Source: Thermococcus siculi (GTDB taxonomy: Archaea > Methanobacteriota_B > Thermococci > Thermococcales > Thermococcaceae). From it: DNA of 64,000 nucleotides. The notes below the pieces were generated by a model that was not told the origin of the DNA, ran no database searches, and was given only the letters and a program-made list of their open reading frames with translations. The DNA lies in assembly GCF_002214505.1 (NCBI RefSeq), contig NZ_CP015103.1:806001-870000 (forward strand), in the 5' to 3' direction. This document shows, piece after piece, positions 1 through 64,000 of the stretch. Each line of letters starts with the position of its first letter. Within the stretch, counting starts at the first letter, position 1. The position numbers and the translations under genes were made by a program.

Positions 1-619
1 TAACGCGGTAGAGCCTTGCTATGGTTCCCCTCACCTCAACAAACTTCTCGCCGCCCATCAGCTCGCCTATCTTCCTCCTCTGGTAGTTGTAGCTCCTGAC
101 CTCCTCCAGCGGCGGAATCTCGTCGACTCTTGGATCCTCCGGGTTGAGGATTATCCTCGTCCTGAAGTTGGCGTGAAGTTCGACGCCGTTCCTCCCCTCC
201 CTGACGCTGGGGTCGATTATCTTGATGATATCTCCCGGCTTGAGTTCCTCGTAATACTTGCCCACGAGGTTGTCCCAGAGGACGAGCCTCGTTCTGCCCG
301 TTGAGTCGTAGATTATGAGGTTTGCCACCCTTCCCGTTGAGCCGTCGCGCTTCTGGTACTCCCTCGGCGGGTACTTCCTCATTATCCTCGCGACGATGTT
401 CACCCCGGTCATTCCGGGGACGAGGTCCGCTATGTGAAGAAGCTCCTCCTTTCCTTCCAGGTTAACGCCAAGCTCCTCCGCGAGCATGACCGCTGCCGCG
501 TGCTCCGAGATGCCCTCGCGTCTCGCTATCTCGGCTATTCTTTCCTCGATTTCATCCCTCGAGAGGCCCCTCTGCCTCTCGATCATCTCCATAATCTGTT
601 CCTTCGTTAGCACTCCCAT
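1..619 (-). CDS. rpa41: Replication protein A large subunit (RPA41-like), 3' part outside window
   Basis: Single-stranded-DNA-binding subunit of the archaeal RPA complex, which covers ssDNA in replication and repair. I translated the minus strand from ATG 619-617 (preceded by AAGGTGAGTGTT, a good ribosome site). The first ~206 codons are open and run off the window edge. Residues ~1-60 form a helical segment (MGVLTKEQIMEII start, then AAAVMLAEELGVN), followed by an OB-fold stretch with NLIIYDSTGRTRLVLWDN and KPGDIIKI, as in Thermococcales RPA41. A TATA-like GTTTAAATAC near 651-660 sits about 30 bases upstream. The two smaller RPA subunits normally follow downstream and would lie outside this window. 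Family assignment is confident; the C-terminal zinc region cannot be seen. Confidence 0.88.
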   Translation of the reverse strand, partial: MGVLTKEQIMEMIERQRGLSRDEIEERIAEIARREGISEHAAAVMLAEELGVNLEGKEELLHIADLVPGMTGVNIVARIMRKYPPREYQKRDGSTGRVANLIIYDSTGRTRLVLWDNLVGKYYEELKPGDIIKIIDPSVREGRNGVELHANFRTRIILNPEDPRVDEIPPLEEVRSYNYQRRKIGELMGGEKFVEVRGTIARLYRV

Positions 620-742
620 AACACTCACCTTAATGGTAATTGAGGGTTCGGGTATTTAAACCTTTCTCCAAGGAGGGCGTTTCCAAAAATAGAGCGCCTG
701 CCCCCGACATATGCGGAAATGGGGAAAATGGTGCCTGAAAAT

Positions 743-1372
743 TCACTCCTCGACCGGGGGAGCGGCTTCGGTGCCCTCAATTTCTCCCGCCTCTTCACCC
801 TCCTGGGCCTCCTCGGCCCCGCCCCTGCCCTCGAGTTTGGCTATCAAATCACTGTACTCGGCGTGGACGACCTTCTTAAACGCCTCCTTAATGAGGTTCG
901 GGTCGTTTTCGGGGAAGCCGTAGAGTTCGGCGAACTTTGAAGTGGTTCCGAGGAGCTTCGTTCTCTCGTAGGGTTCCGCGTATATCATCCCCATCTCGAG
1001 GAGCTTTCTTATGTGCTCGTATGCCTGGCTCCCGCGGAGCTTCACAACCTTGCTTTGCTCTATCGGCTGGAGGTAGGCTATGAGCGCGAGGGTCTTCAGC
1101 TCGCCGGTTCTTAAATCCGGCCTCGGCATGAGGTGGACAACCCTCTGGGAGTACTCCTGCTTGACCTGCATGACGTATTTATCGCCCAGAACCCTAACGA
1201 CCTCTATCGCGCTCTTCCTCTCGGCGTATTCCGCCGCTATCAGCTCGATGAGCTTCTCAAGATAGTCCAGCGACCTTATTCCGAGGGCCCTCGACAGTTC
1301 TTTGATGCTCAGCGGCCTTCCAGAAACGAAGAGGGCCGCCTCCACGAGCGCCTTGTCCTCAAGCAGTCCCAT
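743..1372 (-). CDS. scpB: Segregation and condensation protein B (ScpB)
   Basis: 209-residue winged-helix protein of the ScpB family, a kleisin-associated subunit of the SMC-ScpAB chromosome condensation complex. Seen: two winged-helix-like halves, with VEAALFVSGRPLSIKELSRAL at the start and the family's TGELKTLALIAYLQPIEQSKV segment around residues 90-115, followed by an acidic, Glu/Ala-rich tail of ~30 residues that is probably disordered. The frame extends 11 codons further, but ATG 1372 has GGGAGGGGTGATAATA directly before it and gives the usual family start (MGLLEDK). ScpA and SMC are not in the window, so the complex is inferred from the family only. Confidence 0.88.
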   Translation of the reverse strand: MGLLEDKALVEAALFVSGRPLSIKELSRALGIRSLDYLEKLIELIAAEYAERKSAIEVVRVLGDKYVMQVKQEYSQRVVHLMPRPDLRTGELKTLALIAYLQPIEQSKVVKLRGSQAYEHIRKLLEMGMIYAEPYERTKLLGTTSKFAELYGFPENDPNLIKEAFKKVVHAEYSDLIAKLEGRGGAEEAQEGEEAGEIEGTEAAPPVEE

Positions 1373-1436
1373 TATTATCACCCCTCCCTGAAACCTCGCC
1401 GACAACCGCTATAACCTTTTCTCCCCCAACCGCAAA

Positions 1437-1446
1437 ATTTATAAAC
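1437..1446 (+). promoter_or_regulatory. Stable-RNA promoter (TATA box) before the 5S remnant and tRNA-Asp
   Basis: ATTTATAAAC preceded by purine-containing GCAAA is a canonical archaeal TATA box. It lies about 25-30 bases upstream of the 5S rRNA remnant and ~70 bases upstream of tRNA-Asp, the spacing expected for a 5S-tRNA-Asp transcription unit. No nearer TATA box is seen for tRNA-Asp, so this promoter probably still drives the tRNA. Confidence 0.6.
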
Positions 1447-1467
1447 TAATCCCGGGAGGTTGGTACC

Positions 1468-1508
1468 GGTACGGCGGTCATAGCGGGGCGGGGACGCCGC
1501 CGGCCACT
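1468..1508 (+). pseudogene. 5S rRNA gene with internal deletion (remnant)
   Basis: The segment begins GGTACGGCGGTCATAGCGGGG, the 5' end of Thermococcales 5S rRNA as I recall it, and passes directly into CGGGGACGCCGCCGGCCAC, its 3' end. About 80 of the usual ~120 bases (loops B, C, D and E) are missing, leaving the helix I strands GGCGG and CCGCC. It lies between a stable-RNA TATA box and tRNA-Asp, where a 5S gene stands in relatives. It cannot make a working 5S rRNA. Either the chromosome carries a real deletion between G-rich repeats, or the assembly has collapsed a hairpin-rich region. Confidence 0.7.
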
Positions 1509-1514
1509 CCAAAC

Positions 1515-1592
1515 GCCCGGGTGGTGTAGCCAGGCCCATCATACGGGACTGTCACTCCCGTGACTCGGGTTCAAATCCCGACCCGGGCGCCA
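1515..1592 (+). tRNA. tRNA-Asp (GTC)
   Basis: Full cloverleaf: acceptor strands GCCCGGG (1515-1521) and CCCGGGC (1582-1588), discriminator G, and encoded CCA (1590-1592). The anticodon arm is CGGGA-CTGTCAC-TCCCG with anticodon GTC. The T arm carries GGTTCAAATCC. No intron. It follows the 5S remnant by six bases and probably shares its promoter. Confidence 0.95.
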
Positions 1593-1765
1593 TTCTAACA
1601 AACTTTTGCGGGGCAAATCCAGCCAAAATTGCAGATTTTAACGGAAAATCCTTATTGACTGGTGAATCCTACAGAGGAATCACAAACTTAAACCCGAGTT
1701 TAGGGATGCAATTTGCGGGTGCACGATTGATTCTTGCCCTCTTGATGATGAAGGCATTTTTTCGC

Positions 1766-1784
1766 CAGCCTTTCTTAAAGGCTG
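1766..1784. other. Perfect short hairpin between the two tRNA genes
   Basis: CAGCCTTT (1766-1773), loop CTT, AAAGGCTG (1777-1784): eight paired bases with a three-base loop. It lies in the 237-base gap between tRNA-Asp and tRNA-Lys, which otherwise shows no gene. It could be a structured end of the upstream transcript or chance. The ten-base word GCGGGGCAAA occurs on both sides (1608 and 1784). Confidence 0.4.
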
Positions 1785-1793
1785 CGGGGCAAA

Positions 1794-1803
1794 ACTTATA
1801 AAA
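1794..1803 (+). promoter_or_regulatory. TATA box of tRNA-Lys
   Basis: ACTTATAAAAT (about 1794-1804) ends ~26 bases before the first base of tRNA-Lys, the normal distance for archaeal tRNA promoters. Confidence 0.6.
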
Positions 1804-1829
1804 TCACCACTGGAATTCCCATCGGGCGT

Positions 1830-1907
1830 GGGCCGGTAGCTCAGCCTGGTTAGAGCGCGGGGCTTTTAACCCCGTGGCCGCGGGTTCGAATCCCGTCCGG
1901 CCCGCCA
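1830..1907 (+). tRNA. tRNA-Lys (TTT)
   Basis: Cloverleaf with acceptor GGGCCGG (1830-1836) paired to CCGGCCC (1897-1903), discriminator G, and encoded CCA (1905-1907). The anticodon arm is CGGGG-CTTTTAA-CCCCG with anticodon TTT. The T arm holds GGTTCGAATCC. No intron. Confidence 0.95.
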
Positions 1908-2019
1908 GAAACAAACTTCTGTCAGGTGAGCAAACCTGCGAAGGCGATATGATTCTGGGGGTAGTCCTGCCAGTTGGCCTGCGAAGCAAGGGTCCGTTGG
2001 CGAAAACTACTTAAACATT

Positions 2020-2038
2020 TTTGGGTAGCCTAACTAGG
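2020..2038 (+). promoter_or_regulatory. Probable DtxR/IdeR-type operator at the start of the regulator gene
   Basis: TTTGGGTAGCCTAACTAGG matches 13 of 19 positions of the bacterial DtxR box consensus TTAGGTTAGCCTAACCTAA by hand alignment, including the unbroken core TAGCCTAAC. It covers the likely transcription start of the adjoining DtxR-family gene (TATA-like TTAAACAT ~10 bases upstream), so metal-dependent autorepression is likely. Only position and similarity support it. Confidence 0.5.
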
Positions 2039-2484
2039 TGAGGCCGTTGGAGATAAGCAAGAGGGAAGAGGAGTACCTTGAGACGATGTACATCCTCCAC
2101 AAGAACAAGGGCGTTATCCGCGTCAAGGACATCGCTAAAATGATGCGTGTGAAGCCCCCTAGCGTCGTTGACGCCCTCAAGAAGCTCTCGGAGAAGGGGC
2201 TGGTGGAGTACGAGAAGTACGATAGAATCCTTCTGACGGACACCGGGAGGGAGATCGCCGAGGCGACGTACTCAAAGCACCTGCTCCTCACGCAGTTCTT
2301 CATAGACATCCTCGGCATCCCGCCCGAGATAGCGGAGCACGACGCCTGTCAGTTCGAGCACTACGTCAGCGAGGTAACCGTCCAGCGCATAAGGGAGTTC
2401 GCCCAGTTCATACAGGAGCAGTGCCCCTACGTCCTCAAGCAGTTCATCAAAGAGAAGCTCGCCGAGAACGAGGCGCTTGAGTGA
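2038..2484 (+). CDS. DtxR/MntR-family metal-dependent transcriptional regulator
   Basis: 148 residues (145 from the alternative start) with an N-terminal winged helix (residues ~10-70, KDIAKMMRVKPPSVVDALKKL as recognition region) and a dimerisation/metal-binding domain carrying the family's IPPEIAEHDACQFEHYVS segment, whose Glu, His, Asp and Cys are the usual iron or manganese ligands. There is no C-terminal SH3 domain, so it is the short MntR-like form. The start may be GTG 2038 or TTG 2047; TTG has GGTGAGG at ribosome-site spacing and gives MEISKREEEYLE, the usual opening. A DtxR-like box overlaps the start, suggesting autoregulation. Which metal it senses cannot be told from sequence. Confidence 0.88.
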   Translation: MRPLEISKREEEYLETMYILHKNKGVIRVKDIAKMMRVKPPSVVDALKKLSEKGLVEYEKYDRILLTDTGREIAEATYSKHLLLTQFFIDILGIPPEIAEHDACQFEHYVSEVTVQRIREFAQFIQEQCPYVLKQFIKEKLAENEALE

Positions 2485-2523
2485 ACTGCCCTTTTTACTT
2501 TCAAAAACTAAATAGTGGCGGGT

Positions 2524-3861
2524 TCAGAAGAGCCCGCCGAGGTAGGCGAAGTAGGCGAGGAATATCACCGCCAGGGCGTACATCAGCGGGTGTATCTCCC
2601 TTCCCTTTCCGCTGAAGAGCTTGAGCAGCGTGTAGCTGATGAATCCTGCCCCTATTCCGTCCGCTATCGAGTAGGTGAAGGGTATCGTTATGAGCACGAG
2701 AAAGGCTGGAATGGCCTCCGTGTGGTCAGTGAAGTCTATCTCCTTGACCGCGCTGAGCATGTAGTAACCCACTATGATGAGCGCCGGAGCCGTGGCGAAG
2801 GCTGGAATTGCCTGGGCGAGTGGGGCGATGAAGAGACCTATCGCCAGGAAGAGCAGACCCGTAACGAGGGCAGTCATTCCCGTTCTTCCACCCTCTTCTA
2901 TTCCCGCCGCGCTCTCTATGTAGGTCGTAACCGTGGAGGTTCCGAGGACCGCTCCAACGGTGGTTCCTATCGCATCTGTGAGCAGAACCTTCTCCGCATC
3001 GGGAACCTTGCCCTCCTTCGTGAGGAAGCCGGCCTTGGCGCTCAGACCGGTAACCGTTCCGAGGGTGTCGAAGAAGTCCACCATGAAGAAGGCGAAGATA
3101 ACCCCTATCGCCCCGACGTTGAGCAGTCCCTTGAGGTCCATCTGCATGAATGTGTAGCTGATGTCGGGGGTTGAAAAGATGTGGTCGGGCCACGGTGCGG
3201 CTCCTGTGATCCAGCCGAGGATGCTGGTGGTTATGATGGAGATGAGCAGCGCACCCTTGATGCGGAGGGAGATGAGTATCGCCGTGAGGAACAGGCCGAA
3301 GAAGAAGAGCAGTATCTCCTTGCTGGCGAGGGCCGGGGCGTTAAGCCCGGTGAACTGGAGAACACCGGATTCGTTGACTACAGCCGTGAGAAGGCCGACG
3401 TCGTTGAGGCCGATAAAGACCAGGAAGAGGCCAATTCCGGCCCCGACCGCGTACTTCTGGCTGAGTGGAATCGCGTGGATGATCGCGCTTCTAACTTTGG
3501 TGACGCTGAGGGCTATGAAGATGAGGCCCTCCACGAACACCGCCGCCAGGGCTATCCTCCAGTCGTAGCCCATGCCGATGACGACGCTGTAGGCGAAGTA
3601 TGCGTTGAGTCCCATTCCTGGAGCCAGAGCGAAGGGCTTCTTGGCGTAGAGGCCCATGAGAATCGTCGCGAAGCCAGCGGCGAGGGCAGTTACCGCAACG
3701 AGGGAGTTGAAGGCCTCCTTGCCCATGGCATCGCTGAGTATCGCCGGGTTGACGAATAGGATGTAGGCCATCGTCATGAAGGTCGTAACGCCGGCCAGTA
3801 TCTCCGTCTTCATGTCGGTTCTGTGAGTCTCAAACTCGAAGTACTCCTCAAACCAGCCCAT
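2524..3861 (-). CDS. NCS2-type purine permease (guanine/hypoxanthine, AzgA/PbuG group)
   Basis: 445-residue integral membrane protein of the nucleobase:cation symporter 2 superfamily, in the AzgA/PbuG/PbuO group that imports adenine, guanine or hypoxanthine. Group signatures are FETHRTDMKTEILAGVTTFMTMAYILFVNP at the N terminus (quoted in parts: FETHRTDMKTEILAG, then TTFMTMAYILFVNP), FALAPGMGLNAYFAYSVV, and the DFFDTLGTVTGL helix that precedes the substrate site, with EGGRTGMTALVTGLLFL later; about 12-14 membrane segments. The frame is longer upstream, but ATG 3861 with GGGGTGAATATC before it gives the conserved start. It is a single gene with its own promoter region (3862-3950); no purine riboswitch is recognisable. 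Exact substrate is inference. Confidence 0.87.
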   Translation of the reverse strand: MGWFEEYFEFETHRTDMKTEILAGVTTFMTMAYILFVNPAILSDAMGKEAFNSLVAVTALAAGFATILMGLYAKKPFALAPGMGLNAYFAYSVVIGMGYDWRIALAAVFVEGLIFIALSVTKVRSAIIHAIPLSQKYAVGAGIGLFLVFIGLNDVGLLTAVVNESGVLQFTGLNAPALASKEILLFFFGLFLTAILISLRIKGALLISIITTSILGWITGAAPWPDHIFSTPDISYTFMQMDLKGLLNVGAIGVIFAFFMVDFFDTLGTVTGLSAKAGFLTKEGKVPDAEKVLLTDAIGTTVGAVLGTSTVTTYIESAAGIEEGGRTGMTALVTGLLFLAIGLFIAPLAQAIPAFATAPALIIVGYYMLSAVKEIDFTDHTEAIPAFLVLITIPFTYSIADGIGAGFISYTLLKLFSGKGREIHPLMYALAVIFLAYFAYLGGLF

Positions 3862-3985
3862 GATATTCACCCCGTGAGTTGACTGATTTTTGCTAATAAC
3901 TGGGCTTTTTAAAGATTTTTTTGACTTAAAAATGTTAAACCAATGCGGTGGGCCTGGCCTCATGCCGAAGGGGAAGAAAAGAGTC

Positions 3986-4990
3986 TCACTCCAGCACCGA
4001 GAAGCTCCTCACCTCAAGTCCAAGACGCTTTGGAGGGTTCTCGACGTTGAAAGGCAGCTCCTCGAGGAAGCGCTCTGCGAGAAGGGTTTTCCCCTCGATC
4101 TCGAGCCTCAGCCTTATCCTCCCGGGCAGAAGCTCGTGGTCTATAACCTCGGCCGTATCCCCGGGTTTTACGTACACGCTCTCCGGCCTGAAGAAGATTC
4201 TGACCTTTCCACTCCTTCCGACGTCGAAGCATAGCTCTCCGAGGCAGGCCCTTCCGTTCTCGGCCTCAAGCTCCAGTATGTTGCTCAAACCGAGGAAGCG
4301 CGCCACGAATTCCGTCTTCGGGCGGTAGTAAAGCTCCAGCGGCCTTCCGACCTGTTCAACGTGTCCGACGTTCATCACGGCCACCCTGTCGCTTACCGCC
4401 ATCGCCTCCTCCTGGTCGTGGGTGACGTATACCGTCGTTATCCCCAGCTCGCGCTGTATTCTCTTAATTTCCCCCCTCAGCCTCTCCCTTATCTTCGCGT
4501 CGAGGTTGCTGAGCGGTTCATCCAGGAGGAGAACGTCGGGTTCAACGACCAAAGCCCTCGCGAGTGCTACCCTCTGCTGCTGGCCGCCACTCAGCTGTTC
4601 CGGGTAGCGGTTCCCAAGGCCTTCCAGACCGACCAGCTCGAGGGCCCACCTCACCTTCCGCTCTATCTCCTCTTTTGGAAGTCCCTTCATCTCAAGGCCG
4701 AAGGCAACGTTTTTGAAGACCGTCATGTGGGGAAACAGCGCGTAGTCCTGGAAGACTATGCCTATCCCGCGCTCGTATGGGGGCAGCTCATTCACCCTTC
4801 TGCCGTCGAAGAGTATCTCCCCCCTGTCGGGCTTTTCAAAGCCCGCTATCATCCTCAGCGTCGTCGTCTTTCCGCAGCCGCTCGGCCCGAGGAGCGTGAG
4901 AAATTCGCCGTCTTTAACCGTCAGCTCATCTATCTCCAGCCTGAAGTCCTCCCATTCCTTCAGAATTCCCTTCAGCTCGACCCTCACCAT
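3986..4990 (-). CDS. ABC transporter ATP-binding protein (iron/thiamine/polyamine importer type)
   Basis: 334 residues. Motifs are complete: Walker A GPSGCGKTTT (~residues 34-43), Q-loop VFQDYALFPH, signature LSGGQQQRVALARAL, Walker B VLLLDEPLSNLD and switch VTHDQEEAM. After ~residue 240 comes a beta-rich TOBE-like regulatory domain. This is the CUT/FbpC/PotA-type ATPase that powers binding-protein-dependent import. Its ATG overlaps the stop of the permease gene (ATGGTGA, 4984-4990), so the two are translationally coupled. No solute-binding protein is adjacent, and the substrate (ferric iron, thiamine, molybdate or other) cannot be fixed. Confidence 0.9.
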   Translation of the reverse strand: MVRVELKGILKEWEDFRLEIDELTVKDGEFLTLLGPSGCGKTTTLRMIAGFEKPDRGEILFDGRRVNELPPYERGIGIVFQDYALFPHMTVFKNVAFGLEMKGLPKEEIERKVRWALELVGLEGLGNRYPEQLSGGQQQRVALARALVVEPDVLLLDEPLSNLDAKIRERLRGEIKRIQRELGITTVYVTHDQEEAMAVSDRVAVMNVGHVEQVGRPLELYYRPKTEFVARFLGLSNILELEAENGRACLGELCFDVGRSGKVRIFFRPESVYVKPGDTAEVIDHELLPGRIRLRLEIEGKTLLAERFLEELPFNVENPPKRLGLEVRSFSVLE

Positions 4991-6609
4991 ACCTCCTCAC
5001 CGACCCTCTCTATTATCAGGAAGCTCGCCGTCGAAACCGCCATTAGGAGAACCGAGAGCGCCGAAGCGGAGCCGAACTGCCTTGCTCCGAGGAACTTGTA
5101 GATGGCAACCGTCATGGTCGTGTATTCCGGCTTTGCCAGCATGTATGTCGCTCCCAGCTCTGCTATGCTCATCGCGAAGGCGAATATCGCTCCAACTATA
5201 ACTCCCCCGAGCGCCAGCGGAAGCTCGACCCTGAGGAAGGCCCTCCACTCCCTCGCCCCCAGACTTAGAGCAGCTTCGAACAGGTTGGGCTTTATCTTCT
5301 TCAGGCTCGTTGAAACGGCCCTAAGAACGAATGGATAAGCTATGATGGTGTGGGCTGCTATAACTATCCACATCGTGTAGTAGAGCGGCGTCGAGTGGAA
5401 CACCCTTATGTAACCCAGTCCGAGGGTTATAGCCGAGCTAGCGAGGGGGAGCATTGCCAGAACGTCGAAGAGCCGTTTTCCCCTGAAGTTCCAGCGGTGG
5501 AGGGCGTAGGCTATCGGCAGGGCGATGATTATCGAGAGAAACACCGTGGCGAGGCCGAAGGTAAGGGAGTTCCTTATTGCCCCCAGCGTCGTGGCGCCGA
5601 ACATCGGGTTGTACTCGGTCGAGAATATCCTCCTGTACCACTCGAGGCTCCACTGGTTGTTGAAGCGGAGGGAGTCGTAGATAACCGCCAGAAGGGGCGA
5701 GACGATGAAAACAAAAACTATGGCGGAGTAGACGGCTATGCCCAGCCCCCTGAGGCTCAGCCAGTCGCGCCTCCCGAAGGGTAGCGGTTTTCTGAATACC
5801 CTCTGCTCCTCCCTCTTCGCGTAGGCATCGAGGGAGCGCAGATAAACGTACATGAATGCCATGCTCAGCGCTATCTGGATTATGGCCAGGGCAGAGCCGG
5901 TCTTGAAGTCGAGGAGAACCATTATTGACGTGAATATATCGACCTCGATGGTCGCGTAGCGGTAGCCGCCTATGATGAGCGGTATGGAGAAGCTCAGGAA
6001 GCAGAAGACGAATGTGAGCATAGCGGAGGCGAATATGGCCGGAGAGATCATCGGCAGGGTAACGCGCCAGAAGAGCCTCCAGCCCCTGGCCCCGAGGGCC
6101 ATGGCCGCTTCCTCGTAGTGGGGGTTTACCCTCTGCCAGAGGGAGGAAACCATGCGTATCACTATCGGGAAGTTGTAGAAGGCGTGAGCGAGCAGGATGC
6201 CCTTCCAGGAGTAGAGTATCCCCAGATCACGCCCTATCAGTTCCGTTATTATGCCGCTCTTTCCAAAGAGGAGTATGTAGCCTAAAGCCACCATCACGCT
6301 CGGCATCACGAAGGGAACCGTCAGGACGGCCTTTATCGTCCTCTTCCCTGGAAAGTCGTACTTGGCGAATATGTACGCGCCGGGAAGGCCGAGGGCCAGC
6401 GTGAGGATCGTTGAGGCTATCGCCTGTCCGATCGTGAAGAGGATGACCCTCCTGTGGTAGTCGTTCTCCAGAACCGACGTGATGTGCTCGAGCGTGAGGC
6501 CGTTTTCCCACAGCCCGGTCTTGAGTATGCTGACTAGGGGGACGTAGAAGAAGGTCAGCAGGAAGGCGAGCGGAATCAGGAGGAGCAGATGGGACGCCCT
6601 CGGCCTCAT
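4984..6609 (-). CDS. ABC transporter permease, two fused MetI-type domains (FbpB/ThiP-like)
   Basis: 541 residues with two homologous six-helix halves, each with an EAA coupling loop: EEAAMALGARGWRLFWRVTLP in the first half (~residues 190-210) and FEAALSLGAREWRAFLRVELP in the second (~470-490). Such internally duplicated permeases serve iron and thiamine importers. I chose ATG 6609 (MRPRASHLLLLIPLAF) rather than the longer frame: a TATA box, GCTTATAAAC (~6632-6641), lies ~25 bases upstream, leaving little or no leader. It is cotranscribed with the ATPase and divergent from the DmpA-like peptidase gene at 6694. The missing binding protein must be encoded elsewhere or be absent. Confidence 0.88.
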   Translation of the reverse strand: MRPRASHLLLLIPLAFLLTFFYVPLVSILKTGLWENGLTLEHITSVLENDYHRRVILFTIGQAIASTILTLALGLPGAYIFAKYDFPGKRTIKAVLTVPFVMPSVMVALGYILLFGKSGIITELIGRDLGILYSWKGILLAHAFYNFPIVIRMVSSLWQRVNPHYEEAAMALGARGWRLFWRVTLPMISPAIFASAMLTFVFCFLSFSIPLIIGGYRYATIEVDIFTSIMVLLDFKTGSALAIIQIALSMAFMYVYLRSLDAYAKREEQRVFRKPLPFGRRDWLSLRGLGIAVYSAIVFVFIVSPLLAVIYDSLRFNNQWSLEWYRRIFSTEYNPMFGATTLGAIRNSLTFGLATVFLSIIIALPIAYALHRWNFRGKRLFDVLAMLPLASSAITLGLGYIRVFHSTPLYYTMWIVIAAHTIIAYPFVLRAVSTSLKKIKPNLFEAALSLGAREWRAFLRVELPLALGGVIVGAIFAFAMSIAELGATYMLAKPEYTTMTVAIYKFLGARQFGSASALSVLLMAVSTASFLIIERVGEEVW

Positions 6610-6693
6610 GTTCACAACTCGGTTTTGGGAGTTTATAAGCCTTGATTGGACAAAGCTGTTAAGTATGGTTGCGGAAATTCCCCCGGTGGTACC

Positions 6694-7737
6694 ATGAAGG
6701 TCCCCGAACTGGGTATAAAGATAGGGCGTTACGAGCACGGAAGGAGGAATTCCATCGCGGATCTCGGCGTTAAAGTTGGCCACAGGACGCTCGTCGAGGG
6801 CGATGACGTCAGAACTGGTGTTACCGTCCTTTTACCTCCCGTTAAAAACCCTTATCGGGAAAGGCTCTTTGCATCCACCTTCGTCATGAACGGCTTCTCA
6901 AAGCCGATAGGATTCGTCCAGGTTGAGGAGCTTGGCTACATCGAAACCCCGATAGCGTTAACCAACACGCTGAGCGTTTATACCGTGGCTAACGCCGTCG
7001 TCAGGCACATGATTGACCTTAACCCGGATTTAAAGAGCGTCTCGCCAGTTGTCATGGAGTGCAACGACTCCTATCTCAATGACATCAGAAGGATGGCTGT
7101 AAGGGAGGAACACTACTTCGAGGCGGTTAAGAGCGCTTCGCTGGACTTTGAGGAGGGTGCCGTCGGAGCCGGAACCGGAATGAGCGCCTTCGAGTTCAAG
7201 GGAGGGATAGGTTCTTCCTCGAGGGTTGTCGAGATAGGCGGCGAAGAATACACCGTTGGAGCGCTCGTTTTAGCAAATTTTGGAAAAAGGGAAGACCTGA
7301 CGATAGCAGGAGTTCCAGTTGGAGAACTCCTGAAGGACTACCCGGGCAGAGGAACCGGCGGAAAGGGCAGCATCTCGATGGTAATCGCTACCGACGCTCC
7401 ACTCACTGCTAGGCAGCTCAGGAGGCTCGCCAAGAGGGCGGTCGTTGGACTCGCCAGAACGGGTGGCTACGCATATCACGGGAGCGGCGACGTCGTGCTG
7501 GCATTTTCAACCGCCCAAACGGTTCCCCTCGGAAAGGAGCCGGAATTGATAAGCTTCCTGCCCGATAATGCCCTCAGCTCCCTGTTCAGAGCGACTGCGG
7601 AAGCAACGGAAGAGGCGATAATAAACGCCCTCCTTCAGGCGAAGACCGTGAAAGGAAACGGACACGTGAGGTATGCACTGCCGGTGGATAAAGTGGTTGA
7701 GATTCTGGAGAAGTATGGGAGGATAGGAAAGGCCTGA
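6694..7737 (+). CDS. P1-family (DmpA-type) aminopeptidase
   Basis: 347 residues, full length for the DmpA/OAT-like N-terminal-nucleophile family, which self-cleaves at a Gly-Ser bond and releases N-terminal residues from peptides. The cleavage site is visible as TGGKGSISMVIATDAPL, with Ser near residue 226 as both autoprocessing and catalytic nucleophile. The N-terminal part carries NSIADLGVKVGH and ITGVTV-like strands (TGVTVLLP) and the GGIGSSSR loop typical of the family. ATG 6694 follows GGTGGTACC; the 16-codon upstream extension lacks a ribosome site. A P. horikoshii relative is structurally characterised. It probably acts in the cytoplasm in peptide breakdown. The gene is divergent from the ABC importer; a functional link (peptide import) is only a guess. 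Confidence 0.88.
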   Translation: MKVPELGIKIGRYEHGRRNSIADLGVKVGHRTLVEGDDVRTGVTVLLPPVKNPYRERLFASTFVMNGFSKPIGFVQVEELGYIETPIALTNTLSVYTVANAVVRHMIDLNPDLKSVSPVVMECNDSYLNDIRRMAVREEHYFEAVKSASLDFEEGAVGAGTGMSAFEFKGGIGSSSRVVEIGGEEYTVGALVLANFGKREDLTIAGVPVGELLKDYPGRGTGGKGSISMVIATDAPLTARQLRRLAKRAVVGLARTGGYAYHGSGDVVLAFSTAQTVPLGKEPELISFLPDNALSSLFRATAEATEEAIINALLQAKTVKGNGHVRYALPVDKVVEILEKYGRIGKA

Positions 7738-7739
7738 AC

Positions 7740-8585
7740 TCAGGCCTCTATCTCCTCGTACTTCTTCTTCATCAGGAGAGCGTCCTCCTCGATGTTGGGA
7801 CTCTCGCTTATGACGACGCCCTTCACCCTGAACTCCTTCAGAACCTTCAGAAGGTCCTCCCAGTTCATATCGCTCTCCTGAAGCGGCAGGTGGTTCTTCT
7901 CGCCCTTCGGTCCGTAGTTTATGCCGCTCATGTGGATGTGCATGTTGTCCAGGGCTTCCCTTCCGAGGCGATCCTCCATGAAGGAGAGCATCTCGCGCCA
8001 CTCTTCAGCAGTATTGCACTTCCCGGTGTGCCTCGCGTGGGCGTGGGCAAAGTCTATCGTCGGAAGGACCATCTCAAGCTCCTCGCTGAGCTTCACTATC
8101 TCCTTCAGGTCGCCGAACTGGGTGGGCTTTCCGGTAAGTTCCGGTCTAACCCACACCTTAATCCCCCTGTCCATGAGTTCCCTCTGTATGTCCTTGAGTT
8201 CGTTCAAAATCCTCTGGTAGACGCTCTCCGGCGGCTGTTTAAGGTAGTACCCGGCGTGGAAGACGACGCTCCAGCCTCCGGCCTCGTAGAGTCTCTCCGC
8301 GCTCTGGATTATCCTCTTTTTGCTCGCTTCGACCTTTTCCTTCTCCTTGGCGTTGAGGTTGATGTAGTATGGAGCGTGAGCGGTGAGTAGGACGTCGTTC
8401 TTCTTTGCAACGTACTTGATCTTCTTGGCTAGCTCCGTCTTCAGGTTAACTCCCCGGACGAACTCCAGCTCCATTGCATCCAGTCCAAGGTTCCTCACGT
8501 GGACTATTCCGTCAATTGTTGAGCGTTTCGGCGTTGAGAGGGGTATTCCCGCGGTTCCGAAGCGTAATCGGTCGACCTTGAACAT
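7740..8585 (-). CDS. Endonuclease IV-like TIM-barrel protein (AP endonuclease / sugar isomerase fold)
   Basis: 281 residues of the AP_endonuc_2 TIM-barrel superfamily. Metal-ligand segments are visible along the barrel: VLLTAHAPYYIN, WSVVFHAGYYLK, KVWVRPELTGK, MVLPTIDFAHAHAR, MHIHMSGINYG and VVISESPN, equivalent to the His/Glu/Asp set that binds three zinc ions in Nfo. This favours an AP-site endonuclease or 3'-repair diesterase, although xylose-isomerase-like enzymes share the fold. ATG 8585 follows GGGGGTGGTGGGT. A TATA box at 8618-8627 (CTTATAAATT) provides its own promoter although it lies 42 bases after the coiled-coil gene. It converges on the DmpA gene, with two bases between the stops. 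Confidence 0.8.
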   Translation of the reverse strand: MFKVDRLRFGTAGIPLSTPKRSTIDGIVHVRNLGLDAMELEFVRGVNLKTELAKKIKYVAKKNDVLLTAHAPYYINLNAKEKEKVEASKKRIIQSAERLYEAGGWSVVFHAGYYLKQPPESVYQRILNELKDIQRELMDRGIKVWVRPELTGKPTQFGDLKEIVKLSEELEMVLPTIDFAHAHARHTGKCNTAEEWREMLSFMEDRLGREALDNMHIHMSGINYGPKGEKNHLPLQESDMNWEDLLKVLKEFRVKGVVISESPNIEEDALLMKKKYEEIEA

Positions 8586-8627
8586 ACCCACCACCCCCAA
8601 AGAATTAGGGAAGCCTAATTTATAAGG

Positions 8628-9689
8628 CTACCGTTCGATCTTTGTCCCGAGAATCTTTTCGAGCTTCGCTATGCTCTCGTCCAGTTCCTTTTCAAGGTGT
8701 TCGAGCCGGTTCTTGAGCTTTCTCAGCTCCGCTTCCCGATCCTCGATGAGTCTCATCAGTCTGTGTATCTCCTCCTCAAGCCCGCGTCCTTTCTCGAGAA
8801 TCTCGTCCCTCTTCCTCTCCAGCCCTTCCAGTTCCTTCCTCTCCTCACCGATGCGCCTTGCCTTCTCCTCGAGGTTTTCCTCAAGCCACCTGGCGGCCTT
8901 CTTCCCCTTGGCGTCGAGCTTCGGCTCTATTCGCTTCACGAACTCCATGAACTCCCCCGGCTTTCTCAGGGCGACGGAGCTGTCCCTCACGAGTTCCTCC
9001 GCCAGCGGTTCGTGGAGGCGCATCCTCTTGACAGGCTTCTGGAGTTTCGATGCCTTGGAGCGAACCTCCATCTCCTCGCTCCTCACCCTCGATGAAAGCT
9101 CCTTTATTCTCTCCTCCAGCTCCGGAAGGCCGGCATCCTCGTAGAACTTTTTCACCCTCTCCCGGTGTCCTTTCAGCTCCTCCTTCAGCCCCTCAATCTC
9201 CGCCTCGATGCTGGAAATTTCTCCCTTTGTGGTCTCAATCTCCCTCAGCGTCTCCCGTATATCAAGCTCTTCCAGCCCCTTCTCGGCCAGTTCGTTGTAA
9301 TAGCTGATGTACTCCTCGTTTAGCTCCTTTAGGAGGCGGTTTATTGCGTAGACGTCCTTCTCAAAGATTATGAGGAGGTACTTTCCGTGTCCCACGTGGA
9401 GCTTGGCCAGGTCGGGGAGGCGCTTTCCCAGGGCTTCCATGTCCCCCACGCTGGCCAGGGCGTTTCTTAAAGCCAGGATGTAGTTTCTCCTCTCGGCGCT
9501 GACTATCTTCTTTATGTTGTCGTCCACGTCCTTTGGAATCTTCCTCTTTTCCAGCTCGTCTATCCTCTTCAGAATTTCCTTTACTTTCTTCTCAAGCCTC
9601 TTCTGATACTTCTTCCGTATCTTCTCGGCCCCCTTCCTGGCCTTCTCCCTTCTCCTATCGTACTCGTCAAGCGCTTGCTCCAGCCTCAA
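8628..9689 (-). CDS. Long coiled-coil protein, function unknown
   Basis: 353 residues, dominated by Lys/Glu/Leu heptads at ~1-70, ~125-215 and ~275-350, with a shorter globular part around 60-120 (RRNYILALRNALASVGDMEALGKRLPDLAKLHVGHGKYLLIIF). There are no signal peptide or membrane segments and no Walker motifs, so it is not an SMC protein itself. The start is TTG 9689, after GGGGATGGGAGAGAG. It overlaps the end of the DUF373 gene by 23 bases, so translation is probably coupled. The same neighbour order suggests an accessory factor of the DUF373 membrane protein, but nothing in the sequence proves it. Confidence 0.75.
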   Translation of the reverse strand: MRLEQALDEYDRRREKARKGAEKIRKKYQKRLEKKVKEILKRIDELEKRKIPKDVDDNIKKIVSAERRNYILALRNALASVGDMEALGKRLPDLAKLHVGHGKYLLIIFEKDVYAINRLLKELNEEYISYYNELAEKGLEELDIRETLREIETTKGEISSIEAEIEGLKEELKGHRERVKKFYEDAGLPELEERIKELSSRVRSEEMEVRSKASKLQKPVKRMRLHEPLAEELVRDSSVALRKPGEFMEFVKRIEPKLDAKGKKAARWLEENLEEKARRIGEERKELEGLERKRDEILEKGRGLEEEIHRLMRLIEDREAELRKLKNRLEHLEKELDESIAKLEKILGTKIER

Positions 9690-10800
9690 CTCTCTCCCAT
9701 CCCCTTACTTTTCCCCTCATGTAGATACCAACGAGAACCGCAACCCCCACATCCATAAGCGCCAGCAGGAGCTTCGTGAAGACCTCTATGTCAGACAGCG
9801 TCAGTATGGCCATCGCGTACCTCGTTGTGAGGTCTATCGTGACCCACATAGCGGGCATCATCAGGAGTGCGGAGGCCTGGTACCATATGTGGTGATCCTT
9901 CCTCAGGTAGGACTGTATCACTTTTCCGGTTATCATCACGGCGATTCCAAGTATCAGCGAGGCATTGAGGGCGTTTATGTAGATGAGCGTCGCCAGGAGC
10001 GGCGTTCCCGGGTAACTGCCTATGAGTTCGAGGGAGTACTCCTCCAGGCGGAAGTAGGCGTTTATGGCGCCGCCCACTATGATGAGCGAACCCGCTATGA
10101 CCGAGATAACGAAGACGAACTGCTTGGCCACGGTCTCCCTGACGTTGAAGCGGAAGCCCTTGGTGAAGAAGTAGCCGCCGATAAGGAGGAGTATGGTGCC
10201 CGTTATCGTCGCGGACACTATCTTGACGCTCTCCGGATACCAGACGCCTATCAACCTCGCTATGCCGTAGAGAAGCAGTATCATGCCGGGAATCCCAAGC
10301 ACGACCTTTGCGACCTCCGGGTCGCTCAATATCTCCTTCATGTAGCGGTATATGATGTAGTAGGTCGTCTCTATGCCCTCGCTCTGCTTGACGACTACCC
10401 GGTGGGAGCTTATTATCGGCACCTTCGAGGTTATTATCGGGAATATCTGCTCGTCCTCGGCGCCGTCGGTAACCGTTATGACGCCGTCGGCAGGAAACCT
10501 CTCCAGAACTAGCTCCAGCTGCCTCGCTAACTCCACGTCGCTCTTGACGCCGACCTTCGGGTGGCCGGTTATCAGGGCTACCTCAACCTCATCGAACTCT
10601 CCGCTCTCCCTCAGCTCATCGTAGAGCTTAACCGCGGCGTAAACCACGTTGGCGTCGCTGTCCTCCGGATCTGCCAGGCTGAGCTTTAGGGCGGCGTCCA
10701 CACAGGCGTCTCTCCCTATCACCGGCCCCTCAACGCCGGCCTTCTGCCCGAAGTCGTCGTCCCTATCTATCGCGAGAACGAGCGCCCTGATCTCAACCAC
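9667..10800 (-). CDS. DUF373 family membrane protein
   Basis: 377 residues. The first ~170 form a soluble domain with the family hallmark LAIDRDDDFGQKAGVEGPVIGRDA (given in parts: AIDRDDDFGQKAG, then PVIGRDA), VALITGHP and GVITVTDGAEDEQIFPII; the rest holds about six or seven membrane helices. DUF373 occurs across archaea without an assigned function. The Asp-rich opening resembles a phosphohydrolase or metal-binding loop, but this is only a visual likeness. The start overlaps the upstream UPF0045 gene by eight bases and the end overlaps the coiled-coil gene, giving a tightly packed three-gene operon. Confidence 0.85.
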   Translation of the reverse strand: MVEIRALVLAIDRDDDFGQKAGVEGPVIGRDACVDAALKLSLADPEDSDANVVYAAVKLYDELRESGEFDEVEVALITGHPKVGVKSDVELARQLELVLERFPADGVITVTDGAEDEQIFPIITSKVPIISSHRVVVKQSEGIETTYYIIYRYMKEILSDPEVAKVVLGIPGMILLLYGIARLIGVWYPESVKIVSATITGTILLLIGGYFFTKGFRFNVRETVAKQFVFVISVIAGSLIIVGGAINAYFRLEEYSLELIGSYPGTPLLATLIYINALNASLILGIAVMITGKVIQSYLRKDHHIWYQASALLMMPAMWVTIDLTTRYAMAILTLSDIEVFTKLLLALMDVGVAVLVGIYMRGKVRGWERVEAGASA

Positions 10801-11104
10801 CCCTGACCTTCTCCATGACGGATTTCACCTTGTCCTCCATCTTCCTCTCCTTATCGCGCCTGTCGTCGATCCTTACCGTCGTCGAGACCCTCTCGGCGCC
10901 GAGCTTGAACATCAGCTCGTGGGCCTCCTCGATTATTGCAAACGCTTCCTTTACCGTTGGAACCTCGATTATCGTTGACATCGGCGTCAGTTGATACTTA
11001 ACACCCTTCCTCTCTAAAAGCTTTACCACCTCGGCGACGTACCTGCTCAGGCTTTTCTCGCCAAGGGGGACGACCACGAACTCCACTATGACCACATTCG
11101 ACAC
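10793..11104 (-). CDS. MTH1187/UPF0045 family thiamine-binding-type protein
   Basis: 103 residues, a ferredoxin-like alpha/beta protein of the MTH1187/YkoF group; members bind thiamine or related pyrimidines in some species. Seen: VIVEFVVVPLGEKSLSRYV at the N terminus, YQLTPMSTIIEVP in the middle and a Lys/Asp/Arg-rich C-terminal helix. GTG 11104 is the longest start; GTG 11095 gives MVIVEF and has GGGTG six bases upstream, so the true protein may be three residues shorter. First gene of the operon with DUF373 and the coiled-coil protein. The promoter lies in 11105-11160 and is divergent from the AMMECR1 gene. Confidence 0.82.
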   Translation of the reverse strand: MSNVVIVEFVVVPLGEKSLSRYVAEVVKLLERKGVKYQLTPMSTIIEVPTVKEAFAIIEEAHELMFKLGAERVSTTVRIDDRRDKERKMEDKVKSVMEKVRGG

Positions 11105-11189
11105 CCGACTTAATCTTTTTCGGCAATCTTTTAAATCTTGCGGGAAAGCTAAATAACCCTTCGGCGCATTTCTCTATGGGGGTGGTGGC

Positions 11190-11807
11190 ATGTACAGGAT
11201 AAAGGACGAGTGGGGCGAGTTCCTCGTCAGGCTCGCCAGGAAGGCCGTTGAGGAGTACGTGAGGCACGGAAAGACCATCAGGCCCCCAGAGGACACCCCG
11301 CCGGAGCTATGGGAGAAGATGGGCGTATTCGTCACCCTCAACAACAGACACGCTCCTCCCCAGATGGCCCTGAGGGGATGCATAGGCTTTCCTCTTCCTA
11401 TATATCCCCTCGTCGAGGCAACGATAAAGGCGGCAATTTACGCAGCCGTCGATGACCCGCGCTTCCCGCCGGTCAGGGAGAGCGAGCTTGATGATCTCAT
11501 CGTCGAGGTCAGCGTCCTGACGCCGCCGGAGCTCATCGAAGGCCCGCCGGAGGAGAGGCCGGGGAAGATAAAAGTTGGCAGGGACGGGCTGATAGTCGAG
11601 AAGGGAATATATTCCGGTCTGCTCCTGCCGCAGGTGCCCGTTGAATGGAACTGGGACGAGGAGGAGTTTTTAGCCCAGACCTGCTGGAAAGCGGGACTCC
11701 CGCCCGACTGCTGGCTCGACGAGGACACGAAGGTCTACCGCTTCACCGCCGAGGTGTTCGAGGAAGAGAAGCCCTGGGGACCGGTTAGGAGGAAGCCGCT
11801 GGTGTGA
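11190..11807 (+). CDS. AMMECR1-domain protein
   Basis: 205 residues, full length for archaeal AMMECR1 homologues (a P. horikoshii structure is known). The invariant LRGCIGF motif is at ~residues 64-70, preceded by FVTLNN and followed by [23 protein letters not shown] and ETCW-like [14 protein letters not shown]. Biochemical function is unsettled; the fold suggests a small-molecule or RNA-related enzyme. The start follows GGGGGTGGTGGC. It stands alone, divergent from the UPF0045 operon and convergent with the first VapBC pair. Confidence 0.92.
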
Positions 11808-11826
11808 AGGTTCTAGGTCTAAGAAA

Positions 11827-12243
11827 TCACTCAATATACACCGCTTCCAGCCCCATTTTTCTTGCTATTTCTCCCTGTCTTTTATCGCTCGTGACCAGTT
11901 TGGCGCCGAGGCCTTTCGCCTGGGCCAAGAACAGGCTGTCGTAAATCGGAAGGCCATACTTCATGGCGATTTCCAGGGCATCTTTCAGGTACTTTCCGCT
12001 TGGCTCAACAGTTATCACTTCTTCCTTCACAAGCCTCATCATTCCCTCGTAAAGTCCTAAGGCCTGTTCCTTCGTTATTAACCGGTACTTTCTCATGTAC
12101 TTCCATATTACGTTCGTCGTTTCAAGGGTCAGCATGTCAACCGCGTGCGGCTCTAAGCTTGGCTCTAAGTAGGGAATTACCCTCTCCCAGCCTTCCTCTT
12201 TCAGCAGGAACTTTGAGAATGCCGAGGAGTCAATGACTATCAC
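11827..12243 (-). CDS. vapC: VapC-type PIN-domain ribonuclease toxin (pair 1)
   Basis: 138 residues with the four acidic PIN positions: Asp in VIDSSAFSKFL (residue 5), Glu in LTLETTNVIWK, Asp in PIYDSLFLAQA and Asp in LVTSDKR. PIN toxins cleave tRNA or rRNA when free of antitoxin. It starts with GTG 12243 inside the last codons of the antitoxin gene (14-base overlap), the usual coupling. A paralogue with the same junction sequence lies at 20536-20934. Confidence 0.9.
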   Translation of the reverse strand: MIVIDSSAFSKFLLKEEGWERVIPYLEPSLEPHAVDMLTLETTNVIWKYMRKYRLITKEQALGLYEGMMRLVKEEVITVEPSGKYLKDALEIAMKYGLPIYDSLFLAQAKGLGAKLVTSDKRQGEIARKMGLEAVYIE

Positions 12244-12460
12244 GGTCCTCCCTCACGAGCTTTTGTGCCGTCCCCTTTGGGGCCTCTGGAAGGGTTTGGA
12301 TGTAGGAAACAACCTCCTGAAGTGCCTTTCTCTTCCGGTATTCTTCGATTTTCTTCTTTATGAACTCCCTGATTTCCTCGCTCCAGTTAATCTCGCCCCT
12401 TAACTCGTCCATCTCACGCTTGATCTCAGGCGGAACGCGGACGCTAACAACGCTCCCCAC
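12230..12460 (-). CDS. vapB: VapB-type antitoxin (pair 1)
   Basis: 76 residues. The N-terminal VVSVRVPPEIKREMDEL is a ribbon-helix-helix-like DNA-binding start, followed by INWSEEIREFIKKKIEEYRKRK and a tail that would wrap the toxin. GTG 12460 has GGGTGAATTAC in front of it; the longer frame has no ribosome site and would start inside the promoter. TATA-like CTTATATATTT near 12487-12497 (minus strand) lies ~30 bases upstream. Autorepression is expected for the family. Confidence 0.85.
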   Translation of the reverse strand: MGSVVSVRVPPEIKREMDELRGEINWSEEIREFIKKKIEEYRKRKALQEVVSYIQTLPEAPKGTAQKLVREDRDSH

Positions 12461-12568
12461 GTAATTCACCCTAGAGGAATTCGTAATACAAATATATAAG
12501 CATTCCGCATACAAACTAGTGGCTTTTTATATTACGCCCTCGAGGTATCTACACTTTCCCACCTTCTT

Positions 12569-12585
12569 CCCGCCATTAAGGCGGG
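12569..12585. other. Hairpin CCCGCC-ATTAA-GGCGGG after the methyltransferase gene
   Basis: Six perfect GC pairs with a five-base loop, 24 bases beyond the methyltransferase stop. Read on the minus strand it is GCCCCGCCTTAATGGCGGG followed by AAGAAGG, which resembles the hairpin at the right end of archaeal IS200/IS605 (TnpB) elements. It may equally be a transcript end. No transposase remnant is visible. Confidence 0.35.
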
Positions 12586-12608
12586 GCTTTCGAGAAAATG
12601 TAAATGAT

Positions 12609-13964
12609 TTAACCTTTTCTCAGCTTCGCGATGAAGAAGCTGTTGCAGTCGTGCCTGTGGGTCCAAGCCCTGAAAACTTTGTCCCCAATCTCCAGGAATC
12701 CCCTGTCACCCCAGCTGAAGGGATAATCCATCAATTCAAGGCCGACCCTGTTTATCGCGAAGAGGACGTTCTCCTCGTCCTCGTCAATTCTGATCGAGCA
12801 GGTGGAATAGGTCATCTCGCCACCTTCCCTGAGGTTCTCGTAGGCGTTCCTCAGCATGTTCCTCTGAACGCTGATGATTCTCCTGATTTTAGCGTCATCA
12901 AAGCGCCACTTCACCTCCGGGAATTGACGGTAGGTTCCCGATGAGGAACATGGGGCATCAAGGATTATCTTGTCGAACTTCCCCTTATCCTTGAAGCTCT
13001 GGCCGTCGGCGTGGACGAAGCGGACGTTTTTGACGCCAAGAACCTTCGCCTTCTCCTTCATCCGCATCAGCCTGTCGTAGGAGTAATCAACGGCAATGAT
13101 CTCGCCCTTATTCTCCATGAGCGCCGCCGCGTGGAAGGTCTTTGAACCTGGAGCGGCCGCCAAATCGAGCAACCTCTCATCCGGCTCCGGAGAGAGTACG
13201 TGGGCGACGTAGGCACTCGCTAAATCCTGGATTACGAACTTACCCTCCTTGTACCAGTCGAGCCTCGTGACGGGGGTCTTGTACTCCAGAACCTTCAGAA
13301 CGTCCGGAACTGGAGTTAAAGCAGTTCTAACCCCCTTTTCCTCAAGGTAATCTCTAAGAGAATCAACGTCTGTCTTTATTGTGTTCGCCCTGATGTAATA
13401 GCGCTGGGGCCTGTTGTTGCTTAAGAGTAATCTTACAGCCTCATCGTAGCCAAAGAGATCTATTACATACTCCACGTACCAGCGCGGATGGGAGAAGCGA
13501 ACGGAGAGCCACTCTATTCTGTTCTTTTCCTTTAGCCTCTTCAAAGCCTTCTCCACATCAAACTTCTCTATCTCATGCATTAGGGCGTTGACAAACTTGG
13601 CCCTCGAAAAATCGAACTTCTCCTTGACGACGCGGACTATCGAGTCGGTCGCAACAGCGGGGGGAACTTTTCGGAAGTGTATCTCAAAAGTCCCTATGCG
13701 GAGGAGGTTAGCGAGGTAGGGGTCGAGGTCTTCAACAGTTGAACCCTTAAGGACCGAGTTGATTATGAAGTCTATTTTGGCTCTCCACTTCTCTATCTCG
13801 AAGACGTAGGCATGAGCTAAGCCGCGCGCCTTGTCCCTGTCTCTTCCGGCGACTCTCTTAAAGACCCTTTCAAGGGCGTGCTTCGAAGACAGCTCGCGCT
13901 CCTCAACCAGGCTCAACGCGTCCGCCACCACTTCCTGAAAGCTCACGCGGTAAAACAGCTCCAT
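12609..13964 (-). CDS. RsmB/NSUN-family RNA cytosine-C5 methyltransferase with NusB-like domain
   Basis: 451 residues. The N-terminal ~140 form a NusB-like RNA-binding domain (HALERVFKRVAGRDRDKARGLAHAYVFEIEKW in parts: ALERVFKRVAGRDRDKARG). The C-terminal Rossmann methyltransferase carries the SAM motif LLDLAAAPGSKTFHAAALM, the acidic ribose-binding AVDYSYDRL, motif IV DAPCSSSGTYRQFPEVKW and motif VI TYSTCSIRIDEDEENV, which supply the two cysteines of the m5C mechanism. The substrate is tRNA or rRNA cytosine; the NusB fusion is like bacterial RsmB but does not settle the target. It stands alone with a TATA-like TTTTTAAG at about 13986-13993 (minus strand). Confidence 0.9.
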   Translation of the reverse strand: MELFYRVSFQEVVADALSLVEERELSSKHALERVFKRVAGRDRDKARGLAHAYVFEIEKWRAKIDFIINSVLKGSTVEDLDPYLANLLRIGTFEIHFRKVPPAVATDSIVRVVKEKFDFSRAKFVNALMHEIEKFDVEKALKRLKEKNRIEWLSVRFSHPRWYVEYVIDLFGYDEAVRLLLSNNRPQRYYIRANTIKTDVDSLRDYLEEKGVRTALTPVPDVLKVLEYKTPVTRLDWYKEGKFVIQDLASAYVAHVLSPEPDERLLDLAAAPGSKTFHAAALMENKGEIIAVDYSYDRLMRMKEKAKVLGVKNVRFVHADGQSFKDKGKFDKIILDAPCSSSGTYRQFPEVKWRFDDAKIRRIISVQRNMLRNAYENLREGGEMTYSTCSIRIDEDEENVLFAINRVGLELMDYPFSWGDRGFLEIGDKVFRAWTHRHDCNSFFIAKLRKG

Positions 13965-14128
13965 GGGAGGGCCTTTGAAAATTGACTTAAAAAGATGGCG
14001 GTGAGTGCATGAGCATGCAACTCTTTTACTCTCGCTTCTTTTGGTTAGTTCTCATTGTGAAACTAAACTCGGAAAAAATTTATCCTCGAAAAAAAAAGAA
14101 AGAAAAATTACTAATGATAAACAGAAAC

Positions 14129-14137
14129 GTTTATAAG
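14129..14137 (+). promoter_or_regulatory. TATA box of the AT-rich island operon
   Basis: GTTTATAAG lies ~35 bases before the ribosome site GGAGGTGA (14173-14180) of the first island gene. No other promoter-like sequence is clear before the following two genes, so it may drive all of them. Confidence 0.5.
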
Positions 14138-14185
14138 AAAAAATGGTTCTATTTGTAATGAAAGATTGGATTGGAGGTGAACAAC

Positions 14186-15019
14186 ATGAACTCTAAACCG
14201 AGCTCGTTGTTGGTTATACTACTATTGGTGCTTATAGTTAGCTCTATCTCTACAAATGTCCCAGTAGTTGCAGCATATACCCACATAGAGGATGGCAATG
14301 GTCAGATACATACATTTTCTTATGGGCCTGTGAGCACTAGAGCGGCGATGATTATATCGGTTGATGGAGAAGATCCTAACTTTGGTGCCCAAATTGGTAA
14401 TGTCTTTGAGCTGTCTGTGAGTATCACACCATCAATAGAAAAAAATAATTGTTACCCGGGATCGGCTTGTTTTGTGCCACGTAACCAGAAAATAGTACTC
14501 CAAAACACCTGGTACAGTCCTTCAGACGTGGAATTTGTGGTTCTGTGGGTCGGAGACAATAGTGGTGATGGCTTGGGACCTTATAGGGATTTGGTTGTTT
14601 TGGCAACAAATTGGCTTAAGACACTTTTGGACAGGTTTATTCCCTATGCTTCACAGATACTAGACAGTATCGAATTACTGACAACACGCCAATACGAACC
14701 TAACTCATATTACGGCAAGAACAGTATCACCATATATCCCGGAAATTCAAATAGTGCAGGTGTGATTCTGTGGGTTAGGGCGCTTAATTATCAGGATTAC
14801 TTGAGACAGCATCCTTCCCAGAGTATCTTTAAATACAAAATTACAGCAGCTGCCAGCAGTGATATTTATTATAGGTACTCGTATTCATGGACATTTGGAA
14901 CTCCTTCAAAACCTAGTGTGGATATGAACAAGATCTATCCTCAACTGGTAGAAACTAAGTATGTTGGAAGTGTATATACCTCTACTACCTTTGAAATAAC
15001 CTTCAGGAGAAATCTTTGA
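14186..15019 (+). CDS. Secreted protein of unknown function (AT-rich island)
   Basis: 277 residues. An N-terminal signal peptide (SLLVILLLVLIVSSIS, probable cut after VVAA) is followed by a polar, Ser/Tyr/Asn-rich extracellular domain with a possible disulphide pair (NNCYPGSACFVP). There is no C-terminal membrane anchor. ATG 14186 is set by GGAGGTGA five bases upstream. The gene is visibly richer in A and T than its neighbours and I recognise no family. It stands 22 bases before the next island gene, in the same direction, so they are probably cotranscribed. Beta-rich composition suggests a surface domain; no catalytic motif can be pointed out. Confidence 0.65.
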   Translation: MNSKPSSLLVILLLVLIVSSISTNVPVVAAYTHIEDGNGQIHTFSYGPVSTRAAMIISVDGEDPNFGAQIGNVFELSVSITPSIEKNNCYPGSACFVPRNQKIVLQNTWYSPSDVEFVVLWVGDNSGDGLGPYRDLVVLATNWLKTLLDRFIPYASQILDSIELLTTRQYEPNSYYGKNSITIYPGNSNSAGVILWVRALNYQDYLRQHPSQSIFKYKITAAASSDIYYRYSYSWTFGTPSKPSVDMNKIYPQLVETKYVGSVYTSTTFEITFRRNL

Positions 15020-15041
15020 AAAATGCTCGGGGTGTGTGCCA

Positions 15042-16124
15042 ATGAAGAAAGTCTATTTGCTTGCTTTTTTTCTGATTTTTCTCCTAATCACGGGCATATA
15101 TTACTCTCGTTCAATTTCAATGAACACTAGACCCATTCCTGATCTCAGAGGGGATATTGCTGTTTATGGGAGATGTGAGGGTACAACCGAATTAGCCCCC
15201 AAATTAAACCTTTGGACTGGATATTCTAATAATTCTGCTCTGATCAGTCCTTTTGATTATTGGTACCAGCAACTTGCCGCAAATGTAAGTGCTCAAATTG
15301 TTAATGTAACTCCTGAGATGTATCTGTCTCTCGTTAGAACAAATTCTGAGGAATACCGGAATATAAAGTTGAAAATGAAGTCCTACGTGAAAACACTTAG
15401 GGGTCTCGAGTTTAAAGTCTCTGATCCGAACTCCTATGCCCTCCTTGCATGGCTTGAGTTCCTGGTGGGAGACGGCACGCTTGAGTTGCCTAATATCAAT
15501 GAAAACACTACTAATGTTACCTTGGAAAGATATATCTGGGCCAAGATCGCCCCCCGGTACTACAATAACTATGTATTTCCATATCTTGATTCCAAAATAG
15601 CCGAACTTGAAAACTCCGGTTCCGATGGTATAGGGCTTGGTGTAAAAGTGAAAGTCTACCTCAACCAAAGTGTTCCCCAACTGGACTCCAATTTAAGCCG
15701 TCTTGAGGGAAGAGTCTGGTGGGCTAAGAAAGGACGGATTGCGCTCCAGTATTCCATTTCAGAATATGAGCGAGGCTATTACGCACTGGCCCTGCTGGAC
15801 TATTCGTATGCTCTCTCTTACTATCGGGTTTCTCAAAGTTTGCCTAATGAGAAATACGTGGTAAATTCCAGTGCTGTTGACGATATAATCTCGGAGACTT
15901 TCAAAAAACTGCATCAAGAAGGTGTCTTTTGGCTTGATCCAATCTTTGTTATGCGGTTGCTTCCGGAGCTCAAACAGTTCCAATCGCTTTGCACTGAAAT
16001 CGATGCAGATTCGCAGCAATATGAAAAGTACAAGCTTTATTTGATGGCACTGGAGTTGAAAACAGAGACTTTGGGGTTTTTGATATGGCATGATATCCTT
16101 CATGAAATAACTGTCCAATCTTAG
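15042..16124 (+). CDS. Membrane-anchored extracellular protein of unknown function (AT-rich island)
   Basis: 360 residues with an N-terminal hydrophobic anchor or signal (VYLLAFFLIFLLITGIYY) and a large outside part with many N-glycosylation sequons (NNS, NVS, NVT, NTT, NQS, NSS). The second half is helical (YERGYYALALLDYSYALSYYRVSQSL), resembling tandem alpha-hairpin repeats. ATG 15042 is chosen over GTG 15036 because of GGGGTG seven bases upstream. No family recognised. AT-rich like the gene before it and probably part of the same transcript. Confidence 0.65.
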   Translation: MKKVYLLAFFLIFLLITGIYYSRSISMNTRPIPDLRGDIAVYGRCEGTTELAPKLNLWTGYSNNSALISPFDYWYQQLAANVSAQIVNVTPEMYLSLVRTNSEEYRNIKLKMKSYVKTLRGLEFKVSDPNSYALLAWLEFLVGDGTLELPNINENTTNVTLERYIWAKIAPRYYNNYVFPYLDSKIAELENSGSDGIGLGVKVKVYLNQSVPQLDSNLSRLEGRVWWAKKGRIALQYSISEYERGYYALALLDYSYALSYYRVSQSLPNEKYVVNSSAVDDIISETFKKLHQEGVFWLDPIFVMRLLPELKQFQSLCTEIDADSQQYEKYKLYLMALELKTETLGFLIWHDILHEITVQS

Positions 16125-16158
16125 CTCTTTGGAAATTAATCACGGTGGTCATCATGGA

Positions 16159-16386
16159 ATGGCAGATCCTAACTGGAAGATACGATTTAAGTCGAATTTG
16201 ATAAGGAGCATACCCGCTTCTTTTATTCTTTCGTTTATCTTTGGAACTGTTGGAAACGACGCTAAGACTGTGGAATTTGCTCTGGGTTTCGTGTTCCTGT
16301 TCGGGATTTTCTGGTTCCTTTATACTGCATCCAGGGTTGATAAACTGAACGAGAGAAAAGAGTGTCTTCCCATTAGGGATTCTTGA
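16159..16386 (+). CDS. Small membrane protein of unknown function (AT-rich island)
   Basis: 75 residues with two likely membrane helices (SIPASFILSFIFGTV and VEFALGFVFLFGIFWFLYTA) and a charged C terminus. ATG 16159 is preceded by GGTGGTCATCATGGA. It is 34 bases after the previous island gene and in the same orientation. No family recognised. Confidence 0.5.
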   Translation: MADPNWKIRFKSNLIRSIPASFILSFIFGTVGNDAKTVEFALGFVFLFGIFWFLYTASRVDKLNERKECLPIRDS

Positions 16387-16417
16387 ATATAAAATAACTA
16401 TACATAGTTGATATTAT

Positions 16418-16648
16418 GTGGCGAGCATCATAAATGTATACCTAAATGGGAACTATTTGCTGCTCACTTTGCTGGCCATCGTCTATTCTGTAACTTCCTC
16501 AAAGCTCAGGGCAGATATGAACTACCCATATGAATGGGCTTCCTCCGAGAGAATTAGACAAGCGAAGGAAAAGTATGTAAAACCGCACAGATCAAAATTG
16601 TCTTGTTCTCCTCTCTTCCCAATGCACATCGATGGCGAAGTTTATTAG
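16418..16648 (+). CDS. Possible small membrane protein (uncertain)
   Basis: 76 codons from a GTG, with one hydrophobic segment ([16 protein letters not shown]) and then a charged tail. There is no convincing ribosome site, and its 3' end overlaps the probable polB promoter (16638-16650). It may be the last island gene or a chance frame in AT-rich DNA. Confidence 0.3.
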
Positions 16649-16680
16649 TTCTCACTTCCATAATTTACCCGGTGTCCATC

Positions 16681-19600
16681 ATGATCCTCGACACGGACTA
16701 CATCACGGAAGATGGGAAACCCGTCATAAGGATATTCAAGAAAGAGAACGGCGAGTTCAAGATCGAGTACGACAGGACTTTTGAACCCTACATCTACGCC
16801 CTCCTGAAGGACGACTCCGCGATTGAGGATGTTAAAAAGATAACCGCCGAGAGGCACGGAACGGTGGTGAAGGTCAAGCGCGCCGAAAAGGTGCAGAAGA
16901 AGTTCCTAGGCAGGCCGGTTGAAGTCTGGAAGCTCTACTTCACCCACCCCCAAGATGTCCCGGCGATAAGGGACAAGATTAGGAAGCATCCAGCTGTAAT
17001 TGACATCTACGAGTACGACATACCATTCGCCAAGCGCTACCTCATCGACAAGGGCCTGATTCCGATGGAGGGTGAAGAAGAGCTTAAGATGCTCGCCTTC
17101 GACATTGAGACGCTCTACCATGAGGGTGAGGAGTTCGCCGAGGGGCCTATTCTGATGATAAGCTACGCCGACGAGAGCGAGGCACGCGTCATCACCTGGA
17201 AGAAAATCGACCTCCCCTACGTTGACGTCGTCTCAACGGAGAAGGAGATGATAAAGCGCTTCCTCCGCGTTGTGAAGGAGAAAGATCCCGATGTCCTCAT
17301 AACCTACAACGGCGACAACTTCGACTTCGCCTACCTGAAGAAGCGCTGTGAAAAGCTTGGAATAAACTTCCTCCTTGGAAGGGACGGGAGCGAGCCGAAG
17401 ATCCAGAGAATGGGTGACCGCTTCGCCGTTGAGGTGAAGGGGAGGATACACTTCGACCTCTATCCTGTAATAAGGCGCACGATAAACCTGCCGACCTACA
17501 CGCTTGAGGCAGTCTACGAGGCCATCTTTGGGAAGCCAAAGGAGAAGGTCTACGCCGAGGAGATAGCCACCGCTTGGGAAACCGGAGAGGGCCTTGAGAG
17601 GGTGGCTCGCTACTCTATGGAGGACGCGAAGGTCACGTTTGAGCTTGGAAAGGAGTTCTTCCCGATGGAGGCCCAACTTTCGAGGTTGGTCGGCCAGAGC
17701 TTCTGGGATGTCGCGCGCTCAAGCACGGGCAATCTGGTCGAGTGGTTCCTCCTCAGGAAGGCCTACGAGAGGAACGAGCTGGCTCCAAACAAGCCCTCTG
17801 GAAGGGAATATGACGAGAGGCGCGGTGGATACGCTGGCGGCTACGTCAAGGAACCGGAAAAGGGCCTGTGGGAGAACATAGTCTACCTCGACTATAAATC
17901 TCTCTACCCCTCAATCATCATCACCCACAACGTCTCGCCCGATACCCTCAACCGCGAGGGCTGTAAGGAGTATGACGTAGCTCCACAGGTCGGCCACCGC
18001 TTCTGCAAGGACTTTCCAGGCTTCATCCCGAGCCTGCTCGGGGATCTCCTGGAGGAGAGGCAGAAGATAAAGAGGAAGATGAAGGCAACAATTGACCCGA
18101 TCGAGAGAAAGCTCCTTGATTACAGGCAACGGGCCATCAAGATCCTTCTAAATAGTTTTTACGGCTACTACGGCTACGCAAGGGCTCGCTGGTACTGCAA
18201 GGAGTGTGCCGAGAGCGTTACAGCATGGGGAAGGGAATATATCACCATGACAATCAGGGAAATAGAAGAGAAGTATGGCTTTAAAGTACTTTATGCGGAC
18301 AGTGTTACGGGAGACTCCGAGGTCATTATCCGGAAAAATGGTCGCATTGAGTTCATTCCCATTGAAAAACTCTTTGAAAAAGTGGACTATAAAATTGGAG
18401 AGAAAGAATACCATGTTCTCTCAAATGTCGAAGCCTTAACCCTGGATAATAATGGAAAGCTCGCATGGAGAAAAGTCCCGTACGTGATGAGGCATAAAAC
18501 GGAGAAGAAGATTTACCGCGTCTGGCTGACCAACAGCTGGTATCTAGACGTCACGGAGGATCATTCCCTCATAGGGTACCTCAACACCTCAAAGGTCAAA
18601 CCAGGTAGACCCCTAAAAGACCGCCTATGTGAGGTTAAGCCGCTGGAACTCGGCAAATTAGCGAAGTCACTTATAACACCGAGAGCACCCCTCTCTAGGA
18701 ACATAAAGCCCAACGAAACAGCTGTTAGATTCTGGGAGCTGGTTGGGCTTCTCGTTGGCGACGGTAACTGGGGCGGTAGCTCAAACTGGGCAAAGTACTA
18801 TGTAGGTCTTGCGTGTGGGGAAGATAAGGAAGAAATCGCCGAGAAAGTGCTTGAGCCGCTAAAGCGTGAGGGGGTTATATCCAACTACTACGACAAGAGC
18901 AAGAAGGGAGACGTATCCGTACTATCCAAGGGTCTTGCAAGGTTCATGCTCAAATATTTCAAGGACGATGAGGGGAACAAAAGGATTCCAGAGTTTATGT
19001 TCAATCTCCCAATGGAGTACTTGGAGGCATTTCTCAGGGGGCTGTTCAGTGCAGACGGCACGGTTAGTGTACGGAGAGGTGTTCCCGAGGTCAGACTCAC
19101 AACGATCAACGATAGCTTGGCCCGGGATGTGAGGAAGCTACTATGGCTCGTTGGTATTTCAAACTCGATATTTAGAGAGCAGAATCCCAACAGATACGAT
19201 GGAAAGTCAAGCGGTACCTACTCCAAGCACATTCGTATAAAAAATAAGGTTCAGTTTGCGCGAAGAATTGGATTTATCCTTGAAAGAAAACAGGAAAAGC
19301 TCGTTAAAAACCTGAAGGAGTCAGCTTACAAGAGAAGGGCGTTTAAGTACGAATTTGACATCACCCCAATCAAGAAAGTTGAAGAGATAACCTACGACGG
19401 CTATGTCTACGATATAGAAGTTGAGGGAACACACAGGTTCTTTGCTAACGGAATACTGGTTCATAATACTGACGGCTTCTTCGCGACGATTCCCGGGGAA
19501 GATGCCGAGACCATCAAAAAGAGGGCGATGGAGTTCCTCAAGTACATAAACGCCAAACTCCCCGGTGCGCTCGAACTTGAGTACGAGGGCTTCTACAGGC

Positions 19601-20175
19601 GCGGCTTCTTCGTCACCAAGAAGAAATACGCGGTTATCGACGAGGAGGGCAAGATAACAACGCGCGGGCTGGAGATCGTCAGGCGCGACTGGAGCGAGAT
19701 AGCCAAGGAGACGCAGGCGCGGGTTCTGGAGGCCCTTCTGAAGGACGGTGACGTCGAAGAGGCCGTGAGCATAGTCAAAGAAGTGACCGAGAAGCTGAGC
19801 AAGTACGAGGTTCCGCCGGAGAAGCTCGTTATCCACGAGCAGATAACGCGCGAGCTGAAGGACTACAAGGCAACGGGACCACACGTGGCGATAGCGAAGA
19901 GGTTAGCCGCGAGAGGCGTCAAAATCCGCCCCGGGACAGTCATCAGCTACATCGTGCTCAAGGGCTCCGGGAGGATAGGCGACAGGGCGATTCCCTTCGA
20001 CGAGTTCGACCCCACGAAGCACAAGTACGATGCAGAGTACTACATCGAGAACCAGGTTCTACCTGCCGTCGAGAGGATTCTGAAGGCCTTCGGCTATCGC
20101 GGTGAGGAGCTCAGATACCAGAAGACGAGGCAGGTTGGACTTGGGGCGTGGCTGAAGCCGAAGGGGAAGGGGTGA
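16681..20175 (+). CDS. polB: Family B DNA polymerase with an in-frame intein
   Basis: 1164-residue precursor; removing the 389-residue intein leaves 775 residues, the size of the 9N/Tgo/KOD polymerases. The 3'-5' exonuclease is active-looking: Exo [14 protein letters not shown] (Asp141/Glu143), Exo [13 protein letters not shown], Exo [12 protein letters not shown]. Polymerase motif A is [19 protein letters not shown], motif [15 protein letters not shown], and motif C YAD/TDG is split by the intein. The N-terminal uracil-sensing pocket region is present. The start is ATG 16681 with CCCGGTGTCCATC before it; the frame continues upstream without a ribosome site. TATA-like TTTATTAG near 16639-16646 lies ~35 bases upstream. 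This is a main replicative or repair polymerase; its proofreading and high-temperature use are known from close relatives. Confidence 0.97.
18301..19467 (+). other. Intein in PolB at the pol-c site (YAD/TDG), with LAGLIDADG endonuclease
   Basis: Residues 541-929 of the precursor. Block A starts with Ser1 ([14 protein letters not shown]); block B is [13 protein letters not shown] with the TxxH histidine; the two dodecapeptide endonuclease motifs are [12 protein letters not shown] and [12 protein letters not shown]; blocks F and G are [20 protein letters not shown] and ILVHN, followed by Thr+1. All splicing residues are in place and both catalytic Asp of the endonuclease remain, so it looks functional in splicing and homing. 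It resembles the pol-c inteins of T. litoralis and relatives. Codon use is somewhat AT-richer than the extein. Confidence 0.95.
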
Positions 20176-20330
20176 AATTCAAGTTTTCAAGTGAACCCAG
20201 TACTGGTGTTTTCCTTTCCGTTTGATTTTAATTTCTTGCTGTTCTTGCTGATTTAGAGCATCCCATGTAGCTCCGGTCGGTCGAAACCCTTTTATCCCCG
20301 CAATACAAAACGTATTTCGAGGTGTATTAC

Positions 20331-20555
20331 ATGGCGATCATAACCATTAGGGTTCCCGACGAGCTGAAGCTCAAGATGCGGGAGCTTAACATAAACTGGA
20401 GCGAGGAGATAAGGGAGTTCATACGAAAGAGGATAGACGAGGAGGAGCGGAGAAAAAAGATAAATGAGGCAATGGAAATACTGAAGCGCACGCCCGTCTC
20501 GGTTGAAAAGGGCTTTGGGGCGAAATCCGTGAGGGATGACCGTGATAGTCATTGA
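20331..20555 (+). CDS. vapB: VapB-type antitoxin (pair 2)
   Basis: 74 residues; AIITIRVPDELKLKMREL (N-terminal strand-helix for DNA binding) then NINWSEEIREFIRKRIDEEERRKK, close to the antitoxin of pair 1. ATG 20331 follows GAGGTGTATTAC. TATA-like CTTTTATCC near 20289-20297 lies ~40 bases upstream. Overlaps the toxin gene by 14-20 bases depending on the toxin start. Confidence 0.85.
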   Translation: MAIITIRVPDELKLKMRELNINWSEEIREFIRKRIDEEERRKKINEAMEILKRTPVSVEKGFGAKSVRDDRDSH

Positions 20556-20934
20556 TGCATCCGTTCTCATCAAAGTTCTCCTCAAAGAACCCGGCTGGGA
20601 AAAAATAGCGCTTGGCACGGACACGGCAACCCTGGACTACGCGCTCGTCGAAGGGATGAACGCCATCTGGAAGGCCGTCAAAAGAAACAGAACAACGGAA
20701 GAGAACGCCAAAAGCCTCGTAACGGTTCTGAGGCTTCTCAGGGAGGGGATGCTCCTGTTCCGGGCGGAGAACTTCTTCGAGCGGGGCCTCGAAATAGCCC
20801 TGAAGGAAAGCATCACGATTTACGACGCCCTTTACATAGCCCTGGCTGAAGCCCTCAACGCGGAACTCCACACGGCGGACGAGAGGCAGTACCATGCCGC
20901 CCGAGATTACGTAAAGGCGAAGCTGATAAAGTAG
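20536..20934 (+). CDS. vapC: VapC-type PIN-domain ribonuclease toxin (pair 2)
   Basis: 132 residues. Acidic PIN positions: VIDASVLIKVL, YALVEGMNAIWK, TIYDALYIALAEAL and LHTADER. ATG 20536 is the longest start, but GTG 20542 is the start conserved in pair 1, where the equivalent ATG is AGG; both have GAGGG-type purines upstream. The junction GACCGTGATAGTCATTGA is identical in the two pairs. It ends three bases before the convergent ATPase gene. Confidence 0.88.
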   Translation: MTVIVIDASVLIKVLLKEPGWEKIALGTDTATLDYALVEGMNAIWKAVKRNRTTEENAKSLVTVLRLLREGMLLFRAENFFERGLEIALKESITIYDALYIALAEALNAELHTADERQYHAARDYVKAKLIK

Positions 20935-20937
20935 GTC

Positions 20938-22317
20938 TCATCCCTCGGTCAGCCCTTCAAAATCCCGCAAATCCCACACGAGCCAGCCCTCTTCCCTAAG
21001 CGCTTCTTTGCCTTCGATTTCCTTTGCAACGAGCCCGTGGTATCTTTCCCCTCCTTTAAATCCAACTAACTCGGCTTTTCTTTCCAGGTCCTTCAAAATC
21101 CCCCTGGCTTCTCTTTCGCTCAGCTCCTTCCATTTCACTTCCACAAATAGCGCCTTCCTCTCCCGCTCGTTCAAAGCCACCAAATCAATCTCCTCTCCCT
21201 TATGCCACCAGCGGCCGATTCTGGTGAACCTGAAGGGGAGCTTTCCGGATTTGTTCAGTTCGATCAAAAACTGCTTTGCTATGCCCTCAAACGCGAAGCC
21301 GAGGTAGCGGTTGAAGCCCTTCCCGAAGTTCTCCAGAGGAGCATCGAGGAAGCCCAGCTCTATCTCCTCCTTGAAGGGATAGACGAAGGAGTAATAGAAC
21401 GAGAAGTAGTTGTCGCCTATCGAGTACCTCGCGTTCCTCCGCCGGCCCTTGTCCCTGCCCTTCAAAGTTATGGGGACTTCCTTCCTCACGATGCCGAGTT
21501 CAATAAGGACGCTCAAATAACGGGGCAGTTTAGAGCCGTCTATTCCGGTTGCGTTCCTCAACTCGCCGAAAGACCTGTAACCGTAGCTCAGTGCCTCGAG
21601 GATGGTGTTGTAAGTGCTTAGGTCTCTAAGCTCATAGCGGAGCAGGAACTCGGCCTCGCCGTAGAGGAAGCCCCTCCCAAAGAACTCCCGCCTGATGTTC
21701 TCCTCGGGGCTAAGCGAGGGGTCGAAGCGGAGGAGATACTCCGGAATGCCGCCAAGAACCGCGTAGGTCTTCACGAGGTCCTCAGGGGAATAGCCGGGGA
21801 AGAACTCGCGGACATGGAAAAAGCTGAGGGGTTCAACCTTCAGCGCCAGTCCCCTGCGTCCGTAGATTGGACTTCCGTATTGAGTCAGCTCCTCCATCAT
21901 AGAGACACTCGAACCACAGAGGACTATCGGGTTTCCCTGGTGGAAGTCGAGGTACTCCTGTAGGATCCCAAGGATACGGGGGTAGTTCCTCACCAGAACC
22001 TGGAACTCATCAAGGATGAGCACACTCCCTGAAGGAAGGGCCTCGAAGAACTCTTCAAAGGATGACAAAGGCCTCTTAACGAACCTCTCATCACGTGTAA
22101 TGTGGAAAAGCTTTAGGCTCAGGCTCTTCAGGGTCTCGCTCACTTCCTCCTCTTTGCAGAGGTGGTATATGTGGGGAACCTCTTTAGCGGCCTCCACGAG
22201 AAGACGGGTTTTCCCGACCCTCCTCCGCCCGTAGACCACTACCAGAGCGTTCCTTCTGAATGCCTCTCGGAGTCTGGACAGCTCCTCCCTTCTGTTCACG
22301 AACTTATGCATAATCAT
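20938..22317 (-). CDS. Archaeal AAA-type ATPase with DUF234/PD-(D/E)XK nuclease-like C terminus
   Basis: 459 residues. N-terminal ATPase: Walker A VYGRRRVGKTRLL (~residues 28-40), Walker B SVLILDEFQVLVRN, sensor PIVLCGSSVSMM, plus the YGRRGLALKVEPLSFFHVREFFP loop typical of this archaeal family. A winged helix follows (~250-330, FGELRNATGIDGSKLPRYLSVLIELGIV in parts). The C terminus holds GEEIDLVALNERERKALFVEVKW, the D...ExK pattern of a restriction-endonuclease fold. Families of this type are numerous in Thermococcales; molecular role unknown. The start is ATG 22317 or 22311; a TTAAATA box (22340-22346) allows a leaderless message. A decayed copy of the C-terminal end lies just upstream. Confidence 0.88.
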   Translation of the reverse strand: MIMHKFVNRREELSRLREAFRRNALVVVYGRRRVGKTRLLVEAAKEVPHIYHLCKEEEVSETLKSLSLKLFHITRDERFVKRPLSSFEEFFEALPSGSVLILDEFQVLVRNYPRILGILQEYLDFHQGNPIVLCGSSVSMMEELTQYGSPIYGRRGLALKVEPLSFFHVREFFPGYSPEDLVKTYAVLGGIPEYLLRFDPSLSPEENIRREFFGRGFLYGEAEFLLRYELRDLSTYNTILEALSYGYRSFGELRNATGIDGSKLPRYLSVLIELGIVRKEVPITLKGRDKGRRRNARYSIGDNYFSFYYSFVYPFKEEIELGFLDAPLENFGKGFNRYLGFAFEGIAKQFLIELNKSGKLPFRFTRIGRWWHKGEEIDLVALNERERKALFVEVKWKELSEREARGILKDLERKAELVGFKGGERYHGLVAKEIEGKEALREEGWLVWDLRDFEGLTEG

Positions 22318-22346
22318 GATTATATACTCATGATAATTCTATTTAA
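22312..22346 (-). promoter_or_regulatory. Promoter with repeated TCATGAT boxes before the ATPase gene
   Basis: TTAAATA (22340-22346, minus strand) is ~25 bases before the start codon. Two copies of TCATGAT stand at 22314-22320 and 22328-22334, 14 bases apart; the first lies in the ten-base palindrome AATCATGATT that contains the ATG. A regulator bound here would block initiation. Confidence 0.4.
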
Positions 22347-22483
22347 GCCTTTTGTATCGTCCCCTGGAAATCCCCGGCTAAGAGGCCCTCCTCTCTCGGG
22401 ACTTCCTTCCCCTTAACCTTCTTCGACACTATGCCGTGCCCAAGCTCACCTCTTTCAATGCCGGGAGGTTCTATTCCAATTGT
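22343..22483 (-). pseudogene. C-terminal relic of a second DUF234-type ATPase
   Basis: On the minus strand the stretch before TAA 22343-22345 reads GIERGELGHGIVSKKVKG, then KEVPREEGLLAGDFQGTI. This lines up with the end of the intact neighbour (GFKGGERYHGLVAKEIEG, then KEALREEGWLVWDLRDFE), about half of ~31 aligned residues being identical by eye. A TGA at 22484-22486 closes the frame and no ATPase motifs remain. The rest has been deleted, and the promoter of the intact gene overlaps the relic's stop codon. Confidence 0.65.
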
Positions 22484-22523
22484 TCACTCGTCGGTGATTT
22501 ACCCGTGAGTATGTTGTTAACCC

Positions 22524-23216
22524 TCAGTCCACCAGCTTCAGAACCTCCAGAATTCCCTCGACGGAGGGCACCTCAAAACCGCGCTCATGGATTTTCCCGA
22601 CTTCTTCTGCCTCTGGATTTATCCAGACGGCCCACATTCTGGCCCTCAAGGCTCCCTCGAAGTCCTCCGCGTAGGTATCGCCGATGTGTATGGCTTCGCT
22701 CGGCTCGACTCCAAAGACCTCCAGCGGTTTTCTGAACATCTCAGGCATCGGCTTGTACGCAAGGACCTCGTCGGCAAAGAATGTCTTGTCTATGTACTCC
22801 ATCAGCCCAAAGCGTTCGAGGAGGAGGCGCGTGTATGAGCCTGGCCAGAACATCACGTTCCCGGTGACGGTGACCTTAAGGCCTCTATTTTTAACGCCCT
22901 TGAGGGCCTCCTCTGCTCCAGAAAGGACTATTTCGTCTCCAACCTTCAGAACTGCCCTCGCGGTGGCCCTCTTGACGAGTTCGACGTCGATTCCAAGGAG
23001 ATCCGCCAAAAGCTCCTGGCTCTCTTCGAGGGCCCTGGAAGGGTCACCAGCTATTTCAGCCCTCATCTGTTTTATCCTCGCCCGTGTGAGCATCATGCCC
23101 TCGACGACGTCCACTATGCACGTCCCCATGAGCTTGGACAGCTCAACCGCCATCGCGTCGAGCATGACGTTTATGTCGAGGAGCGTGTTCCAGACGTCGA
23201 ATGAAACAAGCTTCAT
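22524..23216 (-). CDS. HAD-superfamily hydrolase
   Basis: 230 residues. HAD motif I is [10 protein letters not shown], with the nucleophile Asp and a Trp-Asn variant of the usual DxDGTL loop, as in the haloacid dehalogenase/phosphoglycolate-phosphatase branch. Motif II is VTVTGNV, motif III Lys lies in [10 protein letters not shown], and motif IV is [15 protein letters not shown] helical cap inserted after motif I (C1 type) covers ~residues 15-85. It is likely a small-molecule phosphatase; substrate unknown. ATG 23216 follows GGTGGTGGAG. The gene lies 40 bases after the DUF3226 gene in the same direction, so it may be cotranscribed. Confidence 0.88.
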
Positions 23217-23256
23217 CTCCACCACCGGGTTGGATTGGAGGCTGGAGAATAAAAAC

Positions 23257-24294
23257 TCAACGCCTCCTCTCCCCTTCCCTTCCGGCCAGGTAGAACAACC
23301 CCTCTATGAGTCCCGCTTCCCTCAGCACGGCCTTCAGGTTCCTGAAGCGGGAGCGCATGACGAACAGCTCGTAGAACCCCTCAAGGTTCCCCCAGTGTCC
23401 GTAGGCCGATAAAGCAAGGTACATGACCTCCTTGGGCTTGAGCTTTCTCCCAAGGCTCTCGTTGAGGGCCTTGAGGCCCGGTTTTATCTTCTCAAGCAAC
23501 CCCTCGCGCGCTATGAGGTGAAGCATCAAATCCTCAACGGTCGGCTTCTTCCACTCTATCGTCTCGTCCTCGAATGGGAGGCCGATTATGAGTGGTATCA
23601 CCTCGGTTTCCCCGACGAGGTAGCCGAAGGGGGTCTTTTTGTACCTGAAGCCCGAAAGCTTTCCCCTTATCGATGCCAGGGCGCTCTCCCTGTCCTCGTC
23701 GACGTCTATCGCCGCCCCTATCCTGTCGACCCTGAAATCAAAAACCTCCATTGCCCTCAGGAGATTCCCGAGGTTCCTGATAACACCTGAGTTCCCCTCG
23801 CTTGGGATGACCGCGAGGTAATAACCGTCCTCCTCACGCCTGAGCAGGTCGAAGTTGTCGCGCTCGAAAACCCTCTCTATGAACCTCAGGCTGTGGGGTG
23901 CTTCCCTGCTCTCCTTGAACTCGAAGAGCTTCTTGAAGACCGCCTTGAAGAACTTGGCATCCGTCTTCCCTTCGACGAAAAGAACGCTCGTTCTGGCGCG
24001 CTCTCCCGAGAGGCCACCCCTGACGTCGAAGTCGAGGTATTTCCTCAGCTCGTAGACCTCTTTCAGCGTGAGTGCCCCTCCGGTGTCTGAATAGATGAGG
24101 ACGTTCTCCTCGCCGCGCCTGAACTTCCAGGCTATTAAGTCGATAAGCTCCAGGCTCGCCGTGACCACAGTCTCTTCTCCGGTAAGGGAATCTACAAAGT
24201 CGAGCAGCTCGTCGCGGTTTTTCCTGTACTCCGGGAAGAGGATGGCGTTTTCATTAACGAATTTTTCGAATTTGTCTCCGGTTACAACCCTCAT
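23257..24294 (-). CDS. DUF3226-like TOPRIM-fold protein
   Basis: 345 residues. A TOPRIM-like core is visible: [18 protein letters not shown] (Glu of the first motif, ~residue 109) and [15 protein letters not shown] (DxD motif, ~190-200). A small N-terminal domain ([16 protein letters not shown]) precedes it and a helical C-terminal region follows. The domain resembles the OLD-type TOPRIM nuclease without its ATPase. DUF3226 is the family I would assign; I have no proof of activity. Its ATG directly follows the stop of the membrane protein gene (AAGTGAATGAG), so the two are translationally coupled. Confidence 0.75.
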
Positions 24295-24834
24295 TCACTT
24301 CACCATGTCAACAGCTATCGCTCCGATTACCGCGAAGGTGCTTATAAGCACGGTCGCGTTGAGGTACTGGGATGAGGTGAAATCCGCTATCCAGTTTATT
24401 CCGTAGAGGTATATCAGCCCCGCGGAGATCAGGTATGAGATTATAGCGACAGTGAGTAGCCTCTTCGGGATGTGAAACAGCTCCTCCCTCTTGAGGTTGC
24501 CTATCCTGGATTTGGCTATGAAAAGGTACGCGACCGTCAGGGTCATCAGGAAGATGGCCATGGAGCGCCCGAGGGATATATCCTTAGCTATCTCCCACAG
24601 CTCACCCGTGAAGAGGAACGGGAGGGCAAACGTTATCGCCCCCACTATCTCCTGCGCTATGTCGTCCCAGCCGAGCTTGTCGGGAGCTTTGTTTCTCTCG
24701 GATTCCTCCCTTAGGGCCTCTATGCTCTCGTAAATTTCCTCGAGTTTCGCCTCCATATCGGTTCGCCTTTCGTTTTGGATTCCGTGCTCAGGTTCGGGTT
24801 TCATCATCCGGTCAGCATTGGATTCACTCATCAT
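24295..24834 (-). CDS. Integral membrane protein, possibly DUF2391-like
   Basis: 179 residues: a charged N-terminal segment with a coiled-coil-like stretch (MEAKLEEIYESIEALREE, ~35-55), then about four to five membrane helices (EIVGAITFALPFLFTG, MAIFLMTLTVAYLFIA, LLTVAIISYLISAGLIYLYG, VLISTFAVIGAIAV). The long upstream frame is ignored because a TATA box (CTTTATAAC, ~24859-24867 minus strand) lies ~27 bases before ATG 24834, giving a near-leaderless message. It is the first gene of an operon with the TOPRIM protein, so a membrane partner for that protein is the natural reading, unproven. Confidence 0.75.
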   Translation of the reverse strand: MMSESNADRMMKPEPEHGIQNERRTDMEAKLEEIYESIEALREESERNKAPDKLGWDDIAQEIVGAITFALPFLFTGELWEIAKDISLGRSMAIFLMTLTVAYLFIAKSRIGNLKREELFHIPKRLLTVAIISYLISAGLIYLYGINWIADFTSSQYLNATVLISTFAVIGAIAVDMVK

Positions 24835-24857
24835 CGCAGAATAAACTTCCCGGGAAA

Positions 24858-24867
24858 AGTTATAAAG
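24858..24867. promoter_or_regulatory. Shared symmetric TATA box for divergent genes
   Basis: AGTTATAAAG contains the self-complementary core TTATAA. Read rightward it stands ~30 bases before the ribosome site of the S-layer-like gene (24899); read leftward ~27 bases before ATG 24834. No second TATA box is clear for the leftward gene. Confidence 0.5.
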
Positions 24868-24898
24868 GTTGAGATTGACTTTAAATCGGTGGTAAAAG

Positions 24899-26377
24899 AT
24901 GAAAAAGGCTCTGGCGCTGATACTGGGCTTGATAATTGCGGGCTTACTTCTCACACCTTCCAGCGCGACTTCGGTGCCCCTGAATTCGGCCACCACCGTG
25001 ATAGTTCTCCCCACGACCAAGATAGTCAATGGTATTCCCCTACACATCGGTGAGGATGCCATAAGCGGTTCGCGTCTGGGAGCTTTTCTGGTTCTTCAGG
25101 GCATCACCACGGGGACGTACACATCAACCGTTTCCGTGCCCGTTGAGTACCACAGCGTTCTCATACCCGACGAGAACCAGACCTACTCCCTCAACTCTAA
25201 AGATATGCCCGATGTGGGCATCAACGTCAGCGACGAGCCGGTTGGAAAGGCGGTTGTGGTTAGGGTCAACTTCTCCCGCGTTTACTTCAACTCGAGCAGG
25301 AGCGCGGTGGAGTTCCTCGACAGGAGTGTGGAGATAGTCTTCAACGAGAACACGACTCCCCTCGACATCGGGGGCGATTACAAGGTCGTCTCGACCACCG
25401 TCGATGGGAAGGACACGATGTACTTCTACGCTTACACCAAGGTGGATTCTGAGTCCAAGTCCCTCGGTGAGAGCCTCTCCGTCGGCGGATGGAAGATAGA
25501 GTTCGTCGATATAAACCTCGACGCCTCCAAGATGCTGGTCGTGCTCACCTATCCGAGCGGGATAATAAAGCAGAAGCCCATGGCGGAGGACAAGTTCTAC
25601 CTCATGTACGTCAGCGCCAAGGGCGAGGAGGACTTTGAAGAGTACGACACCTACCCCTCGGCACGCATAAACGAGCTGCTTGAGGGCGGCGCCAGGAAGG
25701 TGTTCCTCTTCAATCCGACGGACTTCTTCATAGGCATAAACAACGCCCAGATGGTCACATACGACTACTGGTACTACCAGAAGGTGAAGCAGTACCAGGA
25801 CGGGGACGTCTATAAGGGTCAGTGGGTGTGGGACATAGATCCCGGGAACGGTCTGTACACTGTCTACCTCCACGTTAACGCGAGTGTTGAGGGCTTCTCG
25901 AGGGTGTTCGTTGACCCCGGTGAGTCCCTCAAGCTCCCCACAGACTGGGGGCTTAAGATATCCCCCGTCTTCAAGAGAAACGACAAGAACGTCGTCGTTG
26001 GTGTCGAGGGCTACCGCTTCATTCGCACGGAACTAGTATCCAGGCAGATCTCCATAACCGCCCCCAAGGTTCAGGCCACCAATGACGTGTACTCTTTCAT
26101 AATCAACGACACCGCACTCACTGCACTTCCGGATGACAAGAACGTCATAATAGTCGGCGGCTGGGTGAGCAACAGGGCGTGGGTCCTGCTGGAGCAGGTT
26201 TATGGCGCTGACGTCATTGAGGGCATTAAGGAGGAGGTCATGAACGAGGGCTACGTCATCAAGACGCTCGACAATCCGTCCAATTCTGACTACAAGGTCA
26301 TCATTCTGGCCGGCAGGACGTACAAGGAGACCAGGATGGCCATCGAGGAATTCATGGAGAAACTGGAAGAAATGTAA
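24899..26377 (+). CDS. S-layer-like secreted protein
   Basis: 492 residues. A signal peptide (KKALALILGLIIAGLLLTPSSA) is followed by beta-rich domains, including a VEYHSVLIP/YSLNSKDMPDVG region and several N-glycosylation sequons. The C-terminal ~100 residues (VIIVGGWVSNRAWVLLEQVYGADVIEG, in parts VIIVGGWVSNRAW; then YKVIILAGRTYKETRMAIEEFM) resemble the C-terminal S-layer domain found in Thermococcales and methanogen surface proteins. There is no transmembrane C terminus, so attachment is probably by lattice contacts. ATG 24899 follows GGTGGTAAAAG. Whether it builds the main lattice or is a minor component cannot be told. Confidence 0.75.
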   Translation: MKKALALILGLIIAGLLLTPSSATSVPLNSATTVIVLPTTKIVNGIPLHIGEDAISGSRLGAFLVLQGITTGTYTSTVSVPVEYHSVLIPDENQTYSLNSKDMPDVGINVSDEPVGKAVVVRVNFSRVYFNSSRSAVEFLDRSVEIVFNENTTPLDIGGDYKVVSTTVDGKDTMYFYAYTKVDSESKSLGESLSVGGWKIEFVDINLDASKMLVVLTYPSGIIKQKPMAEDKFYLMYVSAKGEEDFEEYDTYPSARINELLEGGARKVFLFNPTDFFIGINNAQMVTYDYWYYQKVKQYQDGDVYKGQWVWDIDPGNGLYTVYLHVNASVEGFSRVFVDPGESLKLPTDWGLKISPVFKRNDKNVVVGVEGYRFIRTELVSRQISITAPKVQATNDVYSFIINDTALTALPDDKNVIIVGGWVSNRAWVLLEQVYGADVIEGIKEEVMNEGYVIKTLDNPSNSDYKVIILAGRTYKETRMAIEEFMEKLEEM

Positions 26378-26534
26378 AGCTCGATTTTACCCCCTCCATT
26401 TTGATTCCATGTCCTTTCTTATTCAAGCATTTAAAACGGTATTTCTGTCGATTTAAACGGTGAGTAATCCCCGTTTTTACTAATAAGTTTTTCGGTCGGT
26501 TAGGTTTATATACTCGACGAGCATCTAAACGTTC

Positions 26535-27710
26535 ATGTCGTTGCGGAATTATCGGGGGTTCAGCAGGGACGCGTGGCTGCTCGTGGTCTACTCCTTCGTT
26601 TCCTGGCTGGGAGGTAATATAGCCTGGTTTATCTTTCCGTTCTATCTAAAGTCACTCGGCTACGATTACACGGGGATAGGCATAGTCTTCTCACTGTCAA
26701 CTCTGGCCCAGGCATCGGTTCTGCTATTCTCCGGTCCCCTAGGTGCCAGAATCGGCTACAAGAGGGCGGTTCTTTTGGGGCTATCGTTTATCCTCCTCGG
26801 GCGTCTCCTTCAGGTCGCCTATCCTATTCTGATCATGCTCGCCATAGGTGGCATCCTCCTGGGCGTTGGGATGGCCTTCGAGGGACCGTCCTACATGGCT
26901 CTGCTGAGCGGGGAGGTCAGCGATGAGAAGAGGCACTATCTTTTCAGCCTTTCCTCCGCGGTGGGGACGATGGGGTCGGCGGTTGGTCTCGTTCTCGCGG
27001 GCTTTCTCCCGAGGTTTTTGAGTTACCGCGAGGTCTTCGCCCTGGCGGTTCTGTTCATCCCGATTCAGATGGTGCTTGTGCTCCTTGTGAGGTCTGTACT
27101 CGCCAATTCCGAGAAATCTCTGAGACTAAACAGAGAACTGCTCCTGAGGATAGGCCGCTTTGCCCTCCCAAGCGCTCTCATAGGACTCGGGGCAGGGATT
27201 ACGATACCCTACGTCGGTCTCTGGTTCAACCAGCGCTTTGGGACGAGCCTGGAGAGCATAGGATGGGTCTTTGCACTCCAGGAGTTCATAATGAGCCTCG
27301 GAACCTTCCTCCTTCCGATGATAGCCGACAAACTTGGGAGCGTTAAAACCATCCTGTCCTTCAACGGGAGCGCGAGTCTTTTAATCGCGGCGATGCCCTT
27401 CTCGCCGACGTTTTACATAGCCGCGGCGGTCTACACGCTCAGGACGATACTGATGAACATAGTCAACCCCATATGGAACTCCTTCATGATGGGCCTCTTT
27501 AAGAAGGAGGAGCGCTCCACGGCGATGGCTCTGAACAACCTCTCATGGACGGCCACCTTCGGCATCGGCCAGTATCTCGGCGGCAGGCTCTTCGACGTTT
27601 CCCTCACTTGGCCATTCCTCATAACGGCACTGCTCTACGCGCTCTCAATGGCTGCATTCTGGGGCTTCTTCCGCGGGGAGACAAAAGGTTATAAGTCATC
27701 GCCCTCCTAA
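26535..27710 (+). CDS. Major facilitator superfamily transporter
   Basis: 391 residues with about 12 membrane helices. MFS loop 2-3 signature GARIGYKRAVLLG is at ~residues 70-82, and the duplicated half has MIADKLGSVKTIL. The substrate is not deducible; the family includes drug efflux and sugar/organic-anion carriers. TATA box GGTTTATATAC (26502-26512) lies ~25 bases before ATG 26535 and there is no ribosome site, so the message is probably leaderless. It ends 35 bases before the DHH nuclease gene. Confidence 0.85.
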   Translation: MSLRNYRGFSRDAWLLVVYSFVSWLGGNIAWFIFPFYLKSLGYDYTGIGIVFSLSTLAQASVLLFSGPLGARIGYKRAVLLGLSFILLGRLLQVAYPILIMLAIGGILLGVGMAFEGPSYMALLSGEVSDEKRHYLFSLSSAVGTMGSAVGLVLAGFLPRFLSYREVFALAVLFIPIQMVLVLLVRSVLANSEKSLRLNRELLLRIGRFALPSALIGLGAGITIPYVGLWFNQRFGTSLESIGWVFALQEFIMSLGTFLLPMIADKLGSVKTILSFNGSASLLIAAMPFSPTFYIAAAVYTLRTILMNIVNPIWNSFMMGLFKKEERSTAMALNNLSWTATFGIGQYLGGRLFDVSLTWPFLITALLYALSMAAFWGFFRGETKGYKSSPS

Positions 27711-27745
27711 GAGTTCCCCAGTGAGAGGATTCTAGGGTGATGCTT

Positions 27746-29971
27746 ATGGTGGTTAAAGAGTGTCCCGAGTGCCACGGAACCGGGAAGGTGAAAGTTGGCG
27801 AGAAAGAGTGCCCCGTTTGCGGCGGGTGGGGCTACGTTCCGGCTGATTTTAAGATCGGAGAGCAGCTGAAGGGTTACAGAAACCTGGATTATCTCGGGGT
27901 CGAGGACGAGGTGGATGAGATAGCCTGTCCCGAGTGCCACGGTAAGGGAGTCGTCCCCGTTTACGACACCTGCCCAACCTGCGGCGGAACCGGCCGCGTT
28001 TTAGCCTGCGACATCTGCGGTCGCGTCAAGGAGCCCTGGGAGCCTGGTATGGAAACGACGTGGGTCTGCCCGGACTGCCTCAGGAAGTACAAGGTCGTCT
28101 ACATCCTCGACAAGACCTGCGACTACGAGGACGTTGAGGTGGGGAGCGTCTACAAGGGAACCATCGACCGCGTTGAGCGCTTCGGTGTCTTTGTCAGGCT
28201 CAACCCGCACGTTACTGGCTTGATTAAGAGGAAGGACCTCCTCGGCGGCAGGGAGTACAAACCCGGCGAGGAGATACTCGTCCAGGTTCTTGATGTGAGG
28301 CCCGAGAAGCGCGAGGTCGACCTCATAGAGTCGGCGCTCAAGCACTACAAGGAGGTAGTCGTCAGGAAGGAACTTCCGGTAACGCTCATCAGGGACCTCA
28401 GCAAGGACATGGCGGGCAAGACGGTAAGACTGCGCGGAAGGGTTACCCAGATACAGGTAACCGGTGGTCCGACCGTCTTCACGATAACCGACGGGACAGG
28501 CATAACATGGGTGGCCGCCTTTGAGGCTCCCGGAGTCAGGGCCTACCCGAACATAAACGTGGGAGATATAGTCGAGGTCATCGGTAAGATAGCCTTCCAC
28601 TCCGGCGAGATTCAGATCGAAGCGAGCGACATGGCGAGGCTCTGGGGGCCTGACGCGGCCGAAGTCAAGAGGCGCATCGAGGAGGAGCTAGACAGGCGCG
28701 CTCAGCCGGAGGACATTGGTTTCCTAGTGGAGAGCGAAGTCCTCGAAAAGCTGAAACCGAAGATAATGAAGGCCGCCTTTATGATACGCAGGGCAATCCT
28801 TGAGGGCAGGCCCATACTCCTGAGGCACCATGCGGATACTGACGGCTACACCTCCGGTCTTGCCCTTGAGTACGCCATCGTCCCACTCATAGAGCAGGTC
28901 TCGCCGGATTCCCAGGCCAGATGGAAGCTCTTCAAGAGGAGGCCGAGCAGGGCGCCCTTCTACGAGCTTGAGGATGTGCTCAAGGACATAATCTTCATGG
29001 TCGAGGACCACGAGAAGTTCGGCGACCCGCTTCCGCTGGTGGTCATAGTGGACAACGGCGGAACGAGCGAGGACATTCCGGCTTACAAGCGCATAAGGGC
29101 CTACGGCGTCCCGATAGTGGTCATAGATCACCACGATCCGAGGGAGTGGGTGAGCGAGGACAAGGCCAAGGTGGACGATTACGTCGACGTCCACGTCAAC
29201 CCGCACCACGTCAAGCGCGGTTATTATGAACTCACCGCCGGAATGCTGGCGACCGAAGTCGCGCGCTTCATCAACCCGGAAGTCGAGGACAAGATAAAGC
29301 ACCTCCCGGCCATAGCTGGAACCGGCGACAGGAGCAAGGCCCCTGAGTACTACCAGTACCTTGAGATAGCGAAGAAGGCCAAGGGCCTCGACGAGGAAGA
29401 CCTGAAGAAAATCGCTGAGGTCATCGACCACGAGGCCTACTTCTGGAAGTTCATGGACGGGCACGGAATCATCGACGAGATACTCCTCCTTACAGGAAAC
29501 CTCCAGAGGCACCGCGAGCTGATCAACGCAATCTATCCAGAGGTCAAGGAGAAGCAGGAGAAGGCTTTGAGGGCCTCTCTGCCTCACGTCAAGAGCGTCG
29601 TCCTGCCGAACGGCATAAGGTTCAACACGATAGATATAGAGCTATTTGCGCCGAAGTTCAGCTATCCGTCCCCGGGCAAGCTCTCCGGCCTCATACACGA
29701 CCACTTCAAGGAGAAGTACGGCGAGGACGCGCCGATACTCACTTTAGCGTACGGTCCGGATTTTGCCGTGGTAAGGGCGGCTGACGGAATGGCCGCCTAC
29801 AACTTCGACCTCAACGAGATAATTCCAAAGTTACAGGAGGCTCTGCCGAGTGCAGGAATCGAGGGCGGCGGCCACAGCTACGCCGGCTCGATAAAGTTCT
29901 TCGAGGGAATGCGCAAGGAAGTCCTCGAGGAGTTCGCGAAGCAGGTGGTGAAGCTGAAGAAAAAGGCATGA
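27746..29971 (+). CDS. DHH-family phosphoesterase with zinc fingers, S1 and OB domains (RecJ-like, HAN type)
   Basis: 741 residues. The N-terminal ~120 carry CxxC pairs of DnaJ-type zinc fingers (CPECHGTG, CPVCGGWG, CPECHGKG, CPTCGGTG, then CDICG and CPDC). An S1 domain follows (GSVYKGTIDRVERFGVFVRL, ~135-155), then an OB fold (GKTVRLRGRVTQIQVTGG, ~215). The DHH core has RHHADTDGYTSG, VVIVDNGG and VVIDHHDP; the DHHA1 end has GIEGGGHSYAGSIKF. This order matches the second RecJ-like nuclease of Thermococcales, described in P. furiosus as HAN, which trims 3' ssDNA ends and binds Hel308; I match it from memory of the architecture. ATG 27746 follows AGGGTGATGCTT. Confidence 0.85.
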   Translation: MVVKECPECHGTGKVKVGEKECPVCGGWGYVPADFKIGEQLKGYRNLDYLGVEDEVDEIACPECHGKGVVPVYDTCPTCGGTGRVLACDICGRVKEPWEPGMETTWVCPDCLRKYKVVYILDKTCDYEDVEVGSVYKGTIDRVERFGVFVRLNPHVTGLIKRKDLLGGREYKPGEEILVQVLDVRPEKREVDLIESALKHYKEVVVRKELPVTLIRDLSKDMAGKTVRLRGRVTQIQVTGGPTVFTITDGTGITWVAAFEAPGVRAYPNINVGDIVEVIGKIAFHSGEIQIEASDMARLWGPDAAEVKRRIEEELDRRAQPEDIGFLVESEVLEKLKPKIMKAAFMIRRAILEGRPILLRHHADTDGYTSGLALEYAIVPLIEQVSPDSQARWKLFKRRPSRAPFYELEDVLKDIIFMVEDHEKFGDPLPLVVIVDNGGTSEDIPAYKRIRAYGVPIVVIDHHDPREWVSEDKAKVDDYVDVHVNPHHVKRGYYELTAGMLATEVARFINPEVEDKIKHLPAIAGTGDRSKAPEYYQYLEIAKKAKGLDEEDLKKIAEVIDHEAYFWKFMDGHGIIDEILLLTGNLQRHRELINAIYPEVKEKQEKALRASLPHVKSVVLPNGIRFNTIDIELFAPKFSYPSPGKLSGLIHDHFKEKYGEDAPILTLAYGPDFAVVRAADGMAAYNFDLNEIIPKLQEALPSAGIEGGGHSYAGSIKFFEGMRKEVLEEFAKQVVKLKKKA

Positions 29972-29975
29972 GGGG

Positions 29976-32900
29976 TCAGCGACCCCTCCCCATTCTCCTT
30001 GTGATGAGGATCACTACTGCCATGAGCATCACCGCTCCGGGTCCGCAGATTCCTCCCCCCTGAGGGCTTGAGGTCTTTGGTGCTGACTCTGGGGCTGTTT
30101 CTCCTGTTTCCCTCTCGGAACGGGTCTCCGAAGTTATGGTGGGGGATTCGGTCGGTGCTGTTGTGGTCGTCTCAGGTGACGTTTCTTCTTCAGGCTTTGC
30201 AAAGGAGATCGAGAAGTAAGATGGCTCGCTTACCCTCCCGTCGTACAGGACGTAGCCGGTCAGGTTGGCCCACTCCTTTCCAGCAGTAAAGGTTCCCTCC
30301 ACGGTTACCCTCTGGCCGGGCATTACCGTCACGTTCCTGACAAGCTCCTCCCCTTCGGAAGATGTTATGTGCGCGCTCCCGTTGGTTGGAAGGTCGCCCA
30401 CGTTGGTTATCTCCATAACTCCCGTGAACTCCTCCCCCGGAGAGAGCTTCCCTTCTGGATACAGGCTCACCACCAGCTCGGCAAAGCCCACGCTGAAGTA
30501 GGCGGTCTTCCTGTCGAGGACGTTTCCTCCCTTATCCCTCGCCTCCATCTCGATGTAGTACTTCCCCTTCTCAAAACCCTCCGTTCCGAACTCCATCGAG
30601 AACCTTCCAACGCCGCCGAAGTCTTCGAGGAGCCTCGCCGGAGCTTCGAAGATCACGGAGTTGTCCGAAGCCTTTCTGATCCTCGCGGTTAATACAACGT
30701 CGTCCCTTCCTCTGTTCGTGAGGATGAGGCCCGCTTTGATGGTATCCCCGCGCTTTATCCTCTCCCCGCTGAGTACCAGGGACTCCAGCCTCACCCCGGT
30801 CTCGACGTAGGATATCTCGAAGCGGTGGGAGCCGTAAATTGTAGCCTCGCCAGTCAGCTCGTTGTACTTGACGGGGAACACCTTTATGACGAGCGTTGTG
30901 CTGCCATCGGGGTTCTCGATGATGCGCCACCTGTAGTCAGGGAGGGTGAGGTTAACGGTGGTGGAGTTGGATGCTACCTCCCCTCCGAGCCTTCCGATCC
31001 TAGTGATGGCCGGGTTGAGGGGTACCCTCTCCTTGACCTCCTTCTCCACGAGTCTCACACTTGTTACCCTGCTCCCGGCAGGAACATTGAGGGTGTAGGT
31101 GTAGTAGGGGAGTAGCGGGTTGCCGGGCACTTCCACGTGGGAGCCGTCTTCGATGCTCATGACGTCCCCCTCGTCCGTCCTCTCTATGCTGTAGTCTGGA
31201 GTCTGCAACTCTAGGCTCTTCGGGGTTCCCGACTTCGTTCTCTCTTCGGGTGTTGAGACGCCGATGCCGAGCTTGGGGTCGCCGTAGATGTGCATCTCCA
31301 GAACCCACACCATGTCGGTATCGTCTTCAAGCTCCCAGCCCCCCATCTCCCTCTTCAGCTTCCTGAGGGCCATTCCTATGCTCTCCCCGGAGTCCCACTT
31401 CCTGTAGAGCCTCTTGGCCCTTGCAGTCCACGGTGCGCTCCACACCTCCTCTGTGGCTCCGAGGTAAACCGCCGCCCCAGCCTGGAGGAAGGCCTCCGCT
31501 ATGCTCTTCCCCTTTGTGTAGTCCCCGGTCAGGCAGGACTCCGCGTAAACGAAGGGACAGGTCCCGCCGAAGGGTTCCGTTCTTCCCGAGAAGTCGGTAA
31601 CGTAGATGTCATCTATTACGTTCCAGTTACCGTGTCCCTCGAGGTGTACTATGTCCCTCTCGCGGGCGAGCGTGAAGAAGGCGTTCACAACGTCTCCCCT
31701 GTGTGAAACCCTACTGCCGTTCACCTCCTCGTCCGGATACTGGGTGCTTCTAAGAATCGCCACATGGGTGCCCTGATCCCTGAGTGCCCTGTCAACTGCG
31801 CGGCTGTGTTCATAGAAGTCAATGTCGTCGGAGCCGCCGCCCCTCGACTCGGGCCACCCCGATAGTATGAGCGCGTGGGAGCGATCGAAGGAACACTCTC
31901 CCCTTGCCACCGCTATGGCGTTCTCTATGCCCTTGAGTATGTCGCCCGCCTTGTCTCCCGGGAACCTTGCAACTATCAGCTCGGGATCAAGGACGTCTCC
32001 CTCGGTGTTGGCGTAGGGGACGTCGGTTGCCCTGATGACCTTCACCCTACCCCAATCCAGCCATATCGGTTTGTAGCTCGCCTTGAGCGCCGGCACTATC
32101 TCCGTCTCGCCCACTATGACGAGGTAGCCGTGGTCGAGCCAGCCGTCCTTGAGGTAGTTGCTCCACTCCTGTATGAGCGTGGAGGACAGGGGTTCAAAGT
32201 TTTGAAGCTCGTCCCATGTGTGGAATTCCAGCCACTCACCGTCGGAGCTGGGGAAGATTATTTCCTCGCCCCTCCCGGGAAGGACGTTTCCAATCCTGAT
32301 ACCGCCCATGATAACGCTCCCGACGTAGGCGGATATTTGGGTGGCCATGCTTCCGGACCCCATGGTAACCTCATGGGTTGTTCCAAAGTAGAAGGGAACT
32401 TCCTCCTCAAGGCCGTCCATTGTGTAGACTTCAATCTTATTGTTTTCCGCGTCAAAGACAACGAACTCGTCCATTCCATTGCCGTCTATATCTCCCGTGG
32501 CGTAGCCGTTTTTATCGGAGTATGGCACTTGGATGGTTCTCTGAAGCTCCAGCGAATCGGCTATGATGTAGTACTCCCTGAGCTCCCCCGTTGAGAGCAG
32601 GACGAGCAGACTGTCTCCCTTATCGCCGCCCACGTCGGCAAAGAAGACCCTCTTACCTCTGTCCGTTCCAATGTCATGTTCACCAGAGAGGAGCCGAATG
32701 GGTTCCTGGAGACTGGATGTTATTAGGTACACATGGGAGCCGTCCAGCACCGCGCAGGTGGGGTACACATCGAATATCGTTGACCCATAAACGTACCCGC
32801 AGGCAACGTCCGCTTGCCCTTCCGCTCTTGTATTGGGGGAATAGCTTTCTTCCGCGTATCTCTCCTTCTGGTTTCCGTTTTTGTCCCTAACCCACTCCTT

Positions 32901-35900
32901 GCCGTACACCTTCACGAACCCATACTCCCCCGCTAGGATTATCTCGTCCTTTCCGTCATCGTCGAGGTCGTGAAGGGCTAACCCTCCGGCCCCTTCCTCC
33001 AGCTCCGCGCTCTCTTCACCGCCCAGGAGGCTACGAACTCCGAGCTTTCCGCTGTCTGGGTGGTATATCACAATGTCGCCCTTTCCATCTCCGTTGGGGT
33101 CGCCGATTGCTATGAGCGCCTTCTTAACGTCTTTCCGTATCTTTCCCCCACCCCCGAGGTAGCCTATAACGCCGTTCCGGAGGGTGGCCAGCTCCGCCAT
33201 CGCCGAGAAAACCATCTGGACATTGCTTGTGTTTTCGTTCGTATAGTAAAGGTTCTCGGGGTTCGTGACTATGAGGTAGTCGCTCTGCCTCATTGCGTTT
33301 ATCGCGGCATCGTATATGCCCTCAATACTTCCTTCACCTCTTACAGTCTGGGGTGGATGGAAGGTTTCCAGGTCTCCATCAACCTCGACCACAACGGGTA
33401 CACCGATTCCCCTGTAGACCGTATGGGAATACAGAATGGGAACCGCAAGGTAGCTCGCCTTCGCCCTTTCCCCCGGCTCGAGGATGGTGTTGTTGAAGCT
33501 GAAGGTGACCTCTTCGTACTCCCCTTCCACGTAGTAGCGCCCCCTCATGGTATAGCCGGTTCCGTCCTTGACAACAGCCTGGAAGCCCTTCAGGGTCTCC
33601 GTTATTTCGTCCAATCTTATGGGAACCTCCCCGGTGTTCCTAACGCTTAGCGTGACGTTGAAGTAGTTTCCAACCCTCCTGACCTCCTGGTGGAAGGAGT
33701 ACTCCTTCTGGGGGGAAGCTATCTCGACCGTTACAGCCCTTGAGAAGTAGCTCTCCCCGTTGGTTGAGTTGGCCATGGCCGCTATGAGATACAGCCCAGG
33801 CTCGAGGTTCCTCACGTCCCACTCGTAGGTGAAGGTGATATCTTCGTCCGTGTGGGGGTAGAAGACCCTCTTAATCTCGTAGTCCTCTGGCCCGTATATG
33901 TAGAGGGTGAGGCTGTCAACCGGATGGGGGATGAGCTCTCCCGGGCTGTTGAGACACATGAGCTGGCCCAGCTCCGAGGAGGGGCAGTCCCGCATGGAGA
34001 GCTCGTATTCAGCGGCGTAAACGCTCACCTCAACGCTTCCCGTGGTGTTCGCCTGGATGGTGCTCATCGTGTAGCGGTCGGGCGGGGAAACGACTTCCAC
34101 TTCAACGCTCTGGACATCGTAGGAGGGCCTCCATATCTCGGTTATGTTGTCACACAGTCCGCTGATGTCGCACACCCTCACCATGACCTCGTGCTCCGTG
34201 TAGTAGTTCTCCCCACCAATCCCCGCCATCCCGAGGATTCCGGGGGTGAGGTACATCATGGAGAAGTTCCCTGGGGAGTAGTCAACCCCCACCAGCCTTC
34301 CGTCCACGTAGAACTCCACCCTGTCAACACCGGTGTTGTCACTCACGTAAGCCCTAAGCGGCTTTCCTGGTCTCATGGGGAGCGTCAGGTGCTCAACAGT
34401 CGGTTTTTCTCCGTCCGGAACCGGTAGAGTCTTGAAGAAGGCCTTTTCGGAAACGGCCGAGTTTCCGCTCTCGTCCGAGACCTCCGCCGTGAACCAGTAG
34501 AGCGTTCCCGGTTGCAATCCCTCAAGCCTTATGACGTGCTTCTCCTCGAGTTCGTCGTCGGCGACCTCGCTTGGAAGTGTGTCCGGACTGTACTTCACCT
34601 TTACCCGGCTCTCCTCGCTCGTGCCGACGAAGATAACCGCGTAGTCCCTACCGACCTCCACCACCTTCAGGCCAACTATCCTCGGCGGCTCCTCATCGCA
34701 CTTCCACTCCTCAAGGCGGGCGTTGTTCTCCTCGTCGCTCTCGTGGACACTCCCTCCAGAATCTGTCCACACGCCTACATTCAGAACTCCCACTTTACAC
34801 TCCGGCAGGTCGAAGCTTCCATCCCGGAACTCCCCGGCCTTGAGGCCTTCAACGCTGAGAGTTTTCATGGGTTCACCGTTTAGGAGGAGGGCCACATCGA
34901 AGGGGCCTGAGTCACCATCTCCGACGTTCCTCACCTGGAACCAGAGCTTTCCGTCCTCCTTCCAGATGTCCGTTACAATCAAATCCGGAAGTCCCCCTTC
35001 GGGCCTCGTCTTGACGAGGGGGAGCCAGTCCCCTGTTCTCACGCCCCCGCCGGATGTGTGTGGAACCTCAGTGTCGCCTATTCCGTCGCCGTCCCTGTCA
35101 ACTCCTTCGTAGTCGCTCCAGTAGTTGCCGCCGATGTAGGGGCCGCCCACTATGTTTGGGCCTTCCCTCTTTGTGGTGTTCCAGTAGTTCTCTCCCATGT
35201 CCCGGGCGTTTTGGCCGTTCGAGAGGTAGTTGTTGTAGAGCAGGTTCCAGCTCGTGTCGGCAATGTAGACTCCAAGGTCGTTCCCGGTGATGAAATTGTC
35301 CCTGACGATGTTCCCCTGACTCCCCCCGACTATTTCGAGTCCGTGGACGTTCTGAGTCAGGTTGTTGGCCTCAATCGTGTTGTTGTGGCTCGCGTAGAGG
35401 ATTATTCCGTTCCCCTGACTGCCTGAGATGGCGTTCCCGCTTACGGTGTTGACGGCCGAGCCGTCCCTCAGCAGGATGCCGTTGTAGATTGGGTCTGTTA
35501 TGGTGTTGTTTGTGATGGAGTTTCTGCTTGATGCCAGCAGCACAATTCCCCTATCGGGACCCTTCATGAAGTTCATGGAGACCTCGGTGGTCGAGACGGA
35601 GTTGAGGGTTACGGGAATGGCGACGCTCTCAAAGTAGCCCATCGCTACCCTGTGGTTAGCCCCCCCTTCGTCGAGGTAAATTCCTCCGTAGCTGGAGAAT
35701 ATCCTGACGTCGATGATCTGGCAGTTGTAGGTTTTTTTCTCAACAACCACCGCGTAAGTCCCGCTTTTCTTGGCTCCTGTGAGGGTGACGGCTTTTATGG
35801 CCGCGTTGTCGTGGGTAATCCTGAAGACCGGAACCCCTGGCTCGGTGGTCTCTATGATGACATCCTCCGGGTTTCCAGATGCGGAGCGTATAACCACCCC

Positions 35901-36128
35901 TTTGTTAACGACCACGCTCTCCCTGTAATTTCCGGGGTCGAGTTCGAGGACGTGTCCGTCCTTCGTGTCCGGGTCGTCTATGGCATCCTGTATGCTCTGG
36001 AAAATCTCGCCCGTGTTGACGTTTCTTACCACAGGAAAAGCGCCGGCCTGGCCGTAGTTTAGAATCTGAAGACTGGAAGATAGAATAAAGACCAAGAGCA
36101 AACAGGAGACGAATTTTCCTTTCCTCAT
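29976..36128 (-). CDS. Giant cell-surface protein: beta-helix, CARDB, FG-GAP and gingipain-type (C25) peptidase, CGP-CTERM anchor
   Basis: 2050 residues. In order: signal peptide (~1-30); NosD-like parallel beta-helix with NNTI/GNYW repeats (~40-345); DRDGDGIGD calcium-type loop (~350); CARDB (~380-480); fibronectin III-like (~485-570); Ig-like region (~575-990); FG-GAP-like repeats (GDPNGDGKGDIV, DLDDDGKDEIILAG, DIDGNGMDEFVVFD, ~1010-1240); a C25 peptidase (~1360-1640) with catalytic His in VHLEGHGNW (~1496) and Cys in YAESCLTGDY (~1529); a beta domain like a gingipain propeptide but placed after the enzyme; two CARDB-like domains; a Thr/Ser/Pro linker; and the anchor GGGICGPGAVMLMAVVILITRR in parts (CGPGA, helix, RRMGR). 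It is a secreted cysteine peptidase held on the membrane. ATG 36128 follows GGGGGTAGGGAG. Confidence 0.85.
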   Translation of the reverse strand: MRKGKFVSCLLLVFILSSSLQILNYGQAGAFPVVRNVNTGEIFQSIQDAIDDPDTKDGHVLELDPGNYRESVVVNKGVVIRSASGNPEDVIIETTEPGVPVFRITHDNAAIKAVTLTGAKKSGTYAVVVEKKTYNCQIIDVRIFSSYGGIYLDEGGANHRVAMGYFESVAIPVTLNSVSTTEVSMNFMKGPDRGIVLLASSRNSITNNTITDPIYNGILLRDGSAVNTVSGNAISGSQGNGIILYASHNNTIEANNLTQNVHGLEIVGGSQGNIVRDNFITGNDLGVYIADTSWNLLYNNYLSNGQNARDMGENYWNTTKREGPNIVGGPYIGGNYWSDYEGVDRDGDGIGDTEVPHTSGGGVRTGDWLPLVKTRPEGGLPDLIVTDIWKEDGKLWFQVRNVGDGDSGPFDVALLLNGEPMKTLSVEGLKAGEFRDGSFDLPECKVGVLNVGVWTDSGGSVHESDEENNARLEEWKCDEEPPRIVGLKVVEVGRDYAVIFVGTSEESRVKVKYSPDTLPSEVADDELEEKHVIRLEGLQPGTLYWFTAEVSDESGNSAVSEKAFFKTLPVPDGEKPTVEHLTLPMRPGKPLRAYVSDNTGVDRVEFYVDGRLVGVDYSPGNFSMMYLTPGILGMAGIGGENYYTEHEVMVRVCDISGLCDNITEIWRPSYDVQSVEVEVVSPPDRYTMSTIQANTTGSVEVSVYAAEYELSMRDCPSSELGQLMCLNSPGELIPHPVDSLTLYIYGPEDYEIKRVFYPHTDEDITFTYEWDVRNLEPGLYLIAAMANSTNGESYFSRAVTVEIASPQKEYSFHQEVRRVGNYFNVTLSVRNTGEVPIRLDEITETLKGFQAVVKDGTGYTMRGRYYVEGEYEEVTFSFNNTILEPGERAKASYLAVPILYSHTVYRGIGVPVVVEVDGDLETFHPPQTVRGEGSIEGIYDAAINAMRQSDYLIVTNPENLYYTNENTSNVQMVFSAMAELATLRNGVIGYLGGGGKIRKDVKKALIAIGDPNGDGKGDIVIYHPDSGKLGVRSLLGGEESAELEEGAGGLALHDLDDDGKDEIILAGEYGFVKVYGKEWVRDKNGNQKERYAEESYSPNTRAEGQADVACGYVYGSTIFDVYPTCAVLDGSHVYLITSSLQEPIRLLSGEHDIGTDRGKRVFFADVGGDKGDSLLVLLSTGELREYYIIADSLELQRTIQVPYSDKNGYATGDIDGNGMDEFVVFDAENNKIEVYTMDGLEEEVPFYFGTTHEVTMGSGSMATQISAYVGSVIMGGIRIGNVLPGRGEEIIFPSSDGEWLEFHTWDELQNFEPLSSTLIQEWSNYLKDGWLDHGYLVIVGETEIVPALKASYKPIWLDWGRVKVIRATDVPYANTEGDVLDPELIVARFPGDKAGDILKGIENAIAVARGECSFDRSHALILSGWPESRGGGSDDIDFYEHSRAVDRALRDQGTHVAILRSTQYPDEEVNGSRVSHRGDVVNAFFTLARERDIVHLEGHGNWNVIDDIYVTDFSGRTEPFGGTCPFVYAESCLTGDYTKGKSIAEAFLQAGAAVYLGATEEVWSAPWTARAKRLYRKWDSGESIGMALRKLKREMGGWELEDDTDMVWVLEMHIYGDPKLGIGVSTPEERTKSGTPKSLELQTPDYSIERTDEGDVMSIEDGSHVEVPGNPLLPYYTYTLNVPAGSRVTSVRLVEKEVKERVPLNPAITRIGRLGGEVASNSTTVNLTLPDYRWRIIENPDGSTTLVIKVFPVKYNELTGEATIYGSHRFEISYVETGVRLESLVLSGERIKRGDTIKAGLILTNRGRDDVVLTARIRKASDNSVIFEAPARLLEDFGGVGRFSMEFGTEGFEKGKYYIEMEARDKGGNVLDRKTAYFSVGFAELVVSLYPEGKLSPGEEFTGVMEITNVGDLPTNGSAHITSSEGEELVRNVTVMPGQRVTVEGTFTAGKEWANLTGYVLYDGRVSEPSYFSISFAKPEEETSPETTTTAPTESPTITSETRSERETGETAPESAPKTSSPQGGGICGPGAVMLMAVVILITRRMGRGR

Positions 36129-36151
36129 CTCCCTACCCCCGATGTGGAGAT

Positions 36152-36162
36152 GATTTAAAAAT
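36152..36162 (-). promoter_or_regulatory. TATA box of the giant surface protein
   Basis: On the minus strand ATTTTTAAATC is ~25-30 bases before ATG 36128, followed by the ribosome site GGGGGTAGGGAG. Confidence 0.5.
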
Positions 36163-36296
36163 GTCCGGTGATTGATTCGCAGTGTTACTCAGCGATCCCC
36201 GAAATACAAAGAAGAAACGGGATACGGATACCTGTATTGTACTCAGTAAAATACGTGATTTCTCTATAAATCGGTTTTGAAAAATTTTTCATAGAT

Positions 36297-36325
36297 TTGA
36301 CAAAATAATGGTTTGTTTTTGTCAA
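36297..36325. repeat. Perfect 9-bp inverted repeat TTGACAAAA / TTTTGTCAA
   Basis: Arms at 36297-36305 and 36317-36325 with an 11-base spacer, so arm centres are 20 bp apart (two helical turns). It lies in the AT-rich 259-base gap between the divergent giant surface protein and small-protein genes and ends ~15 bases before a TATA-like TTTTTAAAC of the rightward gene. It may be an operator. Confidence 0.4.
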
Positions 36326-36387
36326 TGTGCCCTTGGGATTCATTTTTAAACTCCGGGGACAACTCAAGGTGGGAGGGATGAACGTTG

Positions 36388-36642
36388 ATGAAAATCGTTC
36401 TTGAAGTTACCTTCAGGATGGGCGGCGTTTCTTACCGCGGCCACCGCTGGGAGGAGAATGCACTCGTTTTTGAGTTTGAGAGGCTCGGCGACGCCTTCAT
36501 CCAGGTTCTAAGCACCAGGAAGGTTGAGATTGAAGTGAGGGAAAAACCCGAAAAGGTTCTCATAGAGCTGAGGACGAAGGAAGGCGGGAAGGTCCTCGAG
36601 GCGACGGAGAGGGACGGAGTTTACGTGGCGATGGAGCCTTAG
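36388..36642 (+). CDS. Small conserved protein of unknown function
   Basis: 84 residues, predicted alternating beta strands with one short helix (KIVLEVTFRMGGVSYRGHRW, then VFEFERLGDAFIQVLSTRKVEIEVREKPEKVLIELRTKE, quoted in parts: VFEFERLGDAFIQVL). No cysteine, membrane helix or known motif. ATG 36388 follows GGAGGGATGAACGTTG. Codon use is native and the next small gene follows in the same direction after 45 bases. I do not recognise a named family. Confidence 0.6.
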   Translation: MKIVLEVTFRMGGVSYRGHRWEENALVFEFERLGDAFIQVLSTRKVEIEVREKPEKVLIELRTKEGGKVLEATERDGVYVAMEP

Positions 36643-36687
36643 GTTTTTATATCCCTGCTCCAACCCCAGTCGGTGGTGCCCGTGTAC

Positions 36688-36897
36688 ATGGCCGAGTTCA
36701 AGCTCAGGTTTGGTGAAAGGAAGTGGTACGTGAGAAGAATCGTCGAGGCCTCCAGCATAGAGGAAGCCGAGGAGAAGGCCAGGAAATACGCCGAGCTGAT
36801 GAACAGGGGAGAGGTCAGCTGGGAGCTTAGCTACGTCATAGAGGCAGAGAGGCCCCTTATGATAGGGAATGATGAGCTTGAGAAGCTTGGCGCCTGA
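36688..36897 (+). CDS. Small protein of unknown function
   Basis: 69 residues: a strand-strand-helix-strand arrangement (AEFKLRFGERKWYVRRIVEA, then SIEEAEEKARKYAELMNRGE, then WELSYVIEAERPL) reminiscent of small ferredoxin-like or LSm-sized proteins. The start is uncertain: ATG 36688 or GTG 36682, both after GGTGGTGCCC. TATA-like TTTTTATATCC near 36643-36653 stands ~30 bases upstream of the GGTGGT. No family recognised. Confidence 0.6.
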   Translation: MAEFKLRFGERKWYVRRIVEASSIEEAEEKARKYAELMNRGEVSWELSYVIEAERPLMIGNDELEKLGA

Positions 36898-36947
36898 CGT
36901 TTTCTGCTTTTTTGCCTTTGTTGGGGTAAAAAGGGAGAGGTGTCGGT

Positions 36948-38141
36948 TCACTCCCTCACGAGGGCCATCAGGCCCAGGGCGACAAAGTTCATCAACGATG
37001 CGAACAGGAATGCGTGAGTTAGCGAATAGCTCTGCCACAGCCAGCCGGCTATGACCGACGCGGGGAAGACGAAGACCCCGAACACCGTGTGGTACGCCCC
37101 GATTATCGTCCCCTTCTCGTACTCCCTGGCTAGGTCCGCCATGTAGGCCCTCGGAATAGTGTCCTCGATTGCTATGTAGATGCCGTAGAGAACGAACGCC
37201 CCTATCAGCGTTGGTAGATTCCTCGCGTAGGCAAAGGCCAGTGATGCGAGAGCGGCGACACCGAAACCAATTGCTATGATTCGTTTCTTGCCAAAGCTGT
37301 CGGAGTAGGTTCCTATCGGGTATGCCGAGAGGGCGTAGATGAGGTTGAAGAGGGCGTAGAAGGCTATGCTTTGAACTACGGTGTAGCCCAGCTCCTGGGC
37401 CTTCCACATTGTGAAGGCGTAGCTGTACCTCCCCAGCGCCCCTACGGCGACGACCGCGAGGAAGAGCTGTAAGTTTCTGCTCCTCAGCGTTGAGATGCCC
37501 TTTATCTTTTTCTTGACTTCACTACCCCGATCCTTAACGAAGAGGATTATGACAAAGAGGGAGAGCAGGCCCGGAATCGCGGAGAGCAGGAAGACGTAGC
37601 GGTACATGGTCTCCTTTGGCAGGCCCCTCAAAAGCTCAATGATGGCTATTGCAACCAGAGGACCCGCCACTGCCCCCAGGGTGTCCATCATCCGGTGGAA
37701 GCCGAAGGATTTCCCGGTCTTTCCCTTCTCGGTTGATTCCGCTATGAGGGCGTCCCTTGGGGCTGTTCTTATTCCCTTTCCTATTCTGTCCAGGGCGCGC
37801 AGCGATAGAAAGTCCCACCAGTAGCGCGTGAATGCCAGTGCACCTTTGGCGAGGGTCGAGAGGGCGTAGCCGGCGAAGACGAATGCCTTCCTTTTCCTAA
37901 AGCGGTCGCTGACGTATCCAAAGGCCACCTTGAAGAGGGAACTCATGCTCTCTATGGCCCCCATCACCGAGCCGCTCAGGAGCTTTCCTGCGTCGAGAAC
38001 TTCTATCAGGTAGCTCGGCATTATCGGTGCTATCATCTCGCTGCTCATGTCGTTGAGGAAGCTGACTATTCCAAGGAGAAAGACGTTCCAGCTGATTCCA
38101 AGGATTTTTCTCTCGGGTTTATCCTTCTCTCCAATTTCCAT
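36948..38141 (-). CDS. MFS transporter under PadR control
   Basis: 397 residues with about 12 membrane helices; signature loops SDRFRKRKAFVFAGYALS (loop 2-3), LDRIGKGIRTAPRDALIAES and the second-half GTYSDSFGKKRIIAIG. The DRxGKGIRTAPRDALIA segment marks a subgroup of archaeal and bacterial MFS proteins often called drug or unknown exporters. The gene starts three bases after the PadR stop, so it belongs to the same operon and is probably derepressed by the ligand that PadR senses. Export of a toxic compound is inferred from PadR-transporter precedent. Confidence 0.85.
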   Translation of the reverse strand: MEIGEKDKPERKILGISWNVFLLGIVSFLNDMSSEMIAPIMPSYLIEVLDAGKLLSGSVMGAIESMSSLFKVAFGYVSDRFRKRKAFVFAGYALSTLAKGALAFTRYWWDFLSLRALDRIGKGIRTAPRDALIAESTEKGKTGKSFGFHRMMDTLGAVAGPLVAIAIIELLRGLPKETMYRYVFLLSAIPGLLSLFVIILFVKDRGSEVKKKIKGISTLRSRNLQLFLAVVAVGALGRYSYAFTMWKAQELGYTVVQSIAFYALFNLIYALSAYPIGTYSDSFGKKRIIAIGFGVAALASLAFAYARNLPTLIGAFVLYGIYIAIEDTIPRAYMADLAREYEKGTIIGAYHTVFGVFVFPASVIAGWLWQSYSLTHAFLFASLMNFVALGLMALVRE

Positions 38142-38144
38142 GCC

Positions 38145-38444
38145 TCATTCCCCCAGGAGTTCACTGCACAGCTCCTTCAGTTTTTTCTTACCCTCCTCGA
38201 GGGCCTCGATGCCTTTCCCGGTTATCCCGTAGACCCTCACCCTTTTCCCGTTCCTGACCTCCCACCTGCTCTCCAGAAGCCCCATTTCCTCCATCTTGTG
38301 GAGGAGAGGGTATATAGTCCCGGGACTCGTTTTGTAACCGTGCCTCTCAAGCTCCTCCATCATGAACTTCCCTGTTACCTCCCCCCTGCTCGCGTGGTGG
38401 AGTACGTGCAGCCCCATGAAACCCAGGATCACGCGCTTCATCAT
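38145..38444 (-). CDS. PadR-family transcriptional regulator
   Basis: 99 residues, the short PadR form: winged helix with SRGEVTGKFMMEELERHGYKTSPGTIYPLLHKMEEMGLLESRW in parts (GTIYPLLHKMEEMGLLE is the PadR hallmark) followed by the beta wing (NGKRVRVYGITGKG) and a dimerisation helix at the end. ATG 38444 has GGTG six bases upstream; GTG 38453 would add three residues. A 30-bp palindrome covers the start region (38443-38472). The gene heads an operon with the MFS transporter, the standard layout for PadR-controlled efflux. Confidence 0.9.
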   Translation of the reverse strand: MMKRVILGFMGLHVLHHASRGEVTGKFMMEELERHGYKTSPGTIYPLLHKMEEMGLLESRWEVRNGKRVRVYGITGKGIEALEEGKKKLKELCSELLGE

Positions 38445-38472
38445 ATCGAACACCGATATCGGATTTCGATAT
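38443..38472. promoter_or_regulatory. 30-bp palindromic operator of the padR-MFS operon
   Basis: Outer arms ATATCGAA (38443-38450) and TTCGATAT (38465-38472) enclose the perfect palindrome CCGATATCGG (38453-38462); only the two dinucleotides between arms and core break symmetry. The TATA-like TTTTTTATT lies just upstream (~38478-38486), so a protein bound here would cover the transcription start and the start codon. Confidence 0.7.
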
Positions 38473-38493
38473 TAACGAATAAAAAATTTTGGG

Positions 38494-38910
38494 TCACTCA
38501 AGCACGTGCTTCTCCAGAACGTAGCAGTGGAATATGCCCTCGAACACCTTCTCGCCGCTTTCGTTGAACACCTCACCCCTCACGATCTTCTTTCTCCGGG
38601 GGGACGTTCCGTCCCCCACACCCCCTCCTTCTTCCTCCAAAATCCTGGCCTTCGCCAGAAGCTTCTCGCCGGCCTTCACGGGCTTCAGGAACCTAACCTC
38701 GGCCTTTCCGAGGACGACGGTGGGTTCGTTCACCGCCAGCATGGCCGCGTAGTCCGCCAAACCGAAGGTGAAGCCGCCGTGGACGAGGCCGTACTCGTCA
38801 ACCGCCATCTCCTCCGTCGTCTTCAAAACGACCTCCGCGTAACCGGGTTCGAGCTTGACAGGTTTTCCAACAAGTTCCTCGGAGGTGAGCCTGTGCGTCC
38901 TCTGCTCCAT
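38494..38910 (-). CDS. PaaI-like hotdog-fold thioesterase
   Basis: 138 residues with the hotdog core: YAEVVLKTTEEMAVDEYGLVHGGFTFGLADYAAMLAVN in parts (HGGFTFGLADYAAM is the hot-dog helix signature with the catalytic-type Asp/Gly turn), then KAEVRFLKPVKAGEKLLAKARI. Such enzymes hydrolyse acyl-CoA thioesters. ATG 38910 follows AGGTGATTGGA. It is divergent from the DUF2240 gene and lies upstream of the padR operon in the same direction, separated by the operator. Substrate not deducible. Confidence 0.82.
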   Translation of the reverse strand: MEQRTHRLTSEELVGKPVKLEPGYAEVVLKTTEEMAVDEYGLVHGGFTFGLADYAAMLAVNEPTVVLGKAEVRFLKPVKAGEKLLAKARILEEEGGGVGDGTSPRRKKIVRGEVFNESGEKVFEGIFHCYVLEKHVLE

Positions 38911-38987
38911 TCCAATCACCTGCCCCTCCCATCCTCTAAGGGCAAAAGTTTATCTATTCTCCCTCCCTAAAAAGATTAGGTGGTCGT

Positions 38988-39386
38988 GTGCACCCTCTGA
39001 AACGCGCCGTTGATTACAAGGGGTCGACCGAGTTCACGAGGGCCGAGCTGGTGGGGATACTCTCCTTCAGCTTGAGGATAATGGGTGTCAAGGAGGCCAA
39101 GGAGTTCGTTGGGAAGGCCATAGAGAGCGGCCTCCTCGTTGAGAGGGACGGAAAGCTCGTCGTCAATGAGGCCGCCCTGGAGGAAAAGGAGAGCGAGGGA
39201 GACCTCTTCGAAGAGATGGTTTCCCACATAGCCACGTCCCTCGGCTGGGAGCGCGAGGACGTCATCGAGGGAATAAAGGGCATGCGCGAGCGCTACGGCG
39301 ACCTCGACGAGAAGGTGCTGGCGTATCTCTTTGGCATGGATAGGGGCGTTGACATGTCCAGGTTCAGGGACAGGCTGGACCTCTGA
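38988..39386 (+). CDS. DUF2240 family protein
   Basis: 132 residues, all-helical with winged-helix-like character: RAELVGILSFSLRIMGVKEAKEFVGKAIESGLLV in parts (ELVGILSFSLRIMG; FVGKAIESGLLVERDGKLVV), followed by EEMVSHIATSLGWEREDVIEGIKGMRER. It looks like a small regulator or nucleic-acid-associated protein; the family has no assigned function. The start is GTG 38988; AAAAAGATTAGG lies upstream and no strong ribosome site is visible, so it may be leaderless. Confidence 0.75.
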   Translation: MHPLKRAVDYKGSTEFTRAELVGILSFSLRIMGVKEAKEFVGKAIESGLLVERDGKLVVNEAALEEKESEGDLFEEMVSHIATSLGWEREDVIEGIKGMRERYGDLDEKVLAYLFGMDRGVDMSRFRDRLDL

Positions 39387-39436
39387 GCCGTTAAACGTTT
39401 TAACCTTTCAACCTAACTGTTTCTGGAGGTGATACC

Positions 39437-39982
39437 ATGCCAGAGGAGGCCCTCATCGTTGTGGATATGCAGCGCGACTTCATGCCCGGTGGTGCGCTGC
39501 CGGTACCGGAGGGCGACAGGATAATCCCGCGGTGCAACCGCTACATCGAGGAGTTCAGAAAGAGGGGTGCGCTCATAGTGGCAACAAGGGACTGGCATCC
39601 GGAAAACCACATCAGCTTTAAGGAGCGGGGAGGCCCGTGGCCGGCCCACTGCGTCCAGAACACCCCGGGGGCGGAGTTCGTCGTTGATCTGCCGGCGGAT
39701 GCCGTTATAATATCCAAGGCGACTGAGCCAGACAAAGAGGCCTACTCCGGCTTCGAGGGCACCAATCTGGCCGACATCCTGAGGAAAAACGGCGTTAAAA
39801 GGGTCTACATCTGCGGCGTCGCTACCGAGTACTGCGTCAAGGCGACGGCTCTCGACGCGGTCAAGAACGGCTTCGAAACCTACCTCCTCCGCGACGCGGT
39901 GAAGGGCATCAGGGGAGAGGACGAGGAGCTTGCTTTGAGGGAGATGGAGAGGGCCGGTGTGAAGGTTCTCTACTTGATATGA
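39437..39982 (+). CDS. pncA: Nicotinamidase
   Basis: 181 residues, isochorismatase-like hydrolase fold. The catalytic triad is visible: Asp10 in VVDMQRDF, Lys in IISKATEPDKEAYSGFEGT and Cys in GVATEYCVKATALD; the metal site Asp-x-His is in TRDWHPENH. It converts nicotinamide to nicotinate for NAD salvage. A P. horikoshii homologue is structurally known. ATG 39437 follows GGAGGTGATACC. The last 74 bases overlap the convergent AI-2E permease gene. Confidence 0.93.
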   Translation: MPEEALIVVDMQRDFMPGGALPVPEGDRIIPRCNRYIEEFRKRGALIVATRDWHPENHISFKERGGPWPAHCVQNTPGAEFVVDLPADAVIISKATEPDKEAYSGFEGTNLADILRKNGVKRVYICGVATEYCVKATALDAVKNGFETYLLRDAVKGIRGEDEELALREMERAGVKVLYLI

Positions 39983-40955
39983 TCCTCTTCCACTCTTTCA
40001 GGAGGACTAGCAGCAGGTTGAGGACTATTGGGCCGATTATGAGGCCCTTGACGCCCATCGCCCAGGTTCCACCTATCATTCCAATGAAGACCAGGGTCTC
40101 GTCGAGATCGGCATCCCTCGCCACCATCATGGGTCTTATCGTGTAGTCAGGCATCGGGGAGACGAGGAAGAAACCGTAGAGGGCCATCCCGATAGCGTGA
40201 AGGTAGGCGCCGTTCATGGCGAAGTATGCCGCCGCTATGAGCCATATCATCCAGCCCTCGAAGAGCGGGATGAAGCTGAAAATGAACGTCAGGAAGCCTG
40301 CGACTATTGCCGTGTAGAGGTCGGATACACCGAAGATTATGAAGCCGAACGTCATCAGGATTCCCTTTATGAAGTTAAGGACGAGCCACGCCCTCACCAG
40401 GGCACCGAGAGTTTTGTTGAGGCTCTCCAGTATCTCCTCACCGAGGCGGCGGTTTTTCTCCGGCAGGGAGAGGACTATCTGGCGGTATATCTCCTCGGAG
40501 TAGGCCAGGACGTAGTAGAACGTCAGCAGGAAGACGAGGAGCTGGAGTATGTACATCGGGAGCGAGAAGGCGCTCCTGGATATGTATTCAGACAGTCTCG
40601 GGACGAGCTGGTCAAAGAAGCGCTTGATGAAGTCTATGGCCTCCGGGGGCAGGGGCTGCTCCATGAGCCATTTGAAGAACTCCACGACGCTGTTGTAGAA
40701 CGAGGCCGCTACCTGGACGGATATCATGAGGAGTTCAAAGGTGATGATGCCTCCCAGGCCGACAGTCCCAAGGGCCAGGGCCGCGGCGGACCATCTCCTC
40801 CCGATTCTCCCGGACAATCTTCTGTGGATTGGGTAGAAGGCGTAAGCCAGGATCGCACCGAAGAATATCGGAGTTATCAGGGGACTCACGGTCTCCCACG
40901 CGACGTAGATTATGATGATCACCGCTATACTCCAGGCGATTACCTCTGACCTCAT
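39909..40955 (-). CDS. AI-2E family (PerM-type) membrane protein
   Basis: 348 residues: two N-terminal helices with PIFFGAILAYAFYPIHRRL, a long amphipathic region (~75-145), then six further helices with LNKTLGALVRAWLVLNFIKG, SFIPLFEGWMIWL and IGMIGGTWAMGVKGLIIGPI, the standard signature of the AI-2E/PerM superfamily. Some members are sodium/proton antiporters or signal exporters; the name does not prove autoinducer transport. The proline/serine-rich last ~25 residues are encoded antisense to pncA and look like by-products of that overlap. It starts close to the TATA-bearing region it shares with the divergent gene at 41010. Confidence 0.85.
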   Translation of the reverse strand: MRSEVIAWSIAVIIIIYVAWETVSPLITPIFFGAILAYAFYPIHRRLSGRIGRRWSAAALALGTVGLGGIITFELLMISVQVAASFYNSVVEFFKWLMEQPLPPEAIDFIKRFFDQLVPRLSEYISRSAFSLPMYILQLLVFLLTFYYVLAYSEEIYRQIVLSLPEKNRRLGEEILESLNKTLGALVRAWLVLNFIKGILMTFGFIIFGVSDLYTAIVAGFLTFIFSFIPLFEGWMIWLIAAAYFAMNGAYLHAIGMALYGFFLVSPMPDYTIRPMMVARDADLDETLVFIGMIGGTWAMGVKGLIIGPIVLNLLLVLLKEWKRIISSREPSHRPSPSPSKQAPRPLP

Positions 40956-41009
40956 GGCCCCTCGACAGGTTTATTAACGTCCCACTATAAAAGCTGTGTG
41001 GTGTGGGGG

Positions 41010-41333
41010 ATGGAAAGGGAGCTTATGGAAAAGGTTTCCGCTTATATGAGCCGTGCTGAGTATTACTTTGAAGAACGGCGCTTTGATATGGCCTACAGCA
41101 CCTACATGGACGCACTCTACGCAATTGGAGCCTACCTGATATACCGGGACACGGGGATACTCCTTCCTGCCGGCCAGCTAAGGGGAATGCTCCGAAGCAG
41201 ATACCCGGAAATCTACGAGGTTATAGTTCGCTACGAGGGTACTGTTCGCCCCGATGAGGCAACGGTAATCACTTTAAAGGAAGACGTCGAGAGGCTCAGG
41301 GGAATGATGACTTTGCCGAGTCCTGAGGAGTGA
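41010..41333 (+). CDS. Small helical protein, possibly HEPN-like, function unknown
   Basis: 107 residues, almost wholly alpha-helical (KVSAYMSRAEYYFEERRFDMAYSTYMDALYAIGAYLIYRDTG, in parts AEYYFEERRFDMAYSTYMDAL). The antiparallel helices recall HEPN-like bundles, but the RxxxxH catalytic motif of RNase HEPN proteins is absent, so this is only a shape resemblance. TATA box CTATAAAAG (40985-40993) is ~20 bases before ATG 41010 without a spaced ribosome site, suggesting a leaderless message. Confidence 0.6.
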   Translation: MERELMEKVSAYMSRAEYYFEERRFDMAYSTYMDALYAIGAYLIYRDTGILLPAGQLRGMLRSRYPEIYEVIVRYEGTVRPDEATVITLKEDVERLRGMMTLPSPEE

Positions 41334-41339
41334 TGAGCT

Positions 41340-41783
41340 TCAGCGGCTGACCCGCGATGAAACCAACCTTCCCTCAACGTTTCCACCCTTTTTGCAGGCC
41401 TCAACGGCACCCTCCAGAGTCCTTGCAAGCCCTTCGTTCCCGTAGAGGACGACCACCACCAGCGCACCCACGGGATGGAGAAACGTTATCTCGATTTCCC
41501 GTCCGGACATATCAACCGAGATGTTATCCGGCTTCATCCTTAACAGGAGGGCCTCTCTCTTCTCCCTTCCCCATAAGCCCACTACCTCCAGACCTCCCTC
41601 AACGTAAAACACGTTCAGGAAGGGAAGCACTCCATCCTGGGGTGTTAGGGGGTATTCACCGTCCAGGTACATGGTGCCCTTTCCCCTGGCGGTTCCCAGG
41701 TAGACGGAGTTGCTGAGGTCATCTATATAACCACCCAAAGCTTCATAAATAACGTCCGATAACTCATTCACCGCTTTCACCAT
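41340..41783 (-). CDS. Protein of unknown function
   Basis: 147 residues. A short N-terminal helix is followed by beta strands (GVLPFLNVFYVEGGLEVVGLWG, ALLLRMKPDNISVDMSGREIEITF in parts) and VGALVVVVLYGNEGLARTLEGAVEAC, an arrangement like roadblock/profilin-type folds, though I cannot assign one. No signal peptide or membrane helix. ATG 41783 has GTGAAAG-type purines only downstream, so the start is not certain. It converges on the helical protein gene and is divergent from the DUF4152 gene. Confidence 0.6.
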   Translation of the reverse strand: MVKAVNELSDVIYEALGGYIDDLSNSVYLGTARGKGTMYLDGEYPLTPQDGVLPFLNVFYVEGGLEVVGLWGREKREALLLRMKPDNISVDMSGREIEITFLHPVGALVVVVLYGNEGLARTLEGAVEACKKGGNVEGRLVSSRVSR

Positions 41784-41836
41784 ACGATACTACGCTCTGG
41801 ACGTATATTGGTAATTGCCCGTTAACGGTGGTTTCC

Positions 41837-42520
41837 ATGAGGATAGTCGCGGCGGATACCGGTGGTGCACTTCTGACCGAGGATTACGAGCCGGTTGGGC
41901 TGATAGCAACGGCCGCGGTGCTCGTCGAGAAGCCCTACAGAACGGCAACCCTTAGTGCGGTGAGGTACGCGGATCCCTTCAACTACGACATGAGCGGCAG
42001 GCAGGCCGTGAGGGACGAGGCTTACCTGGCCGTTGAGCTTGCCCGGAGGGTCAAGCCCGATGTAATCCACCTTGATTCAACCATAGGCGGAATCGAAGTC
42101 CGGAAGCTCGATGAAGCCACCATCAATGCGCTCACGATAACCGACCGCGGCAAGGAGGTGTGGAAGGATCTCGCGAAGGACCTCCAGCCCCTCGCAAAGA
42201 AGTTCTGGGAGGAGACGGGGATAGAAGTGGTTGCCATAGGCAAGTCCAGCGTCCCGGTGAGGATAGCGGAGATTTACTCCGGCATCTACACGGCGAAATG
42301 GGCCATTGAGCACGCGAGGGAGAACGGGAGGGTCATCGTTGGGCTGCCGAGATATATGAAGGTGGAAATAAGGCAGGGGAAGATATACGGGGAGAGCCTT
42401 GACCCTAGGGAAGGCGCCCTCTTTGGGGAAATAGAGGCAGATACTGAGGGAATCGGCTGGGAACTCTACCCCAATCCGCTGGTGAGGAGGTACATGGTTC
42501 TGGAAGTGTGGCGAGAGTAG
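41837..42520 (+). CDS. DUF4152 protein, probable ssDNA 3'-5' exonuclease (PF2046/PfuExo I type)
   Basis: 227 residues with an RNase H-like layout: MRIVAADTGGALLTED (acidic first strand), VKPDVIHLDSTIGGIEVRKLD and KSSVPVRIAEIYSGIYTAKWAIEHARENGRVIVGLPRYMKVEI in parts. The P. furiosus homologue PF2046 has a known structure and, as I recall, single-strand-specific 3'-5' exonuclease activity. ATG 41837 follows ACGGTGGTTTCC; the GTG three codons upstream overlaps that ribosome site. Role in repair or primer trimming is inferred from the homologue. Confidence 0.78.
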   Translation: MRIVAADTGGALLTEDYEPVGLIATAAVLVEKPYRTATLSAVRYADPFNYDMSGRQAVRDEAYLAVELARRVKPDVIHLDSTIGGIEVRKLDEATINALTITDRGKEVWKDLAKDLQPLAKKFWEETGIEVVAIGKSSVPVRIAEIYSGIYTAKWAIEHARENGRVIVGLPRYMKVEIRQGKIYGESLDPREGALFGEIEADTEGIGWELYPNPLVRRYMVLEVWRE

Positions 42521-42556
42521 CGCAAGGTTTTTAACTTCCCCCAATTACTCTCAATC

Positions 42557-42916
42557 ATGGTGGATTTGACTATTCCTGTCGTGTACACCTTCATCATACT
42601 CATTGAAGTTGCGATGGTGTGGATCAGATCGACCGACTTCTTCTACTACTTCCATGACTGGTTCGCCTCGGAGAACCTCGCCGGGCCGGGGTACATGGAT
42701 CAGGAAAACTGGAGGGCCGTTCTCAGGGCCGCTGTGATTCTCGCCCTCCTTATGCTGGCGGTCGTCTGGCTCCTGAGTCTCCTGGACAAGACTATCTCCA
42801 TCGTTGGCGGCTTTGGTGCCGTTGTTTTGTACCAGCTTTTCCTGGGTGCGGTAATATCCGACGAGATCGAGGATTCAAGAAGGGAAAAGGGAGACTGGCG
42901 CTACGGCTGGTATTAG
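42557..42916 (+). CDS. Small integral membrane protein of unknown function
   Basis: 119 residues with three membrane helices (VVYTFIILIEVAMVWI, AVLRAAVILALLMLAVVWLLSLL, ISIVGGFGAVVLYQLFLGAVI) and an aromatic outside loop (STDFFYYFHDWF). No family recognised. TATA-like GGTTTTTAAC near 42525-42534 is ~25 bases before ATG 42557, suggesting a leaderless message. Its stop overlaps the TAA of a relic iorA tail on the other strand, which shows it once lay directly convergent with iorA. Confidence 0.65.
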   Translation: MVDLTIPVVYTFIILIEVAMVWIRSTDFFYYFHDWFASENLAGPGYMDQENWRAVLRAAVILALLMLAVVWLLSLLDKTISIVGGFGAVVLYQLFLGAVISDEIEDSRREKGDWRYGWY

Positions 42917-42944
42917 TTCTCCTCCTTCAGCTCGCTCGGGAACT
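42913..42944 (-). pseudogene. Relic of the original iorA 3' end
   Basis: On the minus strand the bases read TTC CCG AGC GAG CTG AAG GAG GAG AAC TAA, i.e. FPSELKEEN and stop. The live iorA gene ends KFPSELDKGA. The 17 bases CAGCTCGCTCGGGAACT (42928-42944) are identical to 43685-43701. The VapBC pair 3 lies exactly between the two copies. Confidence 0.65.
42928..42944 (+). repeat. 17-bp direct repeat, left copy (flank of VapBC cassette 3)
   Basis: CAGCTCGCTCGGGAACT; the right copy lies inside the 3' end of iorA at 43685-43701, 757 bases away. The arrangement is like the duplicated target at the ends of an integrated element. Confidence 0.75.
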
Positions 42945-43018
42945 ATTACGAGAACTTCCAGTATTCGTTTTGGGACAAAACTTAAAGCCCTATTGAGTAA
43001 TCCCCTTTGGGTGAGGGC

Positions 43019-43240
43019 ATGCCAACCGTAACCGTTAAGGTAACCGTTCCGGATAACGCTGATCCCGAGGCGATTAAGCGGCTCGTTGAGCTTGAAGTTG
43101 TCAAACTTCGACTCATGAGGAAGAACCTGGAAGGAAAGACATCAGGGGATTTCAGGAAATTGAGGGGAATCCTGGGTAAGGCCGAGATGGGAGAACTCAA
43201 AGCCTACGAGCTGGAGGCTGAGTTCGGTGATTTATATTGA
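43019..43240 (+). CDS. vapB: VapB-type antitoxin (pair 3)
   Basis: 73 residues: beta N terminus PTVTVKVTVPDNADPEAIKRL, then a long helix (LVELEVVKLRLMRKNLEGK) and an acidic C-terminal tail (ELKAYELEAEFGDLY) that would bind the toxin. It is a different antitoxin type from pairs 1 and 2. ATG 43019 follows GGGTGAGGGC. It overlaps the toxin gene by 14 bases (GGTGATTTATATTGA). Confidence 0.8.
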   Translation: MPTVTVKVTVPDNADPEAIKRLVELEVVKLRLMRKNLEGKTSGDFRKLRGILGKAEMGELKAYELEAEFGDLY

Positions 43241-43673
43241 CACCAACGTACTCTACTCGTACCTTTTTGAGACACCTATGAGCGAAAACGCTGAGAGGGT
43301 TCTCGGACTGCCTGAGAAGGTAACGTCCAAAGTCGCAATAAACGAGGCCGTGTACGTGGTCTTCAGGAGACTGGTCCGCGATAAGGGAATAACGAGCGTA
43401 CATGAAGCAAAGAAGTTCGTGAAGCTAAAAGAAGGACGAGAGCTGCTTGAACGGGCTTACTCCACTGTTATGAAGCTCGTTGAGCTTTCGGGGATAACGG
43501 TTGTGGAGGAAGAGAACGACTTCGACGTTCTAAAGGCCGTGTCCATGGAGTACGGCCTTCTTCCAAACGATGCAATAATCGTTGCAACGTGCATTAAACA
43601 TGGAATAACGGAAATAGCTACCTTTGACAGTGACTTTGAGAACGTTCCTTTCTTAAAAATAGTGAGGGGCTAA
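43227..43673 (+). CDS. vapC: VapC-type PIN-domain toxin (pair 3)
   Basis: 148 residues. Conserved acidic sites: Asp in YIDTNVLYSYL, Glu in VAINEAVYVVFRR, Asp in LPNDAIIVATC and Asp in IATFDSDFENVPFL. It starts with GTG 43227 within the antitoxin and its stop overlaps the convergent iorA stop by four bases. The pair occupies the DNA between two 17-bp direct repeats derived from the iorA end, so it probably arrived as a mobile cassette. Confidence 0.88.
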   Translation: MIYIDTNVLYSYLFETPMSENAERVLGLPEKVTSKVAINEAVYVVFRRLVRDKGITSVHEAKKFVKLKEGRELLERAYSTVMKLVELSGITVVEEENDFDVLKAVSMEYGLLPNDAIIVATCIKHGITEIATFDSDFENVPFLKIVRG

Positions 43674-45589
43674 GCCCCCTTATCCAGCTCGCTCGGGAAC
43701 TTTATGGCGTCGAACGGGCACGTCTGGTTGCAGACGCCACAGCCGGTGCAGAGAAGCTCGTCTATTCTGACCTTGTTGGTGTCGGGGTCGTAGACGAGAG
43801 CCGGACAGCCGGTCAGGAGTATGCACGCCTTGCAGCCCGTACACTTGTCCTCAATGACTATCGGCTTCTCCCCTATCTCACCGCGCCTTATCACCGGGAT
43901 GACGCACTCCTGCTTGGCTATTATGACAGCCGGCCCTTCAATCTGCATGGCTTCCTTTATCGCTTCCCTCGTTGCCTTGAGATCGTAGGGATCAACGGTC
44001 TTGACGTATTTCACTCCCAGGGCCTTCACGAGGGCCTCTATGTCGATCTCATTGAACTTCCTTCCGGTCTCGCTTCCGCCGGTTCCGGGGTGTGGCTGGT
44101 GGCCGGTCATGGCCGTCGTCCTGTTGTCGAGTATCATCACCAGGACGTTCAGGTTCTTGTAGACGGCATCAACCAAAGGCTGGATTCCGTTGTGGAAGAA
44201 CGTTGAATCGCCAATGGTAGCGATTATCTTTTTGTCCATGACGACGCTCTGACCGTTGGCGAGGCTTATGCTCGCGCCCATGACGTACTCCGTCCAGATG
44301 GCCTCGAGCGGCGGGAGGAGCGATAGGGCGTAGCAGCCTATGTCTCCGTGTATGGGCACGGAGTAGCGGCCGAGCTTGAGGTCCCTCAAGGCGTCGAGGG
44401 CGGCCCTGTAGGAGCCTCTATGTGGGCAGCCGGGACACATCACTGGCGGTCTCTTAGGAGCTAAACTCTCGGCGTAGGCAACCTCCTCCGGCTTGGTGTA
44501 CTCCTCACCTTCCTCGCCGATGAGGCTGAGAAGGGCGTTCCTCACGAGGGAGGGTGTAAGCTCACCCTCAAGCGGCAGATGACCGCTTCTCTTTCCATAT
44601 ATCGGCACGTTAAGCCCCGCTTCGTAGGCCGCTATCTTAACCTCCTCCTCAAGGAACGGTGCACCGTCTTCGATGACTATGGCCTCATCAACGGTCTTCA
44701 GGAACTCAACGACGAGCTTCTTGGGGAGAGGATGCGGTGTTGAGAGCTTGAGGATTTTGAAGTCGGCGTTTATCTTTGGAAGGACCTCCTTCACGTAGTT
44801 GTATGGGGCGCCTTCAACGATTATTCCGATTTTAGCGTCGCCCTTCCCCTCGATCCAGTTGAAGGGCATCTCGTTGAACTCCTCCTCGATCTTCCTGAGG
44901 GTCTCATTCAGCCACTTGTGCCTCTTTCTGTTTCCTTCCATGCTTGCCCTGACGTATCTTTCAATGTCCTTCTTGAAGACGGGTTTTCTGTTGAGTTCAA
45001 TGAACTCACCCACCTCAACGTCAGCTGTCGTGTGGTTAACCCTCGTCGTCGTCCTGAATATTATCGGGACCTTATAGCGCTCGCTCAGCTCGTAGGCGTA
45101 CTTTATGAGGTCGTGGGCCTCCTGCGGGTCGACAGGCTCAAGAACGGGGAGGAGCGAGAGCTTTCCGTAATACCTGTCGTCCTGCTCGGTCTGGCTCGTG
45201 TGCGGTCCGGGGTCGTCGGCGACGAGAACTACTAAACCTCCTTCAACACCGGAATAGGCGAGGCTCATGAGAGGATCTGCTGCGACGTTCAGTCCGACAC
45301 ACTTCATTGTAACGAGGGCCCTTAGCCCAGTGTAGGCAACGCCGGCAGCTTCCTCAAGGGCCACCTTCTCGTTCGGTGCCCACTCGGCGAAAACTTCAGG
45401 TTTGAGGTGGGCTATTGTCTCCACGACCTCCGTTGAGGGCGTTCCGGGATAGCCGGTAGCAAAGACAATGCCGCTCTCAAGTGCACCGTAGGCTATCGCC
45501 TCGTTGCCCATGAGGAGCTTTCTCTCGCGCTTCTCGGAATTAACTTCGGCCGCGTCAGAAGGGTAAGGCTTGGTTTTAACCGCTTCCAC
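43670..45589 (-). CDS. iorA: Indolepyruvate:ferredoxin oxidoreductase, alpha subunit (IorA)
   Basis: 639 residues, full length for IorA. Together with IorB it decarboxylates aryl pyruvates from aromatic amino acids to aryl-acetyl-CoA and reduces ferredoxin. Seen: N-terminal pyrimidine domain (IAYGALESGIVFATGYPGTPSTEVVE in parts), TPP-binding domain (HGDIGCYALSLLPP, IATIGDSTFFHNG, ILDNRTTAMTGHQPHPG) and a C-terminal two-cluster ferredoxin domain with CTGCKACILLTGCPAL and CTGCGVCNQTCPF. GTG 45589 with GGTGGTGATT before it is the likely start; GTG 45598 is longer. The 3' end has been rebuilt (KFPSELDKGA) beside VapBC pair 3. No iorB gene is adjacent. Confidence 0.95.
   Translation of the reverse strand: MEAVKTKPYPSDAAEVNSEKRERKLLMGNEAIAYGALESGIVFATGYPGTPSTEVVETIAHLKPEVFAEWAPNEKVALEEAAGVAYTGLRALVTMKCVGLNVAADPLMSLAYSGVEGGLVVLVADDPGPHTSQTEQDDRYYGKLSLLPVLEPVDPQEAHDLIKYAYELSERYKVPIIFRTTTRVNHTTADVEVGEFIELNRKPVFKKDIERYVRASMEGNRKRHKWLNETLRKIEEEFNEMPFNWIEGKGDAKIGIIVEGAPYNYVKEVLPKINADFKILKLSTPHPLPKKLVVEFLKTVDEAIVIEDGAPFLEEEVKIAAYEAGLNVPIYGKRSGHLPLEGELTPSLVRNALLSLIGEEGEEYTKPEEVAYAESLAPKRPPVMCPGCPHRGSYRAALDALRDLKLGRYSVPIHGDIGCYALSLLPPLEAIWTEYVMGASISLANGQSVVMDKKIIATIGDSTFFHNGIQPLVDAVYKNLNVLVMILDNRTTAMTGHQPHPGTGGSETGRKFNEIDIEALVKALGVKYVKTVDPYDLKATREAIKEAMQIEGPAVIIAKQECVIPVIRRGEIGEKPIVIEDKCTGCKACILLTGCPALVYDPDTNKVRIDELLCTGCGVCNQTCPFDAIKFPSELDKGA
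43685..43701 (+). repeat. 17-bp direct repeat, right copy (inside iorA 3' end)
   Basis: CAGCTCGCTCGGGAACT, encoding KFPSEL of IorA on the minus strand; identical to 42928-42944. Confidence 0.75.
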
Positions 45590-45672
45590 AATCACCACCG
45601 TATTCCCTTCTCGGTTGGGGTTAAAACTCTGCCTTCAGAAAAGCCCCACCAAAAATCGAAAAATTTTCGGAA

Positions 45673-45963
45673 CTATGGCCTCTTTCTCTCGTTCTTGTCA
45701 TAGTACACCTCATTGTGAGTCCTGAAGAAGGTTCGCGTCATTGTCTCGGAGCGCCACTCCCTGGGTACCATTATGACGATGAGACCCAGTATGAATGCTA
45801 TTACCGTAACGGCCCCTGCAACGGGTGCGTAATCGGAGAAGCCCCAGAACAGTATGAGGAACGGAACGCTGGTTATCCCGACCACAATGGATGCGAAGAG
45901 CACGGTGAGGATTTTGTATCCGTACCTCTCCATGAAGAGGCCGAAGTCCACCCGCACCACCAT
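45673..45963 (-). CDS. Small membrane protein of unknown function
   Basis: 96 residues with two membrane helices (ILTVLFASIVVGITSVPFLILFWG in parts; VAGAVTVIAFILGLIVIMV) and charged ends. ATG 45963 is chosen; the purine-rich GGAGGAAGAAAACCCT lies upstream. It is 74 bases upstream of iorA in the same direction, possibly cotranscribed. No family recognised. Confidence 0.6.
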   Translation of the reverse strand: MVVRVDFGLFMERYGYKILTVLFASIVVGITSVPFLILFWGFSDYAPVAGAVTVIAFILGLIVIMVPREWRSETMTRTFFRTHNEVYYDKNERKRP

Positions 45964-46042
45964 AGGGTTTTCTTCCTCCTAGTGTAAAAGCTTTTCGGGA
46001 GGGCTTAAATACTCTGACCCTGATATAGGAACTGTGGTGACT

Positions 46043-46330
46043 ATGAAAGTTAAAGAACTGCTCGAACTCGTTGATGAGACTATAGCCAGCCTGAAGATAG
46101 CGATAGTAGCCAACCAGCAGAGGGCACTCGAAAGTCCCCACACGAGCTACGAGTTCACCCAGCGGGCCATCGAACTTCAGGAAGACCTCGACGACCTGAT
46201 GAAGGCAAGGGAGATGCTTTCAAAGCTCGACCCGGAGAGCGAGGCGGAGGAGCACTTCTCGAAGGAGGAGCTTGAGGAGTTCCTTAAGATGCTCGAGCTT
46301 TTGAGGAACTCCGATGCCCACGTCTACTGA
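46043..46330 (+). CDS. Small coiled-coil/helical protein of unknown function
   Basis: 95 residues, nearly all helical and very acidic toward the end (ELVDETIASLKIAIVANQQRALES; YEFTQRAIELQEDLDDLMKAREML; EEHFSKEELEEFLKMLELL, each given as separate pieces). ATG 46043 follows GTGGTGACT. It ends 16 bases before the GTG start of the MazG-like gene, whose ribosome site lies in between, so the two form an operon. Function unknown. Confidence 0.6.
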   Translation: MKVKELLELVDETIASLKIAIVANQQRALESPHTSYEFTQRAIELQEDLDDLMKAREMLSKLDPESEAEEHFSKEELEEFLKMLELLRNSDAHVY

Positions 46331-46346
46331 CGCTGGGGGTGGTTTC

Positions 46347-46664
46347 GTGGACTTCAAGGAGCTGGAGAAGAGGCTCGTCGCCTTCCGGGATGCTCGGGGC
46401 TGGGGGAGGTACCACACGCCCAAGAACCTCGCCATCTCGGCAGCGGTTGAGCTGGGCGAACTCCTGGAGCACTTCCAGTGGGAGAGCGACGAGGAGATAC
46501 TGGAGGCGGTGAAAGACCCTGCTAAAAGAGAGGCCATAGCCGACGAGATAGCCGACGTGATAATCTACCTCACGCTCCTGGCTCACGAGCTTGGAATAGA
46601 CCTCGACGAGGCCGTTGAGAGGAAGATAGAGAAGAACGGGAGGAAATATCCGATTAGGATTTGA
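46347..46664 (+). CDS. MazG-like nucleotide pyrophosphohydrolase
   Basis: 105 residues, one-domain MazG/RS21-C6 type. The metal-binding ExxE...ExxD pattern is present: AVELGELLEHFQWE and DEIADVIIYLTLLA, and the opening RDARGWGRYHTPKNLAISA is typical of the iMazG/dCTPase branch. It would hydrolyse non-canonical or excess NTP/dNTP to the monophosphate and pyrophosphate. GTG 46347 has GGGGGTGGTTTC before it; the 11-codon upstream extension overlaps the previous gene. Confidence 0.87.
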   Translation: MDFKELEKRLVAFRDARGWGRYHTPKNLAISAAVELGELLEHFQWESDEEILEAVKDPAKREAIADEIADVIIYLTLLAHELGIDLDEAVERKIEKNGRKYPIRI

Positions 46665-46698
46665 CGCTTTCTTCTTCCGGCAGGGTCTTCGGGTTGTC

Positions 46699-47394
46699 TT
46701 ATCCACCCCGCCTCCTTCTGAGCAGCGCCGGGAGCAGCGCCAGCCCGAGTATTGCCCCTGGGCCACAGGTTTTCTTGTCTTTCTGTCCTGTAGTTGTTGT
46801 CGTTGGGGGCATCATTGGGTGCGTTTCAACGATCGGTTTGCTCCAGTTGCACGTCATGTTCTCTGGATTCCGGCATTGGAAGGTTACGTAAACGCATATT
46901 TCTGTGCAGTCTCCGTATAGTGTTACCTGGAACTTACTCGCGTTTATCCACACTTTCCATCGGGATATTCTCCTCACCCAGTATTTTTCAGGCCATTCAA
47001 CTCCGTCAATAACTTCCCCCGTTATGTTGGGGAGGTAGTTCTCTAGACCCCACTGGTACTCTTCCATGACTCTGGTGACGTTCCAAATGGAGAAGTTGAA
47101 GGGATTTTTGTCCCAGTACTGGGGGTATCGGGGGCTTACTTTTTCGGTCCACTTGCCATCGTATGCTGAATACGAGACAGAGAACACGTGCTCTTCGTCA
47201 AGGGCGTACCTGATTTCTACCACGGCTATGGCCGAGTGGTTTAGGGGGTCGCGAGGGGACTCTCCACAGGGGAATGCAGTCACACTCACGGAATACATTT
47301 CCCTGCTGGTGTTTATGTGCTCCCAGACGTTCACGGCATTAACCGCAGGAGTGAGGAGCAAAAAGGCAAAAAGCAATGGGAGGAGTTTTTTCAT
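46699..47394 (-). CDS. CGP-CTERM cell-surface protein of unknown function
   Basis: 231 residues. Signal peptide (KKLLPLLFAFLLLTPAVNA); an extracellular domain with cysteines CTEICVYVTFQC and MTCNW that could form disulphides and several sequons; a Thr-rich linker (PPTTTTTGQ); and the CGP-CTERM tail CGPGAILGLALLPALLRRRR, the Thermococcales sorting signal in which the Cys is probably lipid-modified after cleavage. ATG 47394 follows GGAGGTGACTTGGGG; the longer frame has no ribosome site. It lies 20 bases after the previous gene in the same direction. Confidence 0.8.
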   Translation of the reverse strand: MKKLLPLLFAFLLLTPAVNAVNVWEHINTSREMYSVSVTAFPCGESPRDPLNHSAIAVVEIRYALDEEHVFSVSYSAYDGKWTEKVSPRYPQYWDKNPFNFSIWNVTRVMEEYQWGLENYLPNITGEVIDGVEWPEKYWVRRISRWKVWINASKFQVTLYGDCTEICVYVTFQCRNPENMTCNWSKPIVETHPMMPPTTTTTGQKDKKTCGPGAILGLALLPALLRRRRGG

Positions 47395-47414
47395 CCCCAA
47401 GTCACCTCCATGAA

Positions 47415-48314
47415 TTAGGTTCTTTGTTTGTTGCACTTTAGGGGGGTGTCTTCTGTTTTCCTATTGAGGTACCAAGCTGGAAGCCTTTCTTTCATTGAAA
47501 TTCCCTTGAAGTATTTTTCAACAGATACCCAATTTAATCCTGCGTTCGGGAAAAAGCAGTAGCTCTCAATTTTGGCAAAACTGGTGTTATTGGTCAAATG
47601 ATGAGTGGAAACGTTGAGGATAGCTTCAATCAATTGCCCGTTGAGCTTAAACGAGCCATGATAAAAGGTCTTGCCCGACCCTGTTATCGTAACGTCCGAA
47701 TAGTAAACGGCGAGGATTGAAGTATGTTCTCCATTAGGTATTTCGATGACAGGTATAAAAGAAGGTTTATCGCTTAGACTGGGAATTACTAAAACATCTT
47801 CCGTACCGATTTCATAGGCGTGGGAATCCACATGAAGATAGGTTTTTATCCAAAGTTCTTTTTTGGCGTATAGTATGGCAACCCTTCTGATTGTTTTGTT
47901 GTCGTACTGTTTAAGGATCTGCTCTACCGTTGGGAATTTTGATGGGTTTTCTCTAGTGTGCCATTTTCCAGCGAAGAGTAACGCTGGAGTTTCTTTCGGT
48001 ACTTTTTCAAGGAGTTTCACATCAAGAGCAAGTGGAGAATAGTTTAATTGTGTCCTGGCTGTTTTTGTTTTCTTAGTTCTGAAAAATAGCGGAGAATTCT
48101 GGCCAATGTAATAAACTTTGAGTTCCTGGCTTTGGGGGTTGTAGGTTGCAAACTGCCAGAAATTCTCGTCATGATAGACTGCAATGAGCTTTTCCCCGCT
48201 TGAAATTTCAGCTAACTTGTAGGCTCCTTCTGCAGAGGAGAGCTGATGGTAAGTGTAGGCGTTGTAGGCAAAAAAGGAAAGAAGAACCAGCAGCCCAACA
48301 GCCATACGTCTCAT
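47415..48314 (-). CDS. Exported or membrane-anchored protein of unknown function (AT-rich)
   Basis: 299 residues. N-terminal signal anchor (MAVGLLVLLSFFAYNAYTY) and a beta-rich outside domain with few cysteines. Codon use is visibly AT-richer than that of the flanking HIT and MazG genes, like the island at 14-16.6 kb, suggesting separate acquisition. It is 20 bases upstream of the CGP-CTERM gene and probably cotranscribed. TATA-like TTTTTATATTC (~48359-48369, minus strand) lies ~45 bases before ATG 48314. No family recognised. Confidence 0.65.
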   Translation of the reverse strand: MRRMAVGLLVLLSFFAYNAYTYHQLSSAEGAYKLAEISSGEKLIAVYHDENFWQFATYNPQSQELKVYYIGQNSPLFFRTKKTKTARTQLNYSPLALDVKLLEKVPKETPALLFAGKWHTRENPSKFPTVEQILKQYDNKTIRRVAILYAKKELWIKTYLHVDSHAYEIGTEDVLVIPSLSDKPSFIPVIEIPNGEHTSILAVYYSDVTITGSGKTFYHGSFKLNGQLIEAILNVSTHHLTNNTSFAKIESYCFFPNAGLNWVSVEKYFKGISMKERLPAWYLNRKTEDTPLKCNKQRT

Positions 48315-48390
48315 GGCGAACCGCCCGTACGCTTGGTGTATCCAACTACTCTGCAGAAGAATATAAAAACGTTTCCTTAGAGGTGCAGGT

Positions 48391-48852
48391 TTATTCCAGC
48401 GAGTATCTCTTAAAAGCCTCCCTCAGCCTCTCAACCTCTTCCTCGCTCAACCTGTTCCTCTCCCAGCGCTCCCTCATTTTTAGATTCTCGTCCTCCAGAT
48501 CGAGAACCGCCTTCCTAACGCCTCCCCTGGGATGGGCGCAGTCACCTTCCCATCTCGGAATGACGTGGAGGTGAAGATGCGGGACCGTCTGACCGGCGGC
48601 CCTTCCGAGGTTCATCCCCACGTTGAAGGCGTCGGGCTTCAGCGTCTCCCTTAGCTTCCCCATCGCCAGTTCCATACCCCTAACCAGGGCCGATTTTTCC
48701 GCCCAAGTTAGCTCCTCCCACCGCTCGACGTGCCTCTTCGGGACGACTAAGAGATGACCCCTGCTGGCCGGATACGAGTCTATGAGAATTCTAACCAGTC
48801 TGTCCTCGTAGAGTATAACATCTTTCTCCGGACTGCAGAACGGGCACTCCAT
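48391..48852 (-). CDS. HIT-family nucleotide hydrolase/transferase
   Basis: 153 residues. The histidine triad is HLHLHVIPR (~residues 94-102) with the N-terminal CPFC...RILIDSYPASRGHLLVVPKRHV typical of Hint/Ap4A-type HIT proteins. The CPFC pair may bind zinc with a distant His. It hydrolyses AMP-linked substrates in the family. ATG 48852 follows GGTGTTGGCG; TATA-like GTTTTAAGCC lies ~25 bases upstream. It is divergent from the small membrane protein gene. Confidence 0.9.
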   Translation of the reverse strand: MECPFCSPEKDVILYEDRLVRILIDSYPASRGHLLVVPKRHVERWEELTWAEKSALVRGMELAMGKLRETLKPDAFNVGMNLGRAAGQTVPHLHLHVIPRWEGDCAHPRGGVRKAVLDLEDENLKMRERWERNRLSEEEVERLREAFKRYSLE

Positions 48853-48907
48853 CGCCAACACCAAAGGCTTAAAACCCGTTCGAGATAAAAAGCTCCCGGT
48901 GGGAGAG

Positions 48908-49129
48908 ATGGACGAGACGCTGGACGTTATGAAAAAGACATATCAGAGGTTCCTGGCGGTTGGCCTCGGACTCATGCTGGTTGCCTTCCTCCTGATGATA
49001 TGGCAGCCCCTCGGGAGGAGCCAGTCGCTGGTTCTGGCGGTGGTGATATTCCTGGTGGCCTTCATCCCGCTTGAGTTCGCGCGCAGGATAGCGAGAAAGA
49101 TGGCGCTGGTGGCGCTGAAGGGTGAATAG
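48908..49129 (+). CDS. Small membrane protein of unknown function
   Basis: 73 residues with two membrane helices (FLAVGLGLMLVAFLLMIW, SLVLAVVIFLVAFIPLEFA) and a basic C-terminal helix. ATG 48908 follows GGTGGGAGAG. It precedes psmA by 78 bases in the same direction. No family recognised. Confidence 0.6.
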   Translation: MDETLDVMKKTYQRFLAVGLGLMLVAFLLMIWQPLGRSQSLVLAVVIFLVAFIPLEFARRIARKMALVALKGE

Positions 49130-49207
49130 AAAAGCTTAATTAATGCCTGACCGAATTAGGTGGAGAGAGTAGGAGAAATGACGATAATCTGTTAGAGGTG
49201 ATGTAAA

Positions 49208-49990
49208 ATGGCGTTTGTACCACCACAGGCCGGTTACGACAGGGCTATTACGGTTTTCAGCCCTGACGGAAGGCTTTTCCAGGTGAACTACGCGAGGGAG
49301 GCAGTGAAGCGCGGAGCCACGGCAGTCGGCGTCAAGTGGAAGGACGGCGTCGTCCTCGCGGTCGAGAAGAGGATAACCAGCAAGCTCATAGAGCCGAGCA
49401 GCTACGAAAAGATATTCCAGATCGACGACCACATAGCGGCCGCCCCGAGCGGCATAATAGCCGATGCCCGCGTTCTCGTCGACAGGGCCAGGCTGGAGGC
49501 CCAGGTCTACAGGCTCACCTACGGCGAACCCGTTCCGCTCACCGTTCTGGTGAAGAAGATATGCGACCTCAAGCAGGCCCACACCCAGTACGGCGGTGTG
49601 AGGCCCTTCGGTGCGGCCCTTCTCATGGCGGGCGTCAACGACAAGCCCGAGCTTTACGAGACGGACCCGAGCGGCGCCTACTTCGAGTGGAAGGCTGTCG
49701 CTATAGGAAGCGGAAGGAACGTTGCCATGGCCATCTTCGAGGAGCACTACACCGACGACATTGACATGGAGGGCGCGGTAAAGCTCGCCATACTGGCCCT
49801 AGCGAAGACCCTCGAGGAGCCGAGCGCCGAGGGTATAGAGGTTGCCTACATAACCACCGAGGACAAGCGCTGGAAGAAGCTCTCGAAGGAAGACGTCGAG
49901 AAGTACCTGGCTGAAATCCTCGAAGAGGTCAAGGAAGAGGAAGTCGAGGAGAGGGAAGAGGACTACTCCGAACTCGACCAGAACTACTGA
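49208..49990 (+). CDS. psmA: Proteasome alpha subunit
   Basis: 260 residues, the outer-ring alpha subunit of the 20S proteasome. The alpha signature [27 protein letters not shown] (in parts: [26 protein letters not shown]) is at ~8-35; there is no catalytic N-terminal threonine. The C terminus is a highly acidic tail ([18 protein letters not shown]). The start follows GAGGTGATGTAAA. It is the first gene of the proteasome/exosome block: SBDS follows after 11 bases, as predicted for the archaeal exosomal superoperon. Confidence 0.97.
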
Positions 49991-50001
49991 GGTGACGGGC
50001 G

Positions 50002-50712
50002 ATGCCCATAAGCGTTGATAAGGCCGTCATCGCCCGTCTGAAGACGCACGGCGAGACCTTCGAGATACTGGTTGACCCCTACCTGGCGAGGGACTTCAAG
50101 GAAGGGAAGGACGTCCCCATAGAGGAGATTCTCGCCACCCCCTACGTTTTCAAAGATGCCCACAAGGGCGACAAGGCCAGCGAGCACGAGATGGAGAAGA
50201 TATTCGGCACCAGCGACCCCTACGAGGTCGCCAAGGTTATCCTCCGGAAGGGAGAGGTTCAGCTCACCGCTGAGCAGAGGAGGCAGATGCTCGAGGACAA
50301 GAGGCGCTACATAGCGACCGTGATACACAGGCACGCCGTTGATCCGAGGACCGGCTATCCCCATCCCGTTGACAGGATTCTCCGCGCCATGGAGGAAGCT
50401 GGAGTCCACATAGACCTCTTCAAAGACGCAGAGGCCCAGGTTCCAGGGGTTATCAAGGCCATAAGGCCACTCCTCCCGATAAAGCTGGAGATGAAGGTCA
50501 TAGCCGTGAAGATACCCGGTGACTACGTGGGCAAAGCCTACGGCGAGGTCAGGAAGTTCGGAAACATAAAGCGGGAGGAGTGGGCCAGCGACGGCTCTTG
50601 GATGTTCCTCATCGAGATTCCGGGAGGAGTTGAGGAGGAGTTTTATGAGAAGCTTAACGCCCTGACGAAGGGCACCGCGATAACTAAACTGATAGAGAGG
50701 AAGGGACTATGA
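50002..50712 (+). CDS. SBDS-family ribosome maturation protein (Sdo1)
   Basis: 236 residues with the three SBDS domains: N-terminal FYSH domain ([30 protein letters not shown] in parts: [16 protein letters not shown]), a central helical domain with [23 protein letters not shown] and the C-terminal ferredoxin-like domain ([26 protein letters not shown] in parts). In eukaryotes SBDS releases eIF6 from the large subunit. ATG 50002 follows GGTGACGGGCG. It overlaps the rrp4 start by four bases. Confidence 0.96.
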
Positions 50713-51479
50713 GAAGGATTTTCGTAAAGAGTAGGGAACTGGTTGTCCCTGGGACTTTACTCGCCCAGGGGCCGTTTAAGTACGGAAGAGGGACCTTCAG
50801 GGAAGGCAACAGGATATACTCGACCGTCGTGGGGCTGGTTGAGATAAGGGGCGACGCCATAAGGGTGATCCCGCTCGAAGGCCCCTACATGCCGGAGGTC
50901 GGAGACAACGTCCTCGGAAAGATAGTCGACGTTAGGTTCTCCGCTTGGGCCGTTGACATAGGCGCCCCATACGAGGCCAGCCTGCGCGTTCAGGACGCCA
51001 CGGAGGAGCGCATCGACCTCATGAAGACCGACCTGAGGAAGATATTCGACATAGGCGACATAATATACGCCAGGATAAAGGGCTACAACGAGATAAACCA
51101 GATAGACCTCACCACGAAGGGCATGCCCTTCAGGGGCGGCCCGCTCAGGGGAGGGCAGCTGGTGACGATAACGCCCTCCAAGGTGCCCAGGCTCATAGGC
51201 AAGGGCGGCTCCATGATCAACCTCATCAAAAAGCTGACCAACACGAGGATAATAGTCGGCCAGAACGGCTGGGTATGGGTCAGCGGTAAGAACGAGGAGC
51301 TGGAGAAGCTGGCTATTGAGGCGATACTCAAGGTGAACAGGGAGAGCCACACCCAGGGACTCACCGACAGGATCAAGGAACTCCTCACCACCAGGCTCCA
51401 GGAGCTAAAGGAGCAGGGTGTTATTGAGGAGATACCCCAGATTGAGGAACCCAAGAACGGAGAGGGTGAAGGAGAATGA
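50709..51479 (+). CDS. rrp4: Exosome RNA-binding subunit Rrp4
   Basis: 256 residues: N-terminal domain ([28 protein letters not shown] in parts: [19 protein letters not shown]), S1 and a C-terminal KH domain ([23 protein letters not shown], quoted in parts: [13 protein letters not shown]), then an acidic tail. It caps the Rrp41-Rrp42 hexamer and feeds RNA. Start and stop overlap the neighbours by four bases (ATGA), so translation is coupled. Confidence 0.97.
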
Positions 51480-52225
51480 TGGGCAAGCCCGAGGATTTAA
51501 AGCTCATAGATGAGAACGGAAAGAGAATAGACGGGAGAAAGAAGTACGAACTGAGGCCAATTAAGATGGAAGTCGGTGTTTTGAAGAACGCCGACGGTTC
51601 CGCCTATATAGAGTGGGGTAAGAACAAGATTCTCGCCGCCGTCTACGGCCCGAGGGAGATACACCCCAAGCACCTCCAGAGGCCGGACAGGGGCATCCTA
51701 AGGGTAAGGTACAACATGGCCCCCTTCAGCGTTGAGGAGAGGAAGAAGCCCGGACCGGACAGAAGGAGCGTCGAGATAAGCAAGGTCATAAGGGGAGCGC
51801 TCGAACCGGCCCTGATACTCGACATGTTCCCCAGAACGGCGGTTGACGTCTTCATCGAGGTTCTCCAGGCCGATGCCGGTACCAGAGTAGCGGGAATCGT
51901 CGCGGCCTCACTGGCCCTTGCAGACGCGGGTGTGCCCATGAGAGACCTCGTTTCAGCGTGCGCCGCTGGGAAGATAGAGGGCGAGATAGTCCTCGACCTC
52001 AACAAGGAGGAGGACAACTACGGAGAGGCGGATGTCCCGGTCGCCATAATGCCGCTCAAGAACGACATAACCCTGCTCCAGATGGACGGCTACCTGACCA
52101 GGGAGGAGTTCGTCGAGGCCGTCAGGCTCGCCATCAAGGGGGCAAAGGCGGTCTACCAGAAGCAGCGCGAGGCGCTGAAGGCCAAGTACCTCAAAATAGC
52201 AGAGGAGGTCGGTGGAGGTGAGTGA
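51476..52225 (+). CDS. rrp41: Exosome catalytic subunit Rrp41
   Basis: 249 residues, RNase PH fold with active phosphorolytic site: [14 protein letters not shown] (substrate arginines), [15 protein letters not shown]-type [10 protein letters not shown] and [10 protein letters not shown], whose Asp is the catalytic acid position. It degrades or tails RNA 3' ends with inorganic phosphate or ADP. ATG 51476 or the next ATG 51479 is the start. It overlaps rrp42's upstream region and rrp4's stop. Confidence 0.97.
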
Positions 52226-52226
52226 A

Positions 52227-53036
52227 ATGGAAGTAATGGCGGGGATCATGCGCGACAGAATCCTCGCGCTCCTCAAGGACGGCAAGCGCATAGACGACCG
52301 CGGTCTCGAGGAGTACAGGGACCTCGACATCAAAGTCAACGTCATAGAGAAGGCGGAAGGTTCCGCGTGGGTCAGGCTCGGCAACACCCAGGTTCTGGTC
52401 GGCATAAAGGTCGACATGGGTGAACCCTTCCCCGATCTGCCGGACAGGGGCGTCATAACCACCAACGTGGAGCTGGTTCCGCTGGCATCGCCGAGCTTCG
52501 AACCAGGTCCACCTGACGAGAACGCCATCGAGCTGGCCCGTGTCGTCGACAGGGGCATAAGGGAGAGCCAGGCGGTTGAGCTTGAGAAGCTCGTCATAGT
52601 ACCCGGCAAGCTCGTCCGCGTCGTCTTCATAGACGTCCATGTGCTCGACCACGACGGTAACCTCCTCGATGCAACTGGGATAGGTGCCATCGCCGCCCTC
52701 CTCAGCACCAAGATGCCCAAGGTTGTCTACAACGAGGAGACCGACGAGGTGGAGGTTCTCGACGAGTACGAGCCGCTCCCGGTTCGGAGGGTTCCGATAC
52801 CGGTTACCTTCGCCAAGATCGGCCAGAACCTCCTCGTTGACCCGAACCTCGACGAGGAGATGGTCATGGACGGCAGGATAACCATAACCACCGACGAGAA
52901 CGCCATGATCTCCTCCGTCCAGAAGAGCGAGAGCGGAAGCTTCAAGCTCGAGGAGGTTATGTACGCGGTTGACACGGCGATCAAGAAGGCCGCCGAGCTG
53001 AGGGAGAAGGTCCTTGAGGCCGTTAAGGCCGAGTGA
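52227..53036 (+). CDS. rrp42: Exosome subunit Rrp42
   Basis: 269 residues, RNase PH fold lacking the catalytic Asp; it completes the hexamer with Rrp41 and contributes to the RNA path. Seen: IDDRGLEEYRDLDIKVNVIEKAEGSAWVRLG in parts (KRIDDRGLEEYRDL), VELVPLASPSFEPGPPDENAIELARVVDR and VFIDVHVLDHDGNLLDATG. ATG 52227 is fixed by GGAGGTGAGTGAA; the longer GTG start at 52212 lies inside that site. After it the block departs from the superoperon: a small membrane protein gene and sepF follow. Confidence 0.95.
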   Translation: MEVMAGIMRDRILALLKDGKRIDDRGLEEYRDLDIKVNVIEKAEGSAWVRLGNTQVLVGIKVDMGEPFPDLPDRGVITTNVELVPLASPSFEPGPPDENAIELARVVDRGIRESQAVELEKLVIVPGKLVRVVFIDVHVLDHDGNLLDATGIGAIAALLSTKMPKVVYNEETDEVEVLDEYEPLPVRRVPIPVTFAKIGQNLLVDPNLDEEMVMDGRITITTDENAMISSVQKSESGSFKLEEVMYAVDTAIKKAAELREKVLEAVKAE

Positions 53037-53059
53037 TTCTCCCTCCTTTGGTGATTTTT

Positions 53060-53347
53060 ATGACCGCTGTTGATGTTATCGCCGTGGTGGTTCTTACACT
53101 GTTCCTTATACAGTTCCTTCGGCTTGCGGTTTCTGGAGGCTCAAAAAAGGCGCTTTTTCTGACCCTCGCGCTCTTTTCCATGAGCCTGGGGGTGTGGCTG
53201 ATCTACAACGCCTCCTTTGTGTGGGGCTGGGACGTCTACACCTACGTCTCCCTGGCCTTCGCGGTCGGTATGTTCCTCCTGAGCGTTTTTGGCCTGTACA
53301 GGTTGCGTGAGGAAGAGGGATCGCGGGAGTTTCAGAAAGAGATATAA
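53060..53347 (+). CDS. Small membrane protein of unknown function
   Basis: 95 residues with three membrane helices (VDVIAVVVLTLFLIQFL, ALFLTLALFSMSLGVWLIY, TYVSLAFAVGMFLLSVFGLY) and a charged C terminus. ATG 53060 follows GGTGATTTTT, 23 bases after rrp42. The next gene's TATA box (GATATAAAC, 53341-53349) overlaps its end. No family recognised. Confidence 0.62.
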   Translation: MTAVDVIAVVVLTLFLIQFLRLAVSGGSKKALFLTLALFSMSLGVWLIYNASFVWGWDVYTYVSLAFAVGMFLLSVFGLYRLREEEGSREFQKEI

Positions 53348-53398
53348 ACACCAATGCCCAAAATAATCCAGCCCTTACGATTAACCGGGGGGACGGTT

Positions 53399-53797
53399 AT
53401 GGGACTGTTTGACAGCCTTAAGAAGAAGGACGAAAAGGCAAAAAGGAAGCCGCCGGCGGCGGTCAAGAAGAGTGTCGCCGCTCCCAGGCATGACATCGAT
53501 GTGGTTCCTCTTGAGGAGGATGTTCTTGCTAAGGAGATAGTCAAGCCCCAGATACGCTATCTCAAGAAGATAGTGGTAACCAGCTACGCCGACCTTGAGA
53601 GAATCTCGGAGGAGCTTCAGAACGGTAACATAGTTCTCGTTGACCTCACTCCGCTCGAAGTCAAGCCCGAGGTGCTTGAGAAGGTCGCGGAGCAGATCAA
53701 GGGGATGGTCAGCGCCCTCGACGGTCAGGCCGCTAAAATATGCAAGCACGAAATAAAGCTGATCCTCGTCCCGTCGGACATAAGGATCGCCAAGTGA
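53399..53797 (+). CDS. sepF: SepF-like cell division protein (DUF552)
   Basis: 132 residues: an N-terminal amphipathic membrane-binding helix (MGLFDSLKKKDEKAK), a flexible basic/Pro-rich linker and the SepF core (VVTSYADLERISEELQNGNIVLVDLTPL in parts, ending MVSALDGQAAKICKHEIKLILVPSDIRI). SepF tethers FtsZ to the membrane and, in archaea with FtsZ, helps build the Z-ring. TATA box at 53341-53349. ATG 53399 is chosen over the longer frame because GGGGGGACGGTT precedes it. Confidence 0.88.
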   Translation: MGLFDSLKKKDEKAKRKPPAAVKKSVAAPRHDIDVVPLEEDVLAKEIVKPQIRYLKKIVVTSYADLERISEELQNGNIVLVDLTPLEVKPEVLEKVAEQIKGMVSALDGQAAKICKHEIKLILVPSDIRIAK

Positions 53798-53867
53798 TTT
53801 TCGACTTTCTCTTCTCCTCCCCATGAATTTATAAGGGGGCGGTTGTCCTATTCTTCGGTGGTGTGAG

Positions 53868-54551
53868 ATGAGCGAGAAGCGTGAGAAGGAACCCAAACCG
53901 GACGATGTCCAGGTCATCTCCCTCGGCGACTGCCCGATATGCGGTGGCAAGGGCACGCTGAAGGCCATCCAGTACGTTCACGACATTCCCTACTTCGGAA
54001 AGGTCATGGAGAGCACGATAATCTGCGAGAAATGCGGTTACAGGAACGCCGACGTAATGATACTCGAGGACAGGCCTCCAAAGCTCTACACGGTGAAGGT
54101 CGAGGAGGAGAAGGACCTCTTCACACGCGTCGTCAGGAGCAAGAGCGGAACCATAGAGCTGGACGAGATCGGGGTCAAGATAGAGCCTGGGCCGGCCGCA
54201 GAGGGCTTCGTAACCAACGTCGAAGGCGTCCTGGAGCGCGTCAGGGAGACGCTGATAATGGCCAGGCACTTCAAGGAGCAGGAGGGCGATAAAGAGGCCG
54301 TGAAAAAGACCGAGGAGATACTGGAGTACATCGAGGATGTCAAGGAGGGCAAGAAGCCCCTCACCGTCAGGATAATGGACCCCCTCGGAAACAGCGCCCT
54401 CATCGGAGAGAAAGTGAAGAGCAGGCTCCTAACCCAGGAGGAGATAGACTCCCTCAGCCTCGGCCCCTACGTGAAGGTCAACCCCGAGGAGCTGGAAGCG
54501 GGAGAAAGCGGGAACTCCGGGAAGAAGGGTTCTGGAGGAGAGGGACATTAG
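53868..54551 (+). CDS. ZPR1-type zinc finger protein
   Basis: 227 residues, single-unit archaeal ZPR1: zinc knuckle CPICGGKG...CEKCGYRNADV at ~22-60, then the beta domain GTIELDEIGVKIEPGPAAEGFVTNVEGVL (in parts: IEPGPAAEGFVTNVEG) with the ZPR1 hallmark, and RIMDPLGNSAL near the end. In eukaryotes ZPR1 is an eEF1A folding chaperone; the archaeal role is presumed similar. Its last four bases overlap the convergent ASCH gene. Confidence 0.9.
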   Translation: MSEKREKEPKPDDVQVISLGDCPICGGKGTLKAIQYVHDIPYFGKVMESTIICEKCGYRNADVMILEDRPPKLYTVKVEEEKDLFTRVVRSKSGTIELDEIGVKIEPGPAAEGFVTNVEGVLERVRETLIMARHFKEQEGDKEAVKKTEEILEYIEDVKEGKKPLTVRIMDPLGNSALIGEKVKSRLLTQEEIDSLSLGPYVKVNPEELEAGESGNSGKKGSGGEGH

Positions 54552-55072
54552 AGGTAAACGGCCTCCCTCGCGAGGAGGTCCTCCATCAGGTTTTTCACCC
54601 ACTCCTTTCTCGTCCTCCTTGAAACGTGGATTATGCCCTCGACGTGAACTCCGTACTTCTCCTTCATCTCCTCCCTGGTAACTGGCTCCTTGAAGAGGAA
54701 GGGCCTCTCTATGGTGAAGGCGTATCCGAAGTCCTTTATGTACTCTCCAAGCCACTTCTTCCCGTTCTCGCCGTGAACGAGGGTCAGTCCGCTCGTGTCT
54801 TTGGTCATCTCCCAGAGGGTGTCGAGGTCGGCCTTTATGACCTCCCCAACCTCAAAGCCACCCGCTATCGTCCCCCTTTGAGTTAGCGTCTGCTCCTCGT
54901 GGAGGCCGAGCCTCCTAAGGGTGTCGCGCAGCTCGTAGGGATTCCCCCTCGCTACATAGAGAAAAACAAGGTCTCCCTCGCCGAAGGTCTTCCGTTTTCT
55001 CAGCTCTACCGTCTTCAATCCCCGGAATATCAGCTCCGCGTAGACCTGGTGGAGGGCTATGACGTGCTCCAT
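54548..55072 (-). CDS. ASCH/DUF365-like protein
   Basis: 174 residues. N-terminal ASCH-like beta barrel with VIALHQVYAELIFRGLKTVELRKRK (in parts: AELIFRGLKTVELRKRK, the K-T-V-E-LR motif), GDLVFLYVARGN and AGGFEVGEVIKADLDTLW, typical of ASCH domains that bind modified RNA or nucleosides. The remainder (GYAFTIERPFLFKEPVTREEM; IIHVSRRTRKEW) matches DUF365-type archaeal proteins as I remember them. ATG 55072 follows GGTGAGAGG. Possible RNA or nucleotide ligand is inference. Confidence 0.75.
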   Translation of the reverse strand: MEHVIALHQVYAELIFRGLKTVELRKRKTFGEGDLVFLYVARGNPYELRDTLRRLGLHEEQTLTQRGTIAGGFEVGEVIKADLDTLWEMTKDTSGLTLVHGENGKKWLGEYIKDFGYAFTIERPFLFKEPVTREEMKEKYGVHVEGIIHVSRRTRKEWVKNLMEDLLAREAVYL

Positions 55073-55121
55073 CCTCTCACCACCCGAAAGGTCTAAGAAC
55101 GGTTAAAAAGAGTTTGGGTCG

Positions 55122-55511
55122 ATGAGGAGAACCCGCGTCGTCGAGGGGAAGAGGCACAGGATACTGGCGAGCTTAGCTGTTGTTGAGTTTGCACTGGCCC
55201 TTGCCTCTCTCAAAACTAGCTCCGGCTTAAGTGCCCTCTTCTTTATGCAGGGGCTTTTCTTCGTGCTCTTCGACAGGATGGGGGTTCCGGCAGTTGAGGT
55301 GAACGCCAACGGTTCGCTCTATCGCATTTACCCCAACTGGAGCTTCTCGGCCCTTATCGTCGACGGCGAGGATAGAAGGACGGTCCCCCTGATTCCTGGC
55401 AGGAGTACGGTCGAGATAAACGGGGAGGAGATTACCCTCGATGTCAAGCCCGGGCGTCTTTTCCCCACGGTTTTCGTTGAGTTTAAGGGTGAAAGGCTCA
55501 AGCTTTTCTGA
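55122..55511 (+). CDS. Small membrane protein with C-terminal beta domain, function unknown
   Basis: 129 residues: two closely spaced hydrophobic segments (ILASLAVVEFALALASL and SALFFMQGLFFVLF) then a soluble beta-rich domain (VEVNANGSLYRIYPNWSFSALIVDGEDRRTV in parts). No family recognised. TATA-like CGGTTAAAAAG (~55100-55110) lies ~15-20 bases before ATG 55122, hinting at leaderless expression. The last 14 bases overlap the convergent homoserine dehydrogenase gene. Confidence 0.6.
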   Translation: MRRTRVVEGKRHRILASLAVVEFALALASLKTSSGLSALFFMQGLFFVLFDRMGVPAVEVNANGSLYRIYPNWSFSALIVDGEDRRTVPLIPGRSTVEINGEEITLDVKPGRLFPTVFVEFKGERLKLF

Positions 55512-56502
55512 GGGACGCCCTCACGATGTCACTCACAACGCCGCTGGCCGTCTCCTTAAGCCCGGCTCCGGCCCCTTTGATTACCAGCTCTCCGAGGAGA
55601 TCCGTCCAGATAACCGCAACGTTTTCGTTGTTTGAAACCGCAAGGGGACTCTCCAATGGAAGTTCCTTCGGCTCGACGGCCACCCTGCCTTTTTCCACCG
55701 TTGCGACGAGCCTCAGGGTTTTTCCCTTGGCCCTGGCCCTCCGAACTTCTCCGGCGGTTACCTCGGCTATGCCCTTAACCCTGGCGTCATCGAACGTTAC
55801 CGGTCCAAAGGCGACGCAGTGGAGGATGGTCGCCTTGTAGCCCGCATCTATGCCAAGAACGTCACCGCTCGGATCCCTCTCGGCTATCCCGAGCCTCTGG
55901 GCCTGTCTCAGGGCCTCCTCGAAGTCGAGGCCCATCTCCATTCTGCTCAGGATGAAGGTCGTGGTCGCGTTGAGGACGGCCTCGATTCTCTCCACAGTAT
56001 CTCCTAAGAGGTTCTCGCGCAGGAGGCCTATTACCGGCGTTCCCGCCATCACGGTCGCCTCGAAGAGGTAAGGTATTTCCCTCCTCTTAGCCTCCTCCGT
56101 GAGTTCGGCGTAGTGAGATGCCAGAGGAGGCTTGTTGCTCGTGACAACTGCTTTTCCCTCCCTGAGCGCCGCAAGGTGCCATTCATGGGCGTTTCTATCG
56201 TTTGTAACGTCGATGACGATGTCGGCGTCGATCTCCCGAACGGCCTCCTCCGGCGTGAAGCTGTAGACCTCGTAGTCGTTCGTCCAGGAGGAGAGCTTTC
56301 CGAATGTTTCCTTAACGAGAAGCGCCTCCCTGAGGTCGATTCCCTCCGGGAGCCATACCGTCCCGCTGGTGTCCGCTATGCTCACGACCTTGAAACCAAC
56401 ACCGTATCTCTCGCGGAAGAGCTTTTCCTTTTCAAGGAGAACCCTTGCAACCGCCCTCCCAACGTTACCAAAACCGAAGAGAGAAAGTTTAACCTCATCC
56501 AC
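55498..56502 (-). CDS. hom: Homoserine dehydrogenase
   Basis: 334 residues, short form without the C-terminal ACT domain, so probably no feedback regulation through it. N-terminal NAD(P) site LFGFGNVGRAVARVL, then DIVIDVTNDRNAHEW and AVVTSNKPPLASHY; the catalytic/dimerisation domain has AGTPVIGLLRENLLGDTVERIEAVLNATT (in parts), RDPSGDVLGIDAGYKATIL with the catalytic Lys and Asp. It reduces aspartate semialdehyde to homoserine in threonine/methionine synthesis. GTG 56502 with GGTGGTATCG upstream is the likely start; the frame extends four codons more. Confidence 0.92.
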   Translation of the reverse strand: MDEVKLSLFGFGNVGRAVARVLLEKEKLFRERYGVGFKVVSIADTSGTVWLPEGIDLREALLVKETFGKLSSWTNDYEVYSFTPEEAVREIDADIVIDVTNDRNAHEWHLAALREGKAVVTSNKPPLASHYAELTEEAKRREIPYLFEATVMAGTPVIGLLRENLLGDTVERIEAVLNATTTFILSRMEMGLDFEEALRQAQRLGIAERDPSGDVLGIDAGYKATILHCVAFGPVTFDDARVKGIAEVTAGEVRRARAKGKTLRLVATVEKGRVAVEPKELPLESPLAVSNNENVAVIWTDLLGELVIKGAGAGLKETASGVVSDIVRASLRKA

Positions 56503-56545
56503 CGATACCACCACTAAGAAGGGGAGAAAAGGGCCTTAAAAAGGC

Positions 56546-57391
56546 TCACTTGTTGAGGATGATCTTCAGTATGTCCATGTCCCTCACGATACCAACAAGC
56601 TCGCCCTCTCCCCTGATGACCGGTAGCTGTTCGATGTGGTACTGGACCATCTTCTGGGCCACGTCATAGATGCTCATGTGTGGCGTGGCAACGACCAGCT
56701 CGCGGTTCATTATCTCCTCGACGGGCTTCTTGGGAAGCTGTAGCTCGGCCTTCTCGAAGAGCAGAGTGGGGTTGCTTTCCAGCATCCACTCCTCCTCGCT
56801 GAGGGCCGCTAGAGAGGTCTGCTTCATAACGCGAACGACTTCGCTGTCCTTCAGAAGGTCCGTCTCGTCCACCATTCCCACGAGGTTTCCGTCATCGTCG
56901 ATTACGGGGATTGCCATAGCGTTGCACAGGAGGAGTGCCTTGAGGGCGGCCTTAAGCGGTGTTCCGCGCCAGACGACGCCGACGTTCTTCTGGTAGTACT
57001 TCTCAATCGTCACACCCTTCAGCTTCTCGTTTTTGGCAAGGTAGCGCCTTATTATGTCGCCGACGGTGAGTATCCCGAGGACGCGGTTCTCCTCATCAAT
57101 AACTATAACGCGCCTGTAGTCCATTTCAAGCATCGCACGAACGGCCTTCTTGAGGTCGTCGTTGGGTCTCACCGTTGGGACGTCCCTCTTAACTAGCATC
57201 GCCAGCTGTTCCTCGTCAGGGTGGAGGAGAACCCTCTTTATGCTTATTATGCCCACGAGGGCCTTCGTGTTTTTGTTGATGACCGGGAATGACCTCACCT
57301 TGTACTTCCTGAATAGCTCGAGGGTGTACTCCCTTGTGGCCGGGAGTTCTATGACCACTGGATCCTTAGTCATTAAAGTCTTCACGCGCAT
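56546..57391 (-). CDS. Four-CBS-domain protein
   Basis: 281 residues made of four CBS repeats: VKTLMTKDPVVIELPATREYTLEL; LVKRDVPTVRPNDDLKKAVRAML; VTIEKYYQKNVGVVWRGTPLKAALKALL; and PVEEIMNRELVVATPHMSIYDVAQKM, each given as separate motifs. CBS pairs bind adenosine ligands (AMP, ATP, SAM) and act as sensors; stand-alone four-CBS proteins are common in archaea. ATG 57391 has GGTGGTGAAGGAA before it. No partner gene is adjacent. Ligand unknown. Confidence 0.9.
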   Translation of the reverse strand: MRVKTLMTKDPVVIELPATREYTLELFRKYKVRSFPVINKNTKALVGIISIKRVLLHPDEEQLAMLVKRDVPTVRPNDDLKKAVRAMLEMDYRRVIVIDEENRVLGILTVGDIIRRYLAKNEKLKGVTIEKYYQKNVGVVWRGTPLKAALKALLLCNAMAIPVIDDDGNLVGMVDETDLLKDSEVVRVMKQTSLAALSEEEWMLESNPTLLFEKAELQLPKKPVEEIMNRELVVATPHMSIYDVAQKMVQYHIEQLPVIRGEGELVGIVRDMDILKIILNK

Positions 57392-57473
57392 TTCCTTCAC
57401 CACCGCTTTAGGTTAAAACGTCCTTCCCCTATTTTAAGCTTTTCATTTGAAATTTGACAAAAAGGTGGAAAGG

Positions 57474-58679
57474 TCAGCCGAGAACGGCCAGGAAGACTCC
57501 CGCAGCGACGGCAGTTCCTATAACGCCCGCGACGTTTGGTCCCATCGCGTGCATGAGGATGAAGTTCCCCGGGTCCTCCTCGCTGGCCATCCTCTGCACA
57601 ACGCGCGCGCTCATCGGAACGGCTGAAACCCCAGCTGCACCGATCATCGGGTTTATCTTGCCGCCGCTGAGGTGTTTCATGAGCTTTCCGAAGAGCACTC
57701 CTCCTGCTGTTGCGCTTGCGAAGGCCACGACTCCAAGCCCGAGGATCATGAGGGTCTCCTGGGTGAGGAAGCTCTCGGCGCGCATGGTCGAACCGACTCC
57801 CAGGCCGAGGAAGATGGTCACGATGTTCATAAGCTCCTCCTGGGCCGCCTTGCTCAGCCTCTCGACTACGCCGCTCTCCCTGAAGAGGTTGCCTATCATG
57901 AGCATTCCAACGAGTGGCGCTGCACTCGGGACGAGGAGACCGATGACGATCATGCTGACTATCGGGAAGATTATCTTCTCGCGCTTGGAGACGGGCCTGA
58001 GCTGCTCCATGCGTATCTTCCTCTCCTCCTTGCTCGTGAGGGCCCTGATGATGGGCGGCTGTATTAGGGGAACAAGGCTCATGTAGGAGTATGCCGCAAC
58101 TGCCGTTGCGCCCAGTATCTCCGGCGCCAGCTTGGTCGTTAGATAGATGGTCGTCGGCCCGTCCGCACCGCCGATGATTCCTATGCTGGCAGCTTGGTGC
58201 AGGTTAAAGCCAAGGGCGAGAGCTGTTAGCATGGCTATGAAGACACCGATCTGTGCCGCCGCGCCCATGAGTGCGGTCTTCGGGTCGGCTATCATCGGTC
58301 CGAAGTCGGTCATCGCCCCGAGTCCGAAGAATATGAGGAGCGGCACTATCTCCGTCCTGATGAGGGTGTAGTATATCAGGTCAAATATCCCTGGGGGGCC
58401 GTACTGCTGGTTGAGGTACGTCATCACGGCAAAGATGTTCTCCGCTATCTCCTCGGGCAGCTCGGGGGCGATCGGCCAGTTGGCCAGGTGACCCAGCGGT
58501 ATGTTGACGAGCACCGCGCTTATTCCTATCGGGAGAAGGAGCAGTGGCTCCATCTCGTACCTGATGGCCAGGTAGACGAGGGCCAGCCCGACGAGTATCA
58601 TGACCACGTTGCCCCACGTCAGGTTGAGCAGGCCCATTCCCTGGAAGAACGCTATTATCTGTTCCACGATCCCTGTCAT
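57474..58679 (-). CDS. Sodium-pump decarboxylase beta subunit (OadB/MmdB-type)
   Basis: 401 residues with about nine to eleven membrane segments. It carries the sodium-channel motifs IGIIGGADGPTTIYL, FFGLGAMTDFGPMIADP with a conserved Asp, and GAAGVSAVPMSARVV followed by MHAMGPNVAGVIGTAVAAG. The subunit couples decarboxylation of the carboxybiotin carrier to outward sodium transport. Last gene of the operon alpha-gamma-biotin carrier-beta; its start is six bases after the carrier stop. ATG 58679 follows GGGTGAGGGACC. Confidence 0.93.
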   Translation of the reverse strand: MTGIVEQIIAFFQGMGLLNLTWGNVVMILVGLALVYLAIRYEMEPLLLLPIGISAVLVNIPLGHLANWPIAPELPEEIAENIFAVMTYLNQQYGPPGIFDLIYYTLIRTEIVPLLIFFGLGAMTDFGPMIADPKTALMGAAAQIGVFIAMLTALALGFNLHQAASIGIIGGADGPTTIYLTTKLAPEILGATAVAAYSYMSLVPLIQPPIIRALTSKEERKIRMEQLRPVSKREKIIFPIVSMIVIGLLVPSAAPLVGMLMIGNLFRESGVVERLSKAAQEELMNIVTIFLGLGVGSTMRAESFLTQETLMILGLGVVAFASATAGGVLFGKLMKHLSGGKINPMIGAAGVSAVPMSARVVQRMASEEDPGNFILMHAMGPNVAGVIGTAVAAGVFLAVLG

Positions 58680-58685
58680 GGTCCC

Positions 58686-59162
58686 TCACCCGAGTTCTAT
58701 GAGTGCTTGTCCGGTGTCGACGGTGTCGCCTTCTTTGACGAGGATTTTCTTCACTACCCCATCCTTGGGTGCTGGGATTTCATTCTCCATTTTCATTGCT
58801 TCGAGTATTAAGAGGCCGGTCTTAACCTGCTCGCCCTCCTTCACGAGGATTCTCAGAATCTTACCAGGCATTGGTGCGGTGACAACGCCCTCGCCAGCAG
58901 GAGCCGGTGTTGGAGTTGCAGGCACCGCAGGGGCGGCGGGAGCCGCTGGTGCGGCCGAAACCGGGGCAGGCGAAGGAGCCGCCGGAACGGAGGTGGTTGG
59001 AACGCTGGCTGGGGCGCTCAGTGCGCTCACGTCTATTCCGAGTCCTTTGGCTTCGACTTCGTATGTTTTGTCCTCAAAGCTTACCTTGAACCTCCCTCCA
59101 GGGAGTTCCTCAACCTCAACCTCGTACTCAACACCATCAACGATGACCTTGACCTTCGCCAT
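58686..59162 (-). CDS. Biotin carboxyl carrier protein (gamma/delta carrier of the decarboxylase)
   Basis: 158 residues: an N-terminal beta segment (KVKVIVDGVEYEVEVEEL), a long Ala/Pro linker (~55-95), and a biotinyl domain with the biotin lysine in LILEAMKMENEIPAP. It shuttles the carboxyl group between the alpha and beta subunits. ATG 59162 follows GGGAAGTGGTGAAA. The longer frame through the gamma subunit gene is a shadow of that gene. Confidence 0.93.
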   Translation of the reverse strand: MAKVKVIVDGVEYEVEVEELPGGRFKVSFEDKTYEVEAKGLGIDVSALSAPASVPTTSVPAAPSPAPVSAAPAAPAAPAVPATPTPAPAGEGVVTAPMPGKILRILVKEGEQVKTGLLILEAMKMENEIPAPKDGVVKKILVKEGDTVDTGQALIELG

Positions 59163-59164
59163 TT

Positions 59165-59539
59165 TCACCACTTCCCCATCTCGTAGTTGAAGTCCTCGAC
59201 TTCCTCCATCTGACTCTGGACGCCGTAGAGGCGCCAGGCGTCTGAAACTTTCCTCCTGAACGGCAGGGGCCTGAGCTGGGCGGCCTTCTCGGCGGTGTAG
59301 GCCAGTATCGCCGCTGTTATGACGGCGAGATCCTTCGGCGGTATGGCCGGCTTCTCCTCGACCTTTGCGGCCGGCGCAGGAGCCGGTGCCGGTGCGGGGG
59401 CTTCCCTCTCGACCAGCCTCCTCTCCGTCCATCCGACGGCGTAGAGGACGACGGCCAGTATGGCAAGCACCATGAAGACTATGGTGACGCCCAGTACCGT
59501 CAGGTTGAGTCCCTCCATGAACTCCGCCATGGTCGTCAT
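59165..59539 (-). CDS. Decarboxylase gamma-type small membrane subunit (OadG-like)
   Basis: 124 residues: one N-terminal membrane helix (LTVLGVTIVFMVLAILAVVLYAVGW in parts), an Ala/Pro linker (APAPAPAPAAKVEEKP) and a C-terminal segment (AVITAAILAYTAEKAAQLRPLPF). OadG-like subunits assemble alpha and beta. ATG 59539 follows GAGGTGTTAGC; its stop is three bases before the carrier start. Confidence 0.85.
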   Translation of the reverse strand: MTTMAEFMEGLNLTVLGVTIVFMVLAILAVVLYAVGWTERRLVEREAPAPAPAPAPAAKVEEKPAIPPKDLAVITAAILAYTAEKAAQLRPLPFRRKVSDAWRLYGVQSQMEEVEDFNYEMGKW

Positions 59540-59548
59540 GCTAACACC

Positions 59549-61117
59549 TCACAGCGGTATGTTGCCGTGCTTCTTCGGCGGGAGCTTTACCCTCTTGCTC
59601 TCCAGGGCCTCGAGGGCCATAACGACCTTCGCCCTGGTCTCCGCAGGGTCTATGACGTCGTCGATGTATCCACGCGAAGCGGCCACGTAGGGGTTGGCGA
59701 ACTTCTCTCTATACTCGGCTATCTTCTGCTGGCGGACTTCCTCGGGATTCTCGGCGGCCGCTATCTCCTTCCTGAATATGATGTTCGCCGCTCCCTCCGG
59801 ACCCATAACGGCTATCTCCGCGGTGGGCCAGGCGAAGACGAAGTCGGCTCCCAGGTGCTTGCTTCCCATCGCGAGGTAGGCTCCGCCGTAGGCCTTCCTG
59901 AGGATGACCGTGACGAGTGGGACGGTCGCTTCGGCGTAGGCGTAGAGAACCTTCGCGCCGTGCCTGATGATTCCGCCGTACTCCTGCTGGGTTCCGGGTA
60001 AATAGCCCGGAACGTCGACGAGGGTAACTATCGGGATGTTGAAGGCGTCACAGGTTCTCACGAAGCGGGCAATCTTGTCCGAGCTGTCTATGTCGAGAAC
60101 TCCAGCAAAGTGGATCGGGTTGTTGGCGACGATACCGACGGTCTGACCGTTCATCCTTCCGAAGCCAACCACCGCGTTCGGTGCGAAGTACGGGAGTATC
60201 TCAAGGAAGTCAGGGTTGCCGTTCTCGTCCCTATCGACTATCTCGTAGATGACCTGCCTGACGTCGTAGCCCTTGTTCGGGTCGTCCGGGACGATGCTGT
60301 ATAGGTTCTCGGTCTTTCTAAACGGTAAATCGTTCGTCTTGACCCTCGGCGGCTTCTCCATGTTGTTGGAGGGCAGGTAGCTCATGAGCCTCCTTATGAG
60401 CGCTAAAACCTCTTCGTCGCTCTTTCCTATGAGGTGGGCCTGCCCGCTCCTCTGGGCGTGAACCATTGCTCCACCGAGCTGTATTGGCGTAACCTCGACT
60501 CCGGTGACCGCCTTAACTACCTGCGGGCCAGTGATGAACATGAAGCTCGCCGGGTTGTCGACCATCAGGATGAAGTCCCCTATTGCCGGGCTGTAAACGG
60601 CCCCACCTGCGCAGGGACCCATAATCGCTGTTATCTGTGGAACTACACCGCTGAGAAGCGTGTTCATCTTGAAGATGTCGCCGTAGCCCTTGAGGGAATC
60701 AACACCCTCCTGAATCCTCGCTCCTCCGGAGTCGTTGAGGCCTATGACCGGGGCGCCAGCCTCGAGGGCCAGCTCCATTATGCGCTTTATCTTGGCTGCG
60801 TGCATCTCACCGAGCGAACCGCCCATGACCGTGAAGTCCTGGGCGAAGACGAAGACTAAGCGGCCGTCTATGGTTCCGTAGCCGGTTATAACGCCGTCAG
60901 CCGGAAGCTCCTTCTTGTCCATTCCGAACTCGGTGCCGCGGTGCTTAACAAAAGCCCCGATCTCGACGAAGCTTCCCGGGTCGAGGAGCTTCTCAATCCT
61001 CTCGCGGGCGGTGAGCTTTCCCTTGGCGTGCTGCTTCTCGACGGCCTTTTCGCCGCCCATTTCGAGAATCTTCCTCTTCCTCTCATACAGTTCGTTGACC
61101 TTTTCCTCCATGCTCAT
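59549..61117 (-). CDS. mmdA: Carboxyltransferase alpha subunit of methylmalonyl-CoA decarboxylase (MmdA-type)
   Basis: 522 residues, full length. Acyl-CoA carboxyltransferase domains: GLNDSGGARIQEGVDSLKGYG, MGPCAGGAVYSPAIGDFILM, VTGVEVTPIQLGGAMVHA and later VDVPGYLPGTQQEYGGIIRHGAKVLYAYAEA (in parts), AYLAMGSKHLGAD and MGPEGAANIIF. It transfers the carboxyl group of methylmalonyl-CoA (or a related acyl-CoA) to carrier biotin. Thermococcales use such systems in propionate-type amino acid metabolism; substrate is by family precedent. ATG 61117 follows GAGGGGGAGTTCTT. First gene of the four-gene operon. Confidence 0.93.
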   Translation of the reverse strand: MSMEEKVNELYERKRKILEMGGEKAVEKQHAKGKLTARERIEKLLDPGSFVEIGAFVKHRGTEFGMDKKELPADGVITGYGTIDGRLVFVFAQDFTVMGGSLGEMHAAKIKRIMELALEAGAPVIGLNDSGGARIQEGVDSLKGYGDIFKMNTLLSGVVPQITAIMGPCAGGAVYSPAIGDFILMVDNPASFMFITGPQVVKAVTGVEVTPIQLGGAMVHAQRSGQAHLIGKSDEEVLALIRRLMSYLPSNNMEKPPRVKTNDLPFRKTENLYSIVPDDPNKGYDVRQVIYEIVDRDENGNPDFLEILPYFAPNAVVGFGRMNGQTVGIVANNPIHFAGVLDIDSSDKIARFVRTCDAFNIPIVTLVDVPGYLPGTQQEYGGIIRHGAKVLYAYAEATVPLVTVILRKAYGGAYLAMGSKHLGADFVFAWPTAEIAVMGPEGAANIIFRKEIAAAENPEEVRQQKIAEYREKFANPYVAASRGYIDDVIDPAETRAKVVMALEALESKRVKLPPKKHGNIPL

Positions 61118-61193
61118 AAGAACTCCCCCTCAGTGGCTTGATGCCTGGCACTTGTAGTTTGTAAAGTTTAAAAGCGTTTTCAAAGCCGCAAAG

Positions 61194-61225
61194 TGCACAA
61201 AAGAAGGTATGCATACAGTTGTGCA
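61194..61225. repeat. Nested palindrome between aIF2 beta and the mmd operon
   Basis: Outer arms TGCACAA (61194-61200) and TTGTGCA (61219-61225) enclose the perfect ten-base palindrome GTATGCATAC (61207-61216). It is 20 bases past the aIF2 beta stop and ~25 bases before the TATA-like CTTTTAAAC (~61165-61174, minus strand) of mmdA. It may be a 3' end hairpin or an operator. Confidence 0.4.
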
Positions 61226-61245
61226 GGAGAAAGAAGGAAAAAGCT

Positions 61246-61677
61246 TCAGATGTGCTGTATCGGGGTTTCCGCTCCACAGGCTTCACACTTGAGGAAGTGG
61301 AAGCGGCCCTTCTTGACGATCTTGGTGTCCGGTGAGCCACAGACCGGGCAGATGACGAACTCTTTGAGGTACTTCTTCATCTTGTTGGCTATCAGGTAGG
61401 GGGTAAAGCGTCCCTGGAGGATGGCCCTCCTTCCTTCGAGCGTTCCAGCCGTTGCAACCTCGCGCAGTATGAACTTGAGGAGATGGCTCGGGTCGCGGTT
61501 CATGGCCTCGGCTATGTCCACGAAGTTCTCGATTATAGTCCTGTTTCCGGCTATCGTGACCTGGGCCGGCGGGACCTCGAAACGGGAAGTGTGATGCTTG
61601 ACGTTCTCCGGGAGTTCATCGTAAGCCTTGTCTAGGAGTCCTTCGAAATCGTAAAAGTCAACCTTCTTCTCGCTCAT
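61246..61677 (-). CDS. Translation initiation factor aIF2 beta
   Basis: 143 residues: N-terminal helix, central alpha/beta domain ([35 protein letters not shown] in parts: [17 protein letters not shown]) and a C-terminal zinc ribbon CPVCGSPDT...CEACGAET. It binds aIF2 gamma in the initiator-tRNA complex. ATG 61677 follows GGAGGTGAGAGC. It is the gene downstream of mcm in the same direction. Confidence 0.95.
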
Positions 61678-61756
61678 GCTCTCACCTCCATCTTAACTAT
61701 CCAAGGGCGTTTATAACCTTTTGGCGTGGCGGTGAGGGGGTGAAAAGAAAAAGCCA

Positions 61757-64000
61757 TCAGAGCACCCTGTAGAAGCCGGCCCTCGGCTCGTATATTCTGG
61801 CGTCCCTCTTGAGGTCTTCGATCAGCTTTTTAACGTCCTTCTCCGTGCCGATTCCCGCCTGCTTCGCCGCCTCAAGTACCTTCTCCTCCGGCGCTCCGAA
61901 TTCACCCTCCCCTTCGAGGTTCTTTATGATGTCGATGAGCCTGTCTATCTTGTTTATCTTCTTGGAGCTCTTGCCCACCTCAAGGATCGATATGTCCAGC
62001 GTTCCCTCCTCGTCGGTTGCGATCTTCCTTATCATGTCCTCGATTATCTGGATTGCCGCCCTCGCGTCCTCCCTCGTGACGGTTTCGCTGAGCCTCATCC
62101 TAGCGTGGGCCTCGCTCAGACGGATAAGCGCCTCCAGCTGTCTGGCAGTGACCGGAATCGGCTGGACTCCTTCCTCCTCGCCGGAGCGCTTGAAGCCCTT
62201 CCTCATCTTGACGTAGTAGCGCTTTATCTCGTCCATGGCTTCCCTGCTGAGAACGGGGTGGACGTTCTTCCTCGCGTAGGCTATGTACTTCTTGAGGAGG
62301 TCGTAGGGTATCTTCGGTGTTACCGCCTCGGCCTCTCCCCTCCTCACCTTGAGGATGTGCTCCGCTATGCTGGCGTCGATCTTCTCGTCCGGCTCATCTA
62401 AGAGGAGGAATATGAGGTCGAAACGGCTGAGCAAAGTAGGTGGAAGGTCGAGCTGCTCCGGAAGGCTCTTATGGCGGTTGAAGCGCCCGTACTTCGGGTT
62501 TGCGGCCGCTATGACGGTGGTTCTGGAGTTTAGGGTCGCCGTGATGCCCGCCTTACTGATACTGATGCTTTGCTGCTCCAGTGCTTCATGTATAGCGCTC
62601 CTGTCGCGGTCGCTCATTTTGTCGAACTCGTCGATTAGAGCGAACCCGCCGTCTGCGAGAACGAGGACACCCGCTTCGAGAACCCAGGAACCGGTGAACT
62701 CGTCGCGGACTGCTGCCGCAGTGTTGTGGACGACGAAACCGTTGGCTATGAAGCTGTGTGAACCTTCGACGGTGAGGTCGTAGACGTACTCATAAGGAGA
62801 TTCCATTTCACGTTTGGAAACCTTAACTGGCCCCTTTTCAGTGATAACCTCTCCATTGATGTTTCTGGCCTCTATCCATCCATTGGGAGTTAGGAGCTTG
62901 GTCTCGGGAGTTACTACAATGTTCAGCCCATTTCCAGTTATCTTTATCAGTTTCTCCGGAGCCTTAAGCTTCCACAGTCTAAGGACTTTCCTGTTCCCGT
63001 CTTGAGTCTTGACGTAAAGTCCAAGCTTTTCAGCATCAACGCTCTTATAATCCTGAACTTTTTCTGGTATGACTTTCTCAACTAGCTCACCTATTTTGAG
63101 CTGTCCAAAGTTGGTTCTGATTATTGAATCGGGTGCAACGCAGAGACCTGCGGCGCTGGAGCTCTTTCCACTCGTATAGATTGCCCTCGGGGCCAGATTG
63201 GCGACGTAGCGGAGAATTTGGCTGTTGTGGACAAAGATGTCGTTCGCTATGAAGTTGTGATGCTCTGGAACCTGAAGGTCATAGACCCACAGGTGCTCTG
63301 GTGTGTATTCCTCTACCTCTTCCACTCTGTCCCAGAATATATCTGAGTCGGCGAGGAGTTCGAGGAGTTTAACCTCCTCTGAGTTAGGCAAGCGGGTTTT
63401 GAGAGTTTGGGCTATAACCATAAGCTTTTCTCTGCTAGGTAGCCTGTCTCCCCGTTCATAATGAAGGTATGTGGAGCGGTTTATTCCCATCTCTCTTTGG
63501 GTAAGCCCTGCTCTCATCCTAGTTTCCCTTAGGACTTTGCCGACGCCAGGAATGACGTCAACGTTCGTGTTGGGTTTGATGTTCCGAGTCACTTCCCTGA
63601 GAACTTCCATCTTTCTCTGGAGTCCAAATCCGATGACATCTCTGAACTTTACTGCATCCTCCCCGGTTATGAAAAGACGGTAGTAGCTCTTTTTCTTCTT
63701 CATCTTCCCGTTTGTTGCTTTACTCACAGTCTCGTGGAACTGAGACTTGATGTCGAACCGCAATAGCAGGTGTTGTATGCCCTTTAGGAGGTCTCTTGAC
63801 GCGGAAACAACCGTTATCTTTGGCCTTCTTCTATCGACGGTTCCTTCGGCATCAAAGTATCCTCTGAGAAAGGCCTTTATATCGACGTTCCTGGCACTAA
63901 ATAGTTGAGGTGGAACTTTTTTCTTCGCGGAGGTCTCTGATATACCGAGCCATTCAAGGAGGCTGTAAAGCTCAACACTGGATGCATAAACCTCCCCTGC
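61757..64000 (-). CDS. mcm: MCM replicative helicase with two inteins (5' part outside window)
   Basis: The minus-strand frame is open from 64000 to the stop at 61757 (747 codons). From the right: C-terminal part of intein a; 27 extein residues SQILRYVANLAPRAIYTSG, KSSSAAGL; mini-intein b; then 321 extein residues. The AAA+ core shows Walker A follow-on (SQILRYV after the lost GVAK), Walker B LADGGFALIDEFDKMSD (in parts: GGFALIDEFDKM), sensor NPKYGRF, Arg finger LLSRFDLIFLL and a C-terminal winged helix (LIEDLKRDARIYEPRAGFYRVL, in parts). MCM unwinds DNA at forks as a hexamer. The interruption at the P-loop means no helicase activity without splicing. Confidence 0.95.
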   Translation of the reverse strand, partial: AGEVYASSVELYSLLEWLGISETSAKKKVPPQLFSARNVDIKAFLRGYFDAEGTVDRRRPKITVVSASRDLLKGIQHLLLRFDIKSQFHETVSKATNGKMKKKKSYYRLFITGEDAVKFRDVIGFGLQRKMEVLREVTRNIKPNTNVDVIPGVGKVLRETRMRAGLTQREMGINRSTYLHYERGDRLPSREKLMVIAQTLKTRLPNSEEVKLLELLADSDIFWDRVEEVEEYTPEHLWVYDLQVPEHHNFIANDIFVHNSQILRYVANLAPRAIYTSGKSSSAAGLCVAPDSIIRTNFGQLKIGELVEKVIPEKVQDYKSVDAEKLGLYVKTQDGNRKVLRLWKLKAPEKLIKITGNGLNIVVTPETKLLTPNGWIEARNINGEVITEKGPVKVSKREMESPYEYVYDLTVEGSHSFIANGFVVHNTAAAVRDEFTGSWVLEAGVLVLADGGFALIDEFDKMSDRDRSAIHEALEQQSISISKAGITATLNSRTTVIAAANPKYGRFNRHKSLPEQLDLPPTLLSRFDLIFLLLDEPDEKIDASIAEHILKVRRGEAEAVTPKIPYDLLKKYIAYARKNVHPVLSREAMDEIKRYYVKMRKGFKRSGEEEGVQPIPVTARQLEALIRLSEAHARMRLSETVTREDARAAIQIIEDMIRKIATDEEGTLDISILEVGKSSKKINKIDRLIDIIKNLEGEGEFGAPEEKVLEAAKQAGIGTEKDVKKLIEDLKRDARIYEPRAGFYRVL
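62723..63142 (-). other. Mini-intein in MCM (site between AAGL and TAAAV)
   Basis: 140 residues from Cys1 (CVAPDSIIRTNFGQLKIG) to Asn (ANGFVVHN), followed by Thr+1. There is no endonuclease domain. Blocks A, F (YVYDLTVEGSHSFIAN) and G (VVHN) are normal, but block B reads VVTPETKLLTPNGW: the usual TxxH histidine is a threonine. The length is close to the smallest natural inteins known. Confidence 0.93.
63224..64000 (-). other. C-terminal part of an intein in MCM Walker A (runs past the window end)
   Basis: 259 codons are visible. LRGYFDAEGTVDRRR is the second LAGLIDADG motif of a DOD endonuclease. Later come a helix-turn-helix-like stretch (AGLTQREMGINRSTYLHYERGDRLPSREKL, in parts: LTQREMGINRSTYLHY), block F WVYDLQVPEHHNFIAN and block G DIFVHN, followed by Ser+1. 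It sits between GVAK and SQIL of the P-loop in relatives. Confidence 0.93.

Follow-up and report, generated by a model that had tools for sequence, protein, structure and literature searches.

A tRNA-Asp-linked 5S rRNA gene reduced to its two ends in the genome of Thermococcus siculi

5S rRNA genes in the Thermococcaceae

Thermococcus genomes have been reported to carry one 16S-23S operon together with two 5S rRNA genes (PMC5823998, PMC5730676, PMC3968343, PMC7137780), and two 5S genes are found in published genomes of both Thermococcus and Pyrococcus (PMC5823998, PMC5730676, PMC3968343, PMC7137780, PMC6640164). In Pyrococcus, 5′ precursors of 5S rRNA with leaders of 54-63 nt have been observed, and FAU-1 was shown to degrade pre-5S RNA in vitro (PMC5627344). 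A stub of the T. siculi 5S gene, which is the subject of the present analysis, was not described in the literature searched.

The search of the family covered 94 genomes, and its near-closed subset comprised 39 genomes, other than that of T. siculi, assembled in two contigs or fewer. Two complete 5S genes were present in all 39, and in 36 of these a strict pattern recovered a complete-length 5S gene, with its interior intact, followed by tRNA-Asp. In the other three (G029, G030 and G032), the 5S match overlapped the coordinates of the tRNA-Asp match, which corresponds to the same arrangement. Moreover, the two 5S copies were identical in seven of the eight genomes tested and differed by a single base in the eighth. 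This identity fits gene conversion between the copies, and because of it we infer that they are probably interchangeable and that one of them is expendable.

A 5S gene stub in front of tRNA-Asp

The window, that is, the whole stretch of DNA analyzed (64,000 nucleotides), corresponds to C1:806001-870000 of a one-contig T. siculi genome of 2,029,167 bases, with a completeness of 99.94%. The 5S-tRNA-Asp unit of this window is composed of the following features:

1438-1445, plus strand: TATA box TTTATAAA of the unit, with the same position and sequence in the aligned relatives
1470-1486, plus strand: 5S rRNA gene, initial 17 nt, without mismatch to the complete 5S copy present elsewhere in this genome (L001)
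1487-1488, plus strand: two extra G at the junction, identified by the junction analysis and not accounted for by a single deletion
1489-1505, plus strand: 5S rRNA gene, final 17 nt, likewise without mismatch to the complete copy
1506-1514, plus strand: spacer between 5S and tRNA, ACTCCAAAC, with an additional C relative to the ACTCAAAC of the closest relatives in the alignment and the spacer list
1515-1592, plus strand: tRNA-Asp (GTC) with encoded CCA, found by ARAGORN and by Rfam (57.2 bits)

The 36-nt stub at 1470-1505, read directly from the sequence as TACGGCGGTCATAGCGG-GG-CGGGGACGCCGCCGGCC, is the remnant of a 122-nt 5S rRNA gene, whose first and last 17 nt are joined through GG. All 34 nucleotides derived from the 5S gene are identical to those of the complete copy, and the net loss, which is internal, amounts to 86 nt. 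A first, sequence-only reading had proposed a 5S gene reduced to its two ends before tRNA-Asp, with TATA box and tRNA intact, and this was confirmed by the 34 matching nucleotides and by the integrity of both the TATA box and the tRNA. Its estimate of about 80 missing bases was correct as to an internal loss and is here refined to 86 nt net, while the segment that it gave as the 5′ end stands except for its last two G, where the genome's own copy reads AGCGGCGGGG.

The stub no longer matches the full-length 5S rRNA model (RF00001), and no RF00001 match was found in positions 1300-1700 of the window up to E = 10. As in a pseudogene, its position is homologous to that of the intact genes of relatives, and what remains of it derives from both ends of the gene. 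The closest relatives, which carry the full gene, align on both sides of the gap, identity being about 84-85% on the upstream side and 95-99% across the 5S end and the tRNA. Since no other sequence similar to the stub with up to three mismatches occurs in the window (none being expected), and both flanks align with the intact 5S-tRNA-Asp loci of relatives, a resemblance to 5S by chance is regarded as excluded on these comparisons.

In the surroundings of the unit, a 220-amino-acid open frame lies immediately upstream at 743-1405 on the minus strand, divergent from the 5S-tRNA-Asp unit, and the nearer relatives share about 80-88% identity with it at the DNA level. We take its product to resemble a ScpB-type protein. 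A tRNA-Lys (TTT) is located at 1830-1907 on the plus strand, about 240 bases 3′ of tRNA-Asp, and the stretch similar to this region is found on the opposite strand or in another place in several relatives. Farther along the window, a C/D box RNA match (sR46, Rfam, 67.2 bits) was observed at 24786-24838 on the minus strand.

A complete second copy and the distribution of the deletion

Rfam revealed exactly one 5S match in the T. siculi genome, at C1:2020051-2020172 on the minus strand, with 84.1 bits (cut-off 38). This complete gene of 122 nt has its own TATA box, and its terminal 17-mers are the same as those of the stub. The proposal that the organism depends on another 5S copy is therefore supported by the presence of one complete gene where relatives have two. 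As for the tRNA, the similar loci examined among the 44 tRNA matches of the genome, taken as a part of them, corresponded to tRNA-Glu, His, Gly, Arg, Thr, Pro and others, and the tRNA-Asp (GTC) at 1515-1592 is apparently the sole tRNA-Asp gene of the genome.

The short-5S pattern occurred in one of 115 genomes of the phylum, solely that of T. siculi, and no deletion common to relatives was found among these 115 genomes with this pattern. G061 and G088 gave 5S matches of 88 nt, which were considered as candidate deletions and rejected, the genes being cut by contig ends. In a scan of broader genome contigs, a collection that may leave out the window's own genome, the sole match was an exact one in an Acidobacteria contig (L052:4070-4109), which could be due to chance or to another short stretch resembling 5S; viral contigs gave no match to the pattern.

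The junction

The longest prefix and the longest suffix that the stub shares with the full gene are of 17 nt each, leaving two G over. The motif CGGGG is present near both ends of the break, in partial support of the suggestion that a G-rich recombination site was involved; however, the junction is not recovered by any single deletion. An exact loss, in one step, of the sequence between the CGGGG repeats predicts AGCGGCGGGGACG, whereas AGCGGGGCGGGGACG is observed, and no split of the stub fits. The stub can be reached equally well by several two-step readings, such as losses of 1-3 nt and 83-85 nt, or of 78 nt and 8 nt, which are indistinguishable from one another. Slippage or end joining with slight imprecision at the flanking short G-rich repeats would be a plausible origin.

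The same features could also be produced by a sequencing, PCR or assembly artefact, if a polymerase or an assembler had passed over the GC-rich and structured middle part of the gene, which lies between short repeats. The full 5S gene is strongly self-complementary (-66 kcal/mol), CGGGG is present near both break ends, a polymerase jump over such a structured gene in PCR could give this kind of junction, and the stub is unique among the 115 genomes. Nevertheless, the genome is a single contig of high completeness, and each of the 39 near-closed genomes of the family holds the same structured gene intact twice. Furthermore, no surplus bases should remain after the collapse of an exact repeat, yet two G are present, which is indirect evidence that disfavors a simple assembly collapse. 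An artefact, including one of PCR or cloning, is considered unlikely.

Possible fate of the stub transcript

The sequence-only reading had also considered a short stem RNA serving as leader of tRNA-Asp. Such an RNA is possible as a transcript, and a new function for it, either as a short hairpin RNA or as a leader aiding tRNA-Asp processing or expression, could be imagined, given that helix I of the 5S survives and is able to form a hairpin between an intact promoter and an intact tRNA. However, the hairpin (-17.1 kcal/mol) does not exceed its shuffles in stability (z = 0.58), whereas the full 5S does (z = -2.14), and it shows no sign of function. The stub is known from one genome of one species, and any 5S gene in these species has the same ends, so that a functional RNA derived from the 5S gene seems highly improbable.

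A probable deletion in a redundant 5S copy

The most probable explanation, in which we have good though incomplete confidence, is that one of the two redundant 5S genes underwent an internal deletion specific to this species, with the promoter kept to drive tRNA-Asp. The deposited sequence contains the deletion, conserved flanks and a complete second copy, and the relatives lack the deletion. In the lineage of T. siculi, the 86 internal nt would have been deleted from the copy immediately upstream of tRNA-Asp. Such a loss may have come about by replication slippage or end joining at the short G-rich repeats of this strongly self-complementary gene, and a small imprecision may have left the two G. 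The leftover helix-I hairpin would be unable to serve as 5S rRNA, which would be supplied by the second, complete gene, and the stub transcript would presumably still be processed to tRNA-Asp. The retention of promoter and tRNA may be explained by the need for tRNA-Asp: with this tRNA gene apparently single, selection should keep both, while the 5S part may decay.

Two observations count against a deletion: the junction is not given exactly by any single event, and, as the copies of relatives are normally identical, gene conversion would be expected to repair it unless it is recent. The stub would have arisen after T. siculi diverged from the nearest relatives sampled; since its 34 nt equal the genome's own complete gene and many relatives have the same ends, the comparison gives no finer date.

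If the deletion is real, T. siculi offers a natural test of a Thermococcus-type archaeon living with one 5S gene, against two in all 39 of the other near-closed family genomes searched, and a redundant rRNA copy would have been caught while being lost. Annotation tools can be expected to list a single 5S gene in this genome and to pass over the stub. Overall, this looks like an ordinary, small and lineage-specific loss of a redundant gene copy, of modest general interest. In comparison with the tRNA-Asp-linked 5S genes (RF00001) of Thermococcaceae, the locus has the same position, promoter and gene ends, with tRNA-Asp following, and differs in lacking 86 internal nt and any Rfam 5S match at a permissive threshold. 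With rRNA pseudogenes and redundant rRNA copies lost by deletion, from which no distinguishing feature was found, it shares the same configuration, one copy being broken and the other complete.

Follow-up and report, generated by a model that had tools for sequence, protein, structure and literature searches.

Duplicated iorA gene ends around a vapBC pair in Thermococcus siculi: probable recombination of a foreign iorA-vapBC allele

INTRODUCTION

How does a pair of toxin-antitoxin genes come to lie between two copies of the end of a metabolic enzyme gene? This question is raised by a 64,000-nucleotide stretch of the Thermococcus siculi genome (hereafter called the window), in which vapB and vapC are enclosed by a direct repeat that corresponds to the 3ʹ end of iorA. 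An initial annotation of the sequence proposed that vapBC may be a minimal mobile unit that duplicated its target on entering iorA. We examined the locus in 61 genomes of the genus (designated by G numbers, and individual loci by L numbers); iorA was found in nearly all of them, and the sequence flanking its 3ʹ end was read at 56 loci.

RESULTS

A direct repeat made of two iorA gene ends

The 17-mer CAGCTCGCTCGGGAACT occurs at positions 42928-42944 and 43685-43701 of the window, with a start-to-start spacing of 757, and the sole genes between the two copies are vapB and vapC, exactly as the initial annotation had described. The longest alignable form of the repeat pair is 24 nt at 88%. Exact matches are confined to positions 42928 and 43685 across the whole genome of 2,029,167 bp, in which three other sites match with two mismatches, and when up to three mismatches are allowed the window contains the two copies only, compared with an expectation of 0.35. 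Likewise, the repeat score of 17 exceeds the null maximum of 10 obtained in 30 shuffles. Chance as a source of the repeat is ruled out by the genome-wide uniqueness, the mismatch expectation and the shuffles.

Both copies are read in the iorA frame. The left copy (42913-42944, reverse strand) encodes FPSEL-KEEN-stop, and at 42914-42916 its stop codon overlaps that of memb (42557-42916, forward strand), a gene for a small membrane protein that converges with this old iorA end and lies on the own-lineage side of the joint. The description of this copy as a stump of the old iorA 3ʹ end is supported by a relative (G029, locus L006) with an empty KEEN-type locus of the kind that the annotation had proposed to seek, whose intact iorA end matches the stump and whose sequence is identical to the window over an interval that starts at the memb C-terminus, spans the KEEN end and reaches into the SEL codons. 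The right copy (43678-43701, reverse strand, as delimited by the repeat alignment) resides within the 3ʹ end of the working iorA gene (43670-45598, reverse strand), where it reads FPSEL-DKGA-stop in frame and overlaps the vapC stop codon. On the left, the hotspot is bordered by up230 (41828-42520, forward strand), a core gene for a DUF4152 protein that adjoins iorA in most of the Thermococcus genomes read. A second, IorA-like paralogue outside the window (G000:C1:154132-156014) is split into two frames here and is a single frame of ~650 aa in relatives.

The left copy is followed by the joint and the vapBC promoter region (42945-43018, forward strand), which from ~42961 shows homology to the corresponding region in G012. 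The vapB gene (43019-43240, forward strand, 73 aa) lies 5ʹ of vapC (43227-43673, forward strand, 148 aa) in one operon, and the two genes overlap. The vapC product has a PIN domain (PF01850, E=3.9e-19) in which the acidic active-site residues D5, E40, D115 and D134 are all kept, and the vapB product, at 85% to its G012 counterpart, matches no Pfam family at E≤0.01. Judged by its sequence, the pair is a predicted VapBC type II toxin-antitoxin, which shares with other members of this type a PIN toxin gene that follows a small antitoxin gene and overlaps with it. Unlike the usual representatives, however, its antitoxin is without a Pfam match and the pair acts as a resident of one locus. The vapB start codon is GTG in G012, and in G038, G032 and G056 vapC contains a frame interruption or frameshift.

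Arrangements of the locus across Thermococcus

The space between up230 and iorA is occupied by vapBC, an ATPase gene, memb, other genes or nothing, and no integrase was found there. In the empty arrangement, up230 is joined directly to iorA, often with a stop-overlapping hairpin (GGGGCTAAGCCCC). The memb arrangement (up230-memb-iorA) has overlapping stops of memb and iorA, with iorA ending in KEEN, ENEN, D, EKS or similar residues. In the occupied arrangement (up230-vapBC-iorA), the vapC end lies inside the iorA end and the repeat is missing (G049, G032, G037, G038 and G056). The window itself is arranged as up230-memb-stump-vapBC-iorA. In part of Thermococcus, vapBC is a resident of the interval between up230 and iorA, with the end of vapC inside the iorA 3ʹ end. 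The initial annotation had named vapBC at iorA without a repeat as one observation that would refute a target duplication, and the repeat-less form is the majority among the occupied alleles.

Searches of the genus and of the wider family revealed no close relatives or decayed remnants of vapBC outside the iorA 3ʹ end, and the sole result of a wider scan of genome contigs was a metagenome-assembled genome equal to G056. At the iorA end, vapBC has decayed in at least eight genomes (G055, G005, G001, G002, G043, G054, G030 and G006), which argues against the earlier suggestion that the overlap of iorA with vapC resists loss of the pair.

Several individual loci exhibit further variation. Other cargo, comprising a ~336-aa protein starting MSKYGLWYYMPYGGNY and a membrane-like protein, adjoins vapBC or its remnants at the iorA end in G030, G006 and G039 (L044, L024/L139 and L056). 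An ATPase gene and more are located between vapC and iorA in G039 (L088/L060), suggesting a second entry into the hotspot, this time between vapBC and iorA. In G018 (L005/L093), up230 is close to iorA and the usual iorA-upstream genes are ~1 Mb away, which represents a rearrangement at iorA.

Stitched alleles with two different cargos

Among relatives with vapBC at iorA, only one other, G012, has the repeat. A second exact copy of its own iorA end, GCCCCCTTCTTCAGCTCGC, resides between up230 and vapB, and the sequence from this copy up to vapB is homologous to the window (score of 43 versus a null of 16.5 +/- 3.3). The distance from the repeat start to the shared promoter sequence GGACAAAACTTAAAG is 44 nt in G012 and 45 nt in the window. 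Given this homology and the near-equal distances, the joint is most likely the same in the two genomes. Its left neighbour is up230 with a hairpin-type end in G012 and memb with a KEEN-type end in the window, and therefore the joint of the window appears not to have been made afresh.

A parallel is provided by an independent cargo, the ATPase gene (MFYDRERELEKLN...), which in G040 and G027 replaces vapBC after the copied iorA end. This stitched allele adjoins up230 in G040 and, with the ATPase gene decayed, memb in G027, with the joint common to both, and a simple up230-ATPase-iorA allele with no iorA-end copy is present in G007 and G044. At the ATPase joint, the iorA-end copy is followed by a decayed up230 3ʹ end (pairwise score of 48 versus 19 +/- 3.8), whose up230 profile score was reached by none of 1000 shuffles in either G040 or G027. 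This remnant indicates a tandem fusion of two alleles, one empty and one occupied, in which an iorA end meets an up230 end. At the vapBC joint, neither pairwise alignment nor a profile detected an up230 remnant, and thus the stitching of alleles that can be read directly for the ATPase cargo would extend to vapBC by analogy. The copied portion of iorA is ~25-32 nt with vapBC and at least 45 nt with the ATPase, and this unequal length argues that there is no fixed core.

Mosaic descent of the iorA region

The genes beyond iorA (48.4-53.1 kb of the window) group with G049, G015, G032, G021 and G025 at 100/100. The vapBC tree places the pair with G012 and G056, also at 100/100, and far from G049 and G032, both of which carry their own vapBC at iorA. 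This position differs from that of the flanking genes, and the outside origin that had been proposed for vapBC is upheld. The body of iorA pairs with G018 (99), and both belong to a seven-member set that also includes G029, G057, G016, G012 and G056 (100). A tree in which the iorA row of the window is forced into the clade of its own flanks is worse by 368 log units and is rejected (p-AU 5.5e-7), although the scattered iorA genes of the other clade members add to this cost, such that the two-row test in which the window is forced with G049 alone (p-AU 0.004) is cleaner.

The window closely resembles its own clade upstream of iorA and over the first ~120 nt of the gene, after which iorA is G018-like to its 3ʹ end, in keeping with foreign descent from about codon 40 onward. 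The memb tree groups the window with G009, G021, G024 and G027 at a modest SH-aLRT value of 81, and up230, when used as a marker, yielded no supported grouping for the window. Taken together, the similarity profile and the trees point to a foreign tract that begins near the iorA 5ʹ end, takes in vapBC and stops at the left copy. The stump has the KEEN end of the G029 type, and the iorA genes of own-clade members G021, G025 and G024 end in LD-stop. A stump that is G029-like and not G021-like suggests either that iorA was exchanged twice or that the stump was imported with the tract.

DISCUSSION

Origin of the duplicated gene end

The mosaic trees suggest that a foreign iorA-vapBC allele was recombined into the locus, and that the repeat is the 32-nt stump of an earlier iorA end, an explanation that we consider probable. 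The DNA bearing this allele would have entered a cell whose locus was arranged as up230-memb-iorA with a KEEN end. The right joint could have been formed by conventional homologous recombination at a point in iorA close to the 5ʹ end, and the left joint would fall in the terminal ~32 nt of the resident gene, which would persist beside memb as the stump. The 17-bp repeat would then consist of the stump and the end of the new iorA. The stitched allele, composed of an iorA-end copy, vapBC and iorA, probably arose once from an empty and an occupied allele, and may subsequently have spread by using the iorA-end copy as a left homology arm, a process for which an integrase would not be required. The recurrence of the vapBC joint in G012 and the window, and of the ATPase joint in G040 and G027, each time beside different left neighbours, makes it probable that the left copy serves as a short homology arm. 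Of the routes of mobilization offered by the initial annotation, recombination through short homology comes close to this explanation, and the mobile unit is not supported. The exchange of iorA and the arrival of vapBC could be separate events.

We tentatively entertain a broader generalization, which for now seems rather doubtful, namely that passenger genes flanked by iorA 3ʹ end copies constitute an integrase-free cassette used by two unrelated cargos. Such a cassette might spread between species by homologous recombination via its end copies, whatever the neighbouring gene.

A Campbell-type route, in which a circle with vapBC and a single iorA 3ʹ end is excised between the copies and integrated by a single crossover in the short repeat, predicts exactly the KEEN left copy and the DKGA right copy and would produce an identical joint in differing left contexts. 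We regard this route as unlikely, as a crossover within 17-24 bp is expected to be rare and the foreign iorA body would require a second event. The order of arrivals might also be reversed, with vapBC and the old left copy established at iorA first, and memb with its KEEN end acquired later from a memb-type allele through exchange in up230 and in the left copy. In agreement with this order, G012 has the joint without memb, and joint and left context are separable for both cargos; however, it is memb (with its support of only 81) and the far left flank that look own-lineage, whereas vapBC and iorA look foreign, and the reversed order is thus quite improbable.

The genome contains no SSV-type integrase, and a PF00589 search revealed one tyrosine recombinase only, a XerA-like protein of 286 aa that is also XerA-sized. 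Moreover, a scan of 32 VapC loci elsewhere, including three in this genome, revealed no flanking repeats above chance. A minimal mobile vapBC unit that entered the iorA 3ʹ end site-specifically, with a recombinase acting in trans and at least 17 bp of target duplicated, would explain the gene-end target, the rebuilding of the gene by the repeat and the fact that the pattern recurs in G012 and, with an ATPase as cargo, in G040 and G027, but it is very unlikely given that its cargo is restricted to the iorA locus, the copied length varies between cargos, other occupied alleles lack the repeat, the ATPase joint includes the end of the neighbouring up230 gene and iorA itself is foreign.

Comparison with known systems

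Integrative elements at gene 3ʹ ends (SSV-type elements, casposons and genomic islands) resemble the iorA locus in that a gene-end direct repeat flanks the cargo and the gene stays whole. They differ from it in that here the integrase and a fixed core are absent, the cargo is bound to one locus and other occupied alleles lack the repeat. A small cargo enclosed by direct copies of a gene end is not necessarily an integrative element, and a useful test is whether the rebuilt gene is itself foreign.

The favoured recombination of a foreign allele would instead make the locus resemble homology-facilitated illegitimate recombination (HFIR) combined with exchange at an integrase-free hotspot. HFIR, in which homology on one side allows unlike DNA to be joined on the other, has been shown for E. 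coli conjugation (PMC3240628) and invoked for Vibrio effector-immunity arrays, where incoming modules leave old 3ʹ genes behind and then spread by homologous recombination (PMC5361080). A one-sided homologous anchor is evident at iorA, whose discordance extends from about nt 120 to the end of the gene. The joint to unlike DNA is seen for the ATPase cargo; the vapBC joint is the one without a detectable up230 remnant. As in Vibrio and Rhs loci, an old 3ʹ part stays as an orphan beside the new module. Compared with these systems, the host here is an archaeon, the gene encodes a metabolic enzyme, the stump is only 32 nt and the stitched allele recurs with other neighbours.

Our literature search found no paper on Thermococcus VapBC with direct repeats. 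For bacteria, Oliveira and others described hotspots of horizontal gene transfer that lack mobile elements and owe their renewal to recombination in adjacent core genes (PMC5635113). The iorA locus shares with them the lack of an integrase, the variable cargo between two core genes and a discordant flanking core gene, and differs in being archaeal and in having a joint that can itself be read as duplicated gene ends. It provides a readable archaeal example of how toxin-antitoxin genes can move as passengers of a core gene when no mobility gene is present; empty, occupied and stitched intermediates are preserved within one genus. Among known systems, iorA-vapBC would be a further, archaeal and well-preserved case of HFIR and of the hotspot free of mobile elements.
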